This document shows, in pieces, positions 1 to 64,000 of a stretch of DNA of 64,000 bases. The DNA is from Vicingaceae bacterium (GTDB lineage: Bacteria; Bacteroidota; Bacteroidia; Flavobacteriales_E; Vicingaceae). The first letter of the stretch is position 1. Each line of letters begins with the position of its first letter. Position numbers and translations under genes: made by a program. The stretch covers positions 1 through 64,000 of the forward strand of contig JAGYIE010000001.1 of NCBI GenBank assembly GCA_018402765.1. The letters are read 5' to 3'. Under the pieces are notes generated by a model. It had not been told where the DNA came from and did no database searches. It worked only from the letters and a program-made list of their open reading frames with translations.

Positions 1-69
1 ACTGCAACCCCCATCAATATCGCTCCAAGGAGCCTAACCGTAAACATGTTTATTTATCTAGGGCTTTAA
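1..69 (+). CDS. 3' end of a tail-collar-like secreted protein (partial)
   Basis: The first 22 codons in frame 1 read into a TAA at 67-69 and end in PINIAPRSLTVNMFIYLGL. This matches almost residue for residue the C-terminus of the complete gene that starts 10 bases later (PINITPRSLSVNMFVYLG). It is therefore the end of an upstream paralogue whose body lies outside the window. The pair is a tandem duplication, probably co-transcribed. The C-terminal motif resembles the last strand of phage collar-type domains. Confidence 0.8.
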   Translation, partial: TATPINIAPRSLTVNMFIYLGL

Positions 70-79
70 TCTAAACACT

Positions 80-1006
80 ATGAAAAAAATCATTTATACC
101 CTTTTAGTTTTGTTTGGCGCAAGTCAAGTACAAGCCCAAGTTGGTATCGGGACGAATAATCCTGACAATTCGGCCATGTTGGAGGTAAAAACCACAGAGC
201 GCGGTGTATTGTTCCCACGCATGACAAGTGCGCAACGGACGGGAATTGCATCTCCTGCCAATGGCTTGTATGTTTTTGATACGAATACAAATTCACTTTG
301 GTATTATAACGGCACGTTATGGATTAACACAATAGCAGAGGCTTCTCTTGGTGATGTTAAATCTGGGTTTCAAACAGCGGATCATTCCGGTTGGATCATC
401 CTGGATGGAAGAGCTGTCAACACCTTATCTGCCAACCAACAGGCTGTTTCCATTTCATTGGGGTTCACGACAAACTTGCCGGATGCTTCCTCTGCCTATT
501 TGGTGCAAAACGGGTCCGGAATGGGGGCAGTGGCTGGAGCCAACACCACCACACTCACTCAAGCGAACTTGCCGAACGTGACGTTTAATGGAACTGCTGC
601 GAATGCTGGAAATCATTCGCATACTACTGATCCAGCTCCGGTGAATACTTCAACAAGTGGTAATCACAATCATAGTGGCACTACTAATACAACAGGGAAT
701 CATGTTCACAATATGACTTTTCAGAGAAATCAACAAGATCACGGGATAACAGGAAAAATTGGGGATAATGGTGAATATGGCGATGTTGCATCTTCCGGAT
801 CTATGCAAGCAGCTGGAAACCATTCACACTCAGTGACCACAGATACACAAGGCAATCATACGCATAGTGTTGATATACCTTCAACAACATCTTCTACAAA
901 CGGATCTCATATTCATACTGTAACCGTTTCTTCGGGTGGCTCTGCTACCCCTATCAATATTACTCCAAGGAGTTTGTCAGTTAATATGTTTGTTTACCTC
1001 GGTTAA
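80..1006 (+). CDS. Secreted phage-tail-collar-like protein with six HxH motifs
   Basis: A 308-residue protein with a Sec signal peptide (residues 1-19, ending QVQA). An N-terminal region typical of Bacteroidetes secreted fibre-like proteins follows (VGIGTNNPDNSAMLEV, residues 21-36), then a collar-like domain starting at GDVKSGFQ (91-98). Residues 175-285 are low complexity, rich in G, N, T and S, with six G[NS]HxH motifs at 179-181, 196-198, 208-210, 248-250, 260-262 and 277-279. The end (PRSLSVNMFVYLG) looks like a collar C-terminus. In phage T4 long tail fibre tips, HxH repeats from three chains bind iron along a needle; a similar trimeric tip is inferred here, not shown. It sits between a paralogue and a T9SS adhesin, suggesting a cell-surface role. 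Confidence 0.75.
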   Translation: MKKIIYTLLVLFGASQVQAQVGIGTNNPDNSAMLEVKTTERGVLFPRMTSAQRTGIASPANGLYVFDTNTNSLWYYNGTLWINTIAEASLGDVKSGFQTADHSGWIILDGRAVNTLSANQQAVSISLGFTTNLPDASSAYLVQNGSGMGAVAGANTTTLTQANLPNVTFNGTAANAGNHSHTTDPAPVNTSTSGNHNHSGTTNTTGNHVHNMTFQRNQQDHGITGKIGDNGEYGDVASSGSMQAAGNHSHSVTTDTQGNHTHSVDIPSTTSSTNGSHIHTVTVSSGGSATPINITPRSLSVNMFVYLG

Positions 1007-1018
1007 TAAATTAAGAAA

Positions 1019-4000
1019 ATGAAGAAATTAATAACACTTTTATTCCTTTCTCCAACGTTATTGTTGGCGCAAAGTCTTATCTCAACAGGAAACGAGATAA
1101 TATACGTAGAACCAGGAACGGCTATATCTTCGGTTAATGGATTTCATATGTCCGGAACTAGTTCTAATGTTTTATCAATTGAACAAGGGAACACACCATA
1201 TAACTTAGCCCCTGCAAGCCGCAGAGTTTTGGTAACCAACTCCGCTGCTCGTTTGGAGGTTCGGAATTTAGGTCGCACGCAAATTGCTAACTTTTATATG
1301 GATGTAGATTATGCAGCAACGCGCGTAATCGCTGATTTGCGTATTCAAAACACCAATTCTGCTAGTTCCTATAATGTGGGTTTGGAGCAAATTTCGCACG
1401 CAAATTTCAACGACATTCCTGTGGAATGGACAATTACGCGTAACGCATCGGCGCCATCTAATGTGCATAATTTGGTTTTTTTCTGGGGGAATGAATTAGA
1501 AACAGCACAAATTCCTGTAAAGCGGTTGTTTATTTTTGATAATGCTATAAATGAATGGGTTCAACTGCCTGATGCTAATACATCTGTAGATGAGTTTAAT
1601 AAAACACTTGTTTTTTCAGGTTTTCGTGGTGAACTCAATTCTACCAGATTCATGATTGCTCAAGCTGAGGCTAATGTTTTGCTTACAGGTAATTTATTGC
1701 CTTTTGATTTATGTTCTGCCGGAAGTAATTCTGTGCAAAGTTTTTCAGTTCAAGGTACTAATTTGTCTAATGCTTTGTCTGTTCATGCTCCCCTTGATTT
1801 TAGTGTATCGCTAATTCCTCAAGGCCCGTTCTTAGATTCTGTAACGATTAATCCAATTGGGTTTAACGTTCAGCCTACTGTCATTTATATAAAATTAAAT
1901 CAAGGGGCTACGTTAAATGGTTCTGCTACCATTTTAGCAAGTTCTAGCGATATTTTCTATGGAAATGTACAAGATAGTATAGTTATTAATGGAAATACGG
2001 ATACTATAAACCCTAGTATTATAGCCCCTTTGGATATTACAACTTATTTAGTTAATACCTGTAGGTTGTTTAATCTTGAATTGGGCGTACCAACAACTGC
2101 TGATAACTGTACAGTGGCATCTGTGATAAACGATGCACCAACAAGCTTTACAGTAGGAACTACCTCAGTAATATGGACAGTAACCGACGGATCTGGAAAT
2201 ACTGCTACAGCTACGCAAAATGTATTGGTAGTTGATACCGTTAAACCAACATTAGCAATTCCATTAAATCTTACCGTAAGTGCCAACAATGGTTGTGATG
2301 CTACGGGAGTTCAGTTAGGAAATGCGACAGCTGTTGATAACTGTGCAATAGCATCGATCACCAATAATGGATTATCAGCATATCCAAAAGGAGTGACCAA
2401 TGTAACATGGACCGCAGTAGATGTCAATGGAAATATTACTACAGCTATACAAACAGTAACGGTAATTGACAACAGCAAACCATTAATGACTGTACCGTCA
2501 AATTTAGTTATCGCAGCGAATGCAAATTGTGAAGCAGTAGGAGTAAACCTTGGAACTCTAATAGCTTCAGATAATTGTGGAACAGTAACCATAACGAATG
2601 ATGCACCCTTAGCCTTCCCAATGGGAATGACTACCGTAACTTGGACAGCGATTGATAGTGTAGGCAATAGCACTACAGGAACACAAACCGTTCAGGTAAA
2701 CGATAGCACAGCCCCAACAATTGCAGCTCCGTCAGCAGTTACACTATACACCAACAATGGCTGTTTTGTAATGAACCCATCATTGGGCGTACCAACAACT
2801 GCTGATAACTGTACAGTGGCATCTGTGATAAACGATGCACCAACAAGTTTTACAGTAGGAACTACCTCAGTAACATGGACAGTAACCGACGGATCTGGAA
2901 ATACTGCTACAGCTACGCAGAATGTATTGGTAGTTGATACTGTTAAACCAACATTAGCAATTCCATTAAATCTTACCGTAAGTGCCAACAATGGTTGTGA
3001 TGCTACGGGAGTTCAGTTAGGAAATGCGACAGCTGTTGATAACTGTGCCATTTCATCGATCACCAACAATGGATTATCAGCATATCCAAAAGGAGTAACC
3101 AATGTAACATGGACCGCAGTAGATGTCAATGGAAATAGTACTACAGCTATACAAACAGTAACGGTAATTGACAACACAAAACCATTAATGACTGTACCGT
3201 CAAATTTAGTTATCGTAGCGAATGCAAATTGCGAAGCAGTAGGAGTAAACCTTGGAACTCCGATAGCTTCAGATAATTGTGGTACGGTAACCATAACGAA
3301 TGATGCACCCTTAGCCTTCCCAATGGGAATGACTACCGTAACTTGGACAGCGATTGATAGTGTAGGCAATAGCACTACAGGAACACAAACCGTTCAGGTA
3401 AACGATAGCACAGCCCCAACAATTGCAGCTCCGTCAGCAGTTACACTATACACCAACAATGGCTGTTTTGTAATGAACCCATCATTGGGCGTACCAACAA
3501 CTGCTGATAACTGTACAGTGGCATCTGTGATAAACGATGCACCAACAAGCTTTACAGTAGGAACTACCTCAGTAATATGGACAGTAACCGACGGATCTGG
3601 AAATACTGCTACAGCTACGCAAAATGTATTGGTAGTTGATACCGTTAAACCAACATTAGCAATTCCATTAAATCTTACCGTAAGTGCCAACAATGGTTGT
3701 GATGCTACGGGAGTTCAGTTAGGAAATGCGACAGCTGTTGATAACTGTGCAATAGCATCGATCACCAATAATGGATTATCAGCATATCCAAAAGGAGTGA
3801 CCAATGTAACATGGACCGCAGTAGATGTCAATGGAAATATTACTACAGCTATACAAACAGTAACGGTAATTGACAACAGCAAACCATTAATGACTGTACC
3901 GTCAAATTTAGTTATCGCAGCGAATGCAAATTGTGAAGCAGTAGGAGTAAACCTTGGAACTCTAATAGCTTCAGATAATTGTGGAACAGTAACCATAACG

Positions 4001-6559
4001 AATGATGCACCCTTAGCCTTCCCAATGGGAATGACTACCGTAACTTGGACAGCGATTGATAGTGTAGGCAATAGCACTACAGGAACACAAACCGTTCAGG
4101 TAAACGATAGCACAGCCCCAACAATTGCAGCTCCGTCAGCAGTTACACTATACACCAACAATGGCTGTTTTGTAATGAACCCATCATTGGGCGTACCAAC
4201 AACTGCTGATAACTGTACAGTGGCATCTGTGATAAACGATGCACCAACAAGCTTTACAGTAGGAACTACCTCAGTAATATGGACAGTAACCGACGGATCT
4301 GGAAATACTGCTACAGCTACGCAAAATGTATTGGTAGTTGATACCGTTAAACCAACATTAGCAATTCCATTAAATCTTACCGTAAGTGCCAACAATGGTT
4401 GTGATGCTACGGGAGTTCAGTTAGGAAATGCGACAGCTGTTGATAACTGTGCAATAGCATCGATCACCAATAATGGATTATCAGCATATCCAAAAGGAGT
4501 GACCAATGTAACATGGACCGCAGTAGATGTCAATGGAAATATTACTACAGCTATACAAACAGTAACGGTAATTGACAACAGCAAACCATTAATGACTGTA
4601 CCGTCAAATTTAGTTATCGCAGCGAATGCAAATTGTGAAGCAGTAGGAGTAAACCTTGGAACTCTAATAGCTTCAGATAATTGTGGAACAGTAACCATAA
4701 CGAATGATGCACCCTTAGCCTTCCCAATGGGAATGACTACCGTAACTTGGACAGCGATTGATAGTGTAGGCAATAGCACTACAGGAACACAAACCGTTCA
4801 GGTAAACGATAGCACAGCCCCAACAATTGCAGCTCCGTCAGCAGTTACACTATACACCAACAATGGCTGTTTTGTAATGAACCCATCATTGGGCGTACCA
4901 ACAACTGCTGATAACTGTACAGTGGCATCTGTGATAAACGATGCACCAACAAGTTTTACAGTAGGAACTACCTCAGTAACATGGACAGTAACCGACGGAT
5001 CTGGAAATACTGCTACAGCTATGCAAAATGTATTGGTAGTTGATACCGTTAAGCCAACGATTATAGCACCATCAAATATTGCCTTATCAGTGGATTCAAA
5101 TTGCCAGGTTAGCGGATTAGCATTAGGTCGTGTAATTAGTTCAGATAACTGTGCAGTGGCTTCCGTAACGAATAATTCACCATCAGTTTTTGGAGTAGGT
5201 CAAACCATTATTACTTGGACCGTAACCGATGTAAATGGGAATATCGCTACAGCAGATCAGTTAGTAACAATCTCAGACATTACACCTCCTGTAATTACAG
5301 CTCCTTCAGACATTAGCGTAGCTACGAATGTAGGCTGTAGTGCAAATGGAGTAGTGTTAGGCACCCCAATTGCAACCGATAACTGTGCAGTTACGAGTAT
5401 TACGAATAATGCCCCTGTAACCTTCCCAGAAGGAATCACAACGGTAGTTTGGACTGCTGTTGATGCCAATGGAAATAGAGCTACTGCACAGCAAGTGGTC
5501 ACAGTAATAGATAGTACAGCACCAGTATTAACACCACCTGCAGATTTAGTTTACAACACGAACAATGGCTGTTTTGCAGTAAACGTTCCATTAGGGACCC
5601 CAATCGCTACAGACAACTGTTTCTTAGCAGCATTAACCAATAATGCTCCATCAAGTTACCCAATTGGAAATACTACCATAACATGGACAGCAACAGATGT
5701 AGAAGGCAATAGTACTACAGCAACACAATTGGTAACTATTGTTGACGCACAGAAACCGACGTTAATCGTACCTTCTGATATTGAAGTAAATTCGAATCTT
5801 GGATGTTCTGCCACAAATATTGCTTTAGGAAACCCTTTAGTAACTGACAACTGCGGTATAAAAAACATTAGTAATAATGCCCCAACGGTATATCCATTAG
5901 GTCAAACTACTGTTGTTTGGACTGTAGAAGATAGTAGTGGTAATATAACAACAGACAATCAATATGTATTGGTAAAGGATACCATAATTCCAAATGCCCA
6001 GTTTAGAGATATTACCATTAAACTAAACGCAGATGGCAGCGATTATGAAATAACAGTAGCAGATGTAGATAATGGAACTAGCGATAACTGTGGTATCCAA
6101 TCTATCGAGTTGAGTCAATATTTCTTTAATTGTATTGATTTAGGTCAGAATAGAGTTACAGCAACTGTAATTGATAATTATGGAAATGAAGTAGATAAGA
6201 GTTTTATCGTAACGGTGACACCGAGTAATGAGGATGTAGACTTTGATGGCATAGATGATGCCTGTGACGATGATGTAAATACAACTGTAGTAAAAGTACC
6301 CAATGGATTTACACCTGACGGCGATAATTTTAACGACTACTTTGTAATACCTGGATTAGGTCAGTATACTCAAGTAGAATTGGAAATCTTTAATCAATAC
6401 GGAAATAGAGTTTACCAGAGTAAAAACTACCAAAATGATTGGGATGGAACATCTAGTGTAACAGGCTCACCTGTAGATGATGATACTTACTTCTATGTAT
6501 TAACATTAGATGGAAAGGTCACAAAGCAAGGCTATGTTTACATTAATAGAATACGCTAA
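1019..6559 (+). CDS. Giant HYR-repeat surface adhesin, T9SS type B sorting domain
   Basis: An 1846-residue protein. Residues 1-18 are a signal peptide; about 20-330 are a non-repetitive beta-rich region. Then come about 17-18 HYR (immunoglobulin-like) domains of roughly 78 residues, each with a DNC motif and a W-T-V/A-D-x-x-G-N strand. The last about 85 residues (from VPNGFTPDGDNFNDYF) are the gliding-motility-type C-terminal domain (type B), which sends cargo through T9SS and usually needs a PorP/SprF partner. Such a partner starts 24 bases downstream. Four nearly identical 702-bp units plus a partial fifth lie inside the gene. Known HYR proteins of this build are surface adhesins; the ligand is unknown. 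The small reverse-strand open frames beneath the repeats are composition artefacts. Confidence 0.93.
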   Translation: MKKLITLLFLSPTLLLAQSLISTGNEIIYVEPGTAISSVNGFHMSGTSSNVLSIEQGNTPYNLAPASRRVLVTNSAARLEVRNLGRTQIANFYMDVDYAATRVIADLRIQNTNSASSYNVGLEQISHANFNDIPVEWTITRNASAPSNVHNLVFFWGNELETAQIPVKRLFIFDNAINEWVQLPDANTSVDEFNKTLVFSGFRGELNSTRFMIAQAEANVLLTGNLLPFDLCSAGSNSVQSFSVQGTNLSNALSVHAPLDFSVSLIPQGPFLDSVTINPIGFNVQPTVIYIKLNQGATLNGSATILASSSDIFYGNVQDSIVINGNTDTINPSIIAPLDITTYLVNTCRLFNLELGVPTTADNCTVASVINDAPTSFTVGTTSVIWTVTDGSGNTATATQNVLVVDTVKPTLAIPLNLTVSANNGCDATGVQLGNATAVDNCAIASITNNGLSAYPKGVTNVTWTAVDVNGNITTAIQTVTVIDNSKPLMTVPSNLVIAANANCEAVGVNLGTLIASDNCGTVTITNDAPLAFPMGMTTVTWTAIDSVGNSTTGTQTVQVNDSTAPTIAAPSAVTLYTNNGCFVMNPSLGVPTTADNCTVASVINDAPTSFTVGTTSVTWTVTDGSGNTATATQNVLVVDTVKPTLAIPLNLTVSANNGCDATGVQLGNATAVDNCAISSITNNGLSAYPKGVTNVTWTAVDVNGNSTTAIQTVTVIDNTKPLMTVPSNLVIVANANCEAVGVNLGTPIASDNCGTVTITNDAPLAFPMGMTTVTWTAIDSVGNSTTGTQTVQVNDSTAPTIAAPSAVTLYTNNGCFVMNPSLGVPTTADNCTVASVINDAPTSFTVGTTSVIWTVTDGSGNTATATQNVLVVDTVKPTLAIPLNLTVSANNGCDATGVQLGNATAVDNCAIASITNNGLSAYPKGVTNVTWTAVDVNGNITTAIQTVTVIDNSKPLMTVPSNLVIAANANCEAVGVNLGTLIASDNCGTVTITNDAPLAFPMGMTTVTWTAIDSVGNSTTGTQTVQVNDSTAPTIAAPSAVTLYTNNGCFVMNPSLGVPTTADNCTVASVINDAPTSFTVGTTSVIWTVTDGSGNTATATQNVLVVDTVKPTLAIPLNLTVSANNGCDATGVQLGNATAVDNCAIASITNNGLSAYPKGVTNVTWTAVDVNGNITTAIQTVTVIDNSKPLMTVPSNLVIAANANCEAVGVNLGTLIASDNCGTVTITNDAPLAFPMGMTTVTWTAIDSVGNSTTGTQTVQVNDSTAPTIAAPSAVTLYTNNGCFVMNPSLGVPTTADNCTVASVINDAPTSFTVGTTSVTWTVTDGSGNTATAMQNVLVVDTVKPTIIAPSNIALSVDSNCQVSGLALGRVISSDNCAVASVTNNSPSVFGVGQTIITWTVTDVNGNIATADQLVTISDITPPVITAPSDISVATNVGCSANGVVLGTPIATDNCAVTSITNNAPVTFPEGITTVVWTAVDANGNRATAQQVVTVIDSTAPVLTPPADLVYNTNNGCFAVNVPLGTPIATDNCFLAALTNNAPSSYPIGNTTITWTATDVEGNSTTATQLVTIVDAQKPTLIVPSDIEVNSNLGCSATNIALGNPLVTDNCGIKNISNNAPTVYPLGQTTVVWTVEDSSGNITTDNQYVLVKDTIIPNAQFRDITIKLNADGSDYEITVADVDNGTSDNCGIQSIELSQYFFNCIDLGQNRVTATVIDNYGNEVDKSFIVTVTPSNEDVDFDGIDDACDDDVNTTVVKVPNGFTPDGDNFNDYFVIPGLGQYTQVELEIFNQYGNRVYQSKNYQNDWDGTSSVTGSPVDDDTYFYVLTLDGKVTKQGYVYINRIR
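2081..5052 (+). repeat. 702-bp tandem repeat array, about 4.2 copies, inside the HYR adhesin gene
   Basis: Units begin at 2081, 2783, 3485, 4187 and 4889 with TTGGGCGTACCAACAACTGC, exactly 702 bp (234 codons, three HYR domains) apart. The fifth diverges near 5052. In the stretches compared, units 1, 3 and 4 appear identical. Unit 2 differs at several codons (SVTWT for SVIWT, IDNT for IDNS, VIVANA for VIAANA, GTPIAS for GTLIAS). The start of unit 5 shares the unit 2 variants. Length is a multiple of three, so copy-number change keeps the frame. Confidence 0.95.
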
Positions 6560-6583
6560 TCAAAACTCAAAAAAACTAAACCC

Positions 6584-7504
6584 ATGAATACGTTAAAAAA
6601 TCTTTTAAGTATAGTAGCAGTTTTTACGGTCTCACTTTCCTTCGGGCAAAGTGAGCCGAGCTACCGACAAAATCAATTCAATATATTGATGCTAAATCCT
6701 GCCCAAGCAGGAGCAACAGGCTATAATGATATTTCACTGCTTTCGTCGAGAGCATTAGGGGGCTTTACCGGTGCACCAAAAACGATAAACGCAACAGGTA
6801 ATTTTCGGGTGTCGAAGAACTTCGGTGCTGGAATTACAGTATTGTCACACCAACTAGGACCTGTAAAGAGCGTACAAGGAGCATTAAATCTATCATACCA
6901 TTTGGAATTGAGTAGAAAATACCGCTTAGCAGTTGGAATTAAAGGTATAGCATCCTCAGTAAATATTGATTTACCTTCTTTATCCACTACACGGTTAGAT
7001 GATCCGAATATGTCGAGAGCGCTATCTACAGGCACCCAGTTTGATGGAGGCTGGGGATTGTTATTTTATAGTAGTAAGTTTTACGTTGGCTTGTCTCAAC
7101 CAAGAGTAGCAAAAACGAAGTTCTTAAATGCAGATATGTCAGATTATATGTCGAGCAATAGTTTTATCGGTTACTTAGGAGGAGATTTTCCACTTAACAG
7201 AACGTTAGATATTCGACCTAATGTAGTATCTAGATATACGGAAGATTCACCATTATACCTAGAAGTAAATACGATTTTGACGTATGATAAAATGTTCGAT
7301 TTTGGATTATCTTATCAATTGAATAGTAATGTAGGTATGATTTTAGGATATGATATCAATCGCAAATTATATTTTGGTTATGCATATTCTTATCCAATAT
7401 CTGCATTGAATACGGTTTCTGTTCAATCGCATGAATTGGTTATACGGTTTAGAATTAACGAGCATTTGAGAAGTAGGTTTCAAGGCCCTCGTTTCTTCAA
7501 CTAA
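6584..7504 (+). CDS. PorP/SprF family type IX secretion outer-membrane protein
   Basis: A 306-residue protein with a signal peptide (cleavage after SLSFG) and the family's N-terminal signature (PSYRQNQFNILMLNPAQAGA, a run of beta strands with GAGITVLSHQLGP). Family members form outer-membrane beta barrels that attach or help export a T9SS type B cargo, as SprF does for SprB. The gene lies 24 bp after the HYR adhesin and 25 bp before the OmpA-like gene, so the three are very likely one operon and this is the dedicated partner of the adhesin. Confidence 0.93.
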   Translation: MNTLKNLLSIVAVFTVSLSFGQSEPSYRQNQFNILMLNPAQAGATGYNDISLLSSRALGGFTGAPKTINATGNFRVSKNFGAGITVLSHQLGPVKSVQGALNLSYHLELSRKYRLAVGIKGIASSVNIDLPSLSTTRLDDPNMSRALSTGTQFDGGWGLLFYSSKFYVGLSQPRVAKTKFLNADMSDYMSSNSFIGYLGGDFPLNRTLDIRPNVVSRYTEDSPLYLEVNTILTYDKMFDFGLSYQLNSNVGMILGYDINRKLYFGYAYSYPISALNTVSVQSHELVIRFRINEHLRSRFQGPRFFN

Positions 7505-7529
7505 TTATTCTTAAAATCCCCACATAATT

Positions 7530-10500
7530 ATGTTTTTAAGAAACAGTGTTCTTATTTTCTGTTTTGCAGTCAGTACAATAGCAATTGCCCAACAAGAGAC
7601 GTATAAACTATTTCCCACATGTTTTTCAGACACCAATGATCAGTTTGGCGTTAGAAAGGTAGGTAATGAATTGTATGTATTGTCCAATGCATTCGATTCT
7701 GATAGCAATTTACTTATTGATAGGTATACCAATAAGCCCTATACCGACTTATACCTCGTAGACAGTTGTAAACTAAAAATAGCCACTTTGCAAAGTGCGC
7801 AAATAGGAGAAGAGGCTTTATTAAGTTCCCCGAAATACGACGGTCCCATTAGCAGCGATAAAGGAATGTCAATCATATTTTTTTCCAATAACAATGAGAA
7901 GTTGATTGGAGATAAGATGGGAATATTCTACTTAATCAAGACGGAGAATGGATGGAGTGAGAGTTTTTCATTTCCATTGAATTCAGAAAAGTATAATGTC
8001 ATTCATCCATTTTATAGTGAAGAAACCGGTCGCGTATATTTTGCCTCTGATATGCAACAAGGAAAAGGCGGTTTTGATATTTACAGCATAGAATTTGATG
8101 GAGTAGAATTTGGAAAGATATCATCAGAAGACAGCATAAATACCACATTTAATGAAACCTTTCCTCAATACGCACACGGTAGAATTTATTTTACTTCAGA
8201 TGGTCATAATAGTGTAGGAGGATTAGATGTTTTTTTTAGTCAAGCAGGAGAAATCATTCATCTACCGGAGCCAATGAATACAGTATATGATGATTTTGAC
8301 GTACATTTTATTGACAAATCAAGTGGTTTTTTATCTACAAATAGAGGATATGAAGGCGCTTCTGATCAAGTATATTACTTCATTCAATCAGCTCAAGAGC
8401 CAGCTGAACAGTTAATTGCCAAGAAGAAAGAGTTACTAGCTGCTCAACAAACCAAACTAAAGCTTACCGAAGAAGTTATTGAAGAGTTGGTATCGTCGAA
8501 TTCGGATAACACCTTGTATAAAGCGCTACATTTATCAGCCAACTCATTAATTGAACAACAAGACGCTATAGCCGATCAGCTATACAAATACGAATCTAGA
8601 TCTCAGGAGAAATTAGCAGCGATAAATAACGAGATAGAAGCTTTGATTTTGGCAGATGAGTCGATAGATTATACAGAAAAATCTTTTCGCTTGAGTGAAT
8701 TATCCACGATGGTTAATGGGTTAAATAAAAGTCAATCGACAGAAAAAAAGCAAAAATTACTACGCCAACTTTCAGATAAGGTACTATTAAAACTGGATAA
8801 TCAACCCACTAGTTTATTAATCAACTTGGCAAGTTACAAAAATGACCTAGCTAGTTTGGCGGAATTAGAATCACAGCAGAGAGAAGTTAATCAAGAGATT
8901 AATAGTTTGGCAAGTATCCTACAACAAGAAAGTGTAAAATCAGCTATAGAATCACCCGCACTAGCTCAGTTGATCGCTATCACAAGTTCTGACAATAATG
9001 CTGCAATAGGGTCATCAACTGAATCAAAAACATTAGCTCGCTTGAATCAAGAAAAAGCTGACCAAATAAAATTACAAGGGTATGAATCTCAACAGATGTT
9101 GCTTCTCGATAAATATAAGCGTCAGCGTGTAAACGATATTATATCAGATACAGCTAAAAGTGCTGAAGAAAAGCTGGCTGTAATCGGTCAGATTAATACA
9201 TTACTAGCATCTTCAGGAAGCTTTAAGAATACAGCTGAAATAAAAGCATTTGCAAGTCAAGCATCAGACATTCAGGAAAAAGCAGGTTTTAAATCTTCTA
9301 CTAATGCAACTAATGAGTTTAACGATTTAATTAAACTGGCCAATGAGCAGAGGTATATCATTGAAAAATCTAAAACTGATCCAACAATTCTAGCGAACTC
9401 TTCCGAAAATAATCAAGCAGTTCAGAAGGTATTAACATCTATAGAAAATAGTTTATTGAAGCAATTGGTTGCTGAAGGTAAGTTGAATCAAGTAAATACA
9501 GATAAAGTTGCACAAATACTGAACACGTATGCTCAACAGTTATCCAATACAAAGGAAAATCAAGAGTCAATTAGACTGACTAAGGAGTTAAATCAAGCCT
9601 TAATTACGGTAGATTCATCGCTGAATATTACAGAAGAGAAGCAATTGGAGTTATTGGCGAGTCAAAAAAATAGAACAGCATTCAAGCAATTCCATCAGTT
9701 AGAAAATCAGCTAGCATATGCAAATCTACAAGCATTATCGCTTGAAGGAGGAGAGAATAAGCGTAATGCTAATAAGTATGTTGGAATTGTTCAACTGCAT
9801 ACTCAACCATACCAAATGGGAAAATTAATTGTAAAAGATGCAGACGGGGCGATAATTGATTCACTACTTACAGACGAGAATGGGGTTTTTATGTATCATT
9901 CATTAAAATCTACAAATGTTACAATTGAGCCATTTAATTCTTCTGAGAGCGATGCAATAACTTTTTATGATGTAGACGGAGCTAATTTGGCAATTAATAA
10001 GATGGAGCAAATTTACAGCAACACAACCAAGGCTGACCATTCAGGGATTCTTGCTCAATTGCTAATTGATTCCCCGATAAAAAGTGAAAAAGGCAATGCT
10101 AATTTATCTCGCTTTATAGTAAGGGATGGAGCTAGTTCAGAGCATTACGCAAACGCTCATAGCGCAGAAAATAGCAATGTTAAGTTGAGTAATGCCTTCA
10201 TGACCACATTGATTGCAAATTATAAAATGCCAGCTATACAATTTAGGTTCGATTCTTATCAGGTACAACGAAAGTACGAGCAGGAATTAAATGAGTTAGT
10301 GAAATTCTTAGCAGACTATCATCAATTTGCAATAGTTGTAAAAGGTCACACAGATATAATTGGAGATGCGACATATAATCAATTGCTTTCGGAAAAAAGA
10401 GCAATAGCAGTTAAGCGCTATTTAGTTAGAAAAGGGTTATCAGACGAATCATTCGTCGTAAAAGGATATGGACCTAAAGAACCGGTATCATCTAATGATA

Positions 10501-10556
10501 CTGAAGAAGGAAGAAAGCGCAATAGACGGGTAGAGATTCGCCTAGAAGTGAAATAA
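7530..10556 (+). CDS. OmpA-family protein with PD40-like propeller and a long helical spacer
   Basis: A 1008-residue protein. A signal peptide (1-20, ending AIAQ) precedes a PD40/WD40-like beta-propeller region (about 30-285; strands such as GRVYFASDMQQGKGGFDIYS and GRIYFTSDGHNSVGGLDVFF). Then comes a very long E/Q/K/L-rich helical region (about 293-745), a short beta domain (about 755-830), and a C-terminal OmpA peptidoglycan-binding domain (about 900-1008; FDSYQVQ, GHTDIIGDATYNQLLSEKRA, NRRVEI). The OmpA domain should anchor it in the periplasm. PD40-OmpA partners next to PorP/SprF genes are common, but this helical spacer of about 450 residues is unusually long. Last gene of the adhesin operon; a terminator follows at 10582. 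Confidence 0.9.
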   Translation: MFLRNSVLIFCFAVSTIAIAQQETYKLFPTCFSDTNDQFGVRKVGNELYVLSNAFDSDSNLLIDRYTNKPYTDLYLVDSCKLKIATLQSAQIGEEALLSSPKYDGPISSDKGMSIIFFSNNNEKLIGDKMGIFYLIKTENGWSESFSFPLNSEKYNVIHPFYSEETGRVYFASDMQQGKGGFDIYSIEFDGVEFGKISSEDSINTTFNETFPQYAHGRIYFTSDGHNSVGGLDVFFSQAGEIIHLPEPMNTVYDDFDVHFIDKSSGFLSTNRGYEGASDQVYYFIQSAQEPAEQLIAKKKELLAAQQTKLKLTEEVIEELVSSNSDNTLYKALHLSANSLIEQQDAIADQLYKYESRSQEKLAAINNEIEALILADESIDYTEKSFRLSELSTMVNGLNKSQSTEKKQKLLRQLSDKVLLKLDNQPTSLLINLASYKNDLASLAELESQQREVNQEINSLASILQQESVKSAIESPALAQLIAITSSDNNAAIGSSTESKTLARLNQEKADQIKLQGYESQQMLLLDKYKRQRVNDIISDTAKSAEEKLAVIGQINTLLASSGSFKNTAEIKAFASQASDIQEKAGFKSSTNATNEFNDLIKLANEQRYIIEKSKTDPTILANSSENNQAVQKVLTSIENSLLKQLVAEGKLNQVNTDKVAQILNTYAQQLSNTKENQESIRLTKELNQALITVDSSLNITEEKQLELLASQKNRTAFKQFHQLENQLAYANLQALSLEGGENKRNANKYVGIVQLHTQPYQMGKLIVKDADGAIIDSLLTDENGVFMYHSLKSTNVTIEPFNSSESDAITFYDVDGANLAINKMEQIYSNTTKADHSGILAQLLIDSPIKSEKGNANLSRFIVRDGASSEHYANAHSAENSNVKLSNAFMTTLIANYKMPAIQFRFDSYQVQRKYEQELNELVKFLADYHQFAIVVKGHTDIIGDATYNQLLSEKRAIAVKRYLVRKGLSDESFVVKGYGPKEPVSSNDTEEGRKRNRRVEIRLEVK

Positions 10557-10581
10557 GAAAGGAAACAGTAGAATTTTTAAT

Positions 10582-10621
10582 GGATTGTTGGGCTGCTTTA
10601 GCTCGGCAATCCTTTTTTTTT
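10582..10621 (+). terminator. Rho-independent terminator of the adhesin operon
   Basis: A 13-bp stem (10582-10594 with 10600-10612, two G-T wobbles at the T-T run and one more inside) around a 5-base loop GCTTT, followed by nine T residues. It lies 26 bases after the OmpA-family stop codon. Confidence 0.9.
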
Positions 10622-11011
10622 GTTGGTGAACACATGTTGATTTGTTCTCAAGGTCAAATAGGTTAATTCCAAACTTTGGTTACGTTTTATATCGCTCTCA
10701 TAAATAACATAATTACAAGAAATTGCGGTAATTATTCGTTAAAAAGTTTGCAGTAATTAGTTTAATGGTTGATTTATTAGATAAAAACAAGAAATTAAGC
10801 CAGTTGAATTACTGACGCCATGCACTAACTAGCAGTAAAATGGTTTATAACAGCTTCATTTTTGCTATGATTTGAATAAAATTATACATTGCAGAAGATA
10901 CGCAGAAAAAGAGAGATAATGATGAGGAAAAGTGGCTGTATGTTCGCGTTTACGGGCTATAAATCTTCGGTAAATGTAAGTCTAAGTCTAAGTTAACTTT
11001 TGTAAATGCTG
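10622..11011. other. Intergenic region, no gene seen
   Basis: About 390 bp between the adhesin-operon terminator and the tRNA terminator. Stop codons are frequent in all frames. A 26-codon ATG frame near 10920 has no supporting features. A short TAAGTC direct repeat occurs near 10977. No promoter or RNA structure could be supported. Confidence 0.5.
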
Positions 11012-11050
11012 TAAAAAAACAAAAACCACTCATTATAAAATGAGTGGTTT
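11012..11050 (-). terminator. Terminator of the tRNA-Arg gene
   Basis: A perfect 11-bp inverted repeat (AAACCACTCAT, 11023-11033, with ATGAGTGGTTT, 11040-11050). On the minus strand the A-rich stretch at 11012-11025 becomes a T tract after the hairpin. It lies just downstream of the minus-strand tRNA. Confidence 0.88.
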
Positions 11051-11060
11051 CTATGCCTTG

Positions 11061-11134
11061 TGACCTCGGAAGGATTCAAACCTTCAACCTCCACAGCCGT
11101 AATGTGGTGCACTATTCAGTTATGCTACGAGGCC
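11061..11134 (-). tRNA. tRNA-Arg (anticodon ACG)
   Basis: A 74-base cloverleaf on the minus strand. The acceptor stem is GGCCTCG/CGAGGTC with discriminator A. D arm: GCAT-AACTGAATA-GTGC. Anticodon arm: CCACA-TTACGGC-TGTGG, giving anticodon ACG. The variable loop is AGGTT. T arm: GAAGG-TTTGAAT-CCTTC. All stems pair (one G-T in the acceptor stem, one in the D stem). CCA is not encoded. The usual G19 is A and the usual C56 is T, so the D-loop/T-loop corner pair becomes A19:U56. Position 38 is C rather than the usual A. A consensus promoter and a hairpin terminator flank it, so it is probably expressed. Confidence 0.92.
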
Positions 11135-11146
11135 ATTTTTGGACCG

Positions 11147-11178
11147 CAAATATACCATTTCTTCATAAAATAAAACAA
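11147..11178 (-). promoter_or_regulatory. Bacteroidetes-type promoter of tRNA-Arg
   Basis: On the minus strand TTG (11178-11176), 21 bases, then TATATTTG (11154-11147), matching TTG-N19-21-TAnnTTTG. The -7 element ends 12 bases before the mature tRNA 5' end, which leaves a leader of only a few bases. Confidence 0.7.
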
Positions 11179-11198
11179 CAAGAAATTGTGATTTTTCT

Positions 11199-13184
11199 CT
11201 AATTCGGGAATAATCCTCTATTTAATTTAGGATTAATGGTTAATGCTTTATCGAATGCTTCTTTAGATGCTTCATTTCTACCGACTTCTCCATATGCCAG
11301 TCCTAAATTAATCCAAAGCTGCTCTTTATTGGGAAACTGCTTTACAGCTTTCTCCAATAATTGGATGCTTTCCTCAAACGATTTATTTAAGGCATAAGCT
11401 GTACTTAGATTAATTAATACATCAATATTATTGGGCAATATCTGATTTGCTTTCTTCAATGAAAGGATTGCCTTTGGTAGATTATTTAATTGCTGTCCAT
11501 AAATATTACCCATTTCTAAATGAACTTTCCCAGCATTATTCGCATAGGGAAGATAACGATCCCATTGTGTAATTTTTTCTTGAGGTGAACTAAGCTGCCT
11601 GATAACTATTTGAATGTTATTATTGGCATCCGCATGAGATGGATTAATTGCTAAAATACTGTAGTATTGCGTAAGTGCAGGTTCAGCTGTTTTACTTGAT
11701 TCCCAGTAGGCATTCCCTAGTAATAGTTTAGGGTCAATGTAATTAGGATAAATTCGTGTAGCTTGTTCTAAATGCTGTATTGAACGATTTAGGAACTGTT
11801 TTCGCTCTATTGAATTGCTTGTTTTCTGTGCTTCTTCTAATAATAATCCACCTGCCATGGTTTGACTTTTAGCGCCATTTGCACTTGTTTTAGCATCAGT
11901 GGTGGCTAAAGTTAAGTTACTCTTCCAATCGTTGTTGCGATCAATGGTTTTCAAACTGAATAAACCAATTAAAACCAATACAATGACTGTGCTCAGTTGT
12001 TGACTTAATTGAGTTGATTTTATCAACGACTTTGTTTGAAATACAAAGAAATAGGCAAGGATTATGCTAAAACCTAATGAGGGTAAAAATAAAAAGCGTT
12101 CATTCATAAAGACGCCAATAGAGAATACTAAATTAGACGAAATGCTAAGTGCCGCTAGGTATAAAATTATCCCAAATGCGTAGATGTTCTTTTTGACTAT
12201 TCCCCAAATGGAGATGATGGCTAGAGAAATGTAGGTCAATATACTTAAGATTACAATTGGGTTGTTAAAACCTACCAATGGGATGTGTTTTGGATAGTAA
12301 TCAAACGTAAGAGGATGGGGAAACACTAGTAATTGCAGGTATTTCCAAAGTGTGTAGAAAATTGTTGCATATTTTTCAGAAGTACTCGCTTCTAAAAATG
12401 GATCATTCATCAAATTATCAGCAACTGAATTAATTGAAAAACCGCCTACTATTTCACTTCTTATAATGTACCAAATGGCAGAAACGGCTACTAAAACTCC
12501 AATAGACATAATGAGCTCTTTTTTAGAATACTGCTTAAAAAAGTAAATGCTTAATGGTAAAATCACTAAAAAAGTAATGGCTGTTTCTTTGCTAAGTAAA
12601 CTTAAAAAGAAGGTGATTCCTAGAAATAAAAGGTTGATTATCTTTTTATTGGCAATGTATTGAATTAAAAATAGCCAACTTCCAAGTAAACCAATCAAGG
12701 CAGTGGTTTCATCTAGTCCTTTTATATTGGCTACAACTTCAGTATGTGTTGGGTGAACTAGGTATACTAGAGAACAAACAAAGGCAAAAACTGTGGTAGA
12801 TTCATTCAGCCGTTCTTTAAATAGAAAAACCAATAGTTTATACAATAGAAGGCAACTTATGCCATAAAGCAAAACTGAAAAAAAGTGAAACGCTTTATTG
12901 TTTTCACCAAAAAACTCATAAATAACTGCGAAAAATATATAGGATAAAGGGCGGTATCTACCACCTGAAACCAAACTTTTTTGGGTCCCATAGAATCCAA
13001 CCATCGACTCATTTTTGAGGAGGTTGGGAATTCCACTCAAGCCTTTTTTAACAAAATTATTTTCTGTGATGGCAATAGCATCATCTAACACAAAACCATG
13101 GTTTAGCGTATTGCCATAAAGTATAAATGTAAATACTAGTAGTATAGCATAATTATATTTGCTTGATAACTGGTTTAGTTTCAT
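11199..13184 (-). CDS. GT-C-like integral membrane protein with C-terminal TPR repeats
   Basis: A 661-residue protein. The first about 430 residues hold some ten or more membrane segments. An acidic pair (D34-D35) sits just after the first segment and a RYRPLSY motif near residue 77; both are typical of Bacteroidetes relatives of TMTC/PMT-type glycosyltransferases of the GT-C fold. Residues about 455-655 are tetratricopeptide repeats (for example PKAILSLKKANQILPNNIDV and NLGLAYGEVGRNEASKEAFD). The family is expected to transfer sugars from lipid carriers to proteins or glycans, but substrate and activity are not shown for this group. It is monocistronic and ends 65 bp from the tRNA gene. Confidence 0.8.
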   Translation of the reverse strand: MKLNQLSSKYNYAILLVFTFILYGNTLNHGFVLDDAIAITENNFVKKGLSGIPNLLKNESMVGFYGTQKSLVSGGRYRPLSYIFFAVIYEFFGENNKAFHFFSVLLYGISCLLLYKLLVFLFKERLNESTTVFAFVCSLVYLVHPTHTEVVANIKGLDETTALIGLLGSWLFLIQYIANKKIINLLFLGITFFLSLLSKETAITFLVILPLSIYFFKQYSKKELIMSIGVLVAVSAIWYIIRSEIVGGFSINSVADNLMNDPFLEASTSEKYATIFYTLWKYLQLLVFPHPLTFDYYPKHIPLVGFNNPIVILSILTYISLAIISIWGIVKKNIYAFGIILYLAALSISSNLVFSIGVFMNERFLFLPSLGFSIILAYFFVFQTKSLIKSTQLSQQLSTVIVLVLIGLFSLKTIDRNNDWKSNLTLATTDAKTSANGAKSQTMAGGLLLEEAQKTSNSIERKQFLNRSIQHLEQATRIYPNYIDPKLLLGNAYWESSKTAEPALTQYYSILAINPSHADANNNIQIVIRQLSSPQEKITQWDRYLPYANNAGKVHLEMGNIYGQQLNNLPKAILSLKKANQILPNNIDVLINLSTAYALNKSFEESIQLLEKAVKQFPNKEQLWINLGLAYGEVGRNEASKEAFDKALTINPKLNRGLFPN

Positions 13185-13440
13185 AATTACAAATTAACTA
13201 AAATATGCTGTTTTAATTTTTGCAAGCAAAGGCGAATTTAATCACTACGCTTAAACCTTTGCAAGAAATCCCGCAATGGTTTAAATTATTAGCGTTTCAT
13301 TTATCAGTTAATCTTAAAAAGTGTTAATAGAGTATGCAGCAATATTATTAGAGAAGTATTAATAACCCTTTACAAGATGCTCCCACAAAAGAATTCTGTT
13401 AAATTTGCTATGGTAATTAAACATATAAAAATTAACAGAC

Positions 13441-14007
13441 ATGAAAAAAATTCTTTTTAATGGCGCTTTAGCTGCCACCTTGCTTACGCAAACAGGTTGT
13501 CTTGGATCTTTTACATTGACCAAAAGTGTATTGGAATTTAACAATACAGTAACAAATGATAGGATTGTCAATAACCTAGTTTTTTTTGTGATGAATCTTA
13601 TTCCTCTATATCCTGTTGTTGTTTTTGTAGATGCAGTAATTCTAAACCTAATTGAATTCTGGACAGGAGAAAATCCAATTGCAATGCAAGAAGGGGAAGT
13701 GCAAGAACAGTTGATCACCTACAATGGTGCAGATTATAAAGTGACTGCTACAAAGAATCAGTTTCAATTTGAAAAAATAGAAGAAGATGAGCTCGTTGAT
13801 TTAGGTGCAATTGCTTTTGAGAACGAAAATATGGTTTGGAACTATGAGATTAATGGAGAAGTAAATCCTTTAGTACAGATTAACGATGATAATTCAGTGA
13901 CTTATTACACTGAGAATGGAACTGCGACTGTCATCAATAACGATATGAAAACATTGGTATATGAACGATCTTTTTCTAGTCAGCTTGTAGAAATGGCTAA
14001 AAGATAA
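13441..14007 (+). CDS. DUF3332-family lipoprotein
   Basis: A 188-residue protein with a lipoprotein signal (LLTQTGC; lipidated Cys about residue 20), then LGSFTLTKSVLEFN and a hydrophobic segment (NLVFFVMNLIPLYPVVVFVDAVILNLIEFWTGENP), which together define DUF3332. The C-terminal half is a charged domain with no recognised motif. Function is unknown. A TAAATTTG box at 13400-13407 could be the -7 element of its promoter, but no good TTG lies upstream. The gene stands alone and is followed by a strong hairpin. Confidence 0.8.
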   Translation: MKKILFNGALAATLLTQTGCLGSFTLTKSVLEFNNTVTNDRIVNNLVFFVMNLIPLYPVVVFVDAVILNLIEFWTGENPIAMQEGEVQEQLITYNGADYKVTATKNQFQFEKIEEDELVDLGAIAFENENMVWNYEINGEVNPLVQINDDNSVTYYTENGTATVINNDMKTLVYERSFSSQLVEMAKR

Positions 14008-14022
14008 TGGTTAATACAATCT

Positions 14023-14057
14023 AAATAATGCTCGCTAATCTAGCGGGCATTATTTTT
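14023..14057 (+). terminator. Rho-independent terminator after the DUF3332 gene
   Basis: A 15-bp stem (14023-14037 with 14041-14055, one G-T pair) and a 3-base loop ATC, ending in a T run. It starts 16 bases after the DUF3332 stop codon. Confidence 0.9.
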
Positions 14058-14102
14058 AACGATTTCTAATTATACGTAACTTCGTAATTCTAAAATTTAA
14101 TC

Positions 14103-14903
14103 ATGATAGTAGAAGGGAATATTTCTAAAATGGGAGTGGAGTTGACACATCCTGTCCAGTATACACTGAACCTCTCGAAAGAGGTACAGTTAAATATGAA
14201 TGATTTAATTGGGAAAGAAATAACCTTAACGTTTGAAGGGGTGATCAATTGTGTAAACTGTGGTCGAGTGACTAAAAATTCATTTGGACAAGGCTTTTGT
14301 TATCCTTGTTTTATGAATGCACCTCAAAATGCAGAGTGTATTCTGCGTCCTGAATTGTGCAGAGCACATTTAGGAGAAGGTAGAGATCCAGAGTGGGAAG
14401 AACGTAACCATAACCAACCTCATATTGTCTACATGGCGATTGGTGCTGGAATTAAAGTTGGCGTTACACGTGAGACACAAATTCCTACTCGATGGATAGA
14501 TCAAGGTGCTTGGAAAGCAGTAAGACTAGCTCGCACACTAAACCGCTATCAGGCAGGGGTTATAGAAGTCGACATGAAAAAGCATGTTTCGGACAAAACG
14601 CATTGGATGAAAATGCTTAAAAATGAACTTGCTGAAGATTTAGATGTAATCAAAGTAAAAGCGGAATTACTTCAGATTATGAACGATAAATACAATGAGT
14701 ACCATTCTGAAGATGATAATATTGTTGAAATTAACTATCCTGTTATTGAGTTTCCTACTAAAGTAAAGAGCCATAACCTTGATAAGGTACCTGTTTTAGA
14801 AGGTAAACTAATGGGCATAAAAGGTCAATACTTAATTTTTTATGGTGGTGTTGTTATCAATTTAAGAAAATATTCAGGTTATCATATTGCTGTATCAGCA
14901 TGA
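14103..14903 (+). CDS. DUF2797 domain protein
   Basis: A 266-residue protein. A CVNCGR..KNSFGQGFCYPCF cluster at about residues 45-65 suggests a zinc-binding site. The block from ELCRAHLGEGRDPEWEERNH through VYMAIGAGIKVGVTRETQIP is typical of DUF2797 and resembles a GIY-YIG-like fold (K-V-G-V-T-R). The biochemical role is unknown. It ends in TGA overlapping the mqnB ATG by 4 bases, the classic sign of translational coupling, and starts the five-gene run to 19107. Confidence 0.85.
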   Translation: MIVEGNISKMGVELTHPVQYTLNLSKEVQLNMNDLIGKEITLTFEGVINCVNCGRVTKNSFGQGFCYPCFMNAPQNAECILRPELCRAHLGEGRDPEWEERNHNQPHIVYMAIGAGIKVGVTRETQIPTRWIDQGAWKAVRLARTLNRYQAGVIEVDMKKHVSDKTHWMKMLKNELAEDLDVIKVKAELLQIMNDKYNEYHSEDDNIVEINYPVIEFPTKVKSHNLDKVPVLEGKLMGIKGQYLIFYGGVVINLRKYSGYHIAVSA

Positions 14904-15556
14904 AAATACTACTAGTTGCAGCCACATATTTAGAAGTAAAACCCTTTTTAGATCATTTAGGATTTCGTGAAGAGCAGGCTTTTTATAGCACTACCACTGA
15001 TCGACTCAATACACTAGATGTGTTGATTACAGGAGTTGGAATGGTAGCTACAACCTATACGTTAACCAAGCAATTGAGTAAATCTTCATATCATTTGGTT
15101 ATTAATGCAGGAATTGCGGGAGCATTTAATCCTAAATTAATGATTGGAGATCCAGTTTTAGTTACATCAGATTGTTTTGCAGAGCTTGGTGCTGAAAGTC
15201 CTATAGGATTTATTCCTTTGGATCAACTAAAATTTAACGCACCTTACAAAGTAACTGCCAATTCTAGGTTTATAATCAAAGGTTGGGAACATTTACCAAA
15301 AGTGTCAGGTATTACAGTCAATAAAGTGCATGGACAGCTAGATTCAATTGTAGCTACTGAAAACCGGTTCTCACCCGATGTTGAATCCATGGAAGGAGCA
15401 GCTGTATTAACTGTTTGTTTGGCAGAAAATATAGATTGTTATCAACTGCGAACGATTTCTAATAAAGTAGAACCGAGAAATACAGCTAATTGGAATGTCA
15501 GGTTGGCTATTCAGTATTTAAATCAATTTTTAATCGACTTATTAGACGAAATATAG
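14900..15556 (+). CDS. mqnB: Futalosine hydrolase
   Basis: A 218-residue nucleoside phosphorylase-fold protein. MKILLVAATYLEV leads into the core strand; LVINAGIAGAFNP is the purine-binding loop; DVESMEGAAV near residue 160 is the family's ligand-binding motif. MqnB removes hypoxanthine from futalosine to give dehypoxanthine futalosine in the alternative menaquinone pathway. The next gene, directly adjacent, is mqnD, which settles the identity over MTA/SAH nucleosidase. It overlaps the upstream DUF2797 gene by 4 bases. Confidence 0.9.
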   Translation: MKILLVAATYLEVKPFLDHLGFREEQAFYSTTTDRLNTLDVLITGVGMVATTYTLTKQLSKSSYHLVINAGIAGAFNPKLMIGDPVLVTSDCFAELGAESPIGFIPLDQLKFNAPYKVTANSRFIIKGWEHLPKVSGITVNKVHGQLDSIVATENRFSPDVESMEGAAVLTVCLAENIDCYQLRTISNKVEPRNTANWNVRLAIQYLNQFLIDLLDEI

Positions 15557-16402
15557 ATGCAAAAATTAACAATTGGTTATTCACCTTGTCCTAACGATAC
15601 GTTTATCTTTGATGCCATGGTGCATCATAAAATAGATACTGAAGGGCTTGAATTTGGTGTACTGTTGGCCGATGTAGAAGAGCTTAATCAAAAGGCCTTT
15701 AAAGAAGAGTTGGACATTACCAAGTTAAGTTATCACGCATTCGGTTTTTTAACTCATCATTATCGTTTGATGAATTCTGGTAGCGCTTTAGGAAGTGGAG
15801 TAGGGCCATTGTTAATTTCAAAGCAGTCAATTAAACCGGAAAAGGTAAATCAATTATCGATAGCAATACCGGGTAAATATACTACCGCTAATTTCTTGTT
15901 ATCCATCGCTTTCCCAAATGCTACGAATAGAATAGAAATGCTATTCTCAGATATTGAGCAAGCGGTGTTAGATGGAAAAGTGGATGCAGGTTTAATCATC
16001 CATGAAAATCGGTTTACCTATCACCAAAGAGGCTTACATAAGATTATAGATATGGGTGCCTTTTGGGAAGATAAAACAAAGGCGCTTATTCCATTAGGTG
16101 GAATTGTTTTACGAAGAAAATTCGATGAAGCACTTCAATTTAAATTGGACAGGGTACTTCGTAGAAGCATAGAATTCGCTTTTAAAAATCCTAAATCTTG
16201 TATGAATTATGTAAGAACTCATGCCCAAGAAATGGATGAAGAAGTTATGAAAAAGCATATCGAGCTTTATGTAAATGAGTTTTCTATAGATTTGGGGGTG
16301 AAAGGCAGATATGCTGTTGAAAGCTTGTTTAACTTAGCCGTTAAGAATAGGATAATACCTGAGGTTCATCCTCAATTGTTTATACAAAAAGAAGAAAAGT
16401 AA
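15557..16402 (+). CDS. mqnD: 1,4-dihydroxy-6-naphthoate synthase
   Basis: A 281-residue protein of the periplasmic-binding-protein-like fold. The N-terminus (LTIGYSPCPNDTFIFDAMVH) and the DITKLSYHAFGF and VDAGLIIHENRFTY blocks are diagnostic of MqnD, which turns cyclic dehypoxanthine futalosine into 1,4-dihydroxy-6-naphthoate in menaquinone synthesis. It begins at the base after the mqnB stop codon. mqnA, mqnC and later steps are not in the window. Confidence 0.95.
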   Translation: MQKLTIGYSPCPNDTFIFDAMVHHKIDTEGLEFGVLLADVEELNQKAFKEELDITKLSYHAFGFLTHHYRLMNSGSALGSGVGPLLISKQSIKPEKVNQLSIAIPGKYTTANFLLSIAFPNATNRIEMLFSDIEQAVLDGKVDAGLIIHENRFTYHQRGLHKIIDMGAFWEDKTKALIPLGGIVLRRKFDEALQFKLDRVLRRSIEFAFKNPKSCMNYVRTHAQEMDEEVMKKHIELYVNEFSIDLGVKGRYAVESLFNLAVKNRIIPEVHPQLFIQKEEK

Positions 16403-16403
16403 A

Positions 16404-17369
16404 ATGATAGTAGTTACAGGTGCAGCAGGATTTATTGGGAGCTGTTTAGTGTCCAAGTTAAATAAAGATGGAATAATTGATTTAGTGTTGGTTGATGATT
16501 TTTCTAAGAAAGAAAAAGAGGCTAATCTAGAAAGTGCTTTATTTTTAGCCAAGATAGAACGAGATCTCTTTCTAGATTGGTTTCAGAACAATTCAAAAGA
16601 TGTAAAGGGAGTCTACCATATTGGAGCGCGAACGGATACTACCGAATTTGACAAATCTATTTTTGATAAATTAAATGTAAGCTACACAAAATCAATCTGG
16701 ACGATTTGTGCAAAAAATGAGATACCATTGGTTTATGCATCCTCTGCGGCAACTTATGGTTTGGGAGAGTTTGGATATAAAGATGATCATGACATAGTTG
16801 AACAACTAAAGCCACTAAATCCGTATGGAGATTCTAAAAATGACTTCGATATTTGGGCATTAAAACAAGAAGAACAGCCACCTTTTTGGGCAGGATTGAA
16901 ATTCTTTAATGTATATGGACCAAATGAATACCATAAAGGTAGAATGGCCTCAGTTATATTTCACGCATACAAGCAAATCAAAGCGACAGGAAAAATGAAA
17001 TTATTTGCCTCTCATAATCCTGACTTTAAAGATGGAGAACAAATACGCGATTTTGTCTATGTAAAAGATGTCGTAAATGTATGTCAATGGCTAATGACTA
17101 ATCAACCGAATTCTGCTTTGTACAACCTTGGAACAGGATCAGCTAGAACGTTTTTAGATTTGGTAAAGAATACCTTCAAAGCAATGAATCAAGAGGCAGA
17201 CATTTCTTTTATTCCAACACCTGAGGATATTCGTGATAAATACCAGTATTTCACAGAAGCGGACATGACAAAACTAGTTCATGCAGGATATGATACTCCA
17301 TTTCATACATTAGAGGAAGGAGTAAAAGATTATGTTGTAAACTACTTGTCTCATAACGCTATATATTAA
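16404..17369 (+). CDS. hldD: ADP-L-glycero-D-manno-heptose 6-epimerase
   Basis: A 321-residue extended SDR enzyme. The NAD(P)-binding GAAGFIGS is at the N-terminus (MIVVTGAAGFIGSCLVSKL). YHIGARTDTTEFD is typical of HldD. SSAATYG and YGDSKNDFD supply the Ser and the Tyr-x3-Lys of the active site, and FFNVYGPNEYHKGRMASV completes the signature. It makes the L,D-heptose donor for the LPS core. One base separates it from mqnD and one from the next membrane protein, so it is co-transcribed with the menaquinone genes. Confidence 0.93.
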   Translation: MIVVTGAAGFIGSCLVSKLNKDGIIDLVLVDDFSKKEKEANLESALFLAKIERDLFLDWFQNNSKDVKGVYHIGARTDTTEFDKSIFDKLNVSYTKSIWTICAKNEIPLVYASSAATYGLGEFGYKDDHDIVEQLKPLNPYGDSKNDFDIWALKQEEQPPFWAGLKFFNVYGPNEYHKGRMASVIFHAYKQIKATGKMKLFASHNPDFKDGEQIRDFVYVKDVVNVCQWLMTNQPNSALYNLGTGSARTFLDLVKNTFKAMNQEADISFIPTPEDIRDKYQYFTEADMTKLVHAGYDTPFHTLEEGVKDYVVNYLSHNAIY

Positions 17370-17370
17370 A

Positions 17371-19107
17371 ATGGTAAAGGCCAAAACACAAGCAATAGCC
17401 TTTCATCTGTTTTGGCTCTTTTTACTTTTTTTAAGCTTTCATTTTTATCAGGAAAGAACCTTTGCTGATACTGCTTACTTTCTGTTTAAAGTAATCAATG
17501 AGGGATTTTTTCAAATCCAACATGGTCGCGCAGTTATAGCGATATCTCAGGTTGGAGCACTTTTGGGTGTTACGATCGGCCTCTCTCTGCAGAAGGTACT
17601 TATTATCCATTCAGTTTATAATGCATTATTTTTTTATGGCATTGCCTTATGGCTTTTTCATACCATTAAAAATACAAATGCTGCTTGGCTTTATACTTTA
17701 CTGTTGATTAGCAGTCACTGGGCTTATTTTTCTCCGTATTTAGAAGTATTTTATGGTGCTAGTTTTACTGTGCTGTTTTTTGCTGCATTCGCAAATTCAA
17801 CTCATTTTAGTAAATACTATTTAGTATACTACCCACTATTATGGCTCGCAGTAATGGCGCACCCTTCCTTCTTTTTAGTAGTAGGAGCTCATATAGTATT
17901 TCTATATCTTGAAAAAAGAAAATTGACGCCTGAGCTTAAATCCATTGGGCTATTCTTTAGTGCTGCTGTAATTGTAAAAATATTATCGTTTTCAGTATAC
18001 GAGATAGGTAGGTTGCAATCCACAAGTGATCCTGTAAAAGTTAATTGGGTTCAAGCTGTAGTGGATTTAAGTCAGCATTACTTAACACATTACTTATCAG
18101 TACTGATATTGCTAGTAGCTGTAGTTGTTATTTTTGTCGCTACTAAGAGATGGAAGTTGGCACTATTTATCGGTGTTAGTTATCTTTTGTTTGTTGGTTT
18201 AGTTGTATTTAGTCTTAAAAATGGAGCGTATAAATGGTACAATGAGGTTACATTATTGCCATTTATATTGGTTCTTATATTACCATTGATCAGTACAAAA
18301 TTTGCTAGTAAGTCTTCAATTAATAATGTACTAGGTGCAGTTTTAGTTTTGTTATTTATTTGGAATATCACTTCCATTTATGATAGAGGAGATTTACTTG
18401 GTATGCGTTACCAACAGATGCAGACTATTGCTTCAGAGGCAAAAGACCTATATCCGGATAAGAGTAAGTTTATTTTAGACGACACTAATTATGAGCGCTC
18501 ATTTACGGAAGCAGGCATGCAGCTACCATATGAATTCTTTATTGCTTCTGCTGAGTTTGGCGCAAGTAATGCTGTAGCGATTTCATTACGGGAAATGATG
18601 AAGGTTGATAGCTCTATAAACCTTATTCAAAATCAGAATCAAATCTTATACTGGGGATTTTCAGTTGGGCCCATAAGTGCGTTAAATGAGAATTATTTTA
18701 ACTTACAGTCTTCACCCTATCAATCATTACATTCTGCAGCTTATTCTGGAGCTATAGATCAATATATTGACCAGACGCAGCTATCACTTGTTAAACATCC
18801 TATTCATGCAAAGGGCGGCTCAGTTATAAGGCCATTGATAAATATAGAAATACAAGATTTGATCTTACCATCAAGTACTTCGGCTGCCATTAATTTATCA
18901 TATCACATTTACTCGTCGGAAGGTGATGTCGTTATTTGGGATGGACAAAGAACACCCTTAGAAATAGATATTAAGTTTAATTACCAGCAACGTATTGAAA
19001 TCTTACTACCTGAAAATCCGGGAAATTATAAAGTAGTTATCGACTTAGTGAAAGAAGGAGAAAAGTGGTTTAACAAGGGAGTTGAGTATGATTTAGTTGT
19101 TTATTAA
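17371..19107 (+). CDS. Polytopic membrane protein of unknown function
   Basis: A 578-residue protein. Residues 1 to about 340 contain roughly ten hydrophobic segments. The rest is soluble and beta-rich, ending in YKVVIDLVKEGEKWFNKGVE. This ending resembles a small beta-sandwich (D-L-V-x-E-G-x-x-W-F) found at the end of some bacterial glycosyltransferases and polysaccharide proteins. That likeness and the neighbouring hldD hint at surface-glycan work, but I do not recognise the family and no catalytic motif is evident. Last gene of the DUF2797-mqnBD-hldD run. Confidence 0.7.
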   Translation: MVKAKTQAIAFHLFWLFLLFLSFHFYQERTFADTAYFLFKVINEGFFQIQHGRAVIAISQVGALLGVTIGLSLQKVLIIHSVYNALFFYGIALWLFHTIKNTNAAWLYTLLLISSHWAYFSPYLEVFYGASFTVLFFAAFANSTHFSKYYLVYYPLLWLAVMAHPSFFLVVGAHIVFLYLEKRKLTPELKSIGLFFSAAVIVKILSFSVYEIGRLQSTSDPVKVNWVQAVVDLSQHYLTHYLSVLILLVAVVVIFVATKRWKLALFIGVSYLLFVGLVVFSLKNGAYKWYNEVTLLPFILVLILPLISTKFASKSSINNVLGAVLVLLFIWNITSIYDRGDLLGMRYQQMQTIASEAKDLYPDKSKFILDDTNYERSFTEAGMQLPYEFFIASAEFGASNAVAISLREMMKVDSSINLIQNQNQILYWGFSVGPISALNENYFNLQSSPYQSLHSAAYSGAIDQYIDQTQLSLVKHPIHAKGGSVIRPLINIEIQDLILPSSTSAAINLSYHIYSSEGDVVIWDGQRTPLEIDIKFNYQQRIEILLPENPGNYKVVIDLVKEGEKWFNKGVEYDLVVY

Positions 19108-19206
19108 TGAATTGGCTCAGTAATTAGCTAATTATACAACATGATGATTAATTGGTGAATGAGAAGGACATATAGCGTATTAGAGTATTAACAAATACCC
19201 AAATGA

Positions 19207-19539
19207 CTACATATCTTCTTTTAAAGAAACCAAAAATGAACGAATCTTTTTTAAAGAAGCAATCATCTGCATTTCATTCATGGTGTCTTCTTTGTTCTCT
19301 TTTAGTTTCTTTTTTGCGCCATCTAATTTATAGCCTCGTTCTTTTACTAAATGATATATTATCTGAAAGTTATCTACATCTTTTTGCGTAAATAAACGAT
19401 TTCCTTTCTTGTTTTTCTTTGGCTGGAGAATATCAAACTCCTTTTCCCAAAAACGAATAAGAGATGCGTTTACATCGAAGATTTTGCTTACTTCTCCAAT
19501 GGTGTAATAAAGTTTGGTGCTTCCTTGTGGTAAACTCAT
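19207..19539 (-). CDS. MerR-family transcriptional regulator
   Basis: A 110-residue protein. The N-terminal winged-helix MerR domain reads KLYYTIGEVSKIFDVNASLI and RFWEKEFDILQPKKNKKGNR, with FTQKDVDNFQIIYHLVKERG completing the fold. The short C-terminal helix lacks a cysteine-rich effector site, so no metal sensing is suggested. It lies 11 bp after the M23 peptidase gene on the same strand and is probably co-transcribed. Targets are unknown. Confidence 0.9.
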   Translation of the reverse strand: MSLPQGSTKLYYTIGEVSKIFDVNASLIRFWEKEFDILQPKKNKKGNRLFTQKDVDNFQIIYHLVKERGYKLDGAKKKLKENKEDTMNEMQMIASLKKIRSFLVSLKEDM

Positions 19540-19550
19540 CTTATCTCAGA

Positions 19551-20522
19551 TTAGTCAAATGATTGTGTAGGTGTAGAAGAGAATTCAATAATTTTCTCAT
19601 ACTCTTCAGGTGTTAAGTCATTGAAATAGAAATTTACAGGGTTTACCTTTTCTCCATTTTTTATTACTTCATAATGAAGGTGTGGAGCTACAGATGTTCC
19701 TGTATTTCCTACGTATCCAATTATTTGTCCACGCTTAACCTTTTCACCTCTTCGTACAATATATTGCGTCATGTGCGCATAAAGCGTTTTATACCCGTAT
19801 CCATGATTTAGAACGACATGGTTTCCATATCCTCTTCTGCTATTTTCTACTTCTGCAACAACACCATCGCCGGTAGCATAAATTTCTGTGCCTTGCTCAG
19901 CAGAAAAATCCATGCCCGTATGCATCTTTCGTCGCTTGTATATTGGGTGCATACGCATACCATAGCCTGAAGCCATTCGCTTCAAGTCTTTATTTGCAAC
20001 TGGTTGTATCGCGGGTATAGAAGCTAACATTTTTTCTTTACCTGTTGCCATTTTATATACCTCGTCATATGATTTAGTCTGTATATAAAGCTGCTTAGAT
20101 AGTTGATCTAGCTTTTGAGCTGATTCTACAATTAATTCAGAATTTTTGAACCCTTCTAGTTGTTTATATCGATTGACCCCTCCAAACCCTGCTTTCCTAA
20201 TATTATCAGCAATTGGCTCAGCTTCAAATATTACTCTGTAAATTTCATCATCTCTTCGCTGTATATCCTCAAGTACTACATTTACTTGATCCATCCGTTT
20301 ATTCAATAATTCATATTGAGAAAGAAGCTGGTTCTTTTCTCTTTTTAGCATCTTTTCTTTTGGTGAGTCAATATAATTGTTAACTAAAAAGAAGAAGAGT
20401 ATACCAAAAACAATACTAGCGAGCATGAATGAAAGTAGACGCAATATCTTTACCTTGGTTGTAAGCTCCACACGCTCATAACTAAGGGTTCTGGTATTAA
20501 AACGATACTTAACTTTTGACAT
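19551..20522 (-). CDS. M23 (LytM-type) peptidoglycan endopeptidase
   Basis: A 323-residue protein. One membrane segment at about 27-49 is followed by a coiled-coil region (about 55-165). The C-terminal M23 domain (about 185-300) has zinc ligands H201 and D205 in KMHTGMDF and H283 in HLHYEV, with H250 in the TLYAH strand. The active site is intact, so it should cut peptide cross-links of the cell wall from the periplasmic side, tethered to the inner membrane. It is divergent from alaS with 149 bp between. Confidence 0.92.
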   Translation of the reverse strand: MSKVKYRFNTRTLSYERVELTTKVKILRLLSFMLASIVFGILFFFLVNNYIDSPKEKMLKREKNQLLSQYELLNKRMDQVNVVLEDIQRRDDEIYRVIFEAEPIADNIRKAGFGGVNRYKQLEGFKNSELIVESAQKLDQLSKQLYIQTKSYDEVYKMATGKEKMLASIPAIQPVANKDLKRMASGYGMRMHPIYKRRKMHTGMDFSAEQGTEIYATGDGVVAEVENSRRGYGNHVVLNHGYGYKTLYAHMTQYIVRRGEKVKRGQIIGYVGNTGTSVAPHLHYEVIKNGEKVNPVNFYFNDLTPEEYEKIIEFSSTPTQSFD

Positions 20523-20531
20523 TTTATGGAA

Positions 20532-20561
20532 TTGTTATTGTGGTTTAAATAGCTAAATTTG
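20532..20561 (+). promoter_or_regulatory. Probable alaS promoter
   Basis: TTG (20532-20534), 19 bases, then TAAATTTG (20554-20561), a good match to the Bacteroidetes TTG/TAnnTTTG promoter. It predicts a transcript start near 20568 and a leader of about 100 bases before the alaS ATG. Confidence 0.65.
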
Positions 20562-20671
20562 CGCACAATTAAGCTGCTAAATTAACCATATAAATCTTTT
20601 GTTTCAATACTGCAAAGGAGTTAAAAAATGTTAGGTTTTGCATCATAAAGCATTTAAAGTTTTCAACAACA

Positions 20672-23281
20672 ATGACTTCAAAAGAGATAAGAGCAAAGTT
20701 TTTAGAATTTTTCAATAGTAAATCACACGAGATAGTGGAGTCGGCTCCAATGGTCATCAAAAATGATCCAACACTTATGTTTACTAACGCAGGAATGAAC
20801 CAATTTAAGGACTTGTTTTTAGGAAATGCGACTATAAAATATCCACGAGTTGCTGATACACAAAAGTGTTTGCGCGTTTCGGGTAAACATAACGATTTAG
20901 AGGAAGTTGGTGTAGATACCTATCACCATACCATGTTTGAAATGCTCGGTAACTGGTCTTTTGGTGATTACTTTAAGAAAGATGCTATACATTGGGCTTG
21001 GGAATTACTAACAGAAGTCTATAAAATGGACAAAGATAGTTTGTACATAACTGTTTTTGGAGGGGATGAAGGAGATCAGTTAGATGAAGATTTTGATGCT
21101 TACAACATTTGGAAAGAAATAATTGATGAAAATAGGATTTTAAAGGCATCAAAAAAGGATAATTTTTGGGAGATGGGTGATGTAGGTCCTTGTGGTCCTT
21201 GCTCTGAAATTCATGTAGATATTCGTTCAGCAGAAGAAAAAGCAAAAATACCTGGTAAGGATTTGGTCAATCAAGATCATCCACAAGTTATTGAAATTTG
21301 GAATCTTGTTTTTATGGAATTCAATAGAATGGCTGATGGAAGTTTGGTAAAACTGCCTAATCAACACGTAGATACTGGAATGGGATTTGAACGATTGTGT
21401 ATGGCTTTGCAAGGCAAACAATCCAACTACGATACCGATGTATTTACTCCATTGATCGATCGAATTGTTAAAATTAGTGGGTTAGAATACACACAGACTC
21501 AAGAAAAAAAGGACATCGCTATCCGCGTAATTGCTGATCATATCCGTGCAATATCTTTTGCTATTTCAGATGGACAGCTGCCATCTAATACCGGTGCAGG
21601 GTACGTAATTCGAAGAATTTTAAGAAGAGCTGTGCGTTATGGTTATAGTTTCTTAAACTTAAAAGAGCCTTTTTTAAATCAATTGGTTGAGGTGTTGGTT
21701 AATCAAATGGGTGACCAATTTGGTGAATTAGTCGCTCAGCAGAAATTAATGACCCAAGTAATTTTTGAAGAGGAAAATACTTTTTTAAGAACCTTAGAAA
21801 AAGGCATTCAGCGATTTGAAGAATACACTTCGAATTTAGAGGGAGCGCTTATTGATGGAAAATTTGCTTTTGAGCTATACGATACTTTTGGATTTCCTAT
21901 TGATTTAACTCATTTAATGGGTGCAGAAAATGGGTTAGAAGTTGATATGGATTCATTTAATCGTGCTTTGCAAGAGCAGAAAGAACGATCTCGAAAGGCG
22001 ACTAAAGTAGACGCAGGAGATTGGGTAACTTTAGTAGAAGATGAAATAGAGGAGTTTGTAGGGTACGACTACACTTCTGCAAGCGTAAAAATTACACGAT
22101 ACCGAAAATTATTAGCCAAAGGAAAAGAAAGCTATCAACTAGTCTTTAACGTTACACCATTTTATCCTGAAGGTGGAGGTCAAGTAGGAGATACAGGTTA
22201 TATAGAAGCAGATGGAATAAAGTACAGTATATCAAATACCAAAAAAGAAAACAACCTGATTGTTCATTTTACGGATACATTACCTGAAAATGTATATAGC
22301 TTATTCCAAGCGATTATAAATGAAAAAAATAGAGCGTTAACGGCAAATAATCACTCTGCAACTCATCTTATGCACTATGCTTTACGAGAAGTGTTAGGGG
22401 AGCATGTAGAACAAAAAGGGTCATTAGTGAATCCTAAGCATTTGCGTTTTGACTTTTCCCACTTTCATAAAGTAACTGACGAAGAGATTCAGAAAATTGA
22501 GCAGAGGGTTAATCATTTAATTCGAGAAAATATCGTGTTAGATGAAAGACGAAATATGCCAATAAATCAAGCAAAAGAAATGGGTGCAATGGCACTTTTT
22601 GGCGAAAAATATGGCGATGTTGTGCGTTTAATTAAGTTCGGTGATTCAATAGAATTGTGTGGAGGTACACATGTGAAATCTACATCAACTATTGGACAGT
22701 TTAAAATAGTTACTGAGTCGGCAGTTGCGGCAGGAGTGAGGCGAATAGAAGCGATAACGGCTGATAGGGCAGACGATTTCGTTCAGAGCAAGTTAGATCT
22801 TTTGGATACAATTAATGACATATTGAAACATCCAAAAGATATTGTTCAATCCATTAACTTGTTGCAAAAACAAAATACCGAATTGCAGAAACAAATAGAT
22901 GAATTTAAGAGAGCGGCTGCAGGAAATGTTAAAGGACAACTAAAAAGTAAGATTCAAACCATTGATGCTGTAAATACAATAATAGAAGAAGTTGATTTAG
23001 ACGCAGGATCTATCAAAGATTTGGCATTTCAACTAAAGGCGGAAATTCAGAATCTATTTTTAGTCTTAGCATCCAATGTCGATGGTAAAGTAACGCTGAC
23101 CATTCTAGTAGCTGACGAGTTGGTAAAATCTCATGATTTGCATGCAGGCAATATGGTTAGAGATTTAGCCAAAGAAATCGGTGGAGGTGGAGGTGGTCAG
23201 CCTTTCTTTGCTACTGCTGGCGGTAAAAATCCAAATGGAATCCAATCGGCTTTGGAAAAGGCGAAAGACTATTTAAAATAA
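20672..23281 (+). CDS. alaS: Alanine--tRNA ligase
   Basis: An 869-residue class II synthetase. The N-terminus ([12 protein letters not shown]) and the motif 1/2 region ([40 protein letters not shown]) belong to the aminoacylation core. The editing domain has HSATH near residue 561 and the zinc-binding CGGTH near 663. The C-Ala domain ends with a glycine-rich loop ([15 protein letters not shown]). All catalytic and editing residues seen are present and the length is normal. Monocistronic. Confidence 0.98.
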
Positions 23282-23399
23282 GATATAACTAAAACGGACA
23301 ATCCTTCTTTTAGCTCAGAGGGGTTGTTTTCTTTTATAGAGATAACAGTTATATAGATTTCAATACGTTAAAGTGCCTTGACAAGAATGTGAATTACTG

Positions 23400-23687
23400 T
23401 TAGTATAATTTGTAATTGCTCCAAGCTTCTGCTTTTTCGGAGAATAGTGGTTTAGCTTTAGCCCAGGTAGTTTTAAATAGTTCTGAGTGACGATAATTCT
23501 CTAATGCTTCTTCACTTTCCCAATGGCTGTGCGTAAAAAATACATTTCCCTGTGTACTGCATCTCAACAACTCTAGTTTATTGACACCGTCAAAATTTCT
23601 AATCAATTCTTTGCTTTCATTGAAGATTTTTATGAAGTCATTGATGTACTCTTGTTCAAGTGTTAATTTTACAATTCTAACGATCAT
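23400..23687 (-). CDS. Antibiotic biosynthesis monooxygenase (ABM)-fold protein
   Basis: A 95-residue single-domain protein with the ABM ferredoxin-like fold: VRIVKLTLEQEYINDFIKIF, a central strand around FFTHSHWESEEALENYRHSE, and helix FKTTWAKAKPLF. Members include quinol and haem monooxygenases; the reaction here is unknown. Its start overlaps the end of the upstream SAM hydrolase gene by 11 bases, implying one transcript. Confidence 0.82.
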   Translation of the reverse strand: MIVRIVKLTLEQEYINDFIKIFNESKELIRNFDGVNKLELLRCSTQGNVFFTHSHWESEEALENYRHSELFKTTWAKAKPLFSEKAEAWSNYKLY

Positions 23688-24465
23688 TGACGACTACTCT
23701 TATGTGACTATTTATCTGAATTCCTAATAATGCAGCAGCGCTTCCTTTATGCAGTGCTATTTCTAAAAGATTTGCAGAGTTAAAGATAGCCAAAGGTTCA
23801 CCCTCAGGTACTTCACTGTATAGGTATGAGATTTTCTTAATTCCACTGCTAGTGGTTCTATAGTATACGGTAAATGGATCATTTTTAACAAAATTGTTGA
23901 AAATGATATCACTAATATTGGTTATTGCATTTCCAAAGCTGTCAATATGTACCACCATTCCTCTTAGCACATCTTGGTCAATAAATGGCTGGTAGCCGAT
24001 TAATCGAGTTACGCTATTAATTTTCCTTCCTAGTACACTTATTGTCCCGCCTTTTACAATATGAGCTGCTACCTTTGTAAAAACATCTTTTGTAGGAAAT
24101 GATAGTCTATTGGAGTCCATGGAAACATTCAACTCAATAATTTCTTCAGGTGCTTCATCACCAAATATTAGAGAGAATAACCCTGTATCTGAACCTACAA
24201 AATAATGACCGTCAAACTTTACCACAAGATGGGCAAATTCAATTGTAGCCTCTGACATTACACTTACAATATGAATACTGCCTTTAGGAAAGTGCGTATA
24301 GGCATTTTTAACTAAATAGGCTGCTCTAGCAATATTATACTGAGGTACCTCATGAGTTATATCAACTATATTGGCATCTGGGCATTGCGTATAGATTGCT
24401 CCTTTGACTGCTCCGATATAATAATCAGTTCGTTGAAAGTCTGTAGTGAGTGTAACTATACTCAT
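23677..24465 (-). CDS. S-adenosyl-L-methionine hydrolase (adenosine-forming), DUF62
   Basis: Taken from the internal ATG (MSIVTLTTDF) because conservation begins there; a longer frame reaches 24573 but adds a hydrophobic stretch not expected of this cytosolic family. The protein has 262 residues with TLTTDFQRTDYYIGAVKGA, DITHEVPQYNI and, later, a conserved D-x-F-G-N segment (HIDSFGNAITNIS). The family (SAM hydroxide adenosyltransferase, related to fluorinase and chlorinase) splits SAM to adenosine and methionine. No halogenase insertion is obvious, so hydrolase is preferred. Confidence 0.85.
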   Translation of the reverse strand: MSIVTLTTDFQRTDYYIGAVKGAIYTQCPDANIVDITHEVPQYNIARAAYLVKNAYTHFPKGSIHIVSVMSEATIEFAHLVVKFDGHYFVGSDTGLFSLIFGDEAPEEIIELNVSMDSNRLSFPTKDVFTKVAAHIVKGGTISVLGRKINSVTRLIGYQPFIDQDVLRGMVVHIDSFGNAITNISDIIFNNFVKNDPFTVYYRTTSSGIKKISYLYSEVPEGEPLAIFNSANLLEIALHKGSAAALLGIQINSHIRVVVNDR

Positions 24466-24582
24466 TTTATGATTGAGGGTAAAATTTGGAAAATACAAGC
24501 TATAGTCTCCAAAATTAGTAATATTTTTGAAGCTTAAAAGAAAGGTCAACGAACATAAACCTAAAAAAATCAAAACGGCTTA

Positions 24583-25560
24583 GTGGAGAAAATTATAGAC
24601 ATCAGTCATATCGCACCGATAGAGCTTTATGGTGTAAATGATAAGAAATTGGATATCATTAAAAAGAAATTCCCAACCTTAAAGTTAATTGCAAGAGGTG
24701 ATGAATTAAAGGTAATTGGAAATGAATCTACTATTCATGAATTTGAAGGTAAATTAGGTTTGTTAATTCAACATTTACAAAAGTACAAACAACTCACAGA
24801 GACCAATATTGAGCATCTTTTGATAGGTGATTTAAAGTTAGGCCAAGAAACCTTAACAGGAGCTGATGATGTTTTAGTTTACGGTAATCATGGGGTTATG
24901 GTTAGAGCGCGTACAGCGACTCAACGGAAGATGGTGAAAGCCATAGAAGATAATGACATGGTTTTTGCAATTGGTCCTGCAGGGACAGGTAAAACCTATA
25001 CGGCAGTGGCTTTAGCAGTGAGAGCGTTAAAAAATAAAGAGGTAAAACGAATTATTCTTACTAGGCCCGCTGTAGAAGCAGGAGAAAATTTAGGGTTTCT
25101 ACCGGGAGATTTAAAAGAGAAGTTGGATCCATTCTTACAACCTTTGTATGATGCGTTATATGATATGATTCCCGGCGAAAAACTTCGAGATTATCTTGAG
25201 AATAATGTAATTCAAATTGCCCCTTTAGCATTTATGCGCGGTCGAACATTAGACAATGCTTTTGTTATCTTGGATGAAGCGCAGAATACTACCCGACCTC
25301 AGTTTAAAATGTTTTTAACTAGAATGGGTAAAACTGCAAAGTTTGTAATTACTGGTGATTCAACTCAAATAGATTTACCAAGAAATCAGCCATCAGGGCT
25401 TGTTCAAGCTTTAGATATTCTAAAAAATTTAAAAGGAGTGGGTTTTGTGCAATTTGATGGCAAAGATGTGATGCGCCATGAATTGGTTAAAAAGATTATA
25501 ACGGCTTACGACAAAGAAGAGTTACGACTAGAAAAAATAAAGAACGATAAAAAGGATTAA
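24583..25560 (+). CDS. phoH: PhoH-family ATPase
   Basis: A 325-residue protein starting at GTG (no nearby in-frame ATG fits the family's N-terminus). Residues 1-110 form the N-terminal KH-like region. The P-loop ATPase core has GPAGTGKT at 131-138 and Walker B VILDEAQN at 228-235, with [18 protein letters not shown] as a later conserved block. PhoH-like proteins are cytosolic RNA-linked ATPases; YbeZ of E. coli is the nearest functional parallel and works with YbeY in ribosome maturation. Four bases separate it from purC. Confidence 0.93.
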
Positions 25561-25564
25561 TAAA

Positions 25565-26515
25565 ATGAACTCAGAGAATTTATCACCACAGCAATTTACA
25601 GGACAAGTAGGCTTTTATAGTGGTAAGGTAAGAGATGTATATAACATAAATCATACGCATCTAGTCATGGTAGCTTCAGATAGAATTTCTGCATTTGACC
25701 ATATACTCCCAAAACCCATTCCATACAAAGGGCAAGTTTTAAATCAAATTGCTGCGAAATTTTTAGCAATGACTGCGGATATAGTCCCCAATTGGATCGA
25801 AGTAGTTCCGGATCCTTCAGTTGCAATAGGTAAACTTTGTGAAGCGTTTAAGGTAGAAATGGTCATTCGTGGCTACATGAGTGGGCACGCTTGGCGAGAA
25901 TATAGCGCAGGAAAGCGAGTGTTGTGCGGGGTGGAAATGCCAGAAGGAATGAAAGAGAATGATCGGTTTCCTTCGCCTATAATAACACCTGCTACCAAAG
26001 CTGAAGAGGGACATGACGAGGATATTTCAAGAGAAGAAATAATCAAGCAAGGGATTGTTGCTGAAGCTGATTATATTCAATTGGAAAAGTATACTAGAGC
26101 GCTATACCAGCGAGGAACAGAGATTGCTGCGGATAAGGGTTTGATTTTAGTAGATACAAAGTATGAGTTTGGGAAGATTGGAGATAAAATCTATTTGATT
26201 GATGAAATTCATACGCCCGATTCATCTCGTTACTTTTATGCAGAAGGTTACCAAGAACGCCAAGATAAAGGCGATAAGCAAAAACAATTATCTAAAGAGT
26301 TTGTAAGGGAGTGGTTAATTGAGAATGGTTTTCAAGGATTAGATGGACAAAAGATGCCTGAGATGCCTGAAAGTTTCGTTCAAGAAGTATCCGATCGCTA
26401 TATTGAATTATTTGAGCACATCACAGGTGATAAGTTTCTCAAAGCAGATAATTCAAATCTTGCTCAGCGAATAAGAGAAAATGTTGAAGCCGCATTAGCA
26501 AATTTATACGTCTAA
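25565..26515 (+). CDS. purC: Phosphoribosylaminoimidazole-succinocarboxamide synthase
   Basis: A 316-residue SAICAR synthetase of the long form seen in Bacteroidetes. The N-terminus has [11 protein letters not shown] (ATP-binding) and [30 protein letters not shown]-like and [16 protein letters not shown] blocks and [26 protein letters not shown] follow. It joins CAIR with aspartate in purine synthesis. It is 4 bp after phoH, so the two are probably co-transcribed. Confidence 0.97.
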
Positions 26516-26550
26516 ATTTTTGTTATTTAAAAAATTAGTCAAATTGCATG

Positions 26551-26581
26551 TTGATACATTTAATGTATATACATATATTTG
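26551..26581 (+). promoter_or_regulatory. Promoter with nested palindromes upstream of the MarR gene
   Basis: TTG (26551-26553), 20 bases, TATATTTG (26574-26581). Between the boxes lie two overlapping dyads: ATACAT-TTA-ATGTAT (26555-26569) and the perfect 12-mer ATGTATATACAT (26563-26574), the second touching the -7 box. This is the expected place and form for a MarR autoregulatory operator. Confidence 0.7.
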
Positions 26582-26593
26582 CAAAAAAGAATA

Positions 26594-27043
26594 ATGCGAA
26601 TCGAGGACGAAATAAAACAAGTTAAGTTCGAAAACGAATTTCATAAATTGACAATCAATTTACTTTTTAGTGGAAAGTGGATTAGCGATTTATTGAATAA
26701 CCATCACAAGCAATTTGATATTACTTCTCAGCAATATAACGTATTGAGAATACTACGCGGACAGTTTCCAAAAGCAGCTACGGTGAATTTAGTTTCTTTA
26801 AGGATGATCGACAGAATGTCCAACGTTTCTCGATTAATAGACAAGCTAGAATCCAAAGGATTAGCCAAGCGATTTTTGTGTGAAAACGATCGACGACAAG
26901 TCGATATTACAATAACACAAGATGGATTAAATTTGCTTCAAAAGATTGATCTACAGAAATCTGAAATTGAACTAAAGTACAATAATTTAACTGAGGAAGA
27001 AGCAATCTTACTTAATAATTTACTAGATAAATTTCGAGGATAA
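26594..27043 (+). CDS. MarR-family transcriptional regulator
   Basis: A 149-residue protein from the ATG at 26594 (a TTG 15 bases earlier overlaps the promoter and is unlikely). The winged-helix region contains TSQQYNVLRILRGQFPKAAT, MIDRMSNVSRLIDKLESKGL and the wing KRFLCENDRRQVDITITQDG. It has no obvious redox Cys pair. It overlaps the following nitroreductase start by one base, so it probably controls its own operon through the palindrome at 26555-26574 in response to a small molecule that is not known. Confidence 0.92.
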   Translation: MRIEDEIKQVKFENEFHKLTINLLFSGKWISDLLNNHHKQFDITSQQYNVLRILRGQFPKAATVNLVSLRMIDRMSNVSRLIDKLESKGLAKRFLCENDRRQVDITITQDGLNLLQKIDLQKSEIELKYNNLTEEEAILLNNLLDKFRG

Positions 27044-27582
27044 TGAAAGAATTGATAGAAAAAAGATGGAGTCCAAGAGCTTTTGAAAATAAAGAATTGA
27101 CTCAAAAAGACATTGAAAGAATTATGATTTCTGCAGGCAAAGCACCCAGCGCTTTTAATGTTCAACCATGGAAATTCATAATAGGTAATAGGTTTGAAAA
27201 TAAAGAAGTGTACGATAAAATTGTAACTACCATGATAGAGTTTAATCAAATGTGGGCAGTTCAAGCACCAGTTTTAATCATGACAGTAGCTGAAGTTGTA
27301 TCATCATATAATGGAAAGGAAAACACTACTGCAGTTTATGATTTAGGTGGTAGCGTGGCCTATTTGTCTTTACAAGCACAGGAATTTGGGATTTATTCAC
27401 ATCAAATGTCAGGTTTTGATGCAGAAAAAGCTAAAGAAGTTTTTAATCTTGATGACAACCATAAAGCAATTACAATCTTGGCGTTGGGATATTTAGGAGA
27501 TAAGTCAACTTTACCCGAGACTCTTGCAGAAAAAGAATCTCCGGAAAGTGATAGAAAACCCTTAGAAGAGATTATTATTTAG
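27043..27582 (+). CDS. Nitroreductase-family flavoprotein
   Basis: A 179-residue protein. ELIEKRWSPRAFENKELTQK is the family N-terminus with the FMN-binding arginines; APSAFNVQPWKFII is the second FMN contact; AYLSLQAQEFGIYSHQMSGF forms the helix across the dimer. Such enzymes reduce nitro-compounds or quinones with NAD(P)H. Cytosolic. It is translationally coupled to the MarR gene, which suggests an inducible detoxification pair. Confidence 0.9.
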   Translation: MKELIEKRWSPRAFENKELTQKDIERIMISAGKAPSAFNVQPWKFIIGNRFENKEVYDKIVTTMIEFNQMWAVQAPVLIMTVAEVVSSYNGKENTTAVYDLGGSVAYLSLQAQEFGIYSHQMSGFDAEKAKEVFNLDDNHKAITILALGYLGDKSTLPETLAEKESPESDRKPLEEIII

Positions 27583-27600
27583 TGGATACTTACAAAAGCA

Positions 27601-27634
27601 AAAAGAGATTATGGATTCCATAATCTCTTTTTTT
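27601..27634 (+). terminator. Terminator of the marR-nitroreductase operon
   Basis: A perfect 13-bp stem (AAAGAGATTATGG, 27602-27614, with 27618-27630) around a 3-base loop, ending in a run of T. It starts 20 bases after the nitroreductase stop codon. Confidence 0.92.
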
Positions 27635-27695
27635 ATAAACACTTTTTGTTATCTCTTTTTATAGGTAATTTTGCAACTCAAGAAAACCAAGAGTA

Positions 27696-28754
27696 ATGGA
27701 GATCAAAGTTAGTAAAACCAATAGTAGTAAATTAAAAAGTGTTGATTTCAATAATCTACAGTTTGGTAGAATATTTTCTGATCATATGTTTGTTGCTGAC
27801 TATGAGAATGGGGAGTGGTCGAATTTACAGATTGTTCCATTTTCCGAATTTTCCTTAAGTCCTGCCAGTGCAACGCTGCACTATGGACAAACCATCTTCG
27901 AAGGCTTGAAAGCATTTCGAGATAAAAATCAAGAGGTTGTTTTATTTAGACCTGAGTACAACTGGGAGCGATTTTGTCAATCAGCACATAGAATGTGCAT
28001 GGCTGAAGTTCCAAAAGAAGTATTCATGAATGGGTTGAGAAAGTTATTAGAAATAGATCAAGAATGGGTTCCTAAGCGCGAAGGTTCATCACTGTATATT
28101 CGTCCATATATGTTTGCTGATGAAGAGTTCTTGGGGGTTAAACCTTCTTCAAAATATAAGTTTGTAATCATTACTTCCCCTGCGGCTAGTTATTACAGTG
28201 GTGCGGTTAAAGTAAAGGTTGAGAAAAAGTATGTTAGGGCTGCAGAAGGTGGAGTAGGAATGGCTAAGAATGGGGGTAATTATGCCGCTTCATTATATCC
28301 TGCTAAATTGGCGCAAGATCAAGGATTTCATCAGTTAATATGGACTGATTCTAAAACACATGAATTTATTGAAGAGGCTGGTACAATGAATATTATGGCG
28401 GTGATTAATGATGTATTGTTGACGCCATCAATAGAAAAACAAACAGTACTTAGAGGAAAGACCAGAGATACCATTTTGAAACTTGCTAGAGTTTGGGGAA
28501 TGCCTGTTGAAGAGCGTCCTATTCGCGTTAGTGAAATAAGAGATGCACAACTAAATGGAACGTTGAACGAAGTGTTTGGCGCAGGAACAGCAGCAACAGT
28601 AGCCCCTATTGCCACAATTTCTATTGACGAAGTTTCCTATGAAATACCTCATTTACAAGAAGGGTCATTCTCTCAAAAAGTATCTAAGTATTTAGTAGAT
28701 TTAAGATTGGGGAATGTTGATGATGAGTTCAATTGGATGCAAAAAGCCTTTTAA
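27696..28754 (+). CDS. ilvE: Branched-chain-amino-acid aminotransferase
   Basis: A 352-residue fold type IV PLP enzyme of the long BCAT2 type. LHYGQTIFEGLKAFRD marks the N-terminal domain; the PLP lysine is K191 in MAKNGGNYAASL; FIEEAGTMNIMAVIN and VFGAGTAATVAPI hold the phosphate and carboxylate sites. It moves amino groups between Val/Leu/Ile and 2-oxoglutarate. A TAATTTTG box at 27666-27673 with TTG 17 bases upstream may be its promoter, a slightly short spacing. Confidence 0.95.
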   Translation: MEIKVSKTNSSKLKSVDFNNLQFGRIFSDHMFVADYENGEWSNLQIVPFSEFSLSPASATLHYGQTIFEGLKAFRDKNQEVVLFRPEYNWERFCQSAHRMCMAEVPKEVFMNGLRKLLEIDQEWVPKREGSSLYIRPYMFADEEFLGVKPSSKYKFVIITSPAASYYSGAVKVKVEKKYVRAAEGGVGMAKNGGNYAASLYPAKLAQDQGFHQLIWTDSKTHEFIEEAGTMNIMAVINDVLLTPSIEKQTVLRGKTRDTILKLARVWGMPVEERPIRVSEIRDAQLNGTLNEVFGAGTAATVAPIATISIDEVSYEIPHLQEGSFSQKVSKYLVDLRLGNVDDEFNWMQKAF

Positions 28755-28885
28755 TCCAGCGCGCTTATTTTCGTATACTTTTTTAAAATTAGGTTGTTAA
28801 TAAATGACCTCACCACCTCTTTATAGATGGAATATAAATAGGTATTTTTATGCGCAATCCTATCTAATTTTCAGTAGTAGTATTT

Positions 28886-30742
28886 ATGGCAGAAGAAGTT
28901 CAATATACGGAAGATAATATTCGATCACTAGATTGGAAAGAACACATCCGTATGCGTCCGGGTATGTATATCGGTAAGTTAGGTGACGGTACCGCTTATG
29001 ACGATGGGATATATGTGCTGGTAAAAGAAGTGCTCGATAACTGTATCGATGAATTTGTGATGGGTAATGGAAGAACAATAGAGGTCTCCATTAAAGATAA
29101 GACTGTTAAGATACGTGATTATGGAAGAGGTGTTCCATTAGGTAAAGTTGTCGACGTTGTATCTAAAATAAATACAGGAGGCAAGTACGATTCAAAAGCC
29201 TTTAAAAAGTCTGTGGGACTTAATGGAGTTGGTACTAAAGCAGTAAATGCCTTATCTAGTTATTTTAAAATTGAATCGAATAGGGATGATAAAACAAAGG
29301 TTGCAGAATTTTCTAAAGGAGAACTAACTTTAGATGGCCCTATTGAAGAATCGACGAGAAGAAAAGGGACAAAGGTTGTATTTACCCCTGATGAGGACAT
29401 TTTTGTTGGATATAAATTTAGAATGCAGCATATTGAGCGCATGTTGTGGAACTATGTTTATTTAAATAGAGGTCTTACAATATTATTTAATGGTGAGAAA
29501 TATTTTTCTGAAAAAGGATTATATGACCTACTTGAAAAAAATATGTCTGATGAGCCTTTGTATCCAATTATTCATATACAAGACGAAGATATAGAAGTAG
29601 CTATTACGCATACGAGTTCATACGGAGAAGAATACTACTCATTTGTTAATGGACAGCATACAACTCAAGGAGGTACGCACCAACAGGCATTTAGAGAAGC
29701 ATACGTAAAGACAATAAGAGAGTTTTACCAGAAAGATTACGATGCGGTAGATATACGCTCATCCATTGTAGCAGCTGTAGCAGTTAAAGTAATGGAGCCA
29801 GTTTTTGAGTCGCAAACTAAAACAAAGCTTGGATCAAACGATGTAGGGCCCGATGGACCTACCATGAGAACTTTTGTGAATGACTTTTTAAAAAAGTATC
29901 TCGACAACTTTTTACACAGAAATCCTGAAACCGCAGAACTTCTTCAAAAGAAAATTCTGCAATCTGAGCGAGAGCGAAAAGACCTTGCAGGAATAAAGAA
30001 GCTCGCTAAAAAGCGAGCAAAAGAAGTTAGTTTACACAATAAAAAATTAAGGGATTGTAGATTGCATTTCAATAAGGATAAAGATAGAGCAGATGAGAGT
30101 ACCTTGTTTATTACTGAGGGCGATTCAGCTTCAGGTTCTATAACCAAAGTTAGAGATGTAAATGTACAAGCAGTATTTAGTTTAAAGGGTAAGCCATTAA
30201 ATTGTTATGGTTTAACTAAAAAGATTGTTTACGAAAATGAAGAATTTAACCTTCTTCAAGCAGCATTAAATATAGAAGATGGTTTGGAGAATCTTCGGTA
30301 CAACAAAGTTGTTTTAGCAACTGATGCTGATGTAGATGGTATGCACATTCGGTTGTTGTTGATTACTTTCTTTTTACAATTCTTTCCTGACCTGGTTAAG
30401 AATGGTCATTTATCAGTTTTGTCGACTCCACTTTTTAGAGTTCGTGATAAAAAGACGACCTACTACTGCTATAGTGAAGACGAAAAATTAAAAGCAATAG
30501 AAAAGCTAAAAGGGAGGGCAGAAATTACCCGATTCAAGGGACTAGGAGAGATATCTCCCGATGAGTTCAAAAATTTTATTGGTGAAGAAATGCGTCTTGA
30601 GCCTGTGGTCATAGGTAAAGGGAAAAGTGTAAACGAGCTACTTGAATTTTATATGGGTAAGAATACGCCTCAGCGTCAAGAATTTATAATTGAAAACTTA
30701 AAGATAGAGCAGGATCTTATTGATGATGCTGTTGCAAAATAG
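28886..30742 (+). CDS. parE: DNA topoisomerase IV subunit B (type IIA ATPase subunit)
   Basis: A 618-residue protein. The GHKL ATPase has [35 protein letters not shown] and [14 protein letters not shown]. The TOPRIM domain has [12 protein letters not shown] near residue 413 and the metal-binding DADVDGMHI. The length and the immediately following subunit A with its acidic tail favour ParE over GyrB. It starts the operon parE-parC-rhomboid-aminotransferase and is separated from parC by 12 bp. Confidence 0.9.
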
Positions 30743-30754
30743 CTTTTATAGAGC

Positions 30755-33499
30755 ATGGAAGAAGAAAAGGAAGAAAATGTCAACTTACCAAACGATGACG
30801 ATAGTTTAGATATAAGTGATAGTTCTGAATTAGGGAATGTTATTAGTGTATCAGGAATGTACAATGAATGGTTTCTAGATTATGCATCTTATGTGATTTT
30901 AGAACGAGCTGTACCCCACGTAAACGATGGATTAAAGCCTGTGCAACGCCGTATTCTTCATTCATTAAAAGAATTGGATGACGGTAGATACCACAAAGTT
31001 GCAAACGTTATCGGAAACACAATGAAGTTTCATCCTCATGGGGATGCTTCTATTGGTGATGCCATGGTCCAAATTGGTCAAAAAGAATTGCTTTTAGACT
31101 GTCAAGGAAACTGGGGTAATATTTTAACAGGTGATAGAGCTGCAGCGCCCCGATATATAGAAGTGCGACTTTCCAAATTTGCATTAGATGTGGTGTTTAA
31201 TGCTAAAACAACCGAGTGGGCTGCTTCATATGATGGTAGAGGAAAAGAACCGGTTACACTACCTGTTAAGTTTCCGTTACTTTTGGCTCAAGGTGTTGAA
31301 GGAATTGCTGTTGGTTTAGCTTGTAAAATGTTGCCTCACAACTTTAACGAATTAATAGATTCTTCAATCGCTATTTTGAAGAACAAGCCATTTACATTAT
31401 ATCCTGATTTTATAACCGGAGGAACTGCAGATTTTAGCAATTACAATGACGGAATTAGGGGTGGTAAAGTTCGCGTAAGAGCCAAGATTAGCCAATTGGA
31501 CAAAAAAACTTTAGTAGTAACAGAACTTCCTTTTGGGTCAAATACTTCTAGCTTAATTGAATCCATTATCAAAGCAAACGATAAAGGAAAGATTAAGGTC
31601 AAAAGTATTGAGGATAATACCTCTGAAAATGTGGAGATAAACATCCATCTACCAACCGGAGTTTCTCCTGATAAAATGATTGATGCGCTATATGCTTTTA
31701 CAGATTGTGAGTTGTCCATTTCTCCTAACAGTGGCGTAATAGATAATAACAAACCAAAGTTTTTAGGAGTAACTGAAATTCTTAGAATATCCACTTTTCA
31801 GACGAAAGATCTGCTTCAAATGGAGTTAGAGATTAGAAAAGGTGAGCTTCAAGAACAATGGCACTTTTCTTCTTTAGAAAAGATTTTTATTGAAAATAGG
31901 ATTTATCGTGACATTGAAGAGGAAGAAACACTTGAAGGTATATTCAAAGCAGTACACGATGGGTTAGCTCCTTACACAAAGCATTTACTGCGTGAAGTAA
32001 CAGATGATGATGTTAATCGATTACTAGAAATTCGAATTAAGCGAATTTCTAAGTTTGATAGTTTTAAGGCAGACGAACTAATAAAGCGAATTGAAGAAGA
32101 GATTGAAGAGATAAATCATCATTTAGATCATTTAGTTGATTATACAATTGCCTATTTTAAAAGAATAAAAGATAAATACGGAAAAGGCAGAGAGCGTAAA
32201 ACAGAAATTAAGTCGTTTGAAACTATTGACGCCACTAAAGTAGCCGTAGCAAATACAAAATTATATGTTCAGCGTCAAGAAGGGTTTATTGGCCATGGTT
32301 TAAAGAGAACTGATGCTGAGTTCGTGGCTGATTGCTCTGATATTGATGATGTCATTGTCTTTAGAGAAGATGGTATTATGATTGTTTCCAAAATCTCATC
32401 TAAAACTTTCGTTGGCAAAAACATTATTCACGTCGATGTTTGGAAGAAAGGTGATAAACGAACCATTTATAACCTAATTTATCAAGATGGCGTTTCTGGT
32501 GCTGCTATGATGAAAAGGTTTGCTGTGACTTCCATTACTAGAGATAAAGAATACGACTTGACAGCGGGGAATCCGAAGTCAAAAGTACTTTATTTTTCAG
32601 CAAACCCGAATGGAGAGGCAGAGGTTGTAAATATTACTTTACGTCCACGTCCTAAGTTAAAGAAATTAAAGTTTGACCTTGATTTTTCTGAACTAGCGAT
32701 TAAAGGTAGATCAGCCAAAGGAAACACGGTTACTAAAAATATAGTGGCTAAAGTTAAATTGAAGGAAGAGGGAGTATCTACTTTAGGTGCAAGGAAAATT
32801 TGGTTTGATGATTCTGTGCAACGATTAAATACAGAAGGTAGAGGAGAATTGTTGGGTGAGTTTAAGGCAGAGGATAAGATTCTGACCATTATGCAGTCAG
32901 GTCAATTAAGACTTGTGTCTTTTAATGTCTCTAATCATTTTGATGACGATCTTATACTCATTGAAAAGTGGAATCCTAAGAAGCCAATTGCTGCCGTTTA
33001 CTTCGACGGAGAAAAACAAGACTATTACGTGAAACGTTTTTTAGTTGAAGATTCGGATAAAAAACAGTATTTTATTACTGAACACAAAGACAGTCGCTTA
33101 GAAATTGTCACTGCTGCAAAAATTCCTGCTGTTGAGCTTATATTTAGAAAGGAAAAAGACAAAGAGCCTCGAGAAAATGAGTTAATCAATTTAAATGAAT
33201 TTATTTCTGTTAAGGGGTTCAAGGCTCTTGGCAATAAATTAACACCATATACTATTAATTCTGTTGATATAGTTTCAGAGGAAGAGGCGAAAGAACGGCT
33301 AGGAATTGCAGATGAATTAGAGGAGGAAGAAATTGAAATTAATGAGGAAGTTTCAATTGTTGAAATTGTTGAAAACGAAAGTTCTACACCTGAGATTACG
33401 GAAGAAACTCTTCATCAAAAGGAACAGAATCGACCGCCAAAAAAAGGTCCAATTATAGACATCAATGGTGATGAAGATAACCAAATAAGCTTGTTTTAA
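30755..33499 (+). CDS. parC: DNA topoisomerase IV subunit A
   Basis: A 914-residue protein. DYASYVILERAVPHVNDGLK and PVQRRILHSLKEL begin the breakage-reunion domain; the catalytic tyrosine is Y134 in APRYIEVRLS; HPHGDASIGDAM carries the quinolone-region positions. The C-terminal beta-pinwheel region is divergent and lacks a clear GyrA box, as expected for ParC. A glutamate-rich tail of about 70 residues is added, ending in PKKGPIIDINGDEDNQISLF. It decatenates and relaxes DNA together with the preceding ParE. Its TAA overlaps the next ATG. Confidence 0.92.
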   Translation: MEEEKEENVNLPNDDDSLDISDSSELGNVISVSGMYNEWFLDYASYVILERAVPHVNDGLKPVQRRILHSLKELDDGRYHKVANVIGNTMKFHPHGDASIGDAMVQIGQKELLLDCQGNWGNILTGDRAAAPRYIEVRLSKFALDVVFNAKTTEWAASYDGRGKEPVTLPVKFPLLLAQGVEGIAVGLACKMLPHNFNELIDSSIAILKNKPFTLYPDFITGGTADFSNYNDGIRGGKVRVRAKISQLDKKTLVVTELPFGSNTSSLIESIIKANDKGKIKVKSIEDNTSENVEINIHLPTGVSPDKMIDALYAFTDCELSISPNSGVIDNNKPKFLGVTEILRISTFQTKDLLQMELEIRKGELQEQWHFSSLEKIFIENRIYRDIEEEETLEGIFKAVHDGLAPYTKHLLREVTDDDVNRLLEIRIKRISKFDSFKADELIKRIEEEIEEINHHLDHLVDYTIAYFKRIKDKYGKGRERKTEIKSFETIDATKVAVANTKLYVQRQEGFIGHGLKRTDAEFVADCSDIDDVIVFREDGIMIVSKISSKTFVGKNIIHVDVWKKGDKRTIYNLIYQDGVSGAAMMKRFAVTSITRDKEYDLTAGNPKSKVLYFSANPNGEAEVVNITLRPRPKLKKLKFDLDFSELAIKGRSAKGNTVTKNIVAKVKLKEEGVSTLGARKIWFDDSVQRLNTEGRGELLGEFKAEDKILTIMQSGQLRLVSFNVSNHFDDDLILIEKWNPKKPIAAVYFDGEKQDYYVKRFLVEDSDKKQYFITEHKDSRLEIVTAAKIPAVELIFRKEKDKEPRENELINLNEFISVKGFKALGNKLTPYTINSVDIVSEEEAKERLGIADELEEEEIEINEEVSIVEIVENESSTPEITEETLHQKEQNRPPKKGPIIDINGDEDNQISLF

Positions 33500-34116
33500 T
33501 GAGTATTACGCTTATAATAATAGCGATAACAATTAGCATCTCAGCTATAGCTTTTAAAAACAGGGATTTGTTTCTAAAGTTTGAGTTTACGCCCTATTTG
33601 GTGTTTTCTAACAATGAATTTTATCGCTTTTTATCTCATGCATTGTTGCATGCAGATTGGATGCACTTATTAATTAATATGCTCGTTCTTTGGTTCTTCG
33701 GAGAAGTAACAGAGCGTTATTTTGAATATTACTTGGGCGTTAAAGGAGTACTATATTTTGTTCTATTATATATAGGAGGAGTCGTTTTTGCCACATTGCC
33801 TACTTATAAAAAACACAAGGAAGATTATAGTTATCATAGCGTAGGAGCATCCGGAGCAGTGAGTGCAGTTGTTATGAGCAGCGTAATTTTTAATCCGTTA
33901 AATGATATTTGTCTATATGGAATTATCTGTTTTCCTGGAATTTTATGGGCAGTTATTTATTTAATTTACTCCTACCGAATGTCTAAGGGCTCCAATGACA
34001 ATATCAATCATGATGCACATTTCTGGGGAGCCGTATTTGGAATTGTCTTTACTATTGGAGCTGTACCTTCTTCTTTCTTAAAGTTTATTAATCAGGTATT
34101 AAGCGTTTTTATTTAA
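33499..34116 (+). CDS. Rhomboid-family intramembrane serine protease
   Basis: A 205-residue membrane protein with six predicted segments. Hallmarks are H51-x4-H56-x3-N60 (HADWMHLLIN), the catalytic serine S118 in GASGAVSA, and the catalytic histidine H174 in HDAHFWGAVFG. The active site is complete. Rhomboids cut membrane segments of other proteins; the substrate is unknown. It overlaps the parC stop codon by one base. Confidence 0.92.
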   Translation: MSITLIIIAITISISAIAFKNRDLFLKFEFTPYLVFSNNEFYRFLSHALLHADWMHLLINMLVLWFFGEVTERYFEYYLGVKGVLYFVLLYIGGVVFATLPTYKKHKEDYSYHSVGASGAVSAVVMSSVIFNPLNDICLYGIICFPGILWAVIYLIYSYRMSKGSNDNINHDAHFWGAVFGIVFTIGAVPSSFLKFINQVLSVFI

Positions 34117-34117
34117 T

Positions 34118-34948
34118 ATGTACGCTTTACTTGACAATAATGTAGTTGCTGATGATAAGCTCAACCTTCTTAAGAATAGGGGGTTTAAATATGGGGATGG
34201 TTGTTTTGAAACCATACGTGTTATTAATGGGAGCATCGTTAATGCCGAGTTGCACTATGAACGATTATTAAAAACGGTTCAAGTTTTAAAAATTAACTTT
34301 GGTCAATTGAAATTTTCTTCATTCAAAGAAGAGTTAGATAAACTTATTTCTATGAATGAAATGCTAAATGGTGCAAGAATCAGGTATACTGTTTTTAGAG
34401 ATGGGGATGGATTTTATACACCCGATAGCAATGATGCAAGGCGATTAATTGAAATTAGTCCATTAATTGAATCTGGCTACCGACTTAATGAAAAAGGATT
34501 AAGATGCGGTATTTGCAGCGATCTTAAATTAAATTATCATACTTATTCAGCTTATAAAACACTAAATGCTTTACCTTATGTAATGGCATCGATTTACAAG
34601 AAAGAGTCAAATTATGATAATCTAATCTTATTGAATAGCGAAGATCGGATAGTAGAGCTTTGTAATTCAAATATATTTCTAATTAAAGGCAAAACAATTT
34701 ATACACCCCCATTGTCTGAAGGATGCATAGATGGAGTATTTCGTAAATTTTTAATTAAATTCTTACCTTCTATTGGATATAAAGTTGTCTTAGATCCAAT
34801 TCATATCAATGCAGTGAATTCTGCTGATGAAATTTTTACTACCAATTCTATATCTGGAATACAATGGATTGGTGCTATTGATAAAAAGCGGTTCTTAAAT
34901 AGCGCAACTCAACAAATTTTTTCAAAACTTATCTTAACTATTTTCTAG
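34118..34948 (+). CDS. Class IV aminotransferase / aminodeoxychorismate lyase-like
   Basis: A 276-residue PLP fold type IV protein. GFKYGDGCFETIRVINGSIV is typical of the N-terminal domain; YHTYSAYKTLNALPYVMASI contains the likely PLP lysine (SAYKTLNAL); IVELCNSNIFLIKGKTIYTP and LSEGCIDGVFR are the later family motifs. PabC (folate synthesis) is the closest recognised role, but D-amino-acid or branched-chain aminotransferases share the fold. One base separates it from the rhomboid gene; it ends the parE operon. Confidence 0.82.
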   Translation: MYALLDNNVVADDKLNLLKNRGFKYGDGCFETIRVINGSIVNAELHYERLLKTVQVLKINFGQLKFSSFKEELDKLISMNEMLNGARIRYTVFRDGDGFYTPDSNDARRLIEISPLIESGYRLNEKGLRCGICSDLKLNYHTYSAYKTLNALPYVMASIYKKESNYDNLILLNSEDRIVELCNSNIFLIKGKTIYTPPLSEGCIDGVFRKFLIKFLPSIGYKVVLDPIHINAVNSADEIFTTNSISGIQWIGAIDKKRFLNSATQQIFSKLILTIF

Positions 34949-35200
34949 AATGATTTATTTATTTAAGCAGTAAATAAATGAAGCCAAAAAAGTTAACGAT
35001 CCTATTTTGATAATAGCAACTATTGTAATAATAACTTTTTTACAGTAAAAGACTTAATTAGACAACAATAATATTACCCTTTTCAAAAATCAATATAAAA
35101 ACTACTAATGAAATGTCAACTTTCAATTTTGGAAATTCCGAAATTGTAATTTTAAACTGTACTATTTTTGGGGGAGCTTACACCTACATTAGCCGAACTG
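34949..35200. other. AT-rich intergenic stretch, nothing recognised
   Basis: About 250 bp of AT-rich sequence after the aminotransferase gene with stops in all frames and no hairpin of note. It runs into degenerate repeat copy A. Confidence 0.5.
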
Positions 35201-35444
35201 CATTTTCGGGATCAATTAATTCATCTAATGAAGCAACAATAAGTGGAATCTGAGATTTATCTTATCCAACAATAAACTGTCTAAACCATTTATCTAATAG
35301 AAGGTTAAAATTTCAAAAACCAATTATTTAAACTCATAAAAAGAATGTAATTTATAAATACCCCAATCCTTAATTATTAGTGGTTATAGGAGGCTTTTTA
35401 GACAGTTTGACCGTTTGAGGATTTGCTATGGGAGAGTTTTTACC
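35201..35444. repeat. Degenerate direct repeat, copy A
   Basis: This stretch aligns with 36588-36833 in the same orientation. Shared blocks include GATCAATT/AATCAATT, AAGCAACAATAAGTGGAAT/AAGCAACAAAAAGTCGAAT, CAACAATAAACT/CAATAATAAACT, CAATTATTTAAACT/TAATTATTTAAACT and GAGAGTTTTTACC/GGCGATTTTTACC. On the minus strand, 35184-35249 encodes a short open stretch IPLIVASLDELIDPEN that looks like the start of an IS1182-type transposase; this is only a hint. The two copies bracket the tiny-membrane-protein operon. Confidence 0.6.
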
Positions 35445-35530
35445 TTAAAGCTTATCCTAATCACGAAACCCTAACTAGTGAAAATGTGTTTTTATGCGTT
35501 CGTGCAACTTTACCCAGCAGTCTGAAATTT

Positions 35531-35875
35531 TTATTGATTAAAGGCTAAATAATATATGTAGGAATTTAAAATCATATAAAAAATTGCTGGTAAGGAAACC
35601 AAAAAACTATCTTTTGATTTAATTCTTGTTACTAATCCAAGTAACATTAAAACTGCAAGACCTCCAGCCGATAATAATAATATAGGTGTAAAATACAACC
35701 CTACCAATAATCCAAAAGCTCCAAGTATTTCTAAAATAATAACAAATACACCAAACTTCTTCAACTTAAATCTTTCAAATTCAGTTTTCATATGAGATGA
35801 AGTAAAATAAGAAATAGAATATCCCATAAAAGACAAGCTTGAAAATAAAACACAGGAAAGTAAAATATAATTCAT
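35531..35875 (-). CDS. DoxX-like membrane protein (second of a pair)
   Basis: A 114-residue protein from the ATG at 35875 (MNYILLSCVLF); a longer frame starts inside the preceding gene and is unlikely. There are four membrane segments. FERFKLKKFGVFVIILEILG followed by AFGLLVGLYFTPILLLSAGG and VTRIKSKDSFLVSLPAIFYM is the DoxX-like pattern. Function in this group is unknown. It starts 2 bases after the previous gene's stop codon and is the last gene of a four-gene operon. Confidence 0.78.
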   Translation of the reverse strand: MNYILLSCVLFSSLSFMGYSISYFTSSHMKTEFERFKLKKFGVFVIILEILGAFGLLVGLYFTPILLLSAGGLAVLMLLGLVTRIKSKDSFLVSLPAIFYMILNSYIYYLAFNQ

Positions 35876-35877
35876 GT

Positions 35878-36222
35878 TCAAATTATCTCCATTGAAACTA
35901 ATGCAATGAAGGCACATAAAATCAATAAAATCAAAGATGGCAAATGCTTAATGAAGGGATTTTTTATTTTGAAATGGTAATATTGAGCTACTAACATAAA
36001 CAATCCCATTAGAATTGAAGGAATTAAAATTAATGGAGGATACCAAATACCAACTATTAATAAAGTGGCTAAAGAAATTTTAGAAGCTCCAACAAAGGTT
36101 CGGGTTAAATTGCTCAATTCGAAATCTTTAAATTCTTTTATGATTACTTCATATCGAAAAACCCAAACATAGGCAACTGATATTGTAATGATAAGTTGTG
36201 ATGCAATTACAAGATTTGTCAT
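35878..36222 (-). CDS. DoxX-like membrane protein (first of a pair)
   Basis: A 114-residue, four-segment membrane protein. FRYEVIIKEFKDFELSNLTR, FVGASKISLATLLIVGIWYP and FHFKIKNPFIKHLPSLILL follow the same DoxX-like plan as the next gene, suggesting an old duplication or a heterodimer. It lies 17 bases after a 38-codon gene and 2 bases before its partner. Confidence 0.78.
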   Translation of the reverse strand: MTNLVIASQLIITISVAYVWVFRYEVIIKEFKDFELSNLTRTFVGASKISLATLLIVGIWYPPLILIPSILMGLFMLVAQYYHFKIKNPFIKHLPSLILLILCAFIALVSMEII

Positions 36223-36239
36223 TTATTATGAATTTAGTT

Positions 36240-36356
36240 TTACTTTTTGTCTTTTTGTTTCTTTTTAAATTTCCAACCATCAGTTATAGCGTAACTAAAG
36301 CCTAGACCAAATAATAAGGTTATGAATCCTGCGAAATAGGGTATAAATTCAATCAT
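36240..36356 (-). CDS. 38-residue single-pass membrane protein
   Basis: A short gene on the minus strand: ATG at 36356, TAA at 36240-36242. The product starts MIEFIPYFAGFITLLFGLGF, continues SYAITDGWKF and ends in a lysine-rich tail (KKKQKDKK). One hydrophobic segment with a basic C-terminus fits an inner-membrane small subunit; the shape recalls CcoQ-like proteins but no homology is claimed. Its start overlaps the end of the upstream gene by 8 bases and its stop is 17 bases before the DoxX-like pair, which supports it being real. Confidence 0.6.
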   Translation of the reverse strand: MIEFIPYFAGFITLLFGLGFSYAITDGWKFKKKQKDKK

Positions 36357-36534
36357 TACTTTTCTTATTTATTATTTTTAAGTACATTCCAAAGCAAAGT
36401 ATTGAAGGAACCCAAAGACCAATAAAAATTGCTTGGTCTGAGTTTCCATTAAAGAACAAGATTTCAGAATATATAAGAGAAAGCATTGCAGCTACAAATA
36501 GCAGTTTGTCAGTTAAAGTGAATTTTTTGAACAT
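36349..36534 (-). CDS. 61-residue two-pass membrane protein
   Basis: From the ATG at 36534 (MFKKFTLTDKLLFVAAMLSL) the product has two hydrophobic segments and a basic end (IINKKSND). A longer frame to 36603 runs into AT-rich repeat sequence and is unlikely. The family is not recognised. It is the first gene of a four-gene operon of tiny membrane proteins that reads leftwards to 35531. Confidence 0.6.
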   Translation of the reverse strand: MFKKFTLTDKLLFVAAMLSLIYSEILFFNGNSDQAIFIGLWVPSILCFGMYLKIINKKSND

Positions 36535-36587
36535 ATTATTTTTTAATTTATATTCAAAGATAATGATATGCTTCTTACAAATAGTCC

Positions 36588-36833
36588 TATTTGGCGAAAT
36601 CAATTCTCTTAACCATTAGTTTCTTCAAATAAAGCAACAAAAAGTCGAATTTTAGACCTCCTCTATTCAATAATAAACTTATTAAAACATTGTCTAACAA
36701 TATTTTATAGTTAATTATTTAAACTAAAAATTATTAAAAGTAACTAACAACTTACTCGTTAATCATTCTTGTTTGTTGGTGGTTTTTATGCAGGTTTACA
36801 GTTTGTGTAAAAGAAAAGGTGGCGATTTTTACC
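36588..36833. repeat. Degenerate direct repeat, copy B
   Basis: Second copy of the repeat at 35201-35444, same orientation, about 1.39 kb away. It overlaps the region just upstream of the tiny-membrane-protein operon. Both copies carry many small differences, so they are old. Confidence 0.6.
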
Positions 36834-36957
36834 ACAAGTGTAGATACGGAGAACCAAACTTTGATTAAGCAAAAATGTGCCTTTGAATAATAGAACTTAT
36901 ACAAAATCACACGTTTACATTTTTTCTATACTCCATTATTTTATTCTTTTTTACTAT
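36834..36957. other. Intergenic sequence between repeat B and the MITE
   Basis: About 120 bp, AT-rich, no open frame or structure recognised. Confidence 0.4.
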
Positions 36958-37353
36958 TTTCCGACAAAGAATAAATGTATGTCGAATTAAAATAAATATT
37001 TCTACATATATAACAGATAATCAATATAATATATATTAAAAAGTCTATTTATTAATATTAAATACGGTTTTAATTGTTTTGATTGAAATTTTTAATTTTT
37101 TATCTGCCAAAAAAAACTTAACCGAAGGTTCACGAACACCCAAAAGAAAACAAGTCGTTAGCTAGACAAAAAAAAGAGTTTCCTGTCAATTTTTGTTCCC
37201 TCCAAATTGTTTAAATCCTAAGTTCATCAGGGTGAATTCCAATCACAGATTAGTGCCTCTATGCTTCTCTAAGGATTTATTTTCCCAAAACAAGAATTTA
37301 AGGGACGACATCAAAATTCATAATTGTCTTCAATTTGAAATTCTAATCGGACA
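36958..37353 (+). mobile_element. MITE-like element, copy 1 (decayed)
   Basis: A 396-bp non-coding element that aligns, inverted, with 58341-58791. The right end is ATCGGACA (37346-37353); the left end TTTCCGAC (36958-36965) matches TGTCCGAT at 6 of 8 bases. Shared internal blocks include TCGAATTAAAATAAATATTT, CGCCAAAAAAA/TGCCAAAAAAA, ACCGAAGGTT, AAAAGAAAACAAGTCGT, CCTCCAAATT, AAATCCTAAGTTCA, TTCCAATCACAGATT and TTCAATTTGAAATT. It lacks about 54 bp present in copy 2. No protein is encoded. Confidence 0.75.
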
Positions 37354-37367
37354 ATAAAGATTCTTTT

Positions 37368-37778
37368 TTATTTGTTTGGGGTGATCGTATATATTACTTG
37401 AAAAATAGATGCACCGATAAGGGTCCATAGAACATCATTCCAATCAAAATGTCCGTTTTTTGTTATAATTTGCAAAAACTCCCATGATAGCAGCCCTGCT
37501 AATGAAATTAAGTTTGCCGCAATGTGCTTTTTTTCGTTTAACCATTTCTTCGTCCATTTTATTTGTGGAATTAATACAACAAACAATGCAGGTATACCAA
37601 TTGCCGGAAAAAAATTAGGTGCAATTCCCAATAAATATTTTATTGTCAAGTTTCCACCTGTGTAAGCCGGTCTAATGTTGTCCTGCACTTGTTGGTATGC
37701 AATAAAGCAAAGTGCAAACAATGCAAACCAAAAATATATACTCCTTGATGTCTTCATTGCTTGAAGGTGTTCAGCCAT
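37368..37778 (-). CDS. Four-segment membrane protein, unknown family
   Basis: A 136-residue protein with four hydrophobic segments (SIYFWFALFALCFIAYQ, FFPAIGIPALFVVLIP, HIAANLISLAGLLSWEFLQI, DVLWTLIGASIFQVIYTI). The WEFLQI and DWNDVLWTLIGA pattern vaguely recalls VanZ-like proteins, which is not enough to name it. Its start overlaps the preceding gene by 8 bases. Its stop lies 14 bases from the MITE end, so the element may have trimmed the downstream context. Confidence 0.65.
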   Translation of the reverse strand: MAEHLQAMKTSRSIYFWFALFALCFIAYQQVQDNIRPAYTGGNLTIKYLLGIAPNFFPAIGIPALFVVLIPQIKWTKKWLNEKKHIAANLISLAGLLSWEFLQIITKNGHFDWNDVLWTLIGASIFQVIYTITPNK

Positions 37779-38442
37779 TATGCGGTTGTTTTATTTTCAT
37801 CTTGTCATAAAGCAATTCTAACCTATTTTTGTTTTCAACTAATTTTATTCCCGTTATACTTGCTTTTTGAGCATTCCATATCTTAGGTATTGACAACTCT
37901 CCTTGTGAAAGAGAATACATCCAAAATAGGTCAATAAAGTTTACAAATAGATTTAATCTATAAAATATTGATGGATTCACAATCTCAAACCCCAATTTAC
38001 TTAATGTCCTATTTTTGAAAAAATAGGATGTTCCTATTATATTGACTGTTTCAGGTATGCTTTTACTTTCAATTAATTGAATTATGTTTAATAATCCCTT
38101 TAAGTGGCAAATCAATAGCGCATTTCTCAGTTCAATTCCTGCCTTATATTTTCTCATTGCAAATAAGTAGTCGAAACTTCCGCCACTGTGTAAATCTATT
38201 TGACGGTCATTTGCCATATACCCAAGTAGCATTGGAGAGTAATACCTGTAAACACCGATTAGCTTAAAAAAAGGGGTAAATGCAAATTGTATAACGGGTA
38301 CATAAATGATAAGTAGCAAGTAAAATTTTGGCTGAGAATATCCTATTTCAAAAATGGCTGTTGCAGGCAACAAGCCGATTATTAGTAATAGAGTGGCTTC
38401 AATCCATTGAAATGCCTTTGGTTGTTTATAAAAATCATTCAT
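37771..38442 (-). CDS. Membrane-associated protein, unknown family
   Basis: A 223-residue protein. Two N-terminal hydrophobic segments (ATLLLIIGLLPATAIFEIGY and YLLLIIYVPVIQFAFTPFF) are followed by a soluble, largely helical region with a third hydrophobic stretch near LNLFVNFIDLFWMYSL. No motif is recognised. It is coupled to the 136-residue gene by an 8-base overlap, so the two probably work together. Confidence 0.6.
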   Translation of the reverse strand: MNDFYKQPKAFQWIEATLLLIIGLLPATAIFEIGYSQPKFYLLLIIYVPVIQFAFTPFFKLIGVYRYYSPMLLGYMANDRQIDLHSGGSFDYLFAMRKYKAGIELRNALLICHLKGLLNIIQLIESKSIPETVNIIGTSYFFKNRTLSKLGFEIVNPSIFYRLNLFVNFIDLFWMYSLSQGELSIPKIWNAQKASITGIKLVENKNRLELLYDKMKIKQPHNG

Positions 38443-38770
38443 TCTAGTAATGTCTTTTTTAAGCCCGGACTAATAGCAATTTATTTTCATGTAATCAATT
38501 AGTTATGTGTTTTAATTTTCTATCATTTTTCAATTCCCTTTTTCAAGACGTTAGCGATTGAAATTAATTCAATTTTCTTGAAGTGGGAAATGAACGCAAT
38601 GTTTAGCATATTAAAAGTAGTCTGTTATGAAGCACTAAACTTTTGGTTAAGCATAAGCTTTAATGCGAGGATAAAGTATGAATCCAAATTGTTTTCGGCT
38701 ATTATTATATATTTATTTAAATGCTTCAATTCTATTTTTTTGCGAAATAATTTCCATTTTTTCTATGCAA
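38443..38770. other. Intergenic, no gene supported
   Basis: About 330 AT-rich bases. A plus-strand frame starting at TTG 38578 is open for 73 codons, but its composition is not protein-like and it runs into the DUF6671 gene antisense, so it is not called. Confidence 0.5.
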
Positions 38771-39622
38771 TTATGGGTTGCAATAATCGCAATACATAGG
38801 GTCTTCGCTTGTTTTTTTATGCGGATACATTAGTTCTTTTGTAAATTGACAATGTTGGCAATTGTAAATATAACTTAATGTCGAATTGGTTGCTGAACCG
38901 CATAGGCTACAAACTAGACCTTTTTTTGCGTCTGTCACACCAAAACCAGGAATATTGCATTGAGGGCAACAAGAATTTACTTTGGCAACTAGCTTCTTGG
39001 CTGTATTTTCAATTACGCTCATTCGACTCGGGTTGTGCATTGCCCTCATATCGGTTTCAACGTAAACCATATTGAATTTTTTATACAATAAATGAAATGC
39101 TTTTTTTAATTCGTGCAATTTTGTAAGGCCTTTGATAATATGACTATGATCTGTTTTTGACTTGCGAAGTATTAGCCCGTGAGATGGAAATTTTACTGAT
39201 TCAGCAAATTCTAAAAGGTCTTTTTCATTTTCAATGTTACTACCATTGAAATTGGTTTCCATACTGAGTTCTCTGGCGATTATTTCTAAGTTGTTCTTTT
39301 TGTCAATGAATATTAAAAACTCATCATCTGCACTTGCAAAAAATATTGTTGGATGAGGGCCAAAAGAACCTTCACTAGCGACACCTAAATCACATTTATT
39401 TAGTTCCATCGCTAAAAGGCATTTTTGCCTGGCAGATGCTACGGGGTCTAGTTTCCTTTCAATATCTCCTGTAAACGTGCCCAATGCATCCGTGTCCAAT
39501 GCATCCGTGTCCAATGTTTCATCTGTAAAACACCTTACTCCCAAACTTTTTTCAAGAATAGGTGCGATTACACTTTCTTTTTTGTGCTTAGTGGCAATGA
39601 TTAATTTTCTACCGTTGAACAT
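38771..39622 (-). CDS. DUF6671-family protein with C-terminal zinc ribbons
   Basis: A 283-residue protein. The N-terminal domain (RKLIIATKHKKESVIAPILE, ASARQKCLLAMELNKCDLGV, ASEGSFGPHP) is typical of DUF6671. The C-terminus has CxxC pairs (CCPQC, CSLCG, CQHC, CDYC) for two zinc ribbons. Function is unknown. A 15-bp tandem duplication at 39481-39516 makes the peptide LDTDALDTDALG, a likely recent slippage. It is upstream of, and on the same strand as, nothing obviously related; dihydroorotase ends 15 bp before its start. Confidence 0.82.
   Translation of the reverse strand: MFNGRKLIIATKHKKESVIAPILEKSLGVRCFTDETLDTDALDTDALGTFTGDIERKLDPVASARQKCLLAMELNKCDLGVASEGSFGPHPTIFFASADDEFLIFIDKKNNLEIIARELSMETNFNGSNIENEKDLLEFAESVKFPSHGLILRKSKTDHSHIIKGLTKLHELKKAFHLLYKKFNMVYVETDMRAMHNPSRMSVIENTAKKLVAKVNSCCPQCNIPGFGVTDAKKGLVCSLCGSATNSTLSYIYNCQHCQFTKELMYPHKKTSEDPMYCDYCNP
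39481..39516 (+). repeat. 15-bp tandem repeat inside the DUF6671 gene
   Basis: CCAATGCATCCGTGT occurs twice head to tail, followed by the first six bases of a third copy. It adds a five-residue repeat (DTDAL) and keeps the frame. Confidence 0.9.
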
Positions 39623-39637
39623 AAGGCGTTTATCGCA

Positions 39638-40990
39638 TTAAGTTGATTGTGTTGTTATAGTTATTTCCATCCCTTTAATCGTTTCATTAATTTTTCCATT
39701 ATCGTACACCAAATTTCCATTCACAAACGTTTGTTTGATTGCAGTTTGAAATGTAGTTCCTTCTAACGGTGACCATCCACATTTATAGAGTATATTGTCT
39801 TTAGAAACTGTCCATTGGCTGTTTAAGTCCACCAATATTAAATCGGCATAATAACCCTCTCTGATAAATCCTCTCTTAGTCATGCGGTATAAAATTGAAG
39901 GATTATGGCACATTTTCTCAACTATTTTTTCTAATGAAATCAAGCCTTGCTTATAAAACTCTAACATACAATTTAAGGAATGTTGTACCATTGGTGCTCC
40001 TGACATAGACTCAAAATAAGGTTTTTCTTTTTCTTCTAAAGTATGTGGTGCATGATCAGTAGTAATAAGGTCTATCCTGTCATCAAGCAATGCTTTAAAT
40101 AAACCATTTTTATCCTGTTCCGATTTTATTGCAGGATTCCACTTTATTAGCATACCAAGTCGTTCATAGTCTTTGTCCGAAAACCATAAATGATGCACAG
40201 AAACTTCAGTGGTTATTTTTTTCTCTTTTAACGGAATGTCATTTTGAAAAAGGTGTGTTTCTGCCTCTGTTGTTAAATGTAAAATATGAAGTCGAGCCTT
40301 GTGTTTTTTTGCTATTTCAATTGCACGTTTAGTAGCTTCAAAGCAACTTTGAGCATTCCTAATTATTGGATGAAATTTTGGGGAAATATTTTCTCCATAT
40401 TTTTCTCGAAAGATCCTTTCATTCTCTTCTATAATTTCTTCTTTTTCGGAATGAATGGCAATAATGGATTTACAGTTAGCAAATAATTTTTCCATTTTTT
40501 CTGGACTGTCAGCTAGTAGATTTCCTTTTTTGGTAAAGTATAAGCCGTCATCAGACACACCAATAAATTGGTTGGTATCCATCTTAATTACTTCATCAAT
40601 ATTATCACCGTTTACACCAAAGAAAAATGAATAGTTGGCTAAAGATTTTTGAGAAGCAATTTCATATTTATTTCTAAGGCTCTCAACTGTCAAAATATTT
40701 GGAACAGTATTTGGCATATCAATAAAAGAAGTTATACCACCCGCTATCGCAGCTTTGCTTTCGGTATATAAATCTCCTTTGTGTTTAAGTCCTGGGTCTC
40801 TAAAGTGAACTTGTCCATCAATAATCCCGGGCAATAAATATTTTCCCGTACCATCGATTATTTTATGAGTTATCTCACGCTCAATATTTCCGATTTTATC
40901 AATTAGTCCGTTTGATAAAAGTACATCCGCAACGTAAGATTTCCCTTCATTCACTAATGTAGAATTCTTAATTAATGTACTCTGGCCCAT
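39638..40990 (-). CDS. pyrC: Dihydroorotase
   Basis: A 450-residue amidohydrolase of the long dihydroorotase class used by Bacteroidetes. PGIIDGQVHFRDPGLKHKGD gives the metal-binding H62 and the substrate arginine R64; GGITSFIDMPNT and LHILHLTT follow; TTDHAPHTLEEK near residue 311 carries the catalytic Asp-His; SGAPMVQHSL closes the site. It closes carbamoyl-aspartate to dihydroorotate in pyrimidine synthesis. One alteration from the usual HxH is H62-F-R, with the first motif reading VHFRDPG as in many active members. Confidence 0.93.
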   Translation of the reverse strand: MGQSTLIKNSTLVNEGKSYVADVLLSNGLIDKIGNIEREITHKIIDGTGKYLLPGIIDGQVHFRDPGLKHKGDLYTESKAAIAGGITSFIDMPNTVPNILTVESLRNKYEIASQKSLANYSFFFGVNGDNIDEVIKMDTNQFIGVSDDGLYFTKKGNLLADSPEKMEKLFANCKSIIAIHSEKEEIIEENERIFREKYGENISPKFHPIIRNAQSCFEATKRAIEIAKKHKARLHILHLTTEAETHLFQNDIPLKEKKITTEVSVHHLWFSDKDYERLGMLIKWNPAIKSEQDKNGLFKALLDDRIDLITTDHAPHTLEEKEKPYFESMSGAPMVQHSLNCMLEFYKQGLISLEKIVEKMCHNPSILYRMTKRGFIREGYYADLILVDLNSQWTVSKDNILYKCGWSPLEGTTFQTAIKQTFVNGNLVYDNGKINETIKGMEITITTQST

Positions 40991-41177
40991 TTTTAATTTC
41001 TTGTGATTGTTACCGTTTGTAATGCTTTAACTTTTTATTGCTGGTTCTGCGAATTCAAATATTTAATCTTCTATAAAATCCAATATAGGAGAAGAAGAAT
41101 TTCAGAAAACTATTTTGCTACTTTTTAAATGATATTCTTTAATTCCAGCAAGAGTTTTTAATCTTGTTGAGTTGATT
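40991..41177. other. Intergenic, decayed coding sequence likely
   Basis: Downstream side of the HipA-like remnant. Minus-strand open stretches are short and no domain could be recognised. Confidence 0.4.
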
Positions 41178-41310
41178 TCATTTTAACAGCATAGACAGCT
41201 CCGCTTCTTTTGTTTCTAAATAAGCAAGGTCCATATTGAAAATGAAATCCTTCTTCATCATTAGTAAGTATGTCAGCTATTTTATTATAAATATTAACAT
41301 TAGCTTTTTT
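41178..41310 (-). pseudogene. HipA N-terminal domain remnant (toxin side of a HipBA module)
   Basis: On the minus strand from about 41310 the frame reads KKANVNIYNKIADILTNDEE and then GFHFNMDLAYL, ending at a TGA at 41178-41180. The pattern V-x-I-Y-x-x-x-A-G/D-x-L-T-x-D-x-x-G-F-x-F-x-x-D-x-x-Y-L is the start of HipA-type kinase proteins. No start codon, kinase core or catalytic motif remains. It lies just downstream of a broken HipB-like gene, which supports the identity. Confidence 0.6.
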
Positions 41311-41385
41311 ATTTGATGTGTAACAATTGATTTTAAGGCCATATATAAATCGCTTTTCTTTAATATTTCAAATCTAATCTACTTA

Positions 41386-41595
41386 CTAAAGCTCGTTTCT
41401 TTCTGATTGAATTGGACCAAGTTCATACTTGAATAGTGATAATACTTGATTCACTTTATCCATTTGTAAACTTTGTTTTCCTTGTTCAAGATCTCTCTCA
41501 AACCTTAAACCTACGCCTACTTTGAATGAAAAATCTTCTTGAGTTAATTCAAGAGCATTTCTTCATATTTTTACAAATTCACTTAATTTGTTCAT
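41386..41595 (-). pseudogene. HipB/Y4mF-type antitoxin pseudogene
   Basis: Seventy codons from ATG at 41595 to TAG at 41386. The translation is MNKLSEFVKI, then an in-frame TGA at codon 11, then RNALELTQEDFSFKVGVGLR, FERDLEQGKQ and SLQMDKVNQVL: a helix-turn-helix (Xre) domain of the Y4mF/HipB antitoxin family, interrupted by one stop where an arginine codon is expected (AGA to TGA). It precedes the HipA-like remnant in the usual antitoxin-toxin order. Confidence 0.72.
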
Positions 41596-41763
41596 CTTGT
41601 TTATACCTTTTCGGGCATAAAACTAAGAATAGATGTTGAAAATATACTTTACCATGTATAAAAAGTAGTTGATAAATGTTTAGTTTGTCTTAAGGGATAT
41701 AATTTAAATTTTTCAAGGTAAAATTATATCTAAATGGTTATTATTTTATTAGCTAAAATGACC
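41596..41763. other. Intergenic, nothing recognised
   Basis: About 170 AT-rich bases between the antitoxin pseudogene and a richer-GC inverted-repeat island. Confidence 0.4.
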
Positions 41764-41946
41764 GTGTATGCCAAAAAGGCGCCTGCGGGCTTCAACTGAT
41801 CAAACTGTTATAAACTTGAAGCGAACAACAAGCCTTCATTTACAACTATTTCACCTATTTTGTGCATACACTGTTGCCGCAAGGCATCTCTTTCAATTCA
41901 TAATTTGGGCTTCGGCCATTACCACTTGCTGGTTTTTGTATGAATT
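41764..41946. repeat. GC-richer island with two inverted-repeat pairs
   Basis: GTGTATGCCAAAA (41764-41776) pairs with TTTTGTGCATACAC (41858-41871) with one extra base, and AATTCATA (41895-41902) pairs perfectly with TATGAATT (41939-41946). The stretch GCCAAAAAGGCGCCTGCGGGC and later GTTGCCGCAAGGC stand out from the AT-rich surroundings. It could be the end of a lost mobile element or an attC-like fold; no identity is claimed. Confidence 0.45.
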
Positions 41947-42188
41947 CATTTTTATCAAGTCTATAATATGTCGGTGAGCTGTATCTTGATAGCATTGATT
42001 AGTTTGAGGTTGTTAGCTTTTCGTCAAATCCATCAAGTAACCTTTTTATTGTTTTTTGTTGTCTTTTATTAAGAGTAGTGGTAAAATGTATTTTTAAAAT
42101 TTTATCTTTTAAAGTATTTTTTATAAAGTATTGACTATAAAATTAATAGAATTTATTTAACAAGGCAGAAATAACAAAATCTATGCTG

Positions 42189-42404
42189 TTATATCTGAAT
42201 TTCCTTTTTGTATTTTTTCAAGTTTTTCATAAAACTGATTTCTTTAAACTCGAATCTGTGCAGACATGCTGTAATACTTCTATCAGAACACGCCGAAGTC
42301 ATATGTGATTCATCTTCATTTTCAAGTCAGTTTAAGATTTTTTTTATTTCTACTTTAATTCTGGCTGAACTTGGAATTTGATAGTAAACGTTCTCTTTTT
42401 CCAT
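42189..42404 (-). pseudogene. Decayed small gene, unrecognised
   Basis: A 72-codon frame from ATG 42404 to TAA 42189 with one in-frame TGA (42327-42329). The product would read MEKENVYYQIPSSARIKVEI, KKILN, stop, LENEDESHMTSACSDRS and so on. The open frame apart from one TGA suggests a recently broken gene. A second open minus-strand frame without a start (about 42541-42712; EIKLVADESILSAIAFIWLL) lies upstream. Neither is recognised. Confidence 0.4.
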
Positions 42405-42983
42405 AAGTCCTTATGCAACTTGCGTTGATCCAGTCGTGCCTTTTCTCCAGTGGGCATCTGTGATTCTATATAGATTACTCCATCCTGTCCTTAATCAAGT
42501 TTTTCTAGGTCTCTTGTCGTGCATGTAATTTTTCATTTTACTCAAATTATGCTACAAATGAACTTATTAGTTACTGAAAATAAAACTTTATCTGCAAAAT
42601 TGCTTCGATTAAGGCTATCAATCTTCGCAATGTGTTTTTTTCTGCTTGGTCGTAATAACCATATAAATGCAATAGCACTTAGAATACTTTCGTCTGCAAC
42701 TAATTTGATTTCTTAGTTAAGATTAATAAATTGATGGATAAGGGGTTATATGATACCAAGATAATTAAAAGCGAATATAAATTGGTTAATTGCTAAAAAT
42801 TTAATTCTTGAAGTAAATACGTTTGTCTCGTCTTAAAAATAATTTTCCTTTGTAACTCCATGGTGTTTTTTCATTTACGACCTGATGCTTTTCCTCTTTT
42901 ACATAAGGAGCCTTACCATCAGATTTATCTTCAAAGATTCTTCACCAAATAATTGTTGCCTATTTTAAAATTGGGAAAAACTT
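42405..42983. other. Intergenic, probably decayed coding DNA
   Basis: AT-rich stretch with an open but startless minus-strand frame (42541-42712) and nothing else recognised before the dehydratase gene. The plus-strand frame at 42519 is its shadow. Confidence 0.4.
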
Positions 42984-43928
42984 TCAAAATGGCAATTCAG
43001 CTAAATCTACATTGCCACCTGTCAGAATAAGCGCAAGTCGTTTTCCTTCAAAAAGTGCTTTATTTGCTAAAACCACTGCTAGAGGAACAGCACATGAAGG
43101 TTCTATCACAATTTTTAATCGCTCATAAATTAAACGCATTGCAGCGATAATTTCCTCGTCAGTAACTGTAAGAATGGCGGCTACATTCTCCATAATAATT
43201 GGAAAGTTAATTTTTCCTACTGAGGTTTTTAACCCATCAGCGATTGTGTTTGGATTGGTTTGTGGTATATGTTTACCACTTTTCCATGATTGATAGGCAT
43301 CATCAGCACCTTTTGGTTCACAACCAATTATTTGGGTGTTTGGAGAGTAGGCTAAGGTACTTAAAATACTTCCTGCCATTAATCCACCGCCACCGATGGG
43401 AACTAATAGCGCATCAAGGTCTACTTCTTGTTCATAGATTTCCTTTGCACAAGTTCCTTGACCATAGATAACTTCCCAATTGTCATAGGGATGAATGAAT
43501 ACAAATCCATCTTCTTTAATAATTTTCTGCACACCATCTTCTCTTGCTTGCAGAGTTGGTTCGCAAAGTACCACCTCCGCTCCATAGCCTTTAACAGCAG
43601 CTATTTTTACTTTGGGGGCATCGCTTGGCATTACAATTTTGGCGTGTAACCCAGCTTCTTTAGCAGCTAACGCCACTGCTTGTGCATGATTTCCACTAGA
43701 ATGTGTAGTGATTCCATTTATGGCAGAATTGCCAGTTAGTTGAAAAACTGCGTTGGCTGCACCACGCATTTTAAAAGCACCAATTTTTTGAAAGTTTTCA
43801 CACTTAAAATACAGATTACACCCCGCAAGTAGATCAATACTTTCAGAGGTTAAAATAGGTGTAAGATGAATAGCAGATTTAATCCTTATGTGCGCTTTTT
43901 CAATTTCAATTTGATAATTTTTGTTCAT
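42984..43928 (-). CDS. Threonine/serine dehydratase-like PLP enzyme
   Basis: A 314-residue fold type II PLP enzyme. The PLP lysine is K53 in GAFKMRGAANA; SSGNHAQAVALAAK binds the substrate carboxylate; PIGGGGLMAGS is the phosphate loop. The short form has no C-terminal ACT regulatory domain, so catabolic threonine dehydratase or serine racemase is more likely than biosynthetic IlvA. It is monocistronic and divergent from the DAHP synthase gene. Confidence 0.88.
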   Translation of the reverse strand: MNKNYQIEIEKAHIRIKSAIHLTPILTSESIDLLAGCNLYFKCENFQKIGAFKMRGAANAVFQLTGNSAINGITTHSSGNHAQAVALAAKEAGLHAKIVMPSDAPKVKIAAVKGYGAEVVLCEPTLQAREDGVQKIIKEDGFVFIHPYDNWEVIYGQGTCAKEIYEQEVDLDALLVPIGGGGLMAGSILSTLAYSPNTQIIGCEPKGADDAYQSWKSGKHIPQTNPNTIADGLKTSVGKINFPIIMENVAAILTVTDEEIIAAMRLIYERLKIVIEPSCAVPLAVVLANKALFEGKRLALILTGGNVDLAELPF

Positions 43929-44086
43929 GAAGGTTTTTAATGTAAATGGTGGATAAAAATAACTATTCTGTTTTTCACATTATTTATTATTCAGAATAAT
44001 TCAATTAAAACAAATCATTTCCTTTGGAGGTTTTATCTTTGTGTGGTATAAAATTTATTTTTAGCGCTAACTTGAACCCCAAACAA

Positions 44087-45175
44087 ATGTCAGATAATTC
44101 CGGCTTAATATTAGATAAAGAGTGGCTAAAGCAGCAACCTTTTAATTTTTTTGGTCCCTGCAGTGCAGAGTCGCTTGCACAAATGTTATCCACAGCCGAG
44201 GGATTATCTCATTTTTCTCCGAACAGTATTTTTAGAGCAGGAATATGGAAACCACGCACGCGGCCCAATACTTTTGAAGGAATCGGTTCTGTGGGATTAG
44301 AATGGCTTAAAGCAGTAAAGGATCAATATGGTTTTCAGACAGCGACTGAAGTGGCCAATGCAAAACATGTAGAGTTAGCGATTGAAGCAGGTGTAGATGT
44401 TTTGTGGGTAGGAGCCCGAACAGCTGTAAATCCTTTTTCAGTACAAGAAATTGCAGAAGCTTTAAGAGGGCTAGAAATTCCTGTATTTGTTAAAAATCCA
44501 ATTCATGCTGATCTGTCTTTATGGGTCGGCGCTTTAGAGCGAATTAATCAAGTTGGGATTACTAAACTAGGTGCTATTCATCGAGGGTTTCATGATGGAA
44601 ATAACTCCATTTATAGGAATACTCCAAAATGGCAAATTGCTTTAGAGTTAAAACGAATGTTCAGTAATTTACCCATTGTTTGTGATGCAAGTCATATTTC
44701 AGGTATTCCCGATTTAATTCCATTTGTCGCGCAAAAATCTTTAGACCTTAATATGGATGGCTTAATGATCGAAACGCATATTCAGCCAGAACAAGCCTTA
44801 AGTGATGCTAAACAGCAAGTAACACCAGAGTTATTGAAGGAGATTATTTCACAATTAGTACATCCGTTAGATTCTATAGACAACATCACCTTTACAAATA
44901 AGCTTGAAGATTTGAGGTGTGATATTGATAAAATTGACGATCAATTAATTGAATTAATGGCCAATAGAATGGAGTTGGTTAAGAAAATTGGATCATATAA
45001 AAAGAAGAATAAAGTTACCGTTTTTCAACTTGAGCGTTGGAAGGCTATTCTACAGCGAACCAATACAATGGGTAATCCTATGGGTTTAACCAAAGAGTTT
45101 ATTAATGCATTGTTCAATGTGATTCATGATGAATCAATTCGACAACAAACCGAGGTTATGAATTTAGATGAGTAG
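44087..45175 (+). CDS. Bifunctional DAHP synthase / chorismate mutase
   Basis: Taken from ATG 44087 (MSDNSGLILDKEWL); a TTG 63 bases upstream overlaps a possible TATCTTTG box and is unlikely. The protein has 362 residues. The first about 265 are a class I DAHP synthase of the KDO8P-synthase-like type (FFGPCSAESLAQM, FRAGIWKPRTRPNTFEGIG, VFVKNPIH, HRGFHDG, CDASHISG). The last about 85 are an AroQ chorismate mutase (LRCDIDKIDDQLIELMANRM, ELVKKIGSYKK). It starts the shikimate pathway and also turns chorismate into prephenate; the fusion allows feedback control. Confidence 0.95.
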   Translation: MSDNSGLILDKEWLKQQPFNFFGPCSAESLAQMLSTAEGLSHFSPNSIFRAGIWKPRTRPNTFEGIGSVGLEWLKAVKDQYGFQTATEVANAKHVELAIEAGVDVLWVGARTAVNPFSVQEIAEALRGLEIPVFVKNPIHADLSLWVGALERINQVGITKLGAIHRGFHDGNNSIYRNTPKWQIALELKRMFSNLPIVCDASHISGIPDLIPFVAQKSLDLNMDGLMIETHIQPEQALSDAKQQVTPELLKEIISQLVHPLDSIDNITFTNKLEDLRCDIDKIDDQLIELMANRMELVKKIGSYKKKNKVTVFQLERWKAILQRTNTMGNPMGLTKEFINALFNVIHDESIRQQTEVMNLDE

Positions 45176-45542
45176 AAATAAAGCATATAAACAATCAAAA
45201 AATCTTGTAGTTCTCTTCACGTTGAATATTTATTTGGTGGTTTACCAAAACTTAGTATTTGTTAATGAGTGTTTTTATACAAATTGTGGCGTTCTTTAAT
45301 AGAAATACGAATCAATAGAGTAACAATCCTGAACGTTAAGTTTTACATGAATGATATGATGTAAAATTTTTGGTAATCAACTATTTTCTTTCAAAACAAT
45401 TAGTGATTAAAAACGAGTAGCTGATTTTTTAGAAATTAATAAAATGATAACTTAACGAATCATCAAAAAATTAGGTGCCACTTACATTTTTACTAAAAAA
45501 TAGATTGTCTAGAGACATTTTATTCTCAAAAAAATAGCTTGA
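45176..45542. other. Intergenic, nothing recognised
   Basis: About 370 AT-rich bases after the DAHP synthase gene. No open frame, repeat or clear hairpin. Confidence 0.5.
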
Positions 45543-45878
45543 ATGTTTGCCTTTTTTAATAAGTATTTGATCAAATTTACTATTCTATATGCGGCTATTG
45601 TGATGTTGATTATTACAATTAACCTATCATTTGGTATGGAAAGATAGAGAGGAATTTTAGAGTCAGATGCTAAGGGCTATTTTGCATATTTGTCAGCAGT
45701 TTTTATTTATCACGATTTAAATTTTGGTTCTTTTGAACATATTGAAAAAGATAAATATTATCAAGAACACATTTATTACTTCTACAGAGGCTTAAATACG
45801 AAGTCGGTTAATAAGTATTATGAAGGAACGGCATTAGCGCAGGCGCCATTTTTTCTTAACAAACTGCCAACTTTTTAA
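45543..45878 (+). pseudogene. N-terminal fragment of a GT-C-type membrane glycosyltransferase
   Basis: A frame from ATG 45543 to TAA 45878 with one in-frame TAG (45645-45647). A hydrophobic segment (FTILYAAIVMLIITINLSFG) is followed by GILESDAKGYFAYLSAVFIY, HDLNFGSFEHIEKDKYYQEH and KSVNKYYEGTALAQAPFFL. This is the characteristic first loop of Bacteroidetes GT-C-fold membrane glycosyltransferases (S-D-A-K-G-Y-x-A-Y-L-P). Complete members continue for several hundred residues; here the rest is gone. Confidence 0.65.
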
Positions 45879-46156
45879 GAACAGCGCTAGCAATTTCATT
45901 TAAGGTAGTCTATATTTCTGCTTCTTCTTTCTACGAAATCTTTGAAATTTAATATAAACAAGTTAGCTCTTTGATTCGCTCGTTTAATGCGCGGGTTAGT
46001 CGCTGATGATCCGTTTTTTTACGTCCATGACGTGGGTAAAATTTATCCAAAATTAGTCTTTAATTTAGGGTTAAAAATCTAAAAAGATTTAAATTATCGC
46101 TTATCCAGATACTAGATAAGTATACCTTTTTGCTAGCTTCATCTGTAAACAATTAG
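45879..46156. other. Intergenic, remnant of decayed gene
   Basis: About 280 bp downstream of the glycosyltransferase fragment; no recognisable continuation of it in any frame. Confidence 0.4.
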
Positions 46157-46792
46157 TTAAAAAGAACTGTGGAATAACTCTTCTTGAAACTTTGCTAAAT
46201 ATTGTGATATGTGCAATCCATCTAGTAAACCATGATGCGCTTCTATGGAAACGGGTAAATATTTTTTTTCTTCTCTGCTGCTAAATTTCCCGAACGTAAT
46301 TTTTGGGACTGAATCTTTTGAGTTAAAACGGGTAGGATGTAGCACACTAGAAAATGAAGTCCATGGAATAGTGGTATGGCGGATCAAATCATTTTTCAAA
46401 TCATCATTGTTTAGCCTTAGACCTGATGAGTTATGAACTGCTTCTATTTCTTTCTGTAAATTGGTATTAAATATTTGGAAATTAGTCGAAAATTTTACGT
46501 AAATAAACCCAAAGGTACCATCTTCTCTTCCTATTGTTGCACCTGCATGAACTATGGGATATGCGACTACTTGATCGTTCTCTATACGGTAGGTTAGCTC
46601 TTCCACAGTGTTTACTGCCTTCATTGATTTATGCAAATAAATCGCAAAAAATGAAACATCGTTTTCTTTTGCTTCTTGATACGCTAAGGTGCAATCGAGT
46701 TCAGTAGTTATACCAAAAAAAGGAGAGTCCATTGCAGTAAAGAAGTGATAATGTTCTTTTCTTTTCCACGTGTTTATATCGATTATTTTCAT
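46157..46792 (-). CDS. Type A chloramphenicol acetyltransferase-like protein
   Basis: A 211-residue protein. The catalytic HHxxxDG motif is intact at residues 186-192 (HHGLLDG), and the N-terminal IDINTWKRKEHYHFFTAMDS and YLHKSMKAVNTVEELTYRI blocks match CatA-type enzymes. The trimeric enzyme would transfer acetyl from acetyl-CoA. Chromosomal CAT-like proteins in Bacteroidetes are common and their natural substrate and any resistance are unproven. It stands alone within a decayed region. Confidence 0.88.
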   Translation of the reverse strand: MKIIDINTWKRKEHYHFFTAMDSPFFGITTELDCTLAYQEAKENDVSFFAIYLHKSMKAVNTVEELTYRIENDQVVAYPIVHAGATIGREDGTFGFIYVKFSTNFQIFNTNLQKEIEAVHNSSGLRLNNDDLKNDLIRHTTIPWTSFSSVLHPTRFNSKDSVPKITFGKFSSREEKKYLPVSIEAHHGLLDGLHISQYLAKFQEELFHSSF

Positions 46793-47024
46793 ACTAAATT
46801 GGGGTTGAACAATTTTTAAGTTGTGATAATTGAGTCTTTACTTAACTGGGGTAAAAATAATGTTTGATTTTTATTAATTGATAAAAACAAGTTAGTTGAT
46901 TTTATTGCTCACAGTGGGACACAAAACTGTGAAATGTGTAATTATTAATGTTAATAGTATAACACATTAAAGTCGAATTCAGCTAACCTTTACATCGTTG
47001 TAAAAAGTTATTTACAAACTAAAT
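46793..47024. promoter_or_regulatory. Divergent intergenic region
   Basis: About 230 bp between divergent genes. It should hold the promoters of both the acetyltransferase and the truncated porin gene, but no TTG/TAnnTTTG pair is convincing. Confidence 0.25.
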
Positions 47025-47267
47025 ATGCAAAAGATGAAATTTAGACTACTAATTATGGGTTTATCGCTTTACTTATTTGTTAACACTGTTCAGGCTCAAA
47101 AGGATTATGACGATTTAAGAGAAGACTTAACGATAGGCTTAAAAGCAGGAATTAATTATTCAAATGTTTGGGATGAAGAAGGTGGTGACTTTAAGGCCGA
47201 TGTTAGAGTTAGATTTGAAGGTGCTGAATTTAACGGAGTAAATATAGAAGCCGCAATTAGTTCCTAA
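47025..47267 (+). pseudogene. Truncated outer-membrane beta-barrel (PorT-like) protein
   Basis: An 80-residue product (ATG 47025, or 47034). A signal peptide (ending NTVQAQ) is followed by DLTIGLKAGINYSNVWDEEG, the usual first strand of small Bacteroidetes porin-family barrels of about 200 residues. The sequence then jumps to ADVRVRFEGAEFNGVNIEAA and stops. The barrel is far too short, so this is either an internally deleted pseudogene or a small secreted protein derived from one. Confidence 0.55.
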
Positions 47268-47321
47268 TCAATTTAATAGCATAATAAACACCGAATTTTT
47301 ATAAGTTAAAAAGATAACGAC

Positions 47322-47699
47322 ATGAACACACCAAAACAATTGGGTATATGGATGGATCATTCAGTAGCCAACTTGATTGATATAAAGGCAAAAGAGAAGT
47401 CTCAAACCATTTTATCTGAATTTACCTCAGACACTAAAGAAGAAGCACTAGAAAAAAGTGAAAGTTTAATGCACAATAAGCGCCAGCAATTACAAGGGGC
47501 CTATTATAAAACCATCGCTGAGGAAATATTGAAGTATAATCATGTGCTTCTATTTGGACCTACTAATGCAAAGACGGAGCTAAATAACTTCTTAAACAAA
47601 GATTTACATTTTAAGGAAATACAGATTGATGTTGCCTCTGCTGATAAAATGTCTGACAATGAAAAAGATGCGTTTGTGAAAAGGCATTTTGTTAAATAA
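47322..47699 (+). CDS. Small eRF1-domain-3-like protein
   Basis: A 125-residue protein with KQLGIWMDHSVANLIDIKA, a helical middle and EILKYNHVLLFGPTNAKTEL. The HVLLFGPTNAKTEL strand-loop resembles the C-terminal domain of eRF1/pelota-type proteins seen in small bacterial baeRF-like proteins. This is a likeness of pattern only. It lies with HPF-like and BON proteins, which suggests a stress or translation-pausing role. Confidence 0.55.
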   Translation: MNTPKQLGIWMDHSVANLIDIKAKEKSQTILSEFTSDTKEEALEKSESLMHNKRQQLQGAYYKTIAEEILKYNHVLLFGPTNAKTELNNFLNKDLHFKEIQIDVASADKMSDNEKDAFVKRHFVK

Positions 47700-47720
47700 T
47701 TTATTAAAAGCTAGTTAAGT

Positions 47721-47927
47721 ATGAAACGAAAAGTAGAATTAGATAAAAAAATAATGGACGCCATCACAAAAATTAATACCGACTTTCCTGAGCTCTCAAA
47801 ATACATTAGTGAGATACCTGTCGAAACTGATGAGAATGATGAGGTGCACTGTGAAAATTTAACGAACTTCTTGACTTCATTAGAAGACATAGTTGCACGA
47901 TATGCCAAGACACATAAAGGAGAATAA
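47721..47927 (+). CDS. 68-residue acidic protein, unknown
   Basis: A short acidic, helical protein (MKRKVELDKKIMDAITKINT, ISEIPVETDENDEVHCENLT). No family is recognised. It begins 21 bases after the eRF1-like gene and is probably co-transcribed with it. Confidence 0.6.
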   Translation: MKRKVELDKKIMDAITKINTDFPELSKYISEIPVETDENDEVHCENLTNFLTSLEDIVARYAKTHKGE

Positions 47928-47969
47928 GTTGAAGATGAAAATTCTGCAACATATTTAGATGGCTGTCTA

Positions 47970-48240
47970 ACAGATTCTCCATCAGAAGATATTAAGCAAT
48001 AGCTCAAAGTGAAAAAAGCTGTTAATCAAGAAGATATTTCCAAGAAAAGTCCTCTAATCAAGTTAGGAAAGAAACCAATGAATAAGATCTCATAAATCAT
48101 AAATGAGGTAGAGATTTAAATCTTCCAGGTGCTGAATTAGATAATCAGCAAGAAAATATAGAAAGTGAAGATGAAAAAAATAATTATTAAAGTCGAAAAG
48201 GTAATAATCACAACAATTAGAAAAAAACAAAGGATAGTAT
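47970..48240 (+). pseudogene. Decayed small acidic stress-cluster gene
   Basis: Pieces of one small protein survive in different frames. PSEDIKQ, stop, LKVKKAVNQEDISKKSPLI lies at about 47980-48060. DLNLPGAELDNQQENIESED and EKNNY, stop, SRKGNNHNN follow at about 48115-48225. The order P-x-E-D-I ... N-Q-E-D-I-S-K ... L-N-x-P-G-A-E-L-D-x-x-Q-E ... E-D-E-x-N-N-Y ... G-x-N-H-N matches a small acidic Bacteroidetes protein family that I recall only as hypothetical. Several stops and at least one frameshift break it. Confidence 0.6.
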
Positions 48241-48259
48241 TTACGTAAAAAAGAAAAAA

Positions 48260-48574
48260 ATGATAATTCAATTTAATACCGATAAAAATGTTACAGGTGA
48301 CGAAGAGCATGAACTTTATTTCTCCACTAGAATTGAAGAGAGCTTAAAGCGATTTAAATCTTCCTTAACACGAATAGAGGTTCATTTGTCAGATGAAAAT
48401 GGCAGCAAAGATGGTTCGAACGACAAGCTATGTCTTTTAGAAGCCAGAATTGAAGGTATGCAGCCTATTTCAGTTACTTGTAACTCGGATACAATAGAAA
48501 CATCAGTTGATGGAGCTTTAAACAAATTAAAGGCTTCTTTAACTACGAAACTTGGGCGGCTTCAAAACTATTAG
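48260..48574 (+). CDS. HPF/RaiA-like ribosome-associated protein
   Basis: A 104-residue protein with the ribosome hibernation factor plan: MIIQFNTDKNVTGDEEHELY, then FKSSLTRIEVHLSDENGSKD, LLEARIEGMQPISVTCNSDT and a final helix DGALNKLKASLTTKLGRLQN. These small proteins sit in the ribosome in stationary phase or stress. The usual basic surface is weaker than in canonical HPF, so binding is uncertain. It stands in the stress-type cluster. Confidence 0.72.
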   Translation: MIIQFNTDKNVTGDEEHELYFSTRIEESLKRFKSSLTRIEVHLSDENGSKDGSNDKLCLLEARIEGMQPISVTCNSDTIETSVDGALNKLKASLTTKLGRLQNY

Positions 48575-48750
48575 TTTACCCAAAGATAACAATCTAAATG
48601 AGTGTATGAAATAATGTATTTAAATTCATTATCTCACTAATAATTTATGAATTATGGTAGTATTTTTTTAAGTCTTCTAATAGATTAAATAACGGTTTAT
48701 TTATACTTTAAGTGCTAGAAATGCTGCAGTAATTGAAAAAATGAAATTCC

Positions 48751-49407
48751 ATGAAAAAAAACACAGAATTAGCTTCAGTTGTGAATAATGCAATAAAATG
48801 GGAGCGCTCTATGCACGAAACAAATATAGTAGTCGCTTTAAAAGATGGTTCTGTAACATTATCAGGAACAGTTGATAGTTATTATAAAAAGAATTTAGCA
48901 GTTCGAGCAGCCAAAAATGTTATAGGCGTAAAGGAAGTTATTGACTTGGTAATGATAAACTATGGAAATTCTTTTAAAATACCAGATACTAAAATAGCCA
49001 AGGATGTTCTGAGCACTTGGAGGTATAATTGGGAAGTGCCAAACAATCAAATTAAAGTCAAAGTGGCTAATGGTTGGGTAAACTTAGAAGGAGAAGTTCC
49101 ATGGAAGTATCAAGAAGAAGCAGCAGAAAAGGCGATCAAAAATCTTCCAGGAATTAAAGGAATATCTAATTTAATTAAGGTAAAATCCGAATCGACAGAT
49201 ATCTTAGAAAAGAAAGATATAGAAAATGCATTAAAACGTAATTGGTCAATTAACTCAGTAGATATAAAAGTTGAGGTACAACAGAATAATGTAAAACTGA
49301 AAGGCTTAGTTCATTCATTGTACCAAAAAGAAGAAGCCGGTAGATTGGCTTGGAACGCACCTGGGGTTCGGTCAGTAGCGAATGAATTAGCTGTAATTGA
49401 TGTCTAA
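48751..49407 (+). CDS. Protein with three BON domains
   Basis: A 218-residue protein made of three BON domains: about 1-70 (IVVALKDGSVTLSGTVDSYY), 75-145 (IKVKVANGWVNLEGEVPWKY) and 150-218 (IKVEVQQNNVKLKGLVHSLY), each with the V-x-L-x-G-x-V strand. BON domains often bind membranes or osmotic-shock proteins (OsmY-like). There is no signal peptide, so it is cytosolic or needs another export route. Unusual for the family. Last gene of the stress-type cluster. Confidence 0.85.
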   Translation: MKKNTELASVVNNAIKWERSMHETNIVVALKDGSVTLSGTVDSYYKKNLAVRAAKNVIGVKEVIDLVMINYGNSFKIPDTKIAKDVLSTWRYNWEVPNNQIKVKVANGWVNLEGEVPWKYQEEAAEKAIKNLPGIKGISNLIKVKSESTDILEKKDIENALKRNWSINSVDIKVEVQQNNVKLKGLVHSLYQKEEAGRLAWNAPGVRSVANELAVIDV

Positions 49408-50053
49408 GTTAATTTTAGTTTTAAAACTAAAATGTATAATTTATACAATATGATGCATTTAGCAAAAATATGATGAAATAATAATTTTAAAACTCAGTGT
49501 TACTTCATCAAATAGTTTAAATTAGTAATTAGCATATTTTTTTTGTTAACGTTAATCAAAATTGGTATTGAAAGTTATTCTTCAATTTATTATTTAGATG
49601 CATAAAATAAGTTATTTCTAAATTATTCTAAGCTATATTTTATAAAAAATAAAAGTGAATATAAATAATGCGTCCAAAGGATAAAGCGTTGATTTCTCTT
49701 TGATTTATAATACTGGTTGATTTGGAAGAAACTCTTATTTGGGTAATTTAACTCGTCGATATGTTAAATGTTTTAATCTCTGAGTCCCGTAATTAAGAAA
49801 TAGTTAGGAAGCTGCATACTAGGTCACAATTTTCAATTAATCTTTTATACTGTTATGCCACATAAGCATACTAAAAAATAAACTTCAAAGTATTTTAAAA
49901 CATTAAACAAAGTTCACAAGCTTATTCCATAAAAATGACTACATTTAAATATAATATACTTAAAAATCAATATATTTAGCGATATAATCTCTAAAACTTT
50001 CAGATTTTTCGATGTGCTATTTTAGCATATTTTTCTTAAACAAAACAAGTCAC
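49408..50053. other. Long AT-rich intergenic region
   Basis: About 650 bp with stops in all frames, extended A/T runs and no recognised gene. It should include the promoter of the AraC-type regulator, but no consensus pair could be placed with confidence. Confidence 0.5.
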
Positions 50054-50614
50054 ATGAATTTGTACATCAAATATATGGTAAGCTTACGGTGTAAGATGAC
50101 TGTTAAGCAGGAGTTGAAAAAAATGGGTTTGCACTTTGTTTTCGTGGACCTAGGAATGATAGAGATTTTAGAAGAAATAACCCTGGAACAGCGAAATCAA
50201 TTAAAATTAAATCTATTGACCTATGGACTAGAATTATTAGAAGACAATAGAAAAATATTGATCGATAAAGTTAAGAATGTAATTATTGAAATGATTCATT
50301 ATTCTGATGAATTTCCAAAAGTGAATTATTCAGATTATATTAGCCAACAATTGGGGTATGATTACACTTATTTATCTAATATTTTTTCCGAAGTTAAAGG
50401 GTTTACAATTCAACAGTTTATCATAATTCATAAGATAGAAAAAGCTAAAGAATTATTATTGTACCAAGAGTTAAACTTGACGCAGATATCTCAAAAACTT
50501 CATTACAGTAGTGTCTCACATTTATCCAATCAATTTAAAAAGATTACAGGCCTTACACCTTCGTTTTATAAATCCTTAAAGAAAAAGCGAACCATGAACT
50601 TAGAGGATGTTTAA
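50054..50614 (+). CDS. AraC-family transcriptional regulator
   Basis: A 186-residue protein from ATG 50054 (MNLYIKYMVSLRCKMTVKQE), chosen because conserved members begin there. The C-terminal HTH_AraC domain (about 90-186) has two helix-turn-helix parts: YISQQLGYDYTYLSNIFSEV and ISQKLHYSSVSHLSNQFKKI, then TGLTPSFYK. The N-terminal half (LKKMGLHFVFVDLGMIEILE) is a sensor typical of small Bacteroidetes members. The ligand is unknown. Confidence 0.88.
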   Translation: MNLYIKYMVSLRCKMTVKQELKKMGLHFVFVDLGMIEILEEITLEQRNQLKLNLLTYGLELLEDNRKILIDKVKNVIIEMIHYSDEFPKVNYSDYISQQLGYDYTYLSNIFSEVKGFTIQQFIIIHKIEKAKELLLYQELNLTQISQKLHYSSVSHLSNQFKKITGLTPSFYKSLKKKRTMNLEDV

Positions 50615-50768
50615 CTTTTTAACTTTTAGCTTTCTATTTCTTAAATTGCTCTATCAATTTTCAAAGTCATTCTAAATCATAAAATATATTTATTATTAAC
50701 ATAAAAATTATAAATGACTTATTGTAAAATGCCTTATCTATATTTGGTTAAATAAATAACAACTAAAT

Positions 50769-51275
50769 ATGATAATTCGAACAACTTTACTCTTTTATGT
50801 AATTTGCCTTGTTTTTTCAGGATGTGCGACATATAAAACCAATACTTCAGAATTTAAAACTACTATTTCGGCTGAAGGACCTTTTTTTGCTGGATCAAAT
50901 AGTTTAATAGGTGAGTTAGTTTTAGATATGCCACAGATTTTAGAAGATTCCACCTTTCAAGAAATTGAGCACGTGTCAATAAACGAAATAACCGTGGAGA
51001 TTTTGAACAACGAAGAATTAACACTTGACCAATTTACGAGTGCTGCATTGCAATTAGTCAGCGATGAAAATCCAATGACGAGCATAGCAATTATGAATCC
51101 TATTCAAGTTTCAAATAATCAGCTTAAGCTCACCGTTAGCGGAAATGCTAACGTGGATGCCTTTTTTCAAGACGGCAAATTTTCAGTTTTACTCGATTTG
51201 GATTTTCAAGAAGATAGTTACGTTGAAGTATTGCAGGCTGAGATTAAAATGAATTTAACAATTGAATATAAATAA
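50769..51275 (+). CDS. Lipoprotein of unknown function
   Basis: A 168-residue protein with a lipobox (VFSGC; lipidated Cys at residue 19). The mature part is beta-rich with acidic patches (FFAGSNSLIGELVLDMPQIL ... VSGNANVDAFFQDGKFSVLL). No family is recognised. It precedes the DUF2147 gene by 9 bp and is probably in the same operon as it and the following beta-barrel gene. Confidence 0.7.
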   Translation: MIIRTTLLFYVICLVFSGCATYKTNTSEFKTTISAEGPFFAGSNSLIGELVLDMPQILEDSTFQEIEHVSINEITVEILNNEELTLDQFTSAALQLVSDENPMTSIAIMNPIQVSNNQLKLTVSGNANVDAFFQDGKFSVLLDLDFQEDSYVEVLQAEIKMNLTIEYK

Positions 51276-51284
51276 TTTACGAAT

Positions 51285-51749
51285 ATGAAAAAATGGATAT
51301 CTATACTATCAGTTTTACTAACTATAGTTTTGTCAACTGGGGTAAACGCGCAGGAAAAAGCAGATAAGTTAACTGGTGTTTGGGAACCAAGCCATGGAAA
51401 AGCTAAGGTAAAAATAGAGAAAATTGGAAGCAAGTATTATGGAAAAATTGTTTGGTTAAGAGAGCCAAATGACCCTGAAACAAATGCTCCAAAAATGGAT
51501 AAAAATAATCCGGATGAAAAAATGCGTACCACACCTTTAAGAGGCTACCGTATTTTAAAAGACTTTGAATACACTGCCGAAAATGAATGGACAGAGGGAA
51601 CTATTTATGATCCTGAAAATGGAAATACGTACAGCTGTATTATTAAAATGACTGATGAAAATACATTAGACATAAGAGGTTATATCGGTGTCTCTGCCCT
51701 AGGTAGAACGGACATTTGGAAACGATTAAAAATGCCATCAAAGAAATAA
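51285..51749 (+). CDS. DUF2147 secreted protein
   Basis: A 154-residue protein with a signal peptide (ending GVNAQ). LTGVWEPSHGKAKVKIEKIG and YYGKIVWLREPNDPETNAP, then GYRILKDFEYTAENEWTEGT and IYDPENGNTYSCIIKMTDEN are diagnostic of DUF2147, a calycin-like beta barrel. Function is unknown. It shares its operon with a lipoprotein and an outer-membrane barrel. Confidence 0.9.
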   Translation: MKKWISILSVLLTIVLSTGVNAQEKADKLTGVWEPSHGKAKVKIEKIGSKYYGKIVWLREPNDPETNAPKMDKNNPDEKMRTTPLRGYRILKDFEYTAENEWTEGTIYDPENGNTYSCIIKMTDENTLDIRGYIGVSALGRTDIWKRLKMPSKK

Positions 51750-51770
51750 TTACTTCTTAAAAAATAAATT

Positions 51771-52892
51771 ATGCTAAAGATATTTCGTTGTGTTTTGCCC
51801 TTTTTTGTAGGGATGATTTCAGTAAATGCAATTGCTCAAACCGACACAACTGCAGCTGATGAAGAAGATTACAGTATTTATGACAATTTAGATTTTGTTG
51901 ACGAAGGTGCAAAACGTTTTGCATCTGCAAAAATTAAAGGGATTAGTCCTCAAAAGTTAATAACGATAGGATATGATTTTCAAGGTGGTTATAATATTGA
52001 TGCTGGAAAAAAAGGAACGCTAGCTAATGGTGGAATTTTAAGTCAAAAAGCCGTTGTAAACTCAACACAAGGTTTACGGGTTGAGGCGAATATTCCGGTA
52101 ATATCAAAAAATAGCCTAATTGTGCAAGTTGGAGGTAGGTTTTGGGATGTTAAATATGATTTTGAAGATGAAACTGAATTGACAAATCCTACTTTACGGA
52201 CACTTGCAGATAATGGTTTGACTTCTCTTGGTCTAAATTCTACCATTTTCAAACCATTAAATGAAACTAGTTTTTTATTGTTTCAAGTAGATGCAGGAAT
52301 GAATGGAGATTATACGTTCGATGAATTTCAATCCCTAAAATACAATCGCTATTCGGTAGCAGCTCTTTGGGGTAAAAGACCGAATGACAACAAGCAGTGG
52401 GCCGTAGGTCTATCCAGAACATATAGAGCGGGTGAGTTGAACTACATTCCTATCGTAATGTATAATTGGACGTCAATTAATAATAAATGGGGAACTGAAA
52501 TACTATTTCCTGCCCGTGCGCATGTGAGATATACAGTAAATCCAAGAAATATGCTTTTTGCAGGTTTTGAGTTAGAAGGAAATAGTTATCGCATAGGAAA
52601 TCAAGGATTTGTTGATATTAATAATAAACCTTATGAAGATTCTGATTTTCAAGATTTAGAAATACGCAGAAGTGAGTTGCGTTTTCGTTTAATGTACGAG
52701 CGTCAGATCACAGGTTTTATATGGCTTTCCGCTCAGGCAGGTTACCGTTACAACTATTCTTATAATATAGATCAGTTGAAAGATGGCAAAGAATTTTACC
52801 GGGGCTTTTTTGGAGACCAGGAGTTTGCTCTAGAAAATGAATTAACTAATCCGCTCTATTTTAATTTAAGTATAAACTTGGTTAGTCCGTAA
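51771..52892 (+). CDS. DUF6268-like outer-membrane beta-barrel protein
   Basis: A 373-residue protein with a signal peptide (ending NAIAQ). KINGISPQ-type linker, then alternating amphipathic strands (ITIGYDFQGGYNIDAG, SLIVQVGGRFWDVKYDF, FLLFQVDAGMNGDYTF) and an end in a strand (LTNPLYFNLSINLVSP) suit an outer-membrane barrel of the DUF6268 type. Function is not known. It ends the three-gene operon, and a shared terminator follows. Confidence 0.72.
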   Translation: MLKIFRCVLPFFVGMISVNAIAQTDTTAADEEDYSIYDNLDFVDEGAKRFASAKIKGISPQKLITIGYDFQGGYNIDAGKKGTLANGGILSQKAVVNSTQGLRVEANIPVISKNSLIVQVGGRFWDVKYDFEDETELTNPTLRTLADNGLTSLGLNSTIFKPLNETSFLLFQVDAGMNGDYTFDEFQSLKYNRYSVAALWGKRPNDNKQWAVGLSRTYRAGELNYIPIVMYNWTSINNKWGTEILFPARAHVRYTVNPRNMLFAGFELEGNSYRIGNQGFVDINNKPYEDSDFQDLEIRRSELRFRLMYERQITGFIWLSAQAGYRYNYSYNIDQLKDGKEFYRGFFGDQEFALENELTNPLYFNLSINLVSP

Positions 52893-52956
52893 GAATTTAA
52901 TTTTTACATTTTTTGTAAGAGTAGAAAAAAAAGTTTAATGAGTGGAGCTATCAATT

Positions 52957-52988
52957 AAAGCTCTCGTATTTTTTTATACGAGAGCTTT
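52957..52988. terminator. Bidirectional terminator
   Basis: A perfect 13-bp stem (AAAGCTCTCGTAT, 52957-52969, with 52976-52988) around a T-rich 6-base loop; short A and T runs flank it. It separates the convergent beta-barrel and prolyl oligopeptidase genes. Confidence 0.88.
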
Positions 52989-53005
52989 TGTGGAATTTAA
53001 TTTTT

Positions 53006-55147
53006 TTATTTAAACTCTTTTATACCCTGATTCCAAAGTACAAAGCTCCATATGTCAGCCCATTCTTCAATAGTTTTAGAAGTTGGCTTACCTGCTCCAT
53101 GTCCTGCATTTACATCAACTCTAATTAGTAGCGGATTTTTGTTTGAACCCTTAGCTTGTAATTCAGATATAAATTTAAATGAATGTGCCGGAACTACTCG
53201 ATCATCATGATCAGCAGTAGTAACCATTGTTGCAGGGTAATCAGTTCCCTTTTCTACGTTATGCAATGGAGAGTAGGTGTATAAATTTTCAAAACTTTCT
53301 TTAGACTCACTATCACCATATTCACCTGCCCAAGCCCAACCAATTGTAAATTTATGGTAACGAAGCATATCTAAAACACCTACACCTGGTAAGGTCACCT
53401 TTGCCAAATCAGGACGTTGAGTCATTACAGCCCCTATTAATAAGCCACCATTACTTCGGCCATGAATAGCTAATTTTTCTGTAGAAGTGTAATTGTTTTT
53501 CTTTAAATACTCTCCCGCAGCGATAAAGTCATCAAATACATTTTGTTTTTTCCCCTTCATACCTGCTTTATGCCATTCTTCGCCATATTCACTTCCACCT
53601 CTTAGATTCGCTACTGCATAGATTCCACCTTGCTCCAAGAAAACAGTTGTTTTTACATCATAATATGGTTTTATACTAATATTGAATCCGCCGTAAGCAT
53701 ATAAAAAGGTAGGGTTTTGTCCATTCATCTCCAATCCCTTTTTGTGGGTAATAAACATTGGTATTTTTGTGCCATCTTTACTTTTGTAAAAGACTTGTTT
53801 TGTCTCATATGCATCTCCTTCAAAAGCAGTTTTTGCTTCATACCAAATAGTGGATTCTTTTGTATTCATATCGTATTTATAAATAGTTCCTGGCTTGGTG
53901 TAGGATGAAAAAGAGTAAAAAGCTAAAGCAGTATCCTTGTCACCACTAAATCCTGCGGTACCTAAACCTGGTAAGTCAATAGCATAACTAAATGTGCCAT
54001 CCCGCTCATAAATTTCTAAAGCAGTAACCACATCTTTCATGTATGAAGCTACTAGCTGATCATTCGCTAATGAAACACTGTTTAAATAGTCTTTCTTCTC
54101 AGGTAGCACATCCACCCAATTCTCTTTTGTAGGATTTTTGAGGTCTACTTTTACAAGTTTATTGTTTGGCGCATTTACATTGGTAAATAACAAAATTTCT
54201 CCCTCTGAGTAACTTACAACATTTTGCTCATTTTCAAAATCATTTACGATTGTTACAAAATCCCCTTCCTTGTCTAATTCTTTCACTATTAATGTATTTC
54301 CTGAAGTAGATTCTGATCCTGAAATAATTAATAGAGTTTGTGCTTCATTTACAGCAGCATAAAAATTGCGTTCAGGGTGCTCTTGGTCTTCAAAAATTAA
54401 CTGATCTGCAGACTGTTCTGTTCCTAATTTATGATAATAGACTTTATGAAATTCATTTTTATTCCAAAATTCCGAACCATCTTTTGGGGCATCATAACTA
54501 CTGTAATAAAACCCATTTTTATGCCAAGATATGCCCGAAAACTTCACCCATCTTAGGGTATCACTCAGCATTTCCATGGTGTTCATATCCATAATTCGGA
54601 TTTCTAACCAATCAGAACCGGCCTTTGATACTCCAAAAGCCATATATTCAGCATCTTTTGAAAAACTCAAACCATTTAATGCGGTTGTTCCATCTGCAGA
54701 CCAATCGTTTGGATTTAACAAAACTTTTTCTTTGCTTTCTAATCCTTCTTTAAAGTATAATACGGACTGATTTTGAATTCCATCATTTTTGTAATAGAAA
54801 TAGTATTTACCCTTATTGAATGGGGTAGAAACTTTTTCGTAATTCCATAGTTCAGTCAACCTTGCTTTAAGTTGATCGCGATAAGGAACTTGACTTAAGT
54901 AATCAAATGTTACCTCATTCTGAGCTTTCACCCATTCAGCAGTTTCTGAGGATCGATCATCTTCCAACCATCGATAAGGATCATTAACTACTGTTCCAAA
55001 ATAGTCGTCTGATATGCTATCTTTTCGAACTTCAGGGTATGGTTTTAGATTGATGCTCACTGTTTCTGCCTCAGGTTTGGCAGTCTCATTACACGCAAAT
55101 AAAATCAACGTAGAAACTGCAATTATTAGTTTTTTCATAGTGTTCAT
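53006..55147 (-). CDS. Prolyl oligopeptidase (S9) lipoprotein
   Basis: A 713-residue protein with a lipobox (LILFAC). Residues about 30-420 form the N-terminal beta-propeller (DPYRWLEDDRSSETAEWVKA). The alpha/beta-hydrolase domain has GRSNGGLLIG with the catalytic serine near residue 563, D in TTADHDDRVVPAHS and the histidine in NAGHGAGKPT. The triad is complete, so a proline-specific endopeptidase is expected, tethered outside the cytoplasm. Monocistronic. Confidence 0.94.
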   Translation of the reverse strand: MNTMKKLIIAVSTLILFACNETAKPEAETVSINLKPYPEVRKDSISDDYFGTVVNDPYRWLEDDRSSETAEWVKAQNEVTFDYLSQVPYRDQLKARLTELWNYEKVSTPFNKGKYYFYYKNDGIQNQSVLYFKEGLESKEKVLLNPNDWSADGTTALNGLSFSKDAEYMAFGVSKAGSDWLEIRIMDMNTMEMLSDTLRWVKFSGISWHKNGFYYSSYDAPKDGSEFWNKNEFHKVYYHKLGTEQSADQLIFEDQEHPERNFYAAVNEAQTLLIISGSESTSGNTLIVKELDKEGDFVTIVNDFENEQNVVSYSEGEILLFTNVNAPNNKLVKVDLKNPTKENWVDVLPEKKDYLNSVSLANDQLVASYMKDVVTALEIYERDGTFSYAIDLPGLGTAGFSGDKDTALAFYSFSSYTKPGTIYKYDMNTKESTIWYEAKTAFEGDAYETKQVFYKSKDGTKIPMFITHKKGLEMNGQNPTFLYAYGGFNISIKPYYDVKTTVFLEQGGIYAVANLRGGSEYGEEWHKAGMKGKKQNVFDDFIAAGEYLKKNNYTSTEKLAIHGRSNGGLLIGAVMTQRPDLAKVTLPGVGVLDMLRYHKFTIGWAWAGEYGDSESKESFENLYTYSPLHNVEKGTDYPATMVTTADHDDRVVPAHSFKFISELQAKGSNKNPLLIRVDVNAGHGAGKPTSKTIEEWADIWSFVLWNQGIKEFK

Positions 55148-55378
55148 TTTAACAATTCGTAAACTTAATGATTTGGTTATAATGAAACAATGTCAAAGAA
55201 TATAAATGAGTTAGTTAATGAAAAAAAATTCTGAGAAAAAATTACATTATTTTTTTTACGTAGTATATTTTATAATTACCCACTTTCTTAACAAGAACAT
55301 TAATCTTAAAGGAATCTAAGTTTGCAATTGATTATAAAATAGTATTTTCGAACTAAATAAGTTTTAAACCTAACTCCT

Positions 55379-57136
55379 ATGCGAAAATTTGGATTACTGC
55401 TGTTTATTTCAAGCACAATAGCTTGTTCACAACCTGAACATAAATTAGTTGAGCTGATCGACCAAAATGTAGAATTTGAGAAATATGCTTCAAGTTTTGT
55501 TGATCACTTGTGGAAAACCTTCCCTAGTTGGGCAACAGGAGAGGGTATGCATGCATACGATAGTGTTTTAACGATTTATAATACTGCGAAACGAGCAGAA
55601 GTAAGGGCCTTTATTGATTCAAATACAGCTCGCTTAGAAAATGTTAACTTAAATGGATTAAGCTCTTTAAACCAAATAGATTATTATTTGATTAGAGACT
55701 ATTTACTGAAAGAGAAATTTTACTTGGATGAGATGAAAGGAGGGCAGTGGAATCCTGCTCAATACAACTTGGGTGGTCAATTCTTTGCAGTCCTTAGCTA
55801 TCAAGGGCACTCTCTAGAAAAACGCTTAACAGCACTTAACCACAAATTAGATCGTGTACCTGATTATTATGCTTTCGCAAAGAAGAATATTACTAAGCCT
55901 ACTTTGGTCCATACCAATCTTGCCATTGCTCAAATCGGAGGTTCCGTTTCCATTTTTGATCGTTCAATTCGAGATTCAGTAGCAAAATCTGAATTAACAA
56001 ATGAAATAAAAGGAGAAATTAATGGGAAACTTGACGCTGCACTTACTGCTATTACTGATTACACCAAATGGCTTTCAGATGAACTTAAACCTCAAGTAGA
56101 AGTTGGTGAGCGATCTAGAGACTTTAGATTGGGAGATTCATTGTATGATCAAAAATTTAAATACAATATGGGGTCTTCTTTTTCAGCCAGAGAAATTTAC
56201 CAAAAGGCGATTGAGCGAAAACAGGAATTGCATAAAAAGATGTATGAAGTTACCGCTCGGTTATGGCCGAAATATTTTGGACAAACTACTGTTCCTAAAT
56301 ATAAAGAAGAAGCAATTTTACGCATGATAGATACGCTATCTTATGTTCATGCACATAGAGATTCATTTATTACAACAATTAGAGCTCAAATTCCTGAACT
56401 TGTTCATTTTATAAACCAAAAGGAGTTGTTAACGTTAGATCCTGATAAACCGTTAACAGTAAGGGCTACACCAGAATATATGCGAGGTGTGGCAGGTGCT
56501 TCTATTTCTGCTCCAGGTCCTTATGATGCTAATGCAGAAACCTATTACAATGTCACCCCATTAGATCATTATTCAGAGAAGGAAGTAGAGAGCTATTTGC
56601 GAGAATACAACCAATATCTTCTGCAAATTTTAAATATCCATGAAGCTATTCCTGGTCATTATACACAATTGGTTTACAGTAATAAATCTCCAAGCTTGAT
56701 TAAAAGTATACTTGGTAATGGCGCAATGATTGAAGGGTGGGCAGTTTACACAGAACTAATGATGTTAGAAAATGGATATGGGAACAATGCAGATGAGCTT
56801 TGGTTGATGTATTATAAATGGAATCTAAGAACAGTTTGCAATACAATTTTAGATTACAGTGTGCATGTCCTTGGAATGAATGAAGTAGAAGCCATCACTT
56901 TACTTACTAAGCAGGCTTTTCAGCAAGAAGCAGAGGCAAGAGGCAAATGGAATCGCGTTCAGCTAACTTCTGTTCAATTGTGCAGCTATTATACTGGATT
57001 TTATGAAATTGTTAATTTAAGAGAGGAAATGAAAAGAAGAAAAGGGGAGAGGTTTGATTTAAAAGAATTTCATGAAGAATTTTTAAGCTATGGAAGTGCT
57101 CCCGTAAAATACATTAGTATGCTAATGTTAGAGTAA
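55379..57136 (+). CDS. DUF885 metallo-peptidase-like lipoprotein
   Basis: A 585-residue protein starting MRKFGLLLFISSTIACSQPE (lipobox IAC). FPSWATGEGMHAYDSVL and the central HEAIPGHYTQLVYSN (about residues 421-435) are diagnostic of DUF885; the HExxxGH histidines and a following glutamate (EGWAVYTELMML) make a zinc site as in Gluzincin-like peptidases. An extracytoplasmic carboxypeptidase role is inferred. Monocistronic, followed by a terminator. Confidence 0.9.
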   Translation: MRKFGLLLFISSTIACSQPEHKLVELIDQNVEFEKYASSFVDHLWKTFPSWATGEGMHAYDSVLTIYNTAKRAEVRAFIDSNTARLENVNLNGLSSLNQIDYYLIRDYLLKEKFYLDEMKGGQWNPAQYNLGGQFFAVLSYQGHSLEKRLTALNHKLDRVPDYYAFAKKNITKPTLVHTNLAIAQIGGSVSIFDRSIRDSVAKSELTNEIKGEINGKLDAALTAITDYTKWLSDELKPQVEVGERSRDFRLGDSLYDQKFKYNMGSSFSAREIYQKAIERKQELHKKMYEVTARLWPKYFGQTTVPKYKEEAILRMIDTLSYVHAHRDSFITTIRAQIPELVHFINQKELLTLDPDKPLTVRATPEYMRGVAGASISAPGPYDANAETYYNVTPLDHYSEKEVESYLREYNQYLLQILNIHEAIPGHYTQLVYSNKSPSLIKSILGNGAMIEGWAVYTELMMLENGYGNNADELWLMYYKWNLRTVCNTILDYSVHVLGMNEVEAITLLTKQAFQQEAEARGKWNRVQLTSVQLCSYYTGFYEIVNLREEMKRRKGERFDLKEFHEEFLSYGSAPVKYISMLMLE

Positions 57137-57209
57137 TTAGACTAGTAAGTATAACTTGTTTAGTAAAAAAAATATACTGTAGGATTTAATTGTAGCAAAT
57201 TAGAAATAA

Positions 57210-57247
57210 AAAAAGGGATACTGATCTAGTTAGTATCCCTTTTTATT
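57210..57247. terminator. Bidirectional terminator
   Basis: A perfect 13-bp stem (AAAAAGGGATACT, 57210-57222, with 57232-57244) flanked by A and T runs. It lies between the convergent DUF885 gene and the T9SS cargo gene. Confidence 0.9.
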
Positions 57248-57260
57248 AAAACAAATATGT

Positions 57261-58256
57261 TTATTCTTTAACAAGTTTCGTTGTAGCTCTTCCTTTATTA
57301 GTAAGTGCTTCTAAGAAATAAGTTCCTGAATTTAAATCTGATATATTAATGTTTTTCTCAAAACCTTTTATACTAACCAATTTTCCATTGATGTCATAAA
57401 TAGTAATTATAGTTGAAGTAAGATCAGTTGATTCTAAATCTAAAGATATAAAATTTCGTGCTGGGTTTGGAAATGCTTTAACAGTTAACTGATTTGCTTT
57501 TATTAATTCTCTAACAGAGATAGTCCCACCATTACTAAATCTATATACAGTTCCATTAGATGGAGTTCCATTAACTACTCTTAATGTAGAATCTTTAAAT
57601 GGAGTTGGGTTGTCAGCAGGTCCTTCTAAAGATATTGAATTGATAGAAATTTGGTTTTGAATAAAATCTAAATTAGGACTTAAGCCATGCCCGGCTCCAA
57701 TGGAATCATAAACTAAATTAGGCTGTGTTACATTACTTGGTCCGAAGTGAAATTCAATGTCTCCGCTAATTTCATAAATCCATAACTGCATGTTGATAAA
57801 CTGATTTGAAGAGCCTACTCCTGTATATAATTCATTGTAAAAGCCTGCATTTTTGTATTCTAATTTAAAAACTCTACTTCCTGATGTACCTTCTACTTTA
57901 TACGAGATTGGTGAAATGGAAACTTGATTAGGGCTGTTGTCGCCGCGGTCAATAATATCTGCTGTGGTCATGATAATAATTGGATAAGGTTGTAAAGTGA
58001 GGTTGCTTGAAGTTGAAAAAATTCCACCAACACCTATACCAAGGTAGAGCGAATCAGAATTGTTACCAAATAGTTGATATGTAAAACCAACTGCTATTGC
58101 GGTATCAGGGTCGTCCCAAACCATTCCCGCGTTAAGAGAAGTTGCATTGGTAAGGTCTGTGTAAGTGGATGTTGATTTAGTAAAACCATAAGTTTGAGCT
58201 TTAGAAGCTGATACTATAAATAATACCGTTGAAATAAAAAGGAATATTTTTTTCAT
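57261..58256 (-). CDS. Secreted protein with T9SS type A sorting domain
   Basis: A 331-residue protein with a signal peptide (ending SASKAQ). The mature middle (about 22-240) is beta-rich and unrecognised. The C-terminus (about 255-331) is a type A Por_Secre_tail domain: KAFPNPARNFISLDLESTD, ITIYDINGKLVSIKGFEKN, ISDLNSGTYFLEALTNKGR, with TTKLVKE at the end. It should be exported by T9SS and then attached to the surface. A TATATTTG box lies 22 bp upstream of the start on the minus strand, but without a clear TTG. Confidence 0.85.
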   Translation of the reverse strand: MKKIFLFISTVLFIVSASKAQTYGFTKSTSTYTDLTNATSLNAGMVWDDPDTAIAVGFTYQLFGNNSDSLYLGIGVGGIFSTSSNLTLQPYPIIIMTTADIIDRGDNSPNQVSISPISYKVEGTSGSRVFKLEYKNAGFYNELYTGVGSSNQFINMQLWIYEISGDIEFHFGPSNVTQPNLVYDSIGAGHGLSPNLDFIQNQISINSISLEGPADNPTPFKDSTLRVVNGTPSNGTVYRFSNGGTISVRELIKANQLTVKAFPNPARNFISLDLESTDLTSTIITIYDINGKLVSIKGFEKNINISDLNSGTYFLEALTNKGRATTKLVKE

Positions 58257-58340
58257 ATTTTTTATTTAAGATTTTATCAAATATAGAAACCATTATCATT
58301 TTTTGGATGTTTATCCTATTTTAATACTAAATATCATTGT

Positions 58341-58791
58341 TGTCCGATTAAAATTTCAAATTGAAAACAAGTGCTAATTTTAATGATGTCCCTTGAATTT
58401 TTGTTTATGGAAAATAAAATGAATCTTTAGAGAAACCGGAAACGTTAGTTCAATGTAACCTTAAAAAGAACGTAAAGCCACATTAAAGCTCCAATCTGTG
58501 ATTGGAAATCACCCGGCTGAACTTAGGATTTATAAAATTTGGAGGAAATACAAATTCAAAGGACAAGCTTTTATTGTTTAGCTCACGACTTGTTTTCTTT
58601 TGTGTGTTCGTAAACCTTCGGTTACGTTTTTTTGGCGGACAAGAAAATGAAAAATTTAATTCAAAAAAGTAAGCCCCAATCTAATATTAATTAATTGGAT
58701 TCTTCATTTTGATGAATAACCCATTGATTTAAAATTAGATATTTTTTAAATATTTATTTTAATTCGATATACTTTTATTTTTTATCGGACA
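58341..58791 (-). mobile_element. MITE-like element, copy 2
   Basis: A 451-bp non-coding element with perfect 8-base terminal inverted repeats (TGTCCGAT at 58341-58348, ATCGGACA at 58784-58791) extended by A/T-rich similarity. It aligns on the opposite strand with 36958-37353 over most of its length and has about 54 bp that copy 1 lacks. No transposase is encoded, which fits a miniature inverted-repeat element moved in trans by a full-length relative elsewhere. A target duplication could not be recognised. Confidence 0.8.
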
Positions 58792-58874
58792 GTAGTGACT
58801 AAATATATAAAACTATAAAGAAGCTATTCATAAAAACAAGAATAACCTCTTCATAAGTTCTAAGCTAGTTGTAT

Positions 58875-59654
58875 TTATTTCAGTGCATCTTGCCCTATCA
58901 GTAGCGGGGCATTGCCATCTGTTATAATAATTTTACTATTAGGAGATTTAGACAATTCGTTAAATGCTTCAATCGTTCTAATTTTTATGATTTCATCCGT
59001 TAAGCCTTCTGAAATTATTTTTTGTGCATCACTTATTCCTTGTGCTTCTATTACTTTTCTATCAGCTTCTAACTTTGCTTGTTTCAATATAAACTCCATT
59101 CGCATAACTTCTTGTTCTGATTGTAATTTTTGCTCTATAGCTGCAGATAATCCAGGAGGTAATTGAATACTTTTCATTAATACAGCGTCTATTTGTATCC
59201 CTTGAGGCTGAAGTGTTGCATTCATTTTAGTCATAATTTCTAGTTCTATTTCTGCTCGCATACCCGAATGTAAATCCTTAGCGAAGTGCTGAGAGCACAC
59301 ATCAGCTGACGCAGATCTAAAAACATTCGCAATAATGGTTTCATAGCCAAGACCTAGATTTCTAATCACTTTAGGAACATCATTTGGACTCAGTTTATAT
59401 AGAATTGAAATTTGTGAGTTAATACTTAAGCCCTCTTTGCTTGGTAAGTTAAGAGTAAGCTCTAAATTACTTGTTCTCACTGAAACGCGAATTACTTGAC
59501 TCAAAAATGGATTGTACCAAATGAGTCCCTTGTGTTTTACTTCTTCAGATAGTGTACCTAATTTTTGTTTAATACCTATATCTCCTGGTCTTATTACTGC
59601 GCAACTAGAGAGCATTATCCCTAAAATTGCGATTCCAATTAGTTTCTTTTTCAT
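58875..59654 (-). CDS. SPFH (prohibitin-like) lipoprotein
   Basis: A 259-residue protein. The N-terminus is a lipoprotein signal (IMLSSC, lipidated Cys at about 18). VIRPGDIGIKQKLGTLSEEV starts the SPFH/band 7 domain; SVRTSNLELTLNLPSKEGLS and AEIELEIMTKMNATLQPQGI continue it. A coiled-coil helix (KLQSEQEVMRMEFILKQAKL) follows. Usual SPFH proteins are anchored by a membrane helix; a lipid anchor suggests an extracytoplasmic scaffold. Function is not known. Confidence 0.86.
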   Translation of the reverse strand: MKKKLIGIAILGIMLSSCAVIRPGDIGIKQKLGTLSEEVKHKGLIWYNPFLSQVIRVSVRTSNLELTLNLPSKEGLSINSQISILYKLSPNDVPKVIRNLGLGYETIIANVFRSASADVCSQHFAKDLHSGMRAEIELEIMTKMNATLQPQGIQIDAVLMKSIQLPPGLSAAIEQKLQSEQEVMRMEFILKQAKLEADRKVIEAQGISDAQKIISEGLTDEIIKIRTIEAFNELSKSPNSKIIITDGNAPLLIGQDALK

Positions 59655-59807
59655 ATGCTATTCGTTGTTTTATGGTTAAATTCATTCTAAATATACTTGC
59701 TGAGAACTATATATTTTTATTTATATTCGTTATGAAATACATCAATTCATTTTATTTAAAATAGGTATCATTCTATATCTAAATGGATTCAAAAGATAAA
59801 ACTTAAT

Positions 59808-61070
59808 ATTCGTCGATTTATATTTTTGCTTTTATTAACATATTCATTTACAAGTGTGAGCCAGTCTCTTGCACAGCGAGTGTTGTTCTTAGGAAATAGT
59901 TATACAAATAGAAATAACCTTCCTAGCTTACTTTTAAATGCGGCTCTTTCAACTGGAGATACTATTATTGTTGATAGTAATACTCCAGGAGGGTATACCT
60001 TGCAGGGTCATTCTACAAATCAGATTAGTTTAAGTAAAATAGCTCAAGGATCATGGGATTATGTGGTATTACAAGAGCAAAGTCAGCGACCTTCTTTTCC
60101 GGATGCTCAAGTGCAGGCAGATGTATATCCCTATGCTAAACAATTAGATAGTTTAGTTCAACTAGCGAATTCATGCACGGAAACTGTTTTTTTCATGACT
60201 TGGGGAAGAAAAAACGGCGATGCTAATAATTGTCCTTTTTTTCCACCATTGTGAACCTATCAAGGGATGGACAGTTTATTAAATCTGCGATATAGACAAT
60301 TGGCAGATTCTAATGAGGCTGTCGTTTCCCCTGTGGGAGCTGTTTGGAACTATATTCGTTCTACTTATCCTTCTATAGAATTGTATACTGCTGATGAAAG
60401 TCACCCATCTCTAGCAGGAAGTTATGCAGCAGCCTGTACTTTCTATTCTACGATTTTACGAAAAGATCCAACTTTTATTACATTTAATTCAACACTTTCT
60501 GTGATAGAAGCGGATCAAATTAAGAATGCCGTTAAGGTAATTGTATTTGATAGCCTCCGAAATTGGAATGTGGGTAAATATGATGTAAGTGCTGACTTTG
60601 CTATGCTTCAAAATGGTTTTCAAGTTGAGTTTAAAGGAACTTTAGACAAATTGGTAAAGCATTATTGGGATTTTGGAGATGGAAATACTGAATCTCTAGC
60701 TAACCCAATTTACCTTTATGGCGGTGTAGGTTTGTATGCTGTTAACCATATCGTAACTAAATGTGGTTTGGTTGATTCAAGCAGTCAATCAATAAGTATT
60801 TTACATACTTCAATTCAGCAATTTATTCCTGATATATCTGTTATTGTATTCCCTAATCCTGTAAAGACTTACTTAACCATTCAAGCTACGAATATGATAA
60901 AGGAATTAAGGTTATTTTCCACTTTAGGACAAATCGTTTTACATAAAAAAACGGATTAACACAACCTCAAGTTAACCTTAATCTACTCGATTTTATGTCA
61001 GGAGTATATTTTTTAGAGGTTATTACTGAGGATAAACAAATACATTTTAAAAAAATAGTTATTGGCTAGT
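59808..61070 (+). pseudogene. Broken SGNH hydrolase with PKD and T9SS sorting domain
   Basis: One reading frame runs through two breaks. The 5' part (about 59808-60251) encodes a signal peptide and an SGNH core (RVLFLGNSYTNRNNLPSLLL, VVLQEQSQRPSF). A TGA at 60252-60254 then replaces an expected cysteine codon (PPL-stop-TYQGMDSLL). The 3' part (60255-60959) has DESHPSLAGSYAAACTFYST (catalytic Asp-x2-His pattern), a PKD domain (HYWDFGDGNTESLANP) and the start of a type A sorting domain. A frameshift at the A7 run near 60944-60950 cuts it; with one more base the frame continues VNLNLLDFMSGVYFLEVITE to a TAG at 61070. There is no good ATG at the 5' end. Confidence 0.8.
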
Positions 61071-61134
61071 ATTTGATATATAGAATTTTATGTTTTATTG
61101 CAAATTAATACCTAAGAAAATTATGCATTGCTTA

Positions 61135-61164
61135 TTGTATGCCTAAGAATGTTATGTATATTTG
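61135..61164 (+). promoter_or_regulatory. PadR operon promoter, nearly leaderless
   Basis: TTG (61135-61137), 19 bases, TATATTTG (61157-61164). The ATG of the regulator is at 61169, so transcription would start at or just after the start codon. CCTAAGAAAATTATG (61111-61125) and CCTAAGAATGTTATG (61142-61156) are direct repeats 31 bp apart; the second touches the -7 box and could be an operator. Confidence 0.6.
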
Positions 61165-61168
61165 CTTT

Positions 61169-61513
61169 ATGTATTCATCAGAACTAATTAAAGGAACTTT
61201 AAAAACCATCGTGTTGAACTTGCTAAAAGAGCAGGGGAGAATGTACGGTTATGAAATTACTGCTCGAGTAAAAGAGCTAACAAATGGTAAAATTCAAATT
61301 ACGGAAGGGGCGCTGTATCCTACTTTGCACTCATTGGAGAAATCTGGTGAGCTAGAAACAGAAAAGGAGTATTTGGGAAAGCGGGTGCGGAAGTACTACA
61401 CACTCACTGAGCAAGGCCAAACTACTGCAAGCCAAAAAGTAAATGAATTGACTGAGTTCATGCAAACCATGAAATTTTTGTTAGATCTAGAACCCAAGTT
61501 AGGAAATGCGTAG
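61169..61513 (+). CDS. PadR-family transcriptional regulator
   Basis: A 114-residue winged-helix protein from ATG 61169 (MYSSELIKGTLKTIVLNLLK); the longer frame starting at 61139 runs through the promoter. GRMYGYEITARVKELTNGKI, ITEGALYPTLHSLEKSGELE and the wing GKRVRKYYTLTEQG are the PadR signature. Such regulators in Bacteroidetes usually repress a linked membrane protein. It overlaps the next gene by 8 bases, so the two form an operon and it probably regulates itself. Confidence 0.92.
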   Translation: MYSSELIKGTLKTIVLNLLKEQGRMYGYEITARVKELTNGKIQITEGALYPTLHSLEKSGELETEKEYLGKRVRKYYTLTEQGQTTASQKVNELTEFMQTMKFLLDLEPKLGNA

Positions 61514-62609
61514 CGTCACCGATGAGGAAGTTACTTTCATTGATGATGATTTAACAGCACGCGGAATTGTCTTAGAGGAGCTACGAGACAATTTGATTGA
61601 TCATATCTGCTGTATTATTGAGAATGAGAGTAACATGAATGAGGACTTTTACAAGTGCTATGAACGTGTATTGCCACAATTTTTCAAGGAAGAATTGCAG
61701 GAAATACAAACAGAAACAGACCATTTACTTCAATTTAAAAACTTTTATACCATGAAAAAAATCATGAACATTTCAGGAATCAGTACAGTGTTTTTTATTC
61801 TTTTTGGCGCCATTCTAAAGTCGTTACATTTACCAGGAGCAGCGGTTACATTTCTTTTAGGAGGATTTAGTTTCGCATGTATGTTTCTTCCTATTTTAAT
61901 TATTATTAAGCTAAAAGACGATGAGTCAACAACAGATAAAGTAGTATTTAGCTTTGGGTTGTTATTGGCAATGGCAATCGCCGTAGGTGTAATCTTTAAA
62001 ATTATGCATTGGCCTTATGCCAATATTTTGATGTATTCAGGAACTATCATTTTTACCGCAATTTATGTTCCGCTTTATTTTTTTACACGGATCAGACGGC
62101 CTGAAATGAAGTTCAATACGATTGTTAACTCTGTGTTGATGATTGCCTTCGGAGGTATTATGTATTCTTTATTTGACTTAAGTTATAGTAAAAAATATGC
62201 TGATCAGATGCAAGAGAATCACTATTACTTACACGACAATGCAATGTTATTGTTCGAGTCTAATGCGAGTCTGTATGCTGCTATTCCTGCATCTGAGCAA
62301 GTCAAGCAGTTAAAATCAATCACGTTAGAGGTTAATATTTATTTAGAGAAGATGGTGAGAACACTAGTTAAAAATAAGCGTACTAATGGACTAAATTCTT
62401 CTGTTCCTGAGCTGATGTCGGCATTGAATCAATACAATTCGTTTGTTGGGTCTTTAAATAACACTAGTCTTAAATCTATCGATGATAGTGGATTAAAGGT
62501 GATTGAAAGAATTAATACAGAGCTAGCTATGAATATTTTAGCCAGAGTTCAGCAACAATTGGCTGTTAATGAGAATGCATTTCTCTCAAAGTATGTTGTT
62601 GCGAAATAA
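61506..62609 (+). CDS. PadR-linked membrane protein with two GldL-like hairpins
   Basis: A 367-residue protein. Residues 1-75 form a helical cytosolic prefix (LEELRDNLIDHICCIIENES) like those joined to PadR-linked permeases in this phylum. Two membrane hairpins follow: ILFGAILKSLHLPGAAVTFL and AVGVIFKIMHWPYANILMYS. The F-K-x-x-H-W-P-G/Y-A motif is the signature of GldL, the proton-driven T9SS/gliding motor subunit, here duplicated and divergent. The C-terminal half is soluble and helical. It is the only partner of the PadR gene, overlapping it by 8 bases. Confidence 0.75.
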   Translation: MRSVTDEEVTFIDDDLTARGIVLEELRDNLIDHICCIIENESNMNEDFYKCYERVLPQFFKEELQEIQTETDHLLQFKNFYTMKKIMNISGISTVFFILFGAILKSLHLPGAAVTFLLGGFSFACMFLPILIIIKLKDDESTTDKVVFSFGLLLAMAIAVGVIFKIMHWPYANILMYSGTIIFTAIYVPLYFFTRIRRPEMKFNTIVNSVLMIAFGGIMYSLFDLSYSKKYADQMQENHYYLHDNAMLLFESNASLYAAIPASEQVKQLKSITLEVNIYLEKMVRTLVKNKRTNGLNSSVPELMSALNQYNSFVGSLNNTSLKSIDDSGLKVIERINTELAMNILARVQQQLAVNENAFLSKYVVAK

Positions 62610-62635
62610 AAGCATTCTTGAGTTAAACAATTAAG

Positions 62636-62672
62636 AGCTTCCTGGGCGTGTGTGACCTTGGAAGCTTTTTTT
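62636..62672 (+). terminator. Terminator of the padR operon
   Basis: A stem AGCTTCC (62636-62642) with GGAAGCT (62660-62666), extended inside by GG/CC pairs around a mismatch, followed by seven T. The tract overlaps the last codons of the convergent MiaE gene. Confidence 0.75.
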
Positions 62673-63252
62673 ATCCGTGTATGGTTTCTGATTTTCCGTA
62701 TCGTTGAATCACTTCTGCTTCAAATTCCACCAACTCTTTCCACCTGCGGTCTACGTCGATGTCATGTCCATACTTTCTGGCAAAAGTGATAAATGTAGTA
62801 TAGTGTCCTGCCTCACTAATCATAAGTTCTCTATAAAATTTTGCCAATTCTTGATCGCTAATGGTTTCAGATAATAACCGAAAGCGTTCACAACTTCTTG
62901 CTTCGATCATTGCAGAAAATAATAATCGATCTACCAAAGCTTGTTGTCGGTTTCCACCTTTGTTCATGAATTTATACAATTCATTCACATAGCTGTCTTT
63001 GCGTTCTCTTCCCAAGGTATAACCTCGCTTCTTGATGATTTCGTGCACCATTTGAAAATGCTCCAATTCTTCTTGCGCTAATGCTAATAAATCGGTCACC
63101 AATTCTTCGTGTTCCGAATTGTTAGTAATGATCGTAATTGCATTGGTCGCTGCTTTCTGTTCGCACCATGCATGATCTGTTAAAATCTCTTCTATGTTTG
63201 ATTCTACTACATTAACCCATCTTGGATCAGTTACTAATTTCAGGTGAAGCAT
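62671..63252 (-). CDS. miaE: tRNA-(ms2io6A)-hydroxylase
   Basis: A 193-residue ferritin-like di-iron enzyme taken from ATG 63252 (MLHLKLVTDPRWVN), because the family begins with this block. Iron ligands are in EEILTDHAWCEQKAA (Glu), AQEELEHFQMVHEI (Glu-Glu-x-x-His), SAMIEARSCERFRLL and ELMISEAGHYTTFI (Glu-x-x-His). MiaE hydroxylates the isopentenyl group of A37 in tRNA. Bacteroidetes carry this longer variety. Monocistronic. Confidence 0.92.
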   Translation of the reverse strand: MLHLKLVTDPRWVNVVESNIEEILTDHAWCEQKAATNAITIITNNSEHEELVTDLLALAQEELEHFQMVHEIIKKRGYTLGRERKDSYVNELYKFMNKGGNRQQALVDRLLFSAMIEARSCERFRLLSETISDQELAKFYRELMISEAGHYTTFITFARKYGHDIDVDRRWKELVEFEAEVIQRYGKSETIHG

Positions 63253-63527
63253 TGTGTGGTTTTTTGGCAAAATTAAGGATAAAAGCTAATTTTAATTGTT
63301 AGTTATTAATGGTTAATCAGTCTAGAGTATGACTAACTTGAATCAATAGTTTGAAGATTTATTAGCAGAAAAGCGGCGAAGAGCCCTGAAATCTTCGTAA
63401 AAAAATAGAGTTTTAGGCCAAAGAAGGGACATAGTCCTAAAATCTATTTTTTTAACCACAAAAAACATCCTACCTATTGGAATAGACAGGATGTAGAGTT
63501 CCTTTTGTTTTATTGGTGTAATCAAAA
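63253..63527. other. Intergenic between miaE and msrA
   Basis: About 275 bp. No gene or clear hairpin; a minus-strand frame of 60 codons at 63343 is not supported by composition. Confidence 0.45.
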
Positions 63528-64000
63528 TTAATCTTTTAAATGAGAACTATACAGCTTTCTAAACTTGCTAAGTTTTGGGCTGATCACTGCTTGGCAATAT
63601 CCTGCATCACTGTTATTTTTATAATAATCTTGGTGTTCAGGCTCAGCCCAATAGAAGGATGCAGATGCAGCTACTTCAGTTACTATTTTAGCATCGTAAA
63701 CGGCTTGCACTTCCGCAATGGCAACTTCTGCTATTTGCTTCTCAGCCTCGTCGGCATAAAAAATGATACTTCTATACTGTGTGCCTCTATCTGCTCCTTG
63801 CTGATCTTTCGTAGTAGGGTCATGTGTGGTTAGGTGAATAATCAACAAGTTTTTTAAGCTGATAATTTCATCATCATAATGTACTTCAACTACTTCAGCA
63901 TGGCCTGTTCTGCCAGTACATACTTCTCGATACGCTGGATTTTTGATAACACCCCCACTGTAACCGCTATTTACTTCTAAAACGCCTTTCAATTCTGAAA
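63528..64000 (-). CDS. msrA: Peptide-methionine (S)-S-oxide reductase, partial
   Basis: The minus-strand frame is open to the window edge, so the gene's start, with its catalytic GCFWC motif, lies beyond 64000. The visible 157 codons read SELKGVLEVNSGYSGGVIKN, PAYREVCTGRTGHAEVVEVH, FYWAEPEHQDYYKNNSDAGY and CQAVISPKLSKFR, which are typical MsrA substrate-binding segments (GRTGHAE, HQDYY). It repairs oxidised methionine in the cytoplasm using thioredoxin. Only the 5' end is missing. Confidence 0.95.
   Translation of the reverse strand, partial: SELKGVLEVNSGYSGGVIKNPAYREVCTGRTGHAEVVEVHYDDEIISLKNLLIIHLTTHDPTTKDQQGADRGTQYRSIIFYADEAEKQIAEVAIAEVQAVYDAKIVTEVAASASFYWAEPEHQDYYKNNSDAGYCQAVISPKLSKFRKLYSSHLKD

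Follow-up and report, generated by a model that had tools for sequence, protein, structure and literature searches.

The open reading frame at positions 80-1006 of the window, the 64,000 nucleotides at the start of contig JAGYIE010000001.1 of a Vicingaceae bacterium (assembly GCA_018402765.1), probably encodes a cell-made, Sec-exported fibre whose tip is related to those of the T4 fibres gp37 and gp12, with a metal-stiffened trimeric needle and a variable tip that acts as an adhesin; where related genes stand in arrays of three, the three products would then be the chains of a heterotrimer. In the mechanism that we propose, the cell would export the fibre protein by means of a Sec signal peptide with glutamine at +1, and three chains would wind together through the N-terminal domain and the collar. 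Each rung formed by the HxH motifs of three chains would hold one metal ion, iron or zinc, on the fibre axis. The resulting needle would stiffen the fibre and direct the hypervariable tip loop outwards, where it would serve as an adhesin towards a surface or a partner cell. The findings suggest that a needle with which viruses attach has been converted by cells into a surface fibre of their own, sometimes built from three different chains. The wider proposition has about even chances in our judgement: Bacteroidota build gp37-type surface needles, in many lineages as heterotrimers of three tandem paralogues, the step from one gene to three was taken several times, and the gene in the window encodes the last subunit.

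Architecture of the fibre protein and its HxH ladder

The reading frame lies on the + strand and specifies 308 amino acids. The signal peptide, collar-like core, six G[NS]HxH motifs and collar C-terminus that the initial annotation had read from the nucleotide sequence were all recovered (Table 1). Glutamine at +1 is typical for Sec export in Bacteroidota (Q-rule; PMC10653852) and is invariant in two alignments of relatives (42 and 44 sequences). Residues 1-86 match an Aureispira tail fiber domain protein at 53%; in structure comparisons of the model, residues 43-86 match the N-terminal domain of Mtd (1yu0, Z 6.0) and part of the N-terminal domain matches the trimerisation domains of collagen XV/XVIII (Z 4.6-5.3). 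The last 28 residues complete the collar-like core, and the ladder occupies residues 177-280.

Table 1. Features of the fibre gene and of its surroundings in the window
Positions	Strand	Feature	Remark
1..69	+	C-terminal end of upstream paralogue (TATPINIAPRSLTVNMFIYLGL, then stop)	truncated by contig start
80..136	+	signal peptide, hydrophobic leader MKKIIYTLLVLFGASQVQA, then Q20 (+1)	Bacteroidota Q-rule
137..340	+	N-terminal QVGIGT..W domain, residues 20-87, QVGIGTNNPDNSAMLEV..WYYNGTLW	common to Bacteroidota tail-fibre-domain proteins
341..607	+	collar-like core, residues 88-176, GDVKSGFQTADHSGWIILDGR	with C-terminal strand aligns to 1OCY and 2XGF
608..712	+	descending limb GNHSHT, GNHNHS, GNHVHN	first HxH (residues 179/181) invariant, 40/40 aligned cores
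713..814	+	tip insert, ~34 residues, hypervariable in family; candidate receptor-binding tip	from alignment
815..919	+	ascending limb GNHSHS, GNHTHS, GSHIHT	last HxH (residues 277/279) invariant, 40/40 aligned cores
920..1006	+	C-terminal return to collar (..NMFVYLG; end TPINITPRSLSVNMFVYLG) and stop codon	final LG invariant; F, Y nearly so
1019..6559	+	HYR-repeat adhesin, 1846 aa, CHU_C type IX sorting domain (CHU_C, TIGR04131)	12 bp downstream of fibre gene
6584..7504	+	PorP/SprF protein	
7530..10556	+	OmpA-family protein	

The HxH motifs start at residues 179, 196, 208, 248, 260 and 277, all six in G[NS]HxH context; 20,000 composition shuffles gave 0.58 HxH on average and at most 4. Their spacing is palindromic (17,12 / 40-residue tip / 12,17), and the sole longer step (17 versus 12) has its mirror counterpart on the opposite limb. 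The paralogue at the end of contig C14 of the same genome is likewise symmetric (12,12,12 / 39 / 12,12,12), as are the ladders of the closest relative, locus L050 (17,17 / 44 / 17,17), and of loci L054, L051, L056 and L075, with near-symmetric ladders in Aequorivita and Dysgonomonas. Of the 18 complete members that carry four HxH or more, 17 have the same number of rungs on each limb; the Dysgonomonas protein L082_t3 is cut off by its contig end. Such symmetry is what an antiparallel hairpin would require, and neither chance nor an unstructured histidine-rich region is expected to be its source.

Predicted fold

An AlphaFold2 monomer model, computed from an alignment of 42 sequences, is confident for the N-terminal domain and the collar and has pLDDT values below 50 in the needle, which might be compatible with a single chain taken out of an intertwined trimer. 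The hairpin of the window protein therefore rests on the spacing symmetry together with a second, independent model of a Chryseobacterium member, in which strands surround the HxH positions. The top PDB match of the window model in Foldseek was the T4 gp37 tip (2XGF, E 0.004). With VIA-align, residues 88..308 matched T4 gp12 (1OCY, Z 6.1) and 2XGF (Z 5.9), the aligned ranges being 341..526 of 1OCY and 813..1026 of 2XGF, with the C-terminus going back to the collar; T4 baseplate chain AI aligned alongside 1OCY over the same residues. Matches at Z 5-6 cover about 62 residues and, taken alone, are middling values. The Chryseobacterium model matched T4 baseplate chain AI (Z 5.4), 2XGF (Z 5.3), the cyanophage A-1(L) fibre (4.5) and C24 (2.9), and also the Pa223 fibre and gp10.

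Sequence searches for phage collar and fibre domains, a check proposed in the initial annotation, gave a divided result: PHROGs returned tail fibre and collar matches, and the Pfam phage tail collar family PF07484 matched neither the window protein nor anything else in the whole genome, with one match (E 0.006) among 42 relatives. A phmmer search of the single window protein against the PDB found no match, and the family profile matched only weak phage fibres there. A tail protein of phage ZRG1 carries the same type of HxH ladder (5+4) and matches gp37 (E 3.9e-18). Despite the PF07484 miss, kinship with gp37 and gp12 thus rests on two models, PHROGs and this bridging phage sequence, and a T4 gp37/gp12-type receptor-binding tip is a well supported prediction of the fold. 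These fold and profile matches, the ZRG1 ladder and the conservation of the HxH motifs together uphold the gp37-type collar and needle that had first been read from the motifs.

Tandem arrays of one or three genes

Base 1 of the window is base 1 of the 997-kb contig C1, and bases 1-69, ahead of the fibre gene, encode a C-terminal end that shares 85% identity, across 20 residues, with that of the window protein. At the end of contig C14 lies a complete paralogue of 326 aa, 56% identical to the window protein and with eight HxH (4+4), and behind it come the opening codons of another copy, closely resembling the start of the window gene; no third contig of the genome carries a gap copy. On this sequence evidence, the window gene closes a tandem array of three or more copies that is split by the contig break. 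Most simply, the array would comprise three copies, the middle one lost in the assembly gap, although more copies are possible. Three consecutive paralogues were read directly in relatives, while in this bacterium the first and last copies were read, with the contig break within the array. Elsewhere in this genome (contig C10, L003 889-3247), two tandem genes encode secreted proteins of 381 and 382 aa that have the fibre-type N-terminal domain and another C-terminal part.

Among the listed places in 30 whole genomes, we counted 24 triplets, 3 pairs (one of them non-adjacent), 16 single genes and no larger array. Under geometric array sizes, exactly three genes in 24 of 27 arrays has p ~5e-12; with every lineage counted once (six with triplets, two with pairs), p is ~0.004, the lineage count being a matter of judgement. 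A sample of Chryseobacterium, the genus of locus L052, contains members in 46 of 148 genomes, with about 39 triplets, about 30 singles and no clear pair among the listed places (counted by eye). At locus L084, an apparent pair was a triplet on closer look. In two quick maximum likelihood trees, with SH-aLRT support only, genes cluster by their place in the array (first, second or third) across Weeksellaceae and Flavobacteriaceae, and several distinct sets of three can be seen; as judged from these sequences, the three-gene state appears to have arisen several times.

To our knowledge, the fold is trimeric in every solved relative. In the DSLV2 virophage, the gp37-like products of three consecutive genes assemble into a 1:1:1 heterotrimer, as shown by co-purification (PMC12724248). 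With this precedent and the trimeric solved relatives, a heterotrimer is the best reading of the triplets, which would be best explained as encoding three different chains of one fibre, single-gene members being homotrimers.

A possible, though on balance doubtful, alternative is that each gene forms its own homotrimer and that a tandem array amounts to a repertoire, a choice of adhesins with varied tips and needle lengths that provides antigenic or receptor diversity. Hypervariable tips would suit such a repertoire, as would the Psychroflexus locus L075, where the fibre is mixed with proteins that have only the N-terminal domain in common with it, and for Bdellovibrio a repertoire of 21 trimeric proteins, the mosaic adhesive trimeric (MAT) fibres, has been published (PMC10769870). 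The size of a repertoire should be free to vary, yet arrays at the places listed in the 30 whole genomes nearly always hold three genes and never four or more, and genes keep their place in the array from genus to genus and from family to family. Rung number is also constant within the triplet at 25 of 28 loci, one further locus being cut by a contig end; shared ancestry could account for this, and plain inheritance may be the explanation. The repertoire fares better in the clade of the window protein itself, where paralogues differ in rung number (4+4 in the first copy of the window array and 3+3 in the last; 2+2 and 3+3 at L050), which counts against a heterotrimer there. Complementary limbs in Dysgonomonas L072 (second protein descending 15,15,16,14; third protein ascending, from collar to tip, 15,15,16,15) were considered as proof of a heterotrimer and dropped, because descending and ascending steps also add up to near 28 inside each chain.

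Several triplets have features of their own. In the Dysgonomonas triplets (L072 2815-6558, L082 1059-4511), ladders have 5+5 rungs and come in three types (long/short, even and short/long limbs); all three ladders of L072 span 153 residues. In a Polaribacter triplet (L067 4202-6879), each of the three proteins has lost most of the HxH ladder. A fourth small secreted protein of 190-200 aa, with the same N-terminal domain and a conserved F(F/L)YMPSV domain, adjoins triplets in Chryseobacterium (L052 9093-9665) and Dysgonomonas (L072 1628-2230) and is a possible anchor or cap.

Distribution and conservation

A scan of 84,980 genomes yielded 59 loci in Bacteroidota, nearly all encoding secreted proteins, in Chryseobacterium, Flavobacterium, Tenacibaculum, Aquimarina, Polaribacter, Psychroflexus, Aequorivita, Chishuiella, Dysgonomonas and others. 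The closest relative is encoded in a Crocinitomicaceae MAG (L050, 60%), with the gene order fibre-fibre-HYR protein. Within the host's GTDB family, 17 of 46 genomes (its own included) match the whole protein via the N-terminal domain, and the core is matched by the host alone.

The HxH motifs are the most conserved feature of the family: the two collar-proximal ones (H89, H91, H187 and H189 of the core alignment) are unchanged in all 40 aligned cores, and the tip is hypervariable. This conservation, and the discussion of HxH in marine phage tails as iron ligands (PMC11705849), would also suit a ladder that serves mainly in metal storage or scavenging, by capture of iron or zinc at the surface, and not in adhesion. 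We consider that function unlikely, as a single HxH per limb, found in most members (the window type is an extended needle), fits a structural clamp better; variability moreover resides in the tip and not in the ladder, and no metal-uptake gene was found among the neighbours inspected.

An origin from the tail-fibre gene of a decayed prophage or from the fibre of a contractile injection system, with no role as a cellular adhesin, would agree with phage tips being the closest folds and with the related solved structure C24 of Bizionia (6OV6), which is ascribed to a temperate phage as cited in PMC11821841, but is very improbable given that nearly all relatives have a signal peptide with glutamine at +1, that no phage genes, structural ones included, were seen in the flanks read (C14 upstream, C1 downstream) or among the relatives' neighbours inspected, that the reading frames are kept as ordered sets across genera, and that 2.9 million viral contigs hold only 3 relatives, two of whose reading frames, when read, start without a recognisable leader (a scan with the window protein alone gave no match there). 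The signal peptide and the non-phage neighbours support the initial annotation in regarding the protein as cellular and exported.

Genomic neighbourhood and candidate regulators

The T9SS adhesin that had been noted beside the fibre gene is indeed its neighbour, as a separate protein of the CHU_C/TIGR04131 type. SprA is encoded in the genome, and the fibre protein has neither a T9SS sorting domain nor a lipobox. The gene order fibre-CHU_C adhesin-SprF-OmpA is repeated in Tenacibaculum (L105 5212-12537), and this order recurs in part at L050, L077 and L085. The idea that the fibre serves this adhesin draws weak support from these loci, while most relatives are without such order; a general T9SS partnership was rejected, as most triplets have no adjoining T9SS adhesin. 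The repeats of the HYR adhesin, about 702 bp long, look nearly identical in DNA (window 2311-4779), and minus-strand open reading frames recur within them at 2311, 3013, 3715 and 4417; to judge from the sequence, the region is likely recombination-prone and variable in length.

Upstream on C14 lie glycosyltransferase and regulator genes. Directly upstream of the array is a TPR-LuxR-type HTH regulator that has a hydrophobic stretch in its middle (L005 8217-10007), and TPR-AraC/LuxR HTH regulators adjoin fibre genes at L076, L079, L080, L089, L093, L095, L097, L099-L104 and L108. We infer a regulated surface fibre whose tip would bind a glycan or a partner surface.

Implications and comparison with known systems

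The use of phage-like trimers by cells (MAT, PMC10769870), HxH needles of phages (PMC11705849) and heterotrimers from three virophage genes (PMC12724248) are already known. The papers searched describe no secreted family of gp37-type needles in Bacteroidota that follows a one-or-three gene rule, though this does not prove that none has been described. The new use of the fold put forward in the initial annotation is upheld only in part: the family is widespread in Bacteroidota, and MAT is a published precedent (PMC10769870). If our reading is true, domestication of phage fibres extends beyond Bdellovibrio to common Flavobacteriales, including about one third of the sampled Chryseobacterium genomes (46/148). 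The one-or-three rule would make heteromery of trimeric phage-type fibres in cells a simple question of co-expression, with the virophage as precedent. The mirror-symmetric HxH ladder offers a sequence rule by which such needles may be found and their length and metal number predicted.

As in the T4 gp37 tip (2XGF), the collar of the window protein is closed by its C-terminal strand, and HxH motifs stand on both limbs beneath a variable tip; the gp37 sequence, as aligned with the phage ZRG1 protein, likewise has HxH on either side of the tip. Unlike gp37, the window protein is the product of a host gene, has a signal peptide and a Bacteroidota N-terminal domain in place of the virion shaft, possesses a regular ladder with 12- or 17-residue steps and equal limbs, and leaves PF07484 unmatched. 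The T4 gp12 short fibre tip (1OCY, 5IV5) gives the best structural score for the collar part, whereas gp12 belongs to a phage baseplate and is not known to have a comparable long HxH ladder. T4 gp12 has a single zinc-binding HxH site. C24 (6OV6; Pellizza et al. 2020) combines a gp37-like tip with a Flavobacteriia background and was matched by both models (Z 2.8 and 2.9), but the structural score is weak and the protein is assigned to a temperate phage of Bizionia argentinensis, according to its citation in PMC11821841.

The MAT fibres of Bdellovibrio are a published example of phage-fibre architecture put to use at the cell surface (PMC10769870), and the fibre proposed here would work in a similar way. 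Like the family described here, they are host-encoded, with a signal peptide, a phage-fibre-like architecture, a constant N-terminal domain and variable tips, and they are trimeric (PMC10769870). Gp37, collar and iron are all unmentioned in that paper; a search of the window protein gave no NCBIfam match to the MAT N-terminal domain (NF053851), and the relative L054 matched it weakly, with 33 bits, below the cut-off of 60. It is on the DSLV2 virophage, with its 1:1:1 heterotrimer from three genes, that our proposal of a cellular heterotrimeric needle is based. Although viral and not secreted bacterial proteins, the DSLV2 tail proteins come from three consecutive gp37-tip-like genes with conserved positions, and are the closest parallel to the bacterial triplets (PMC12724248).
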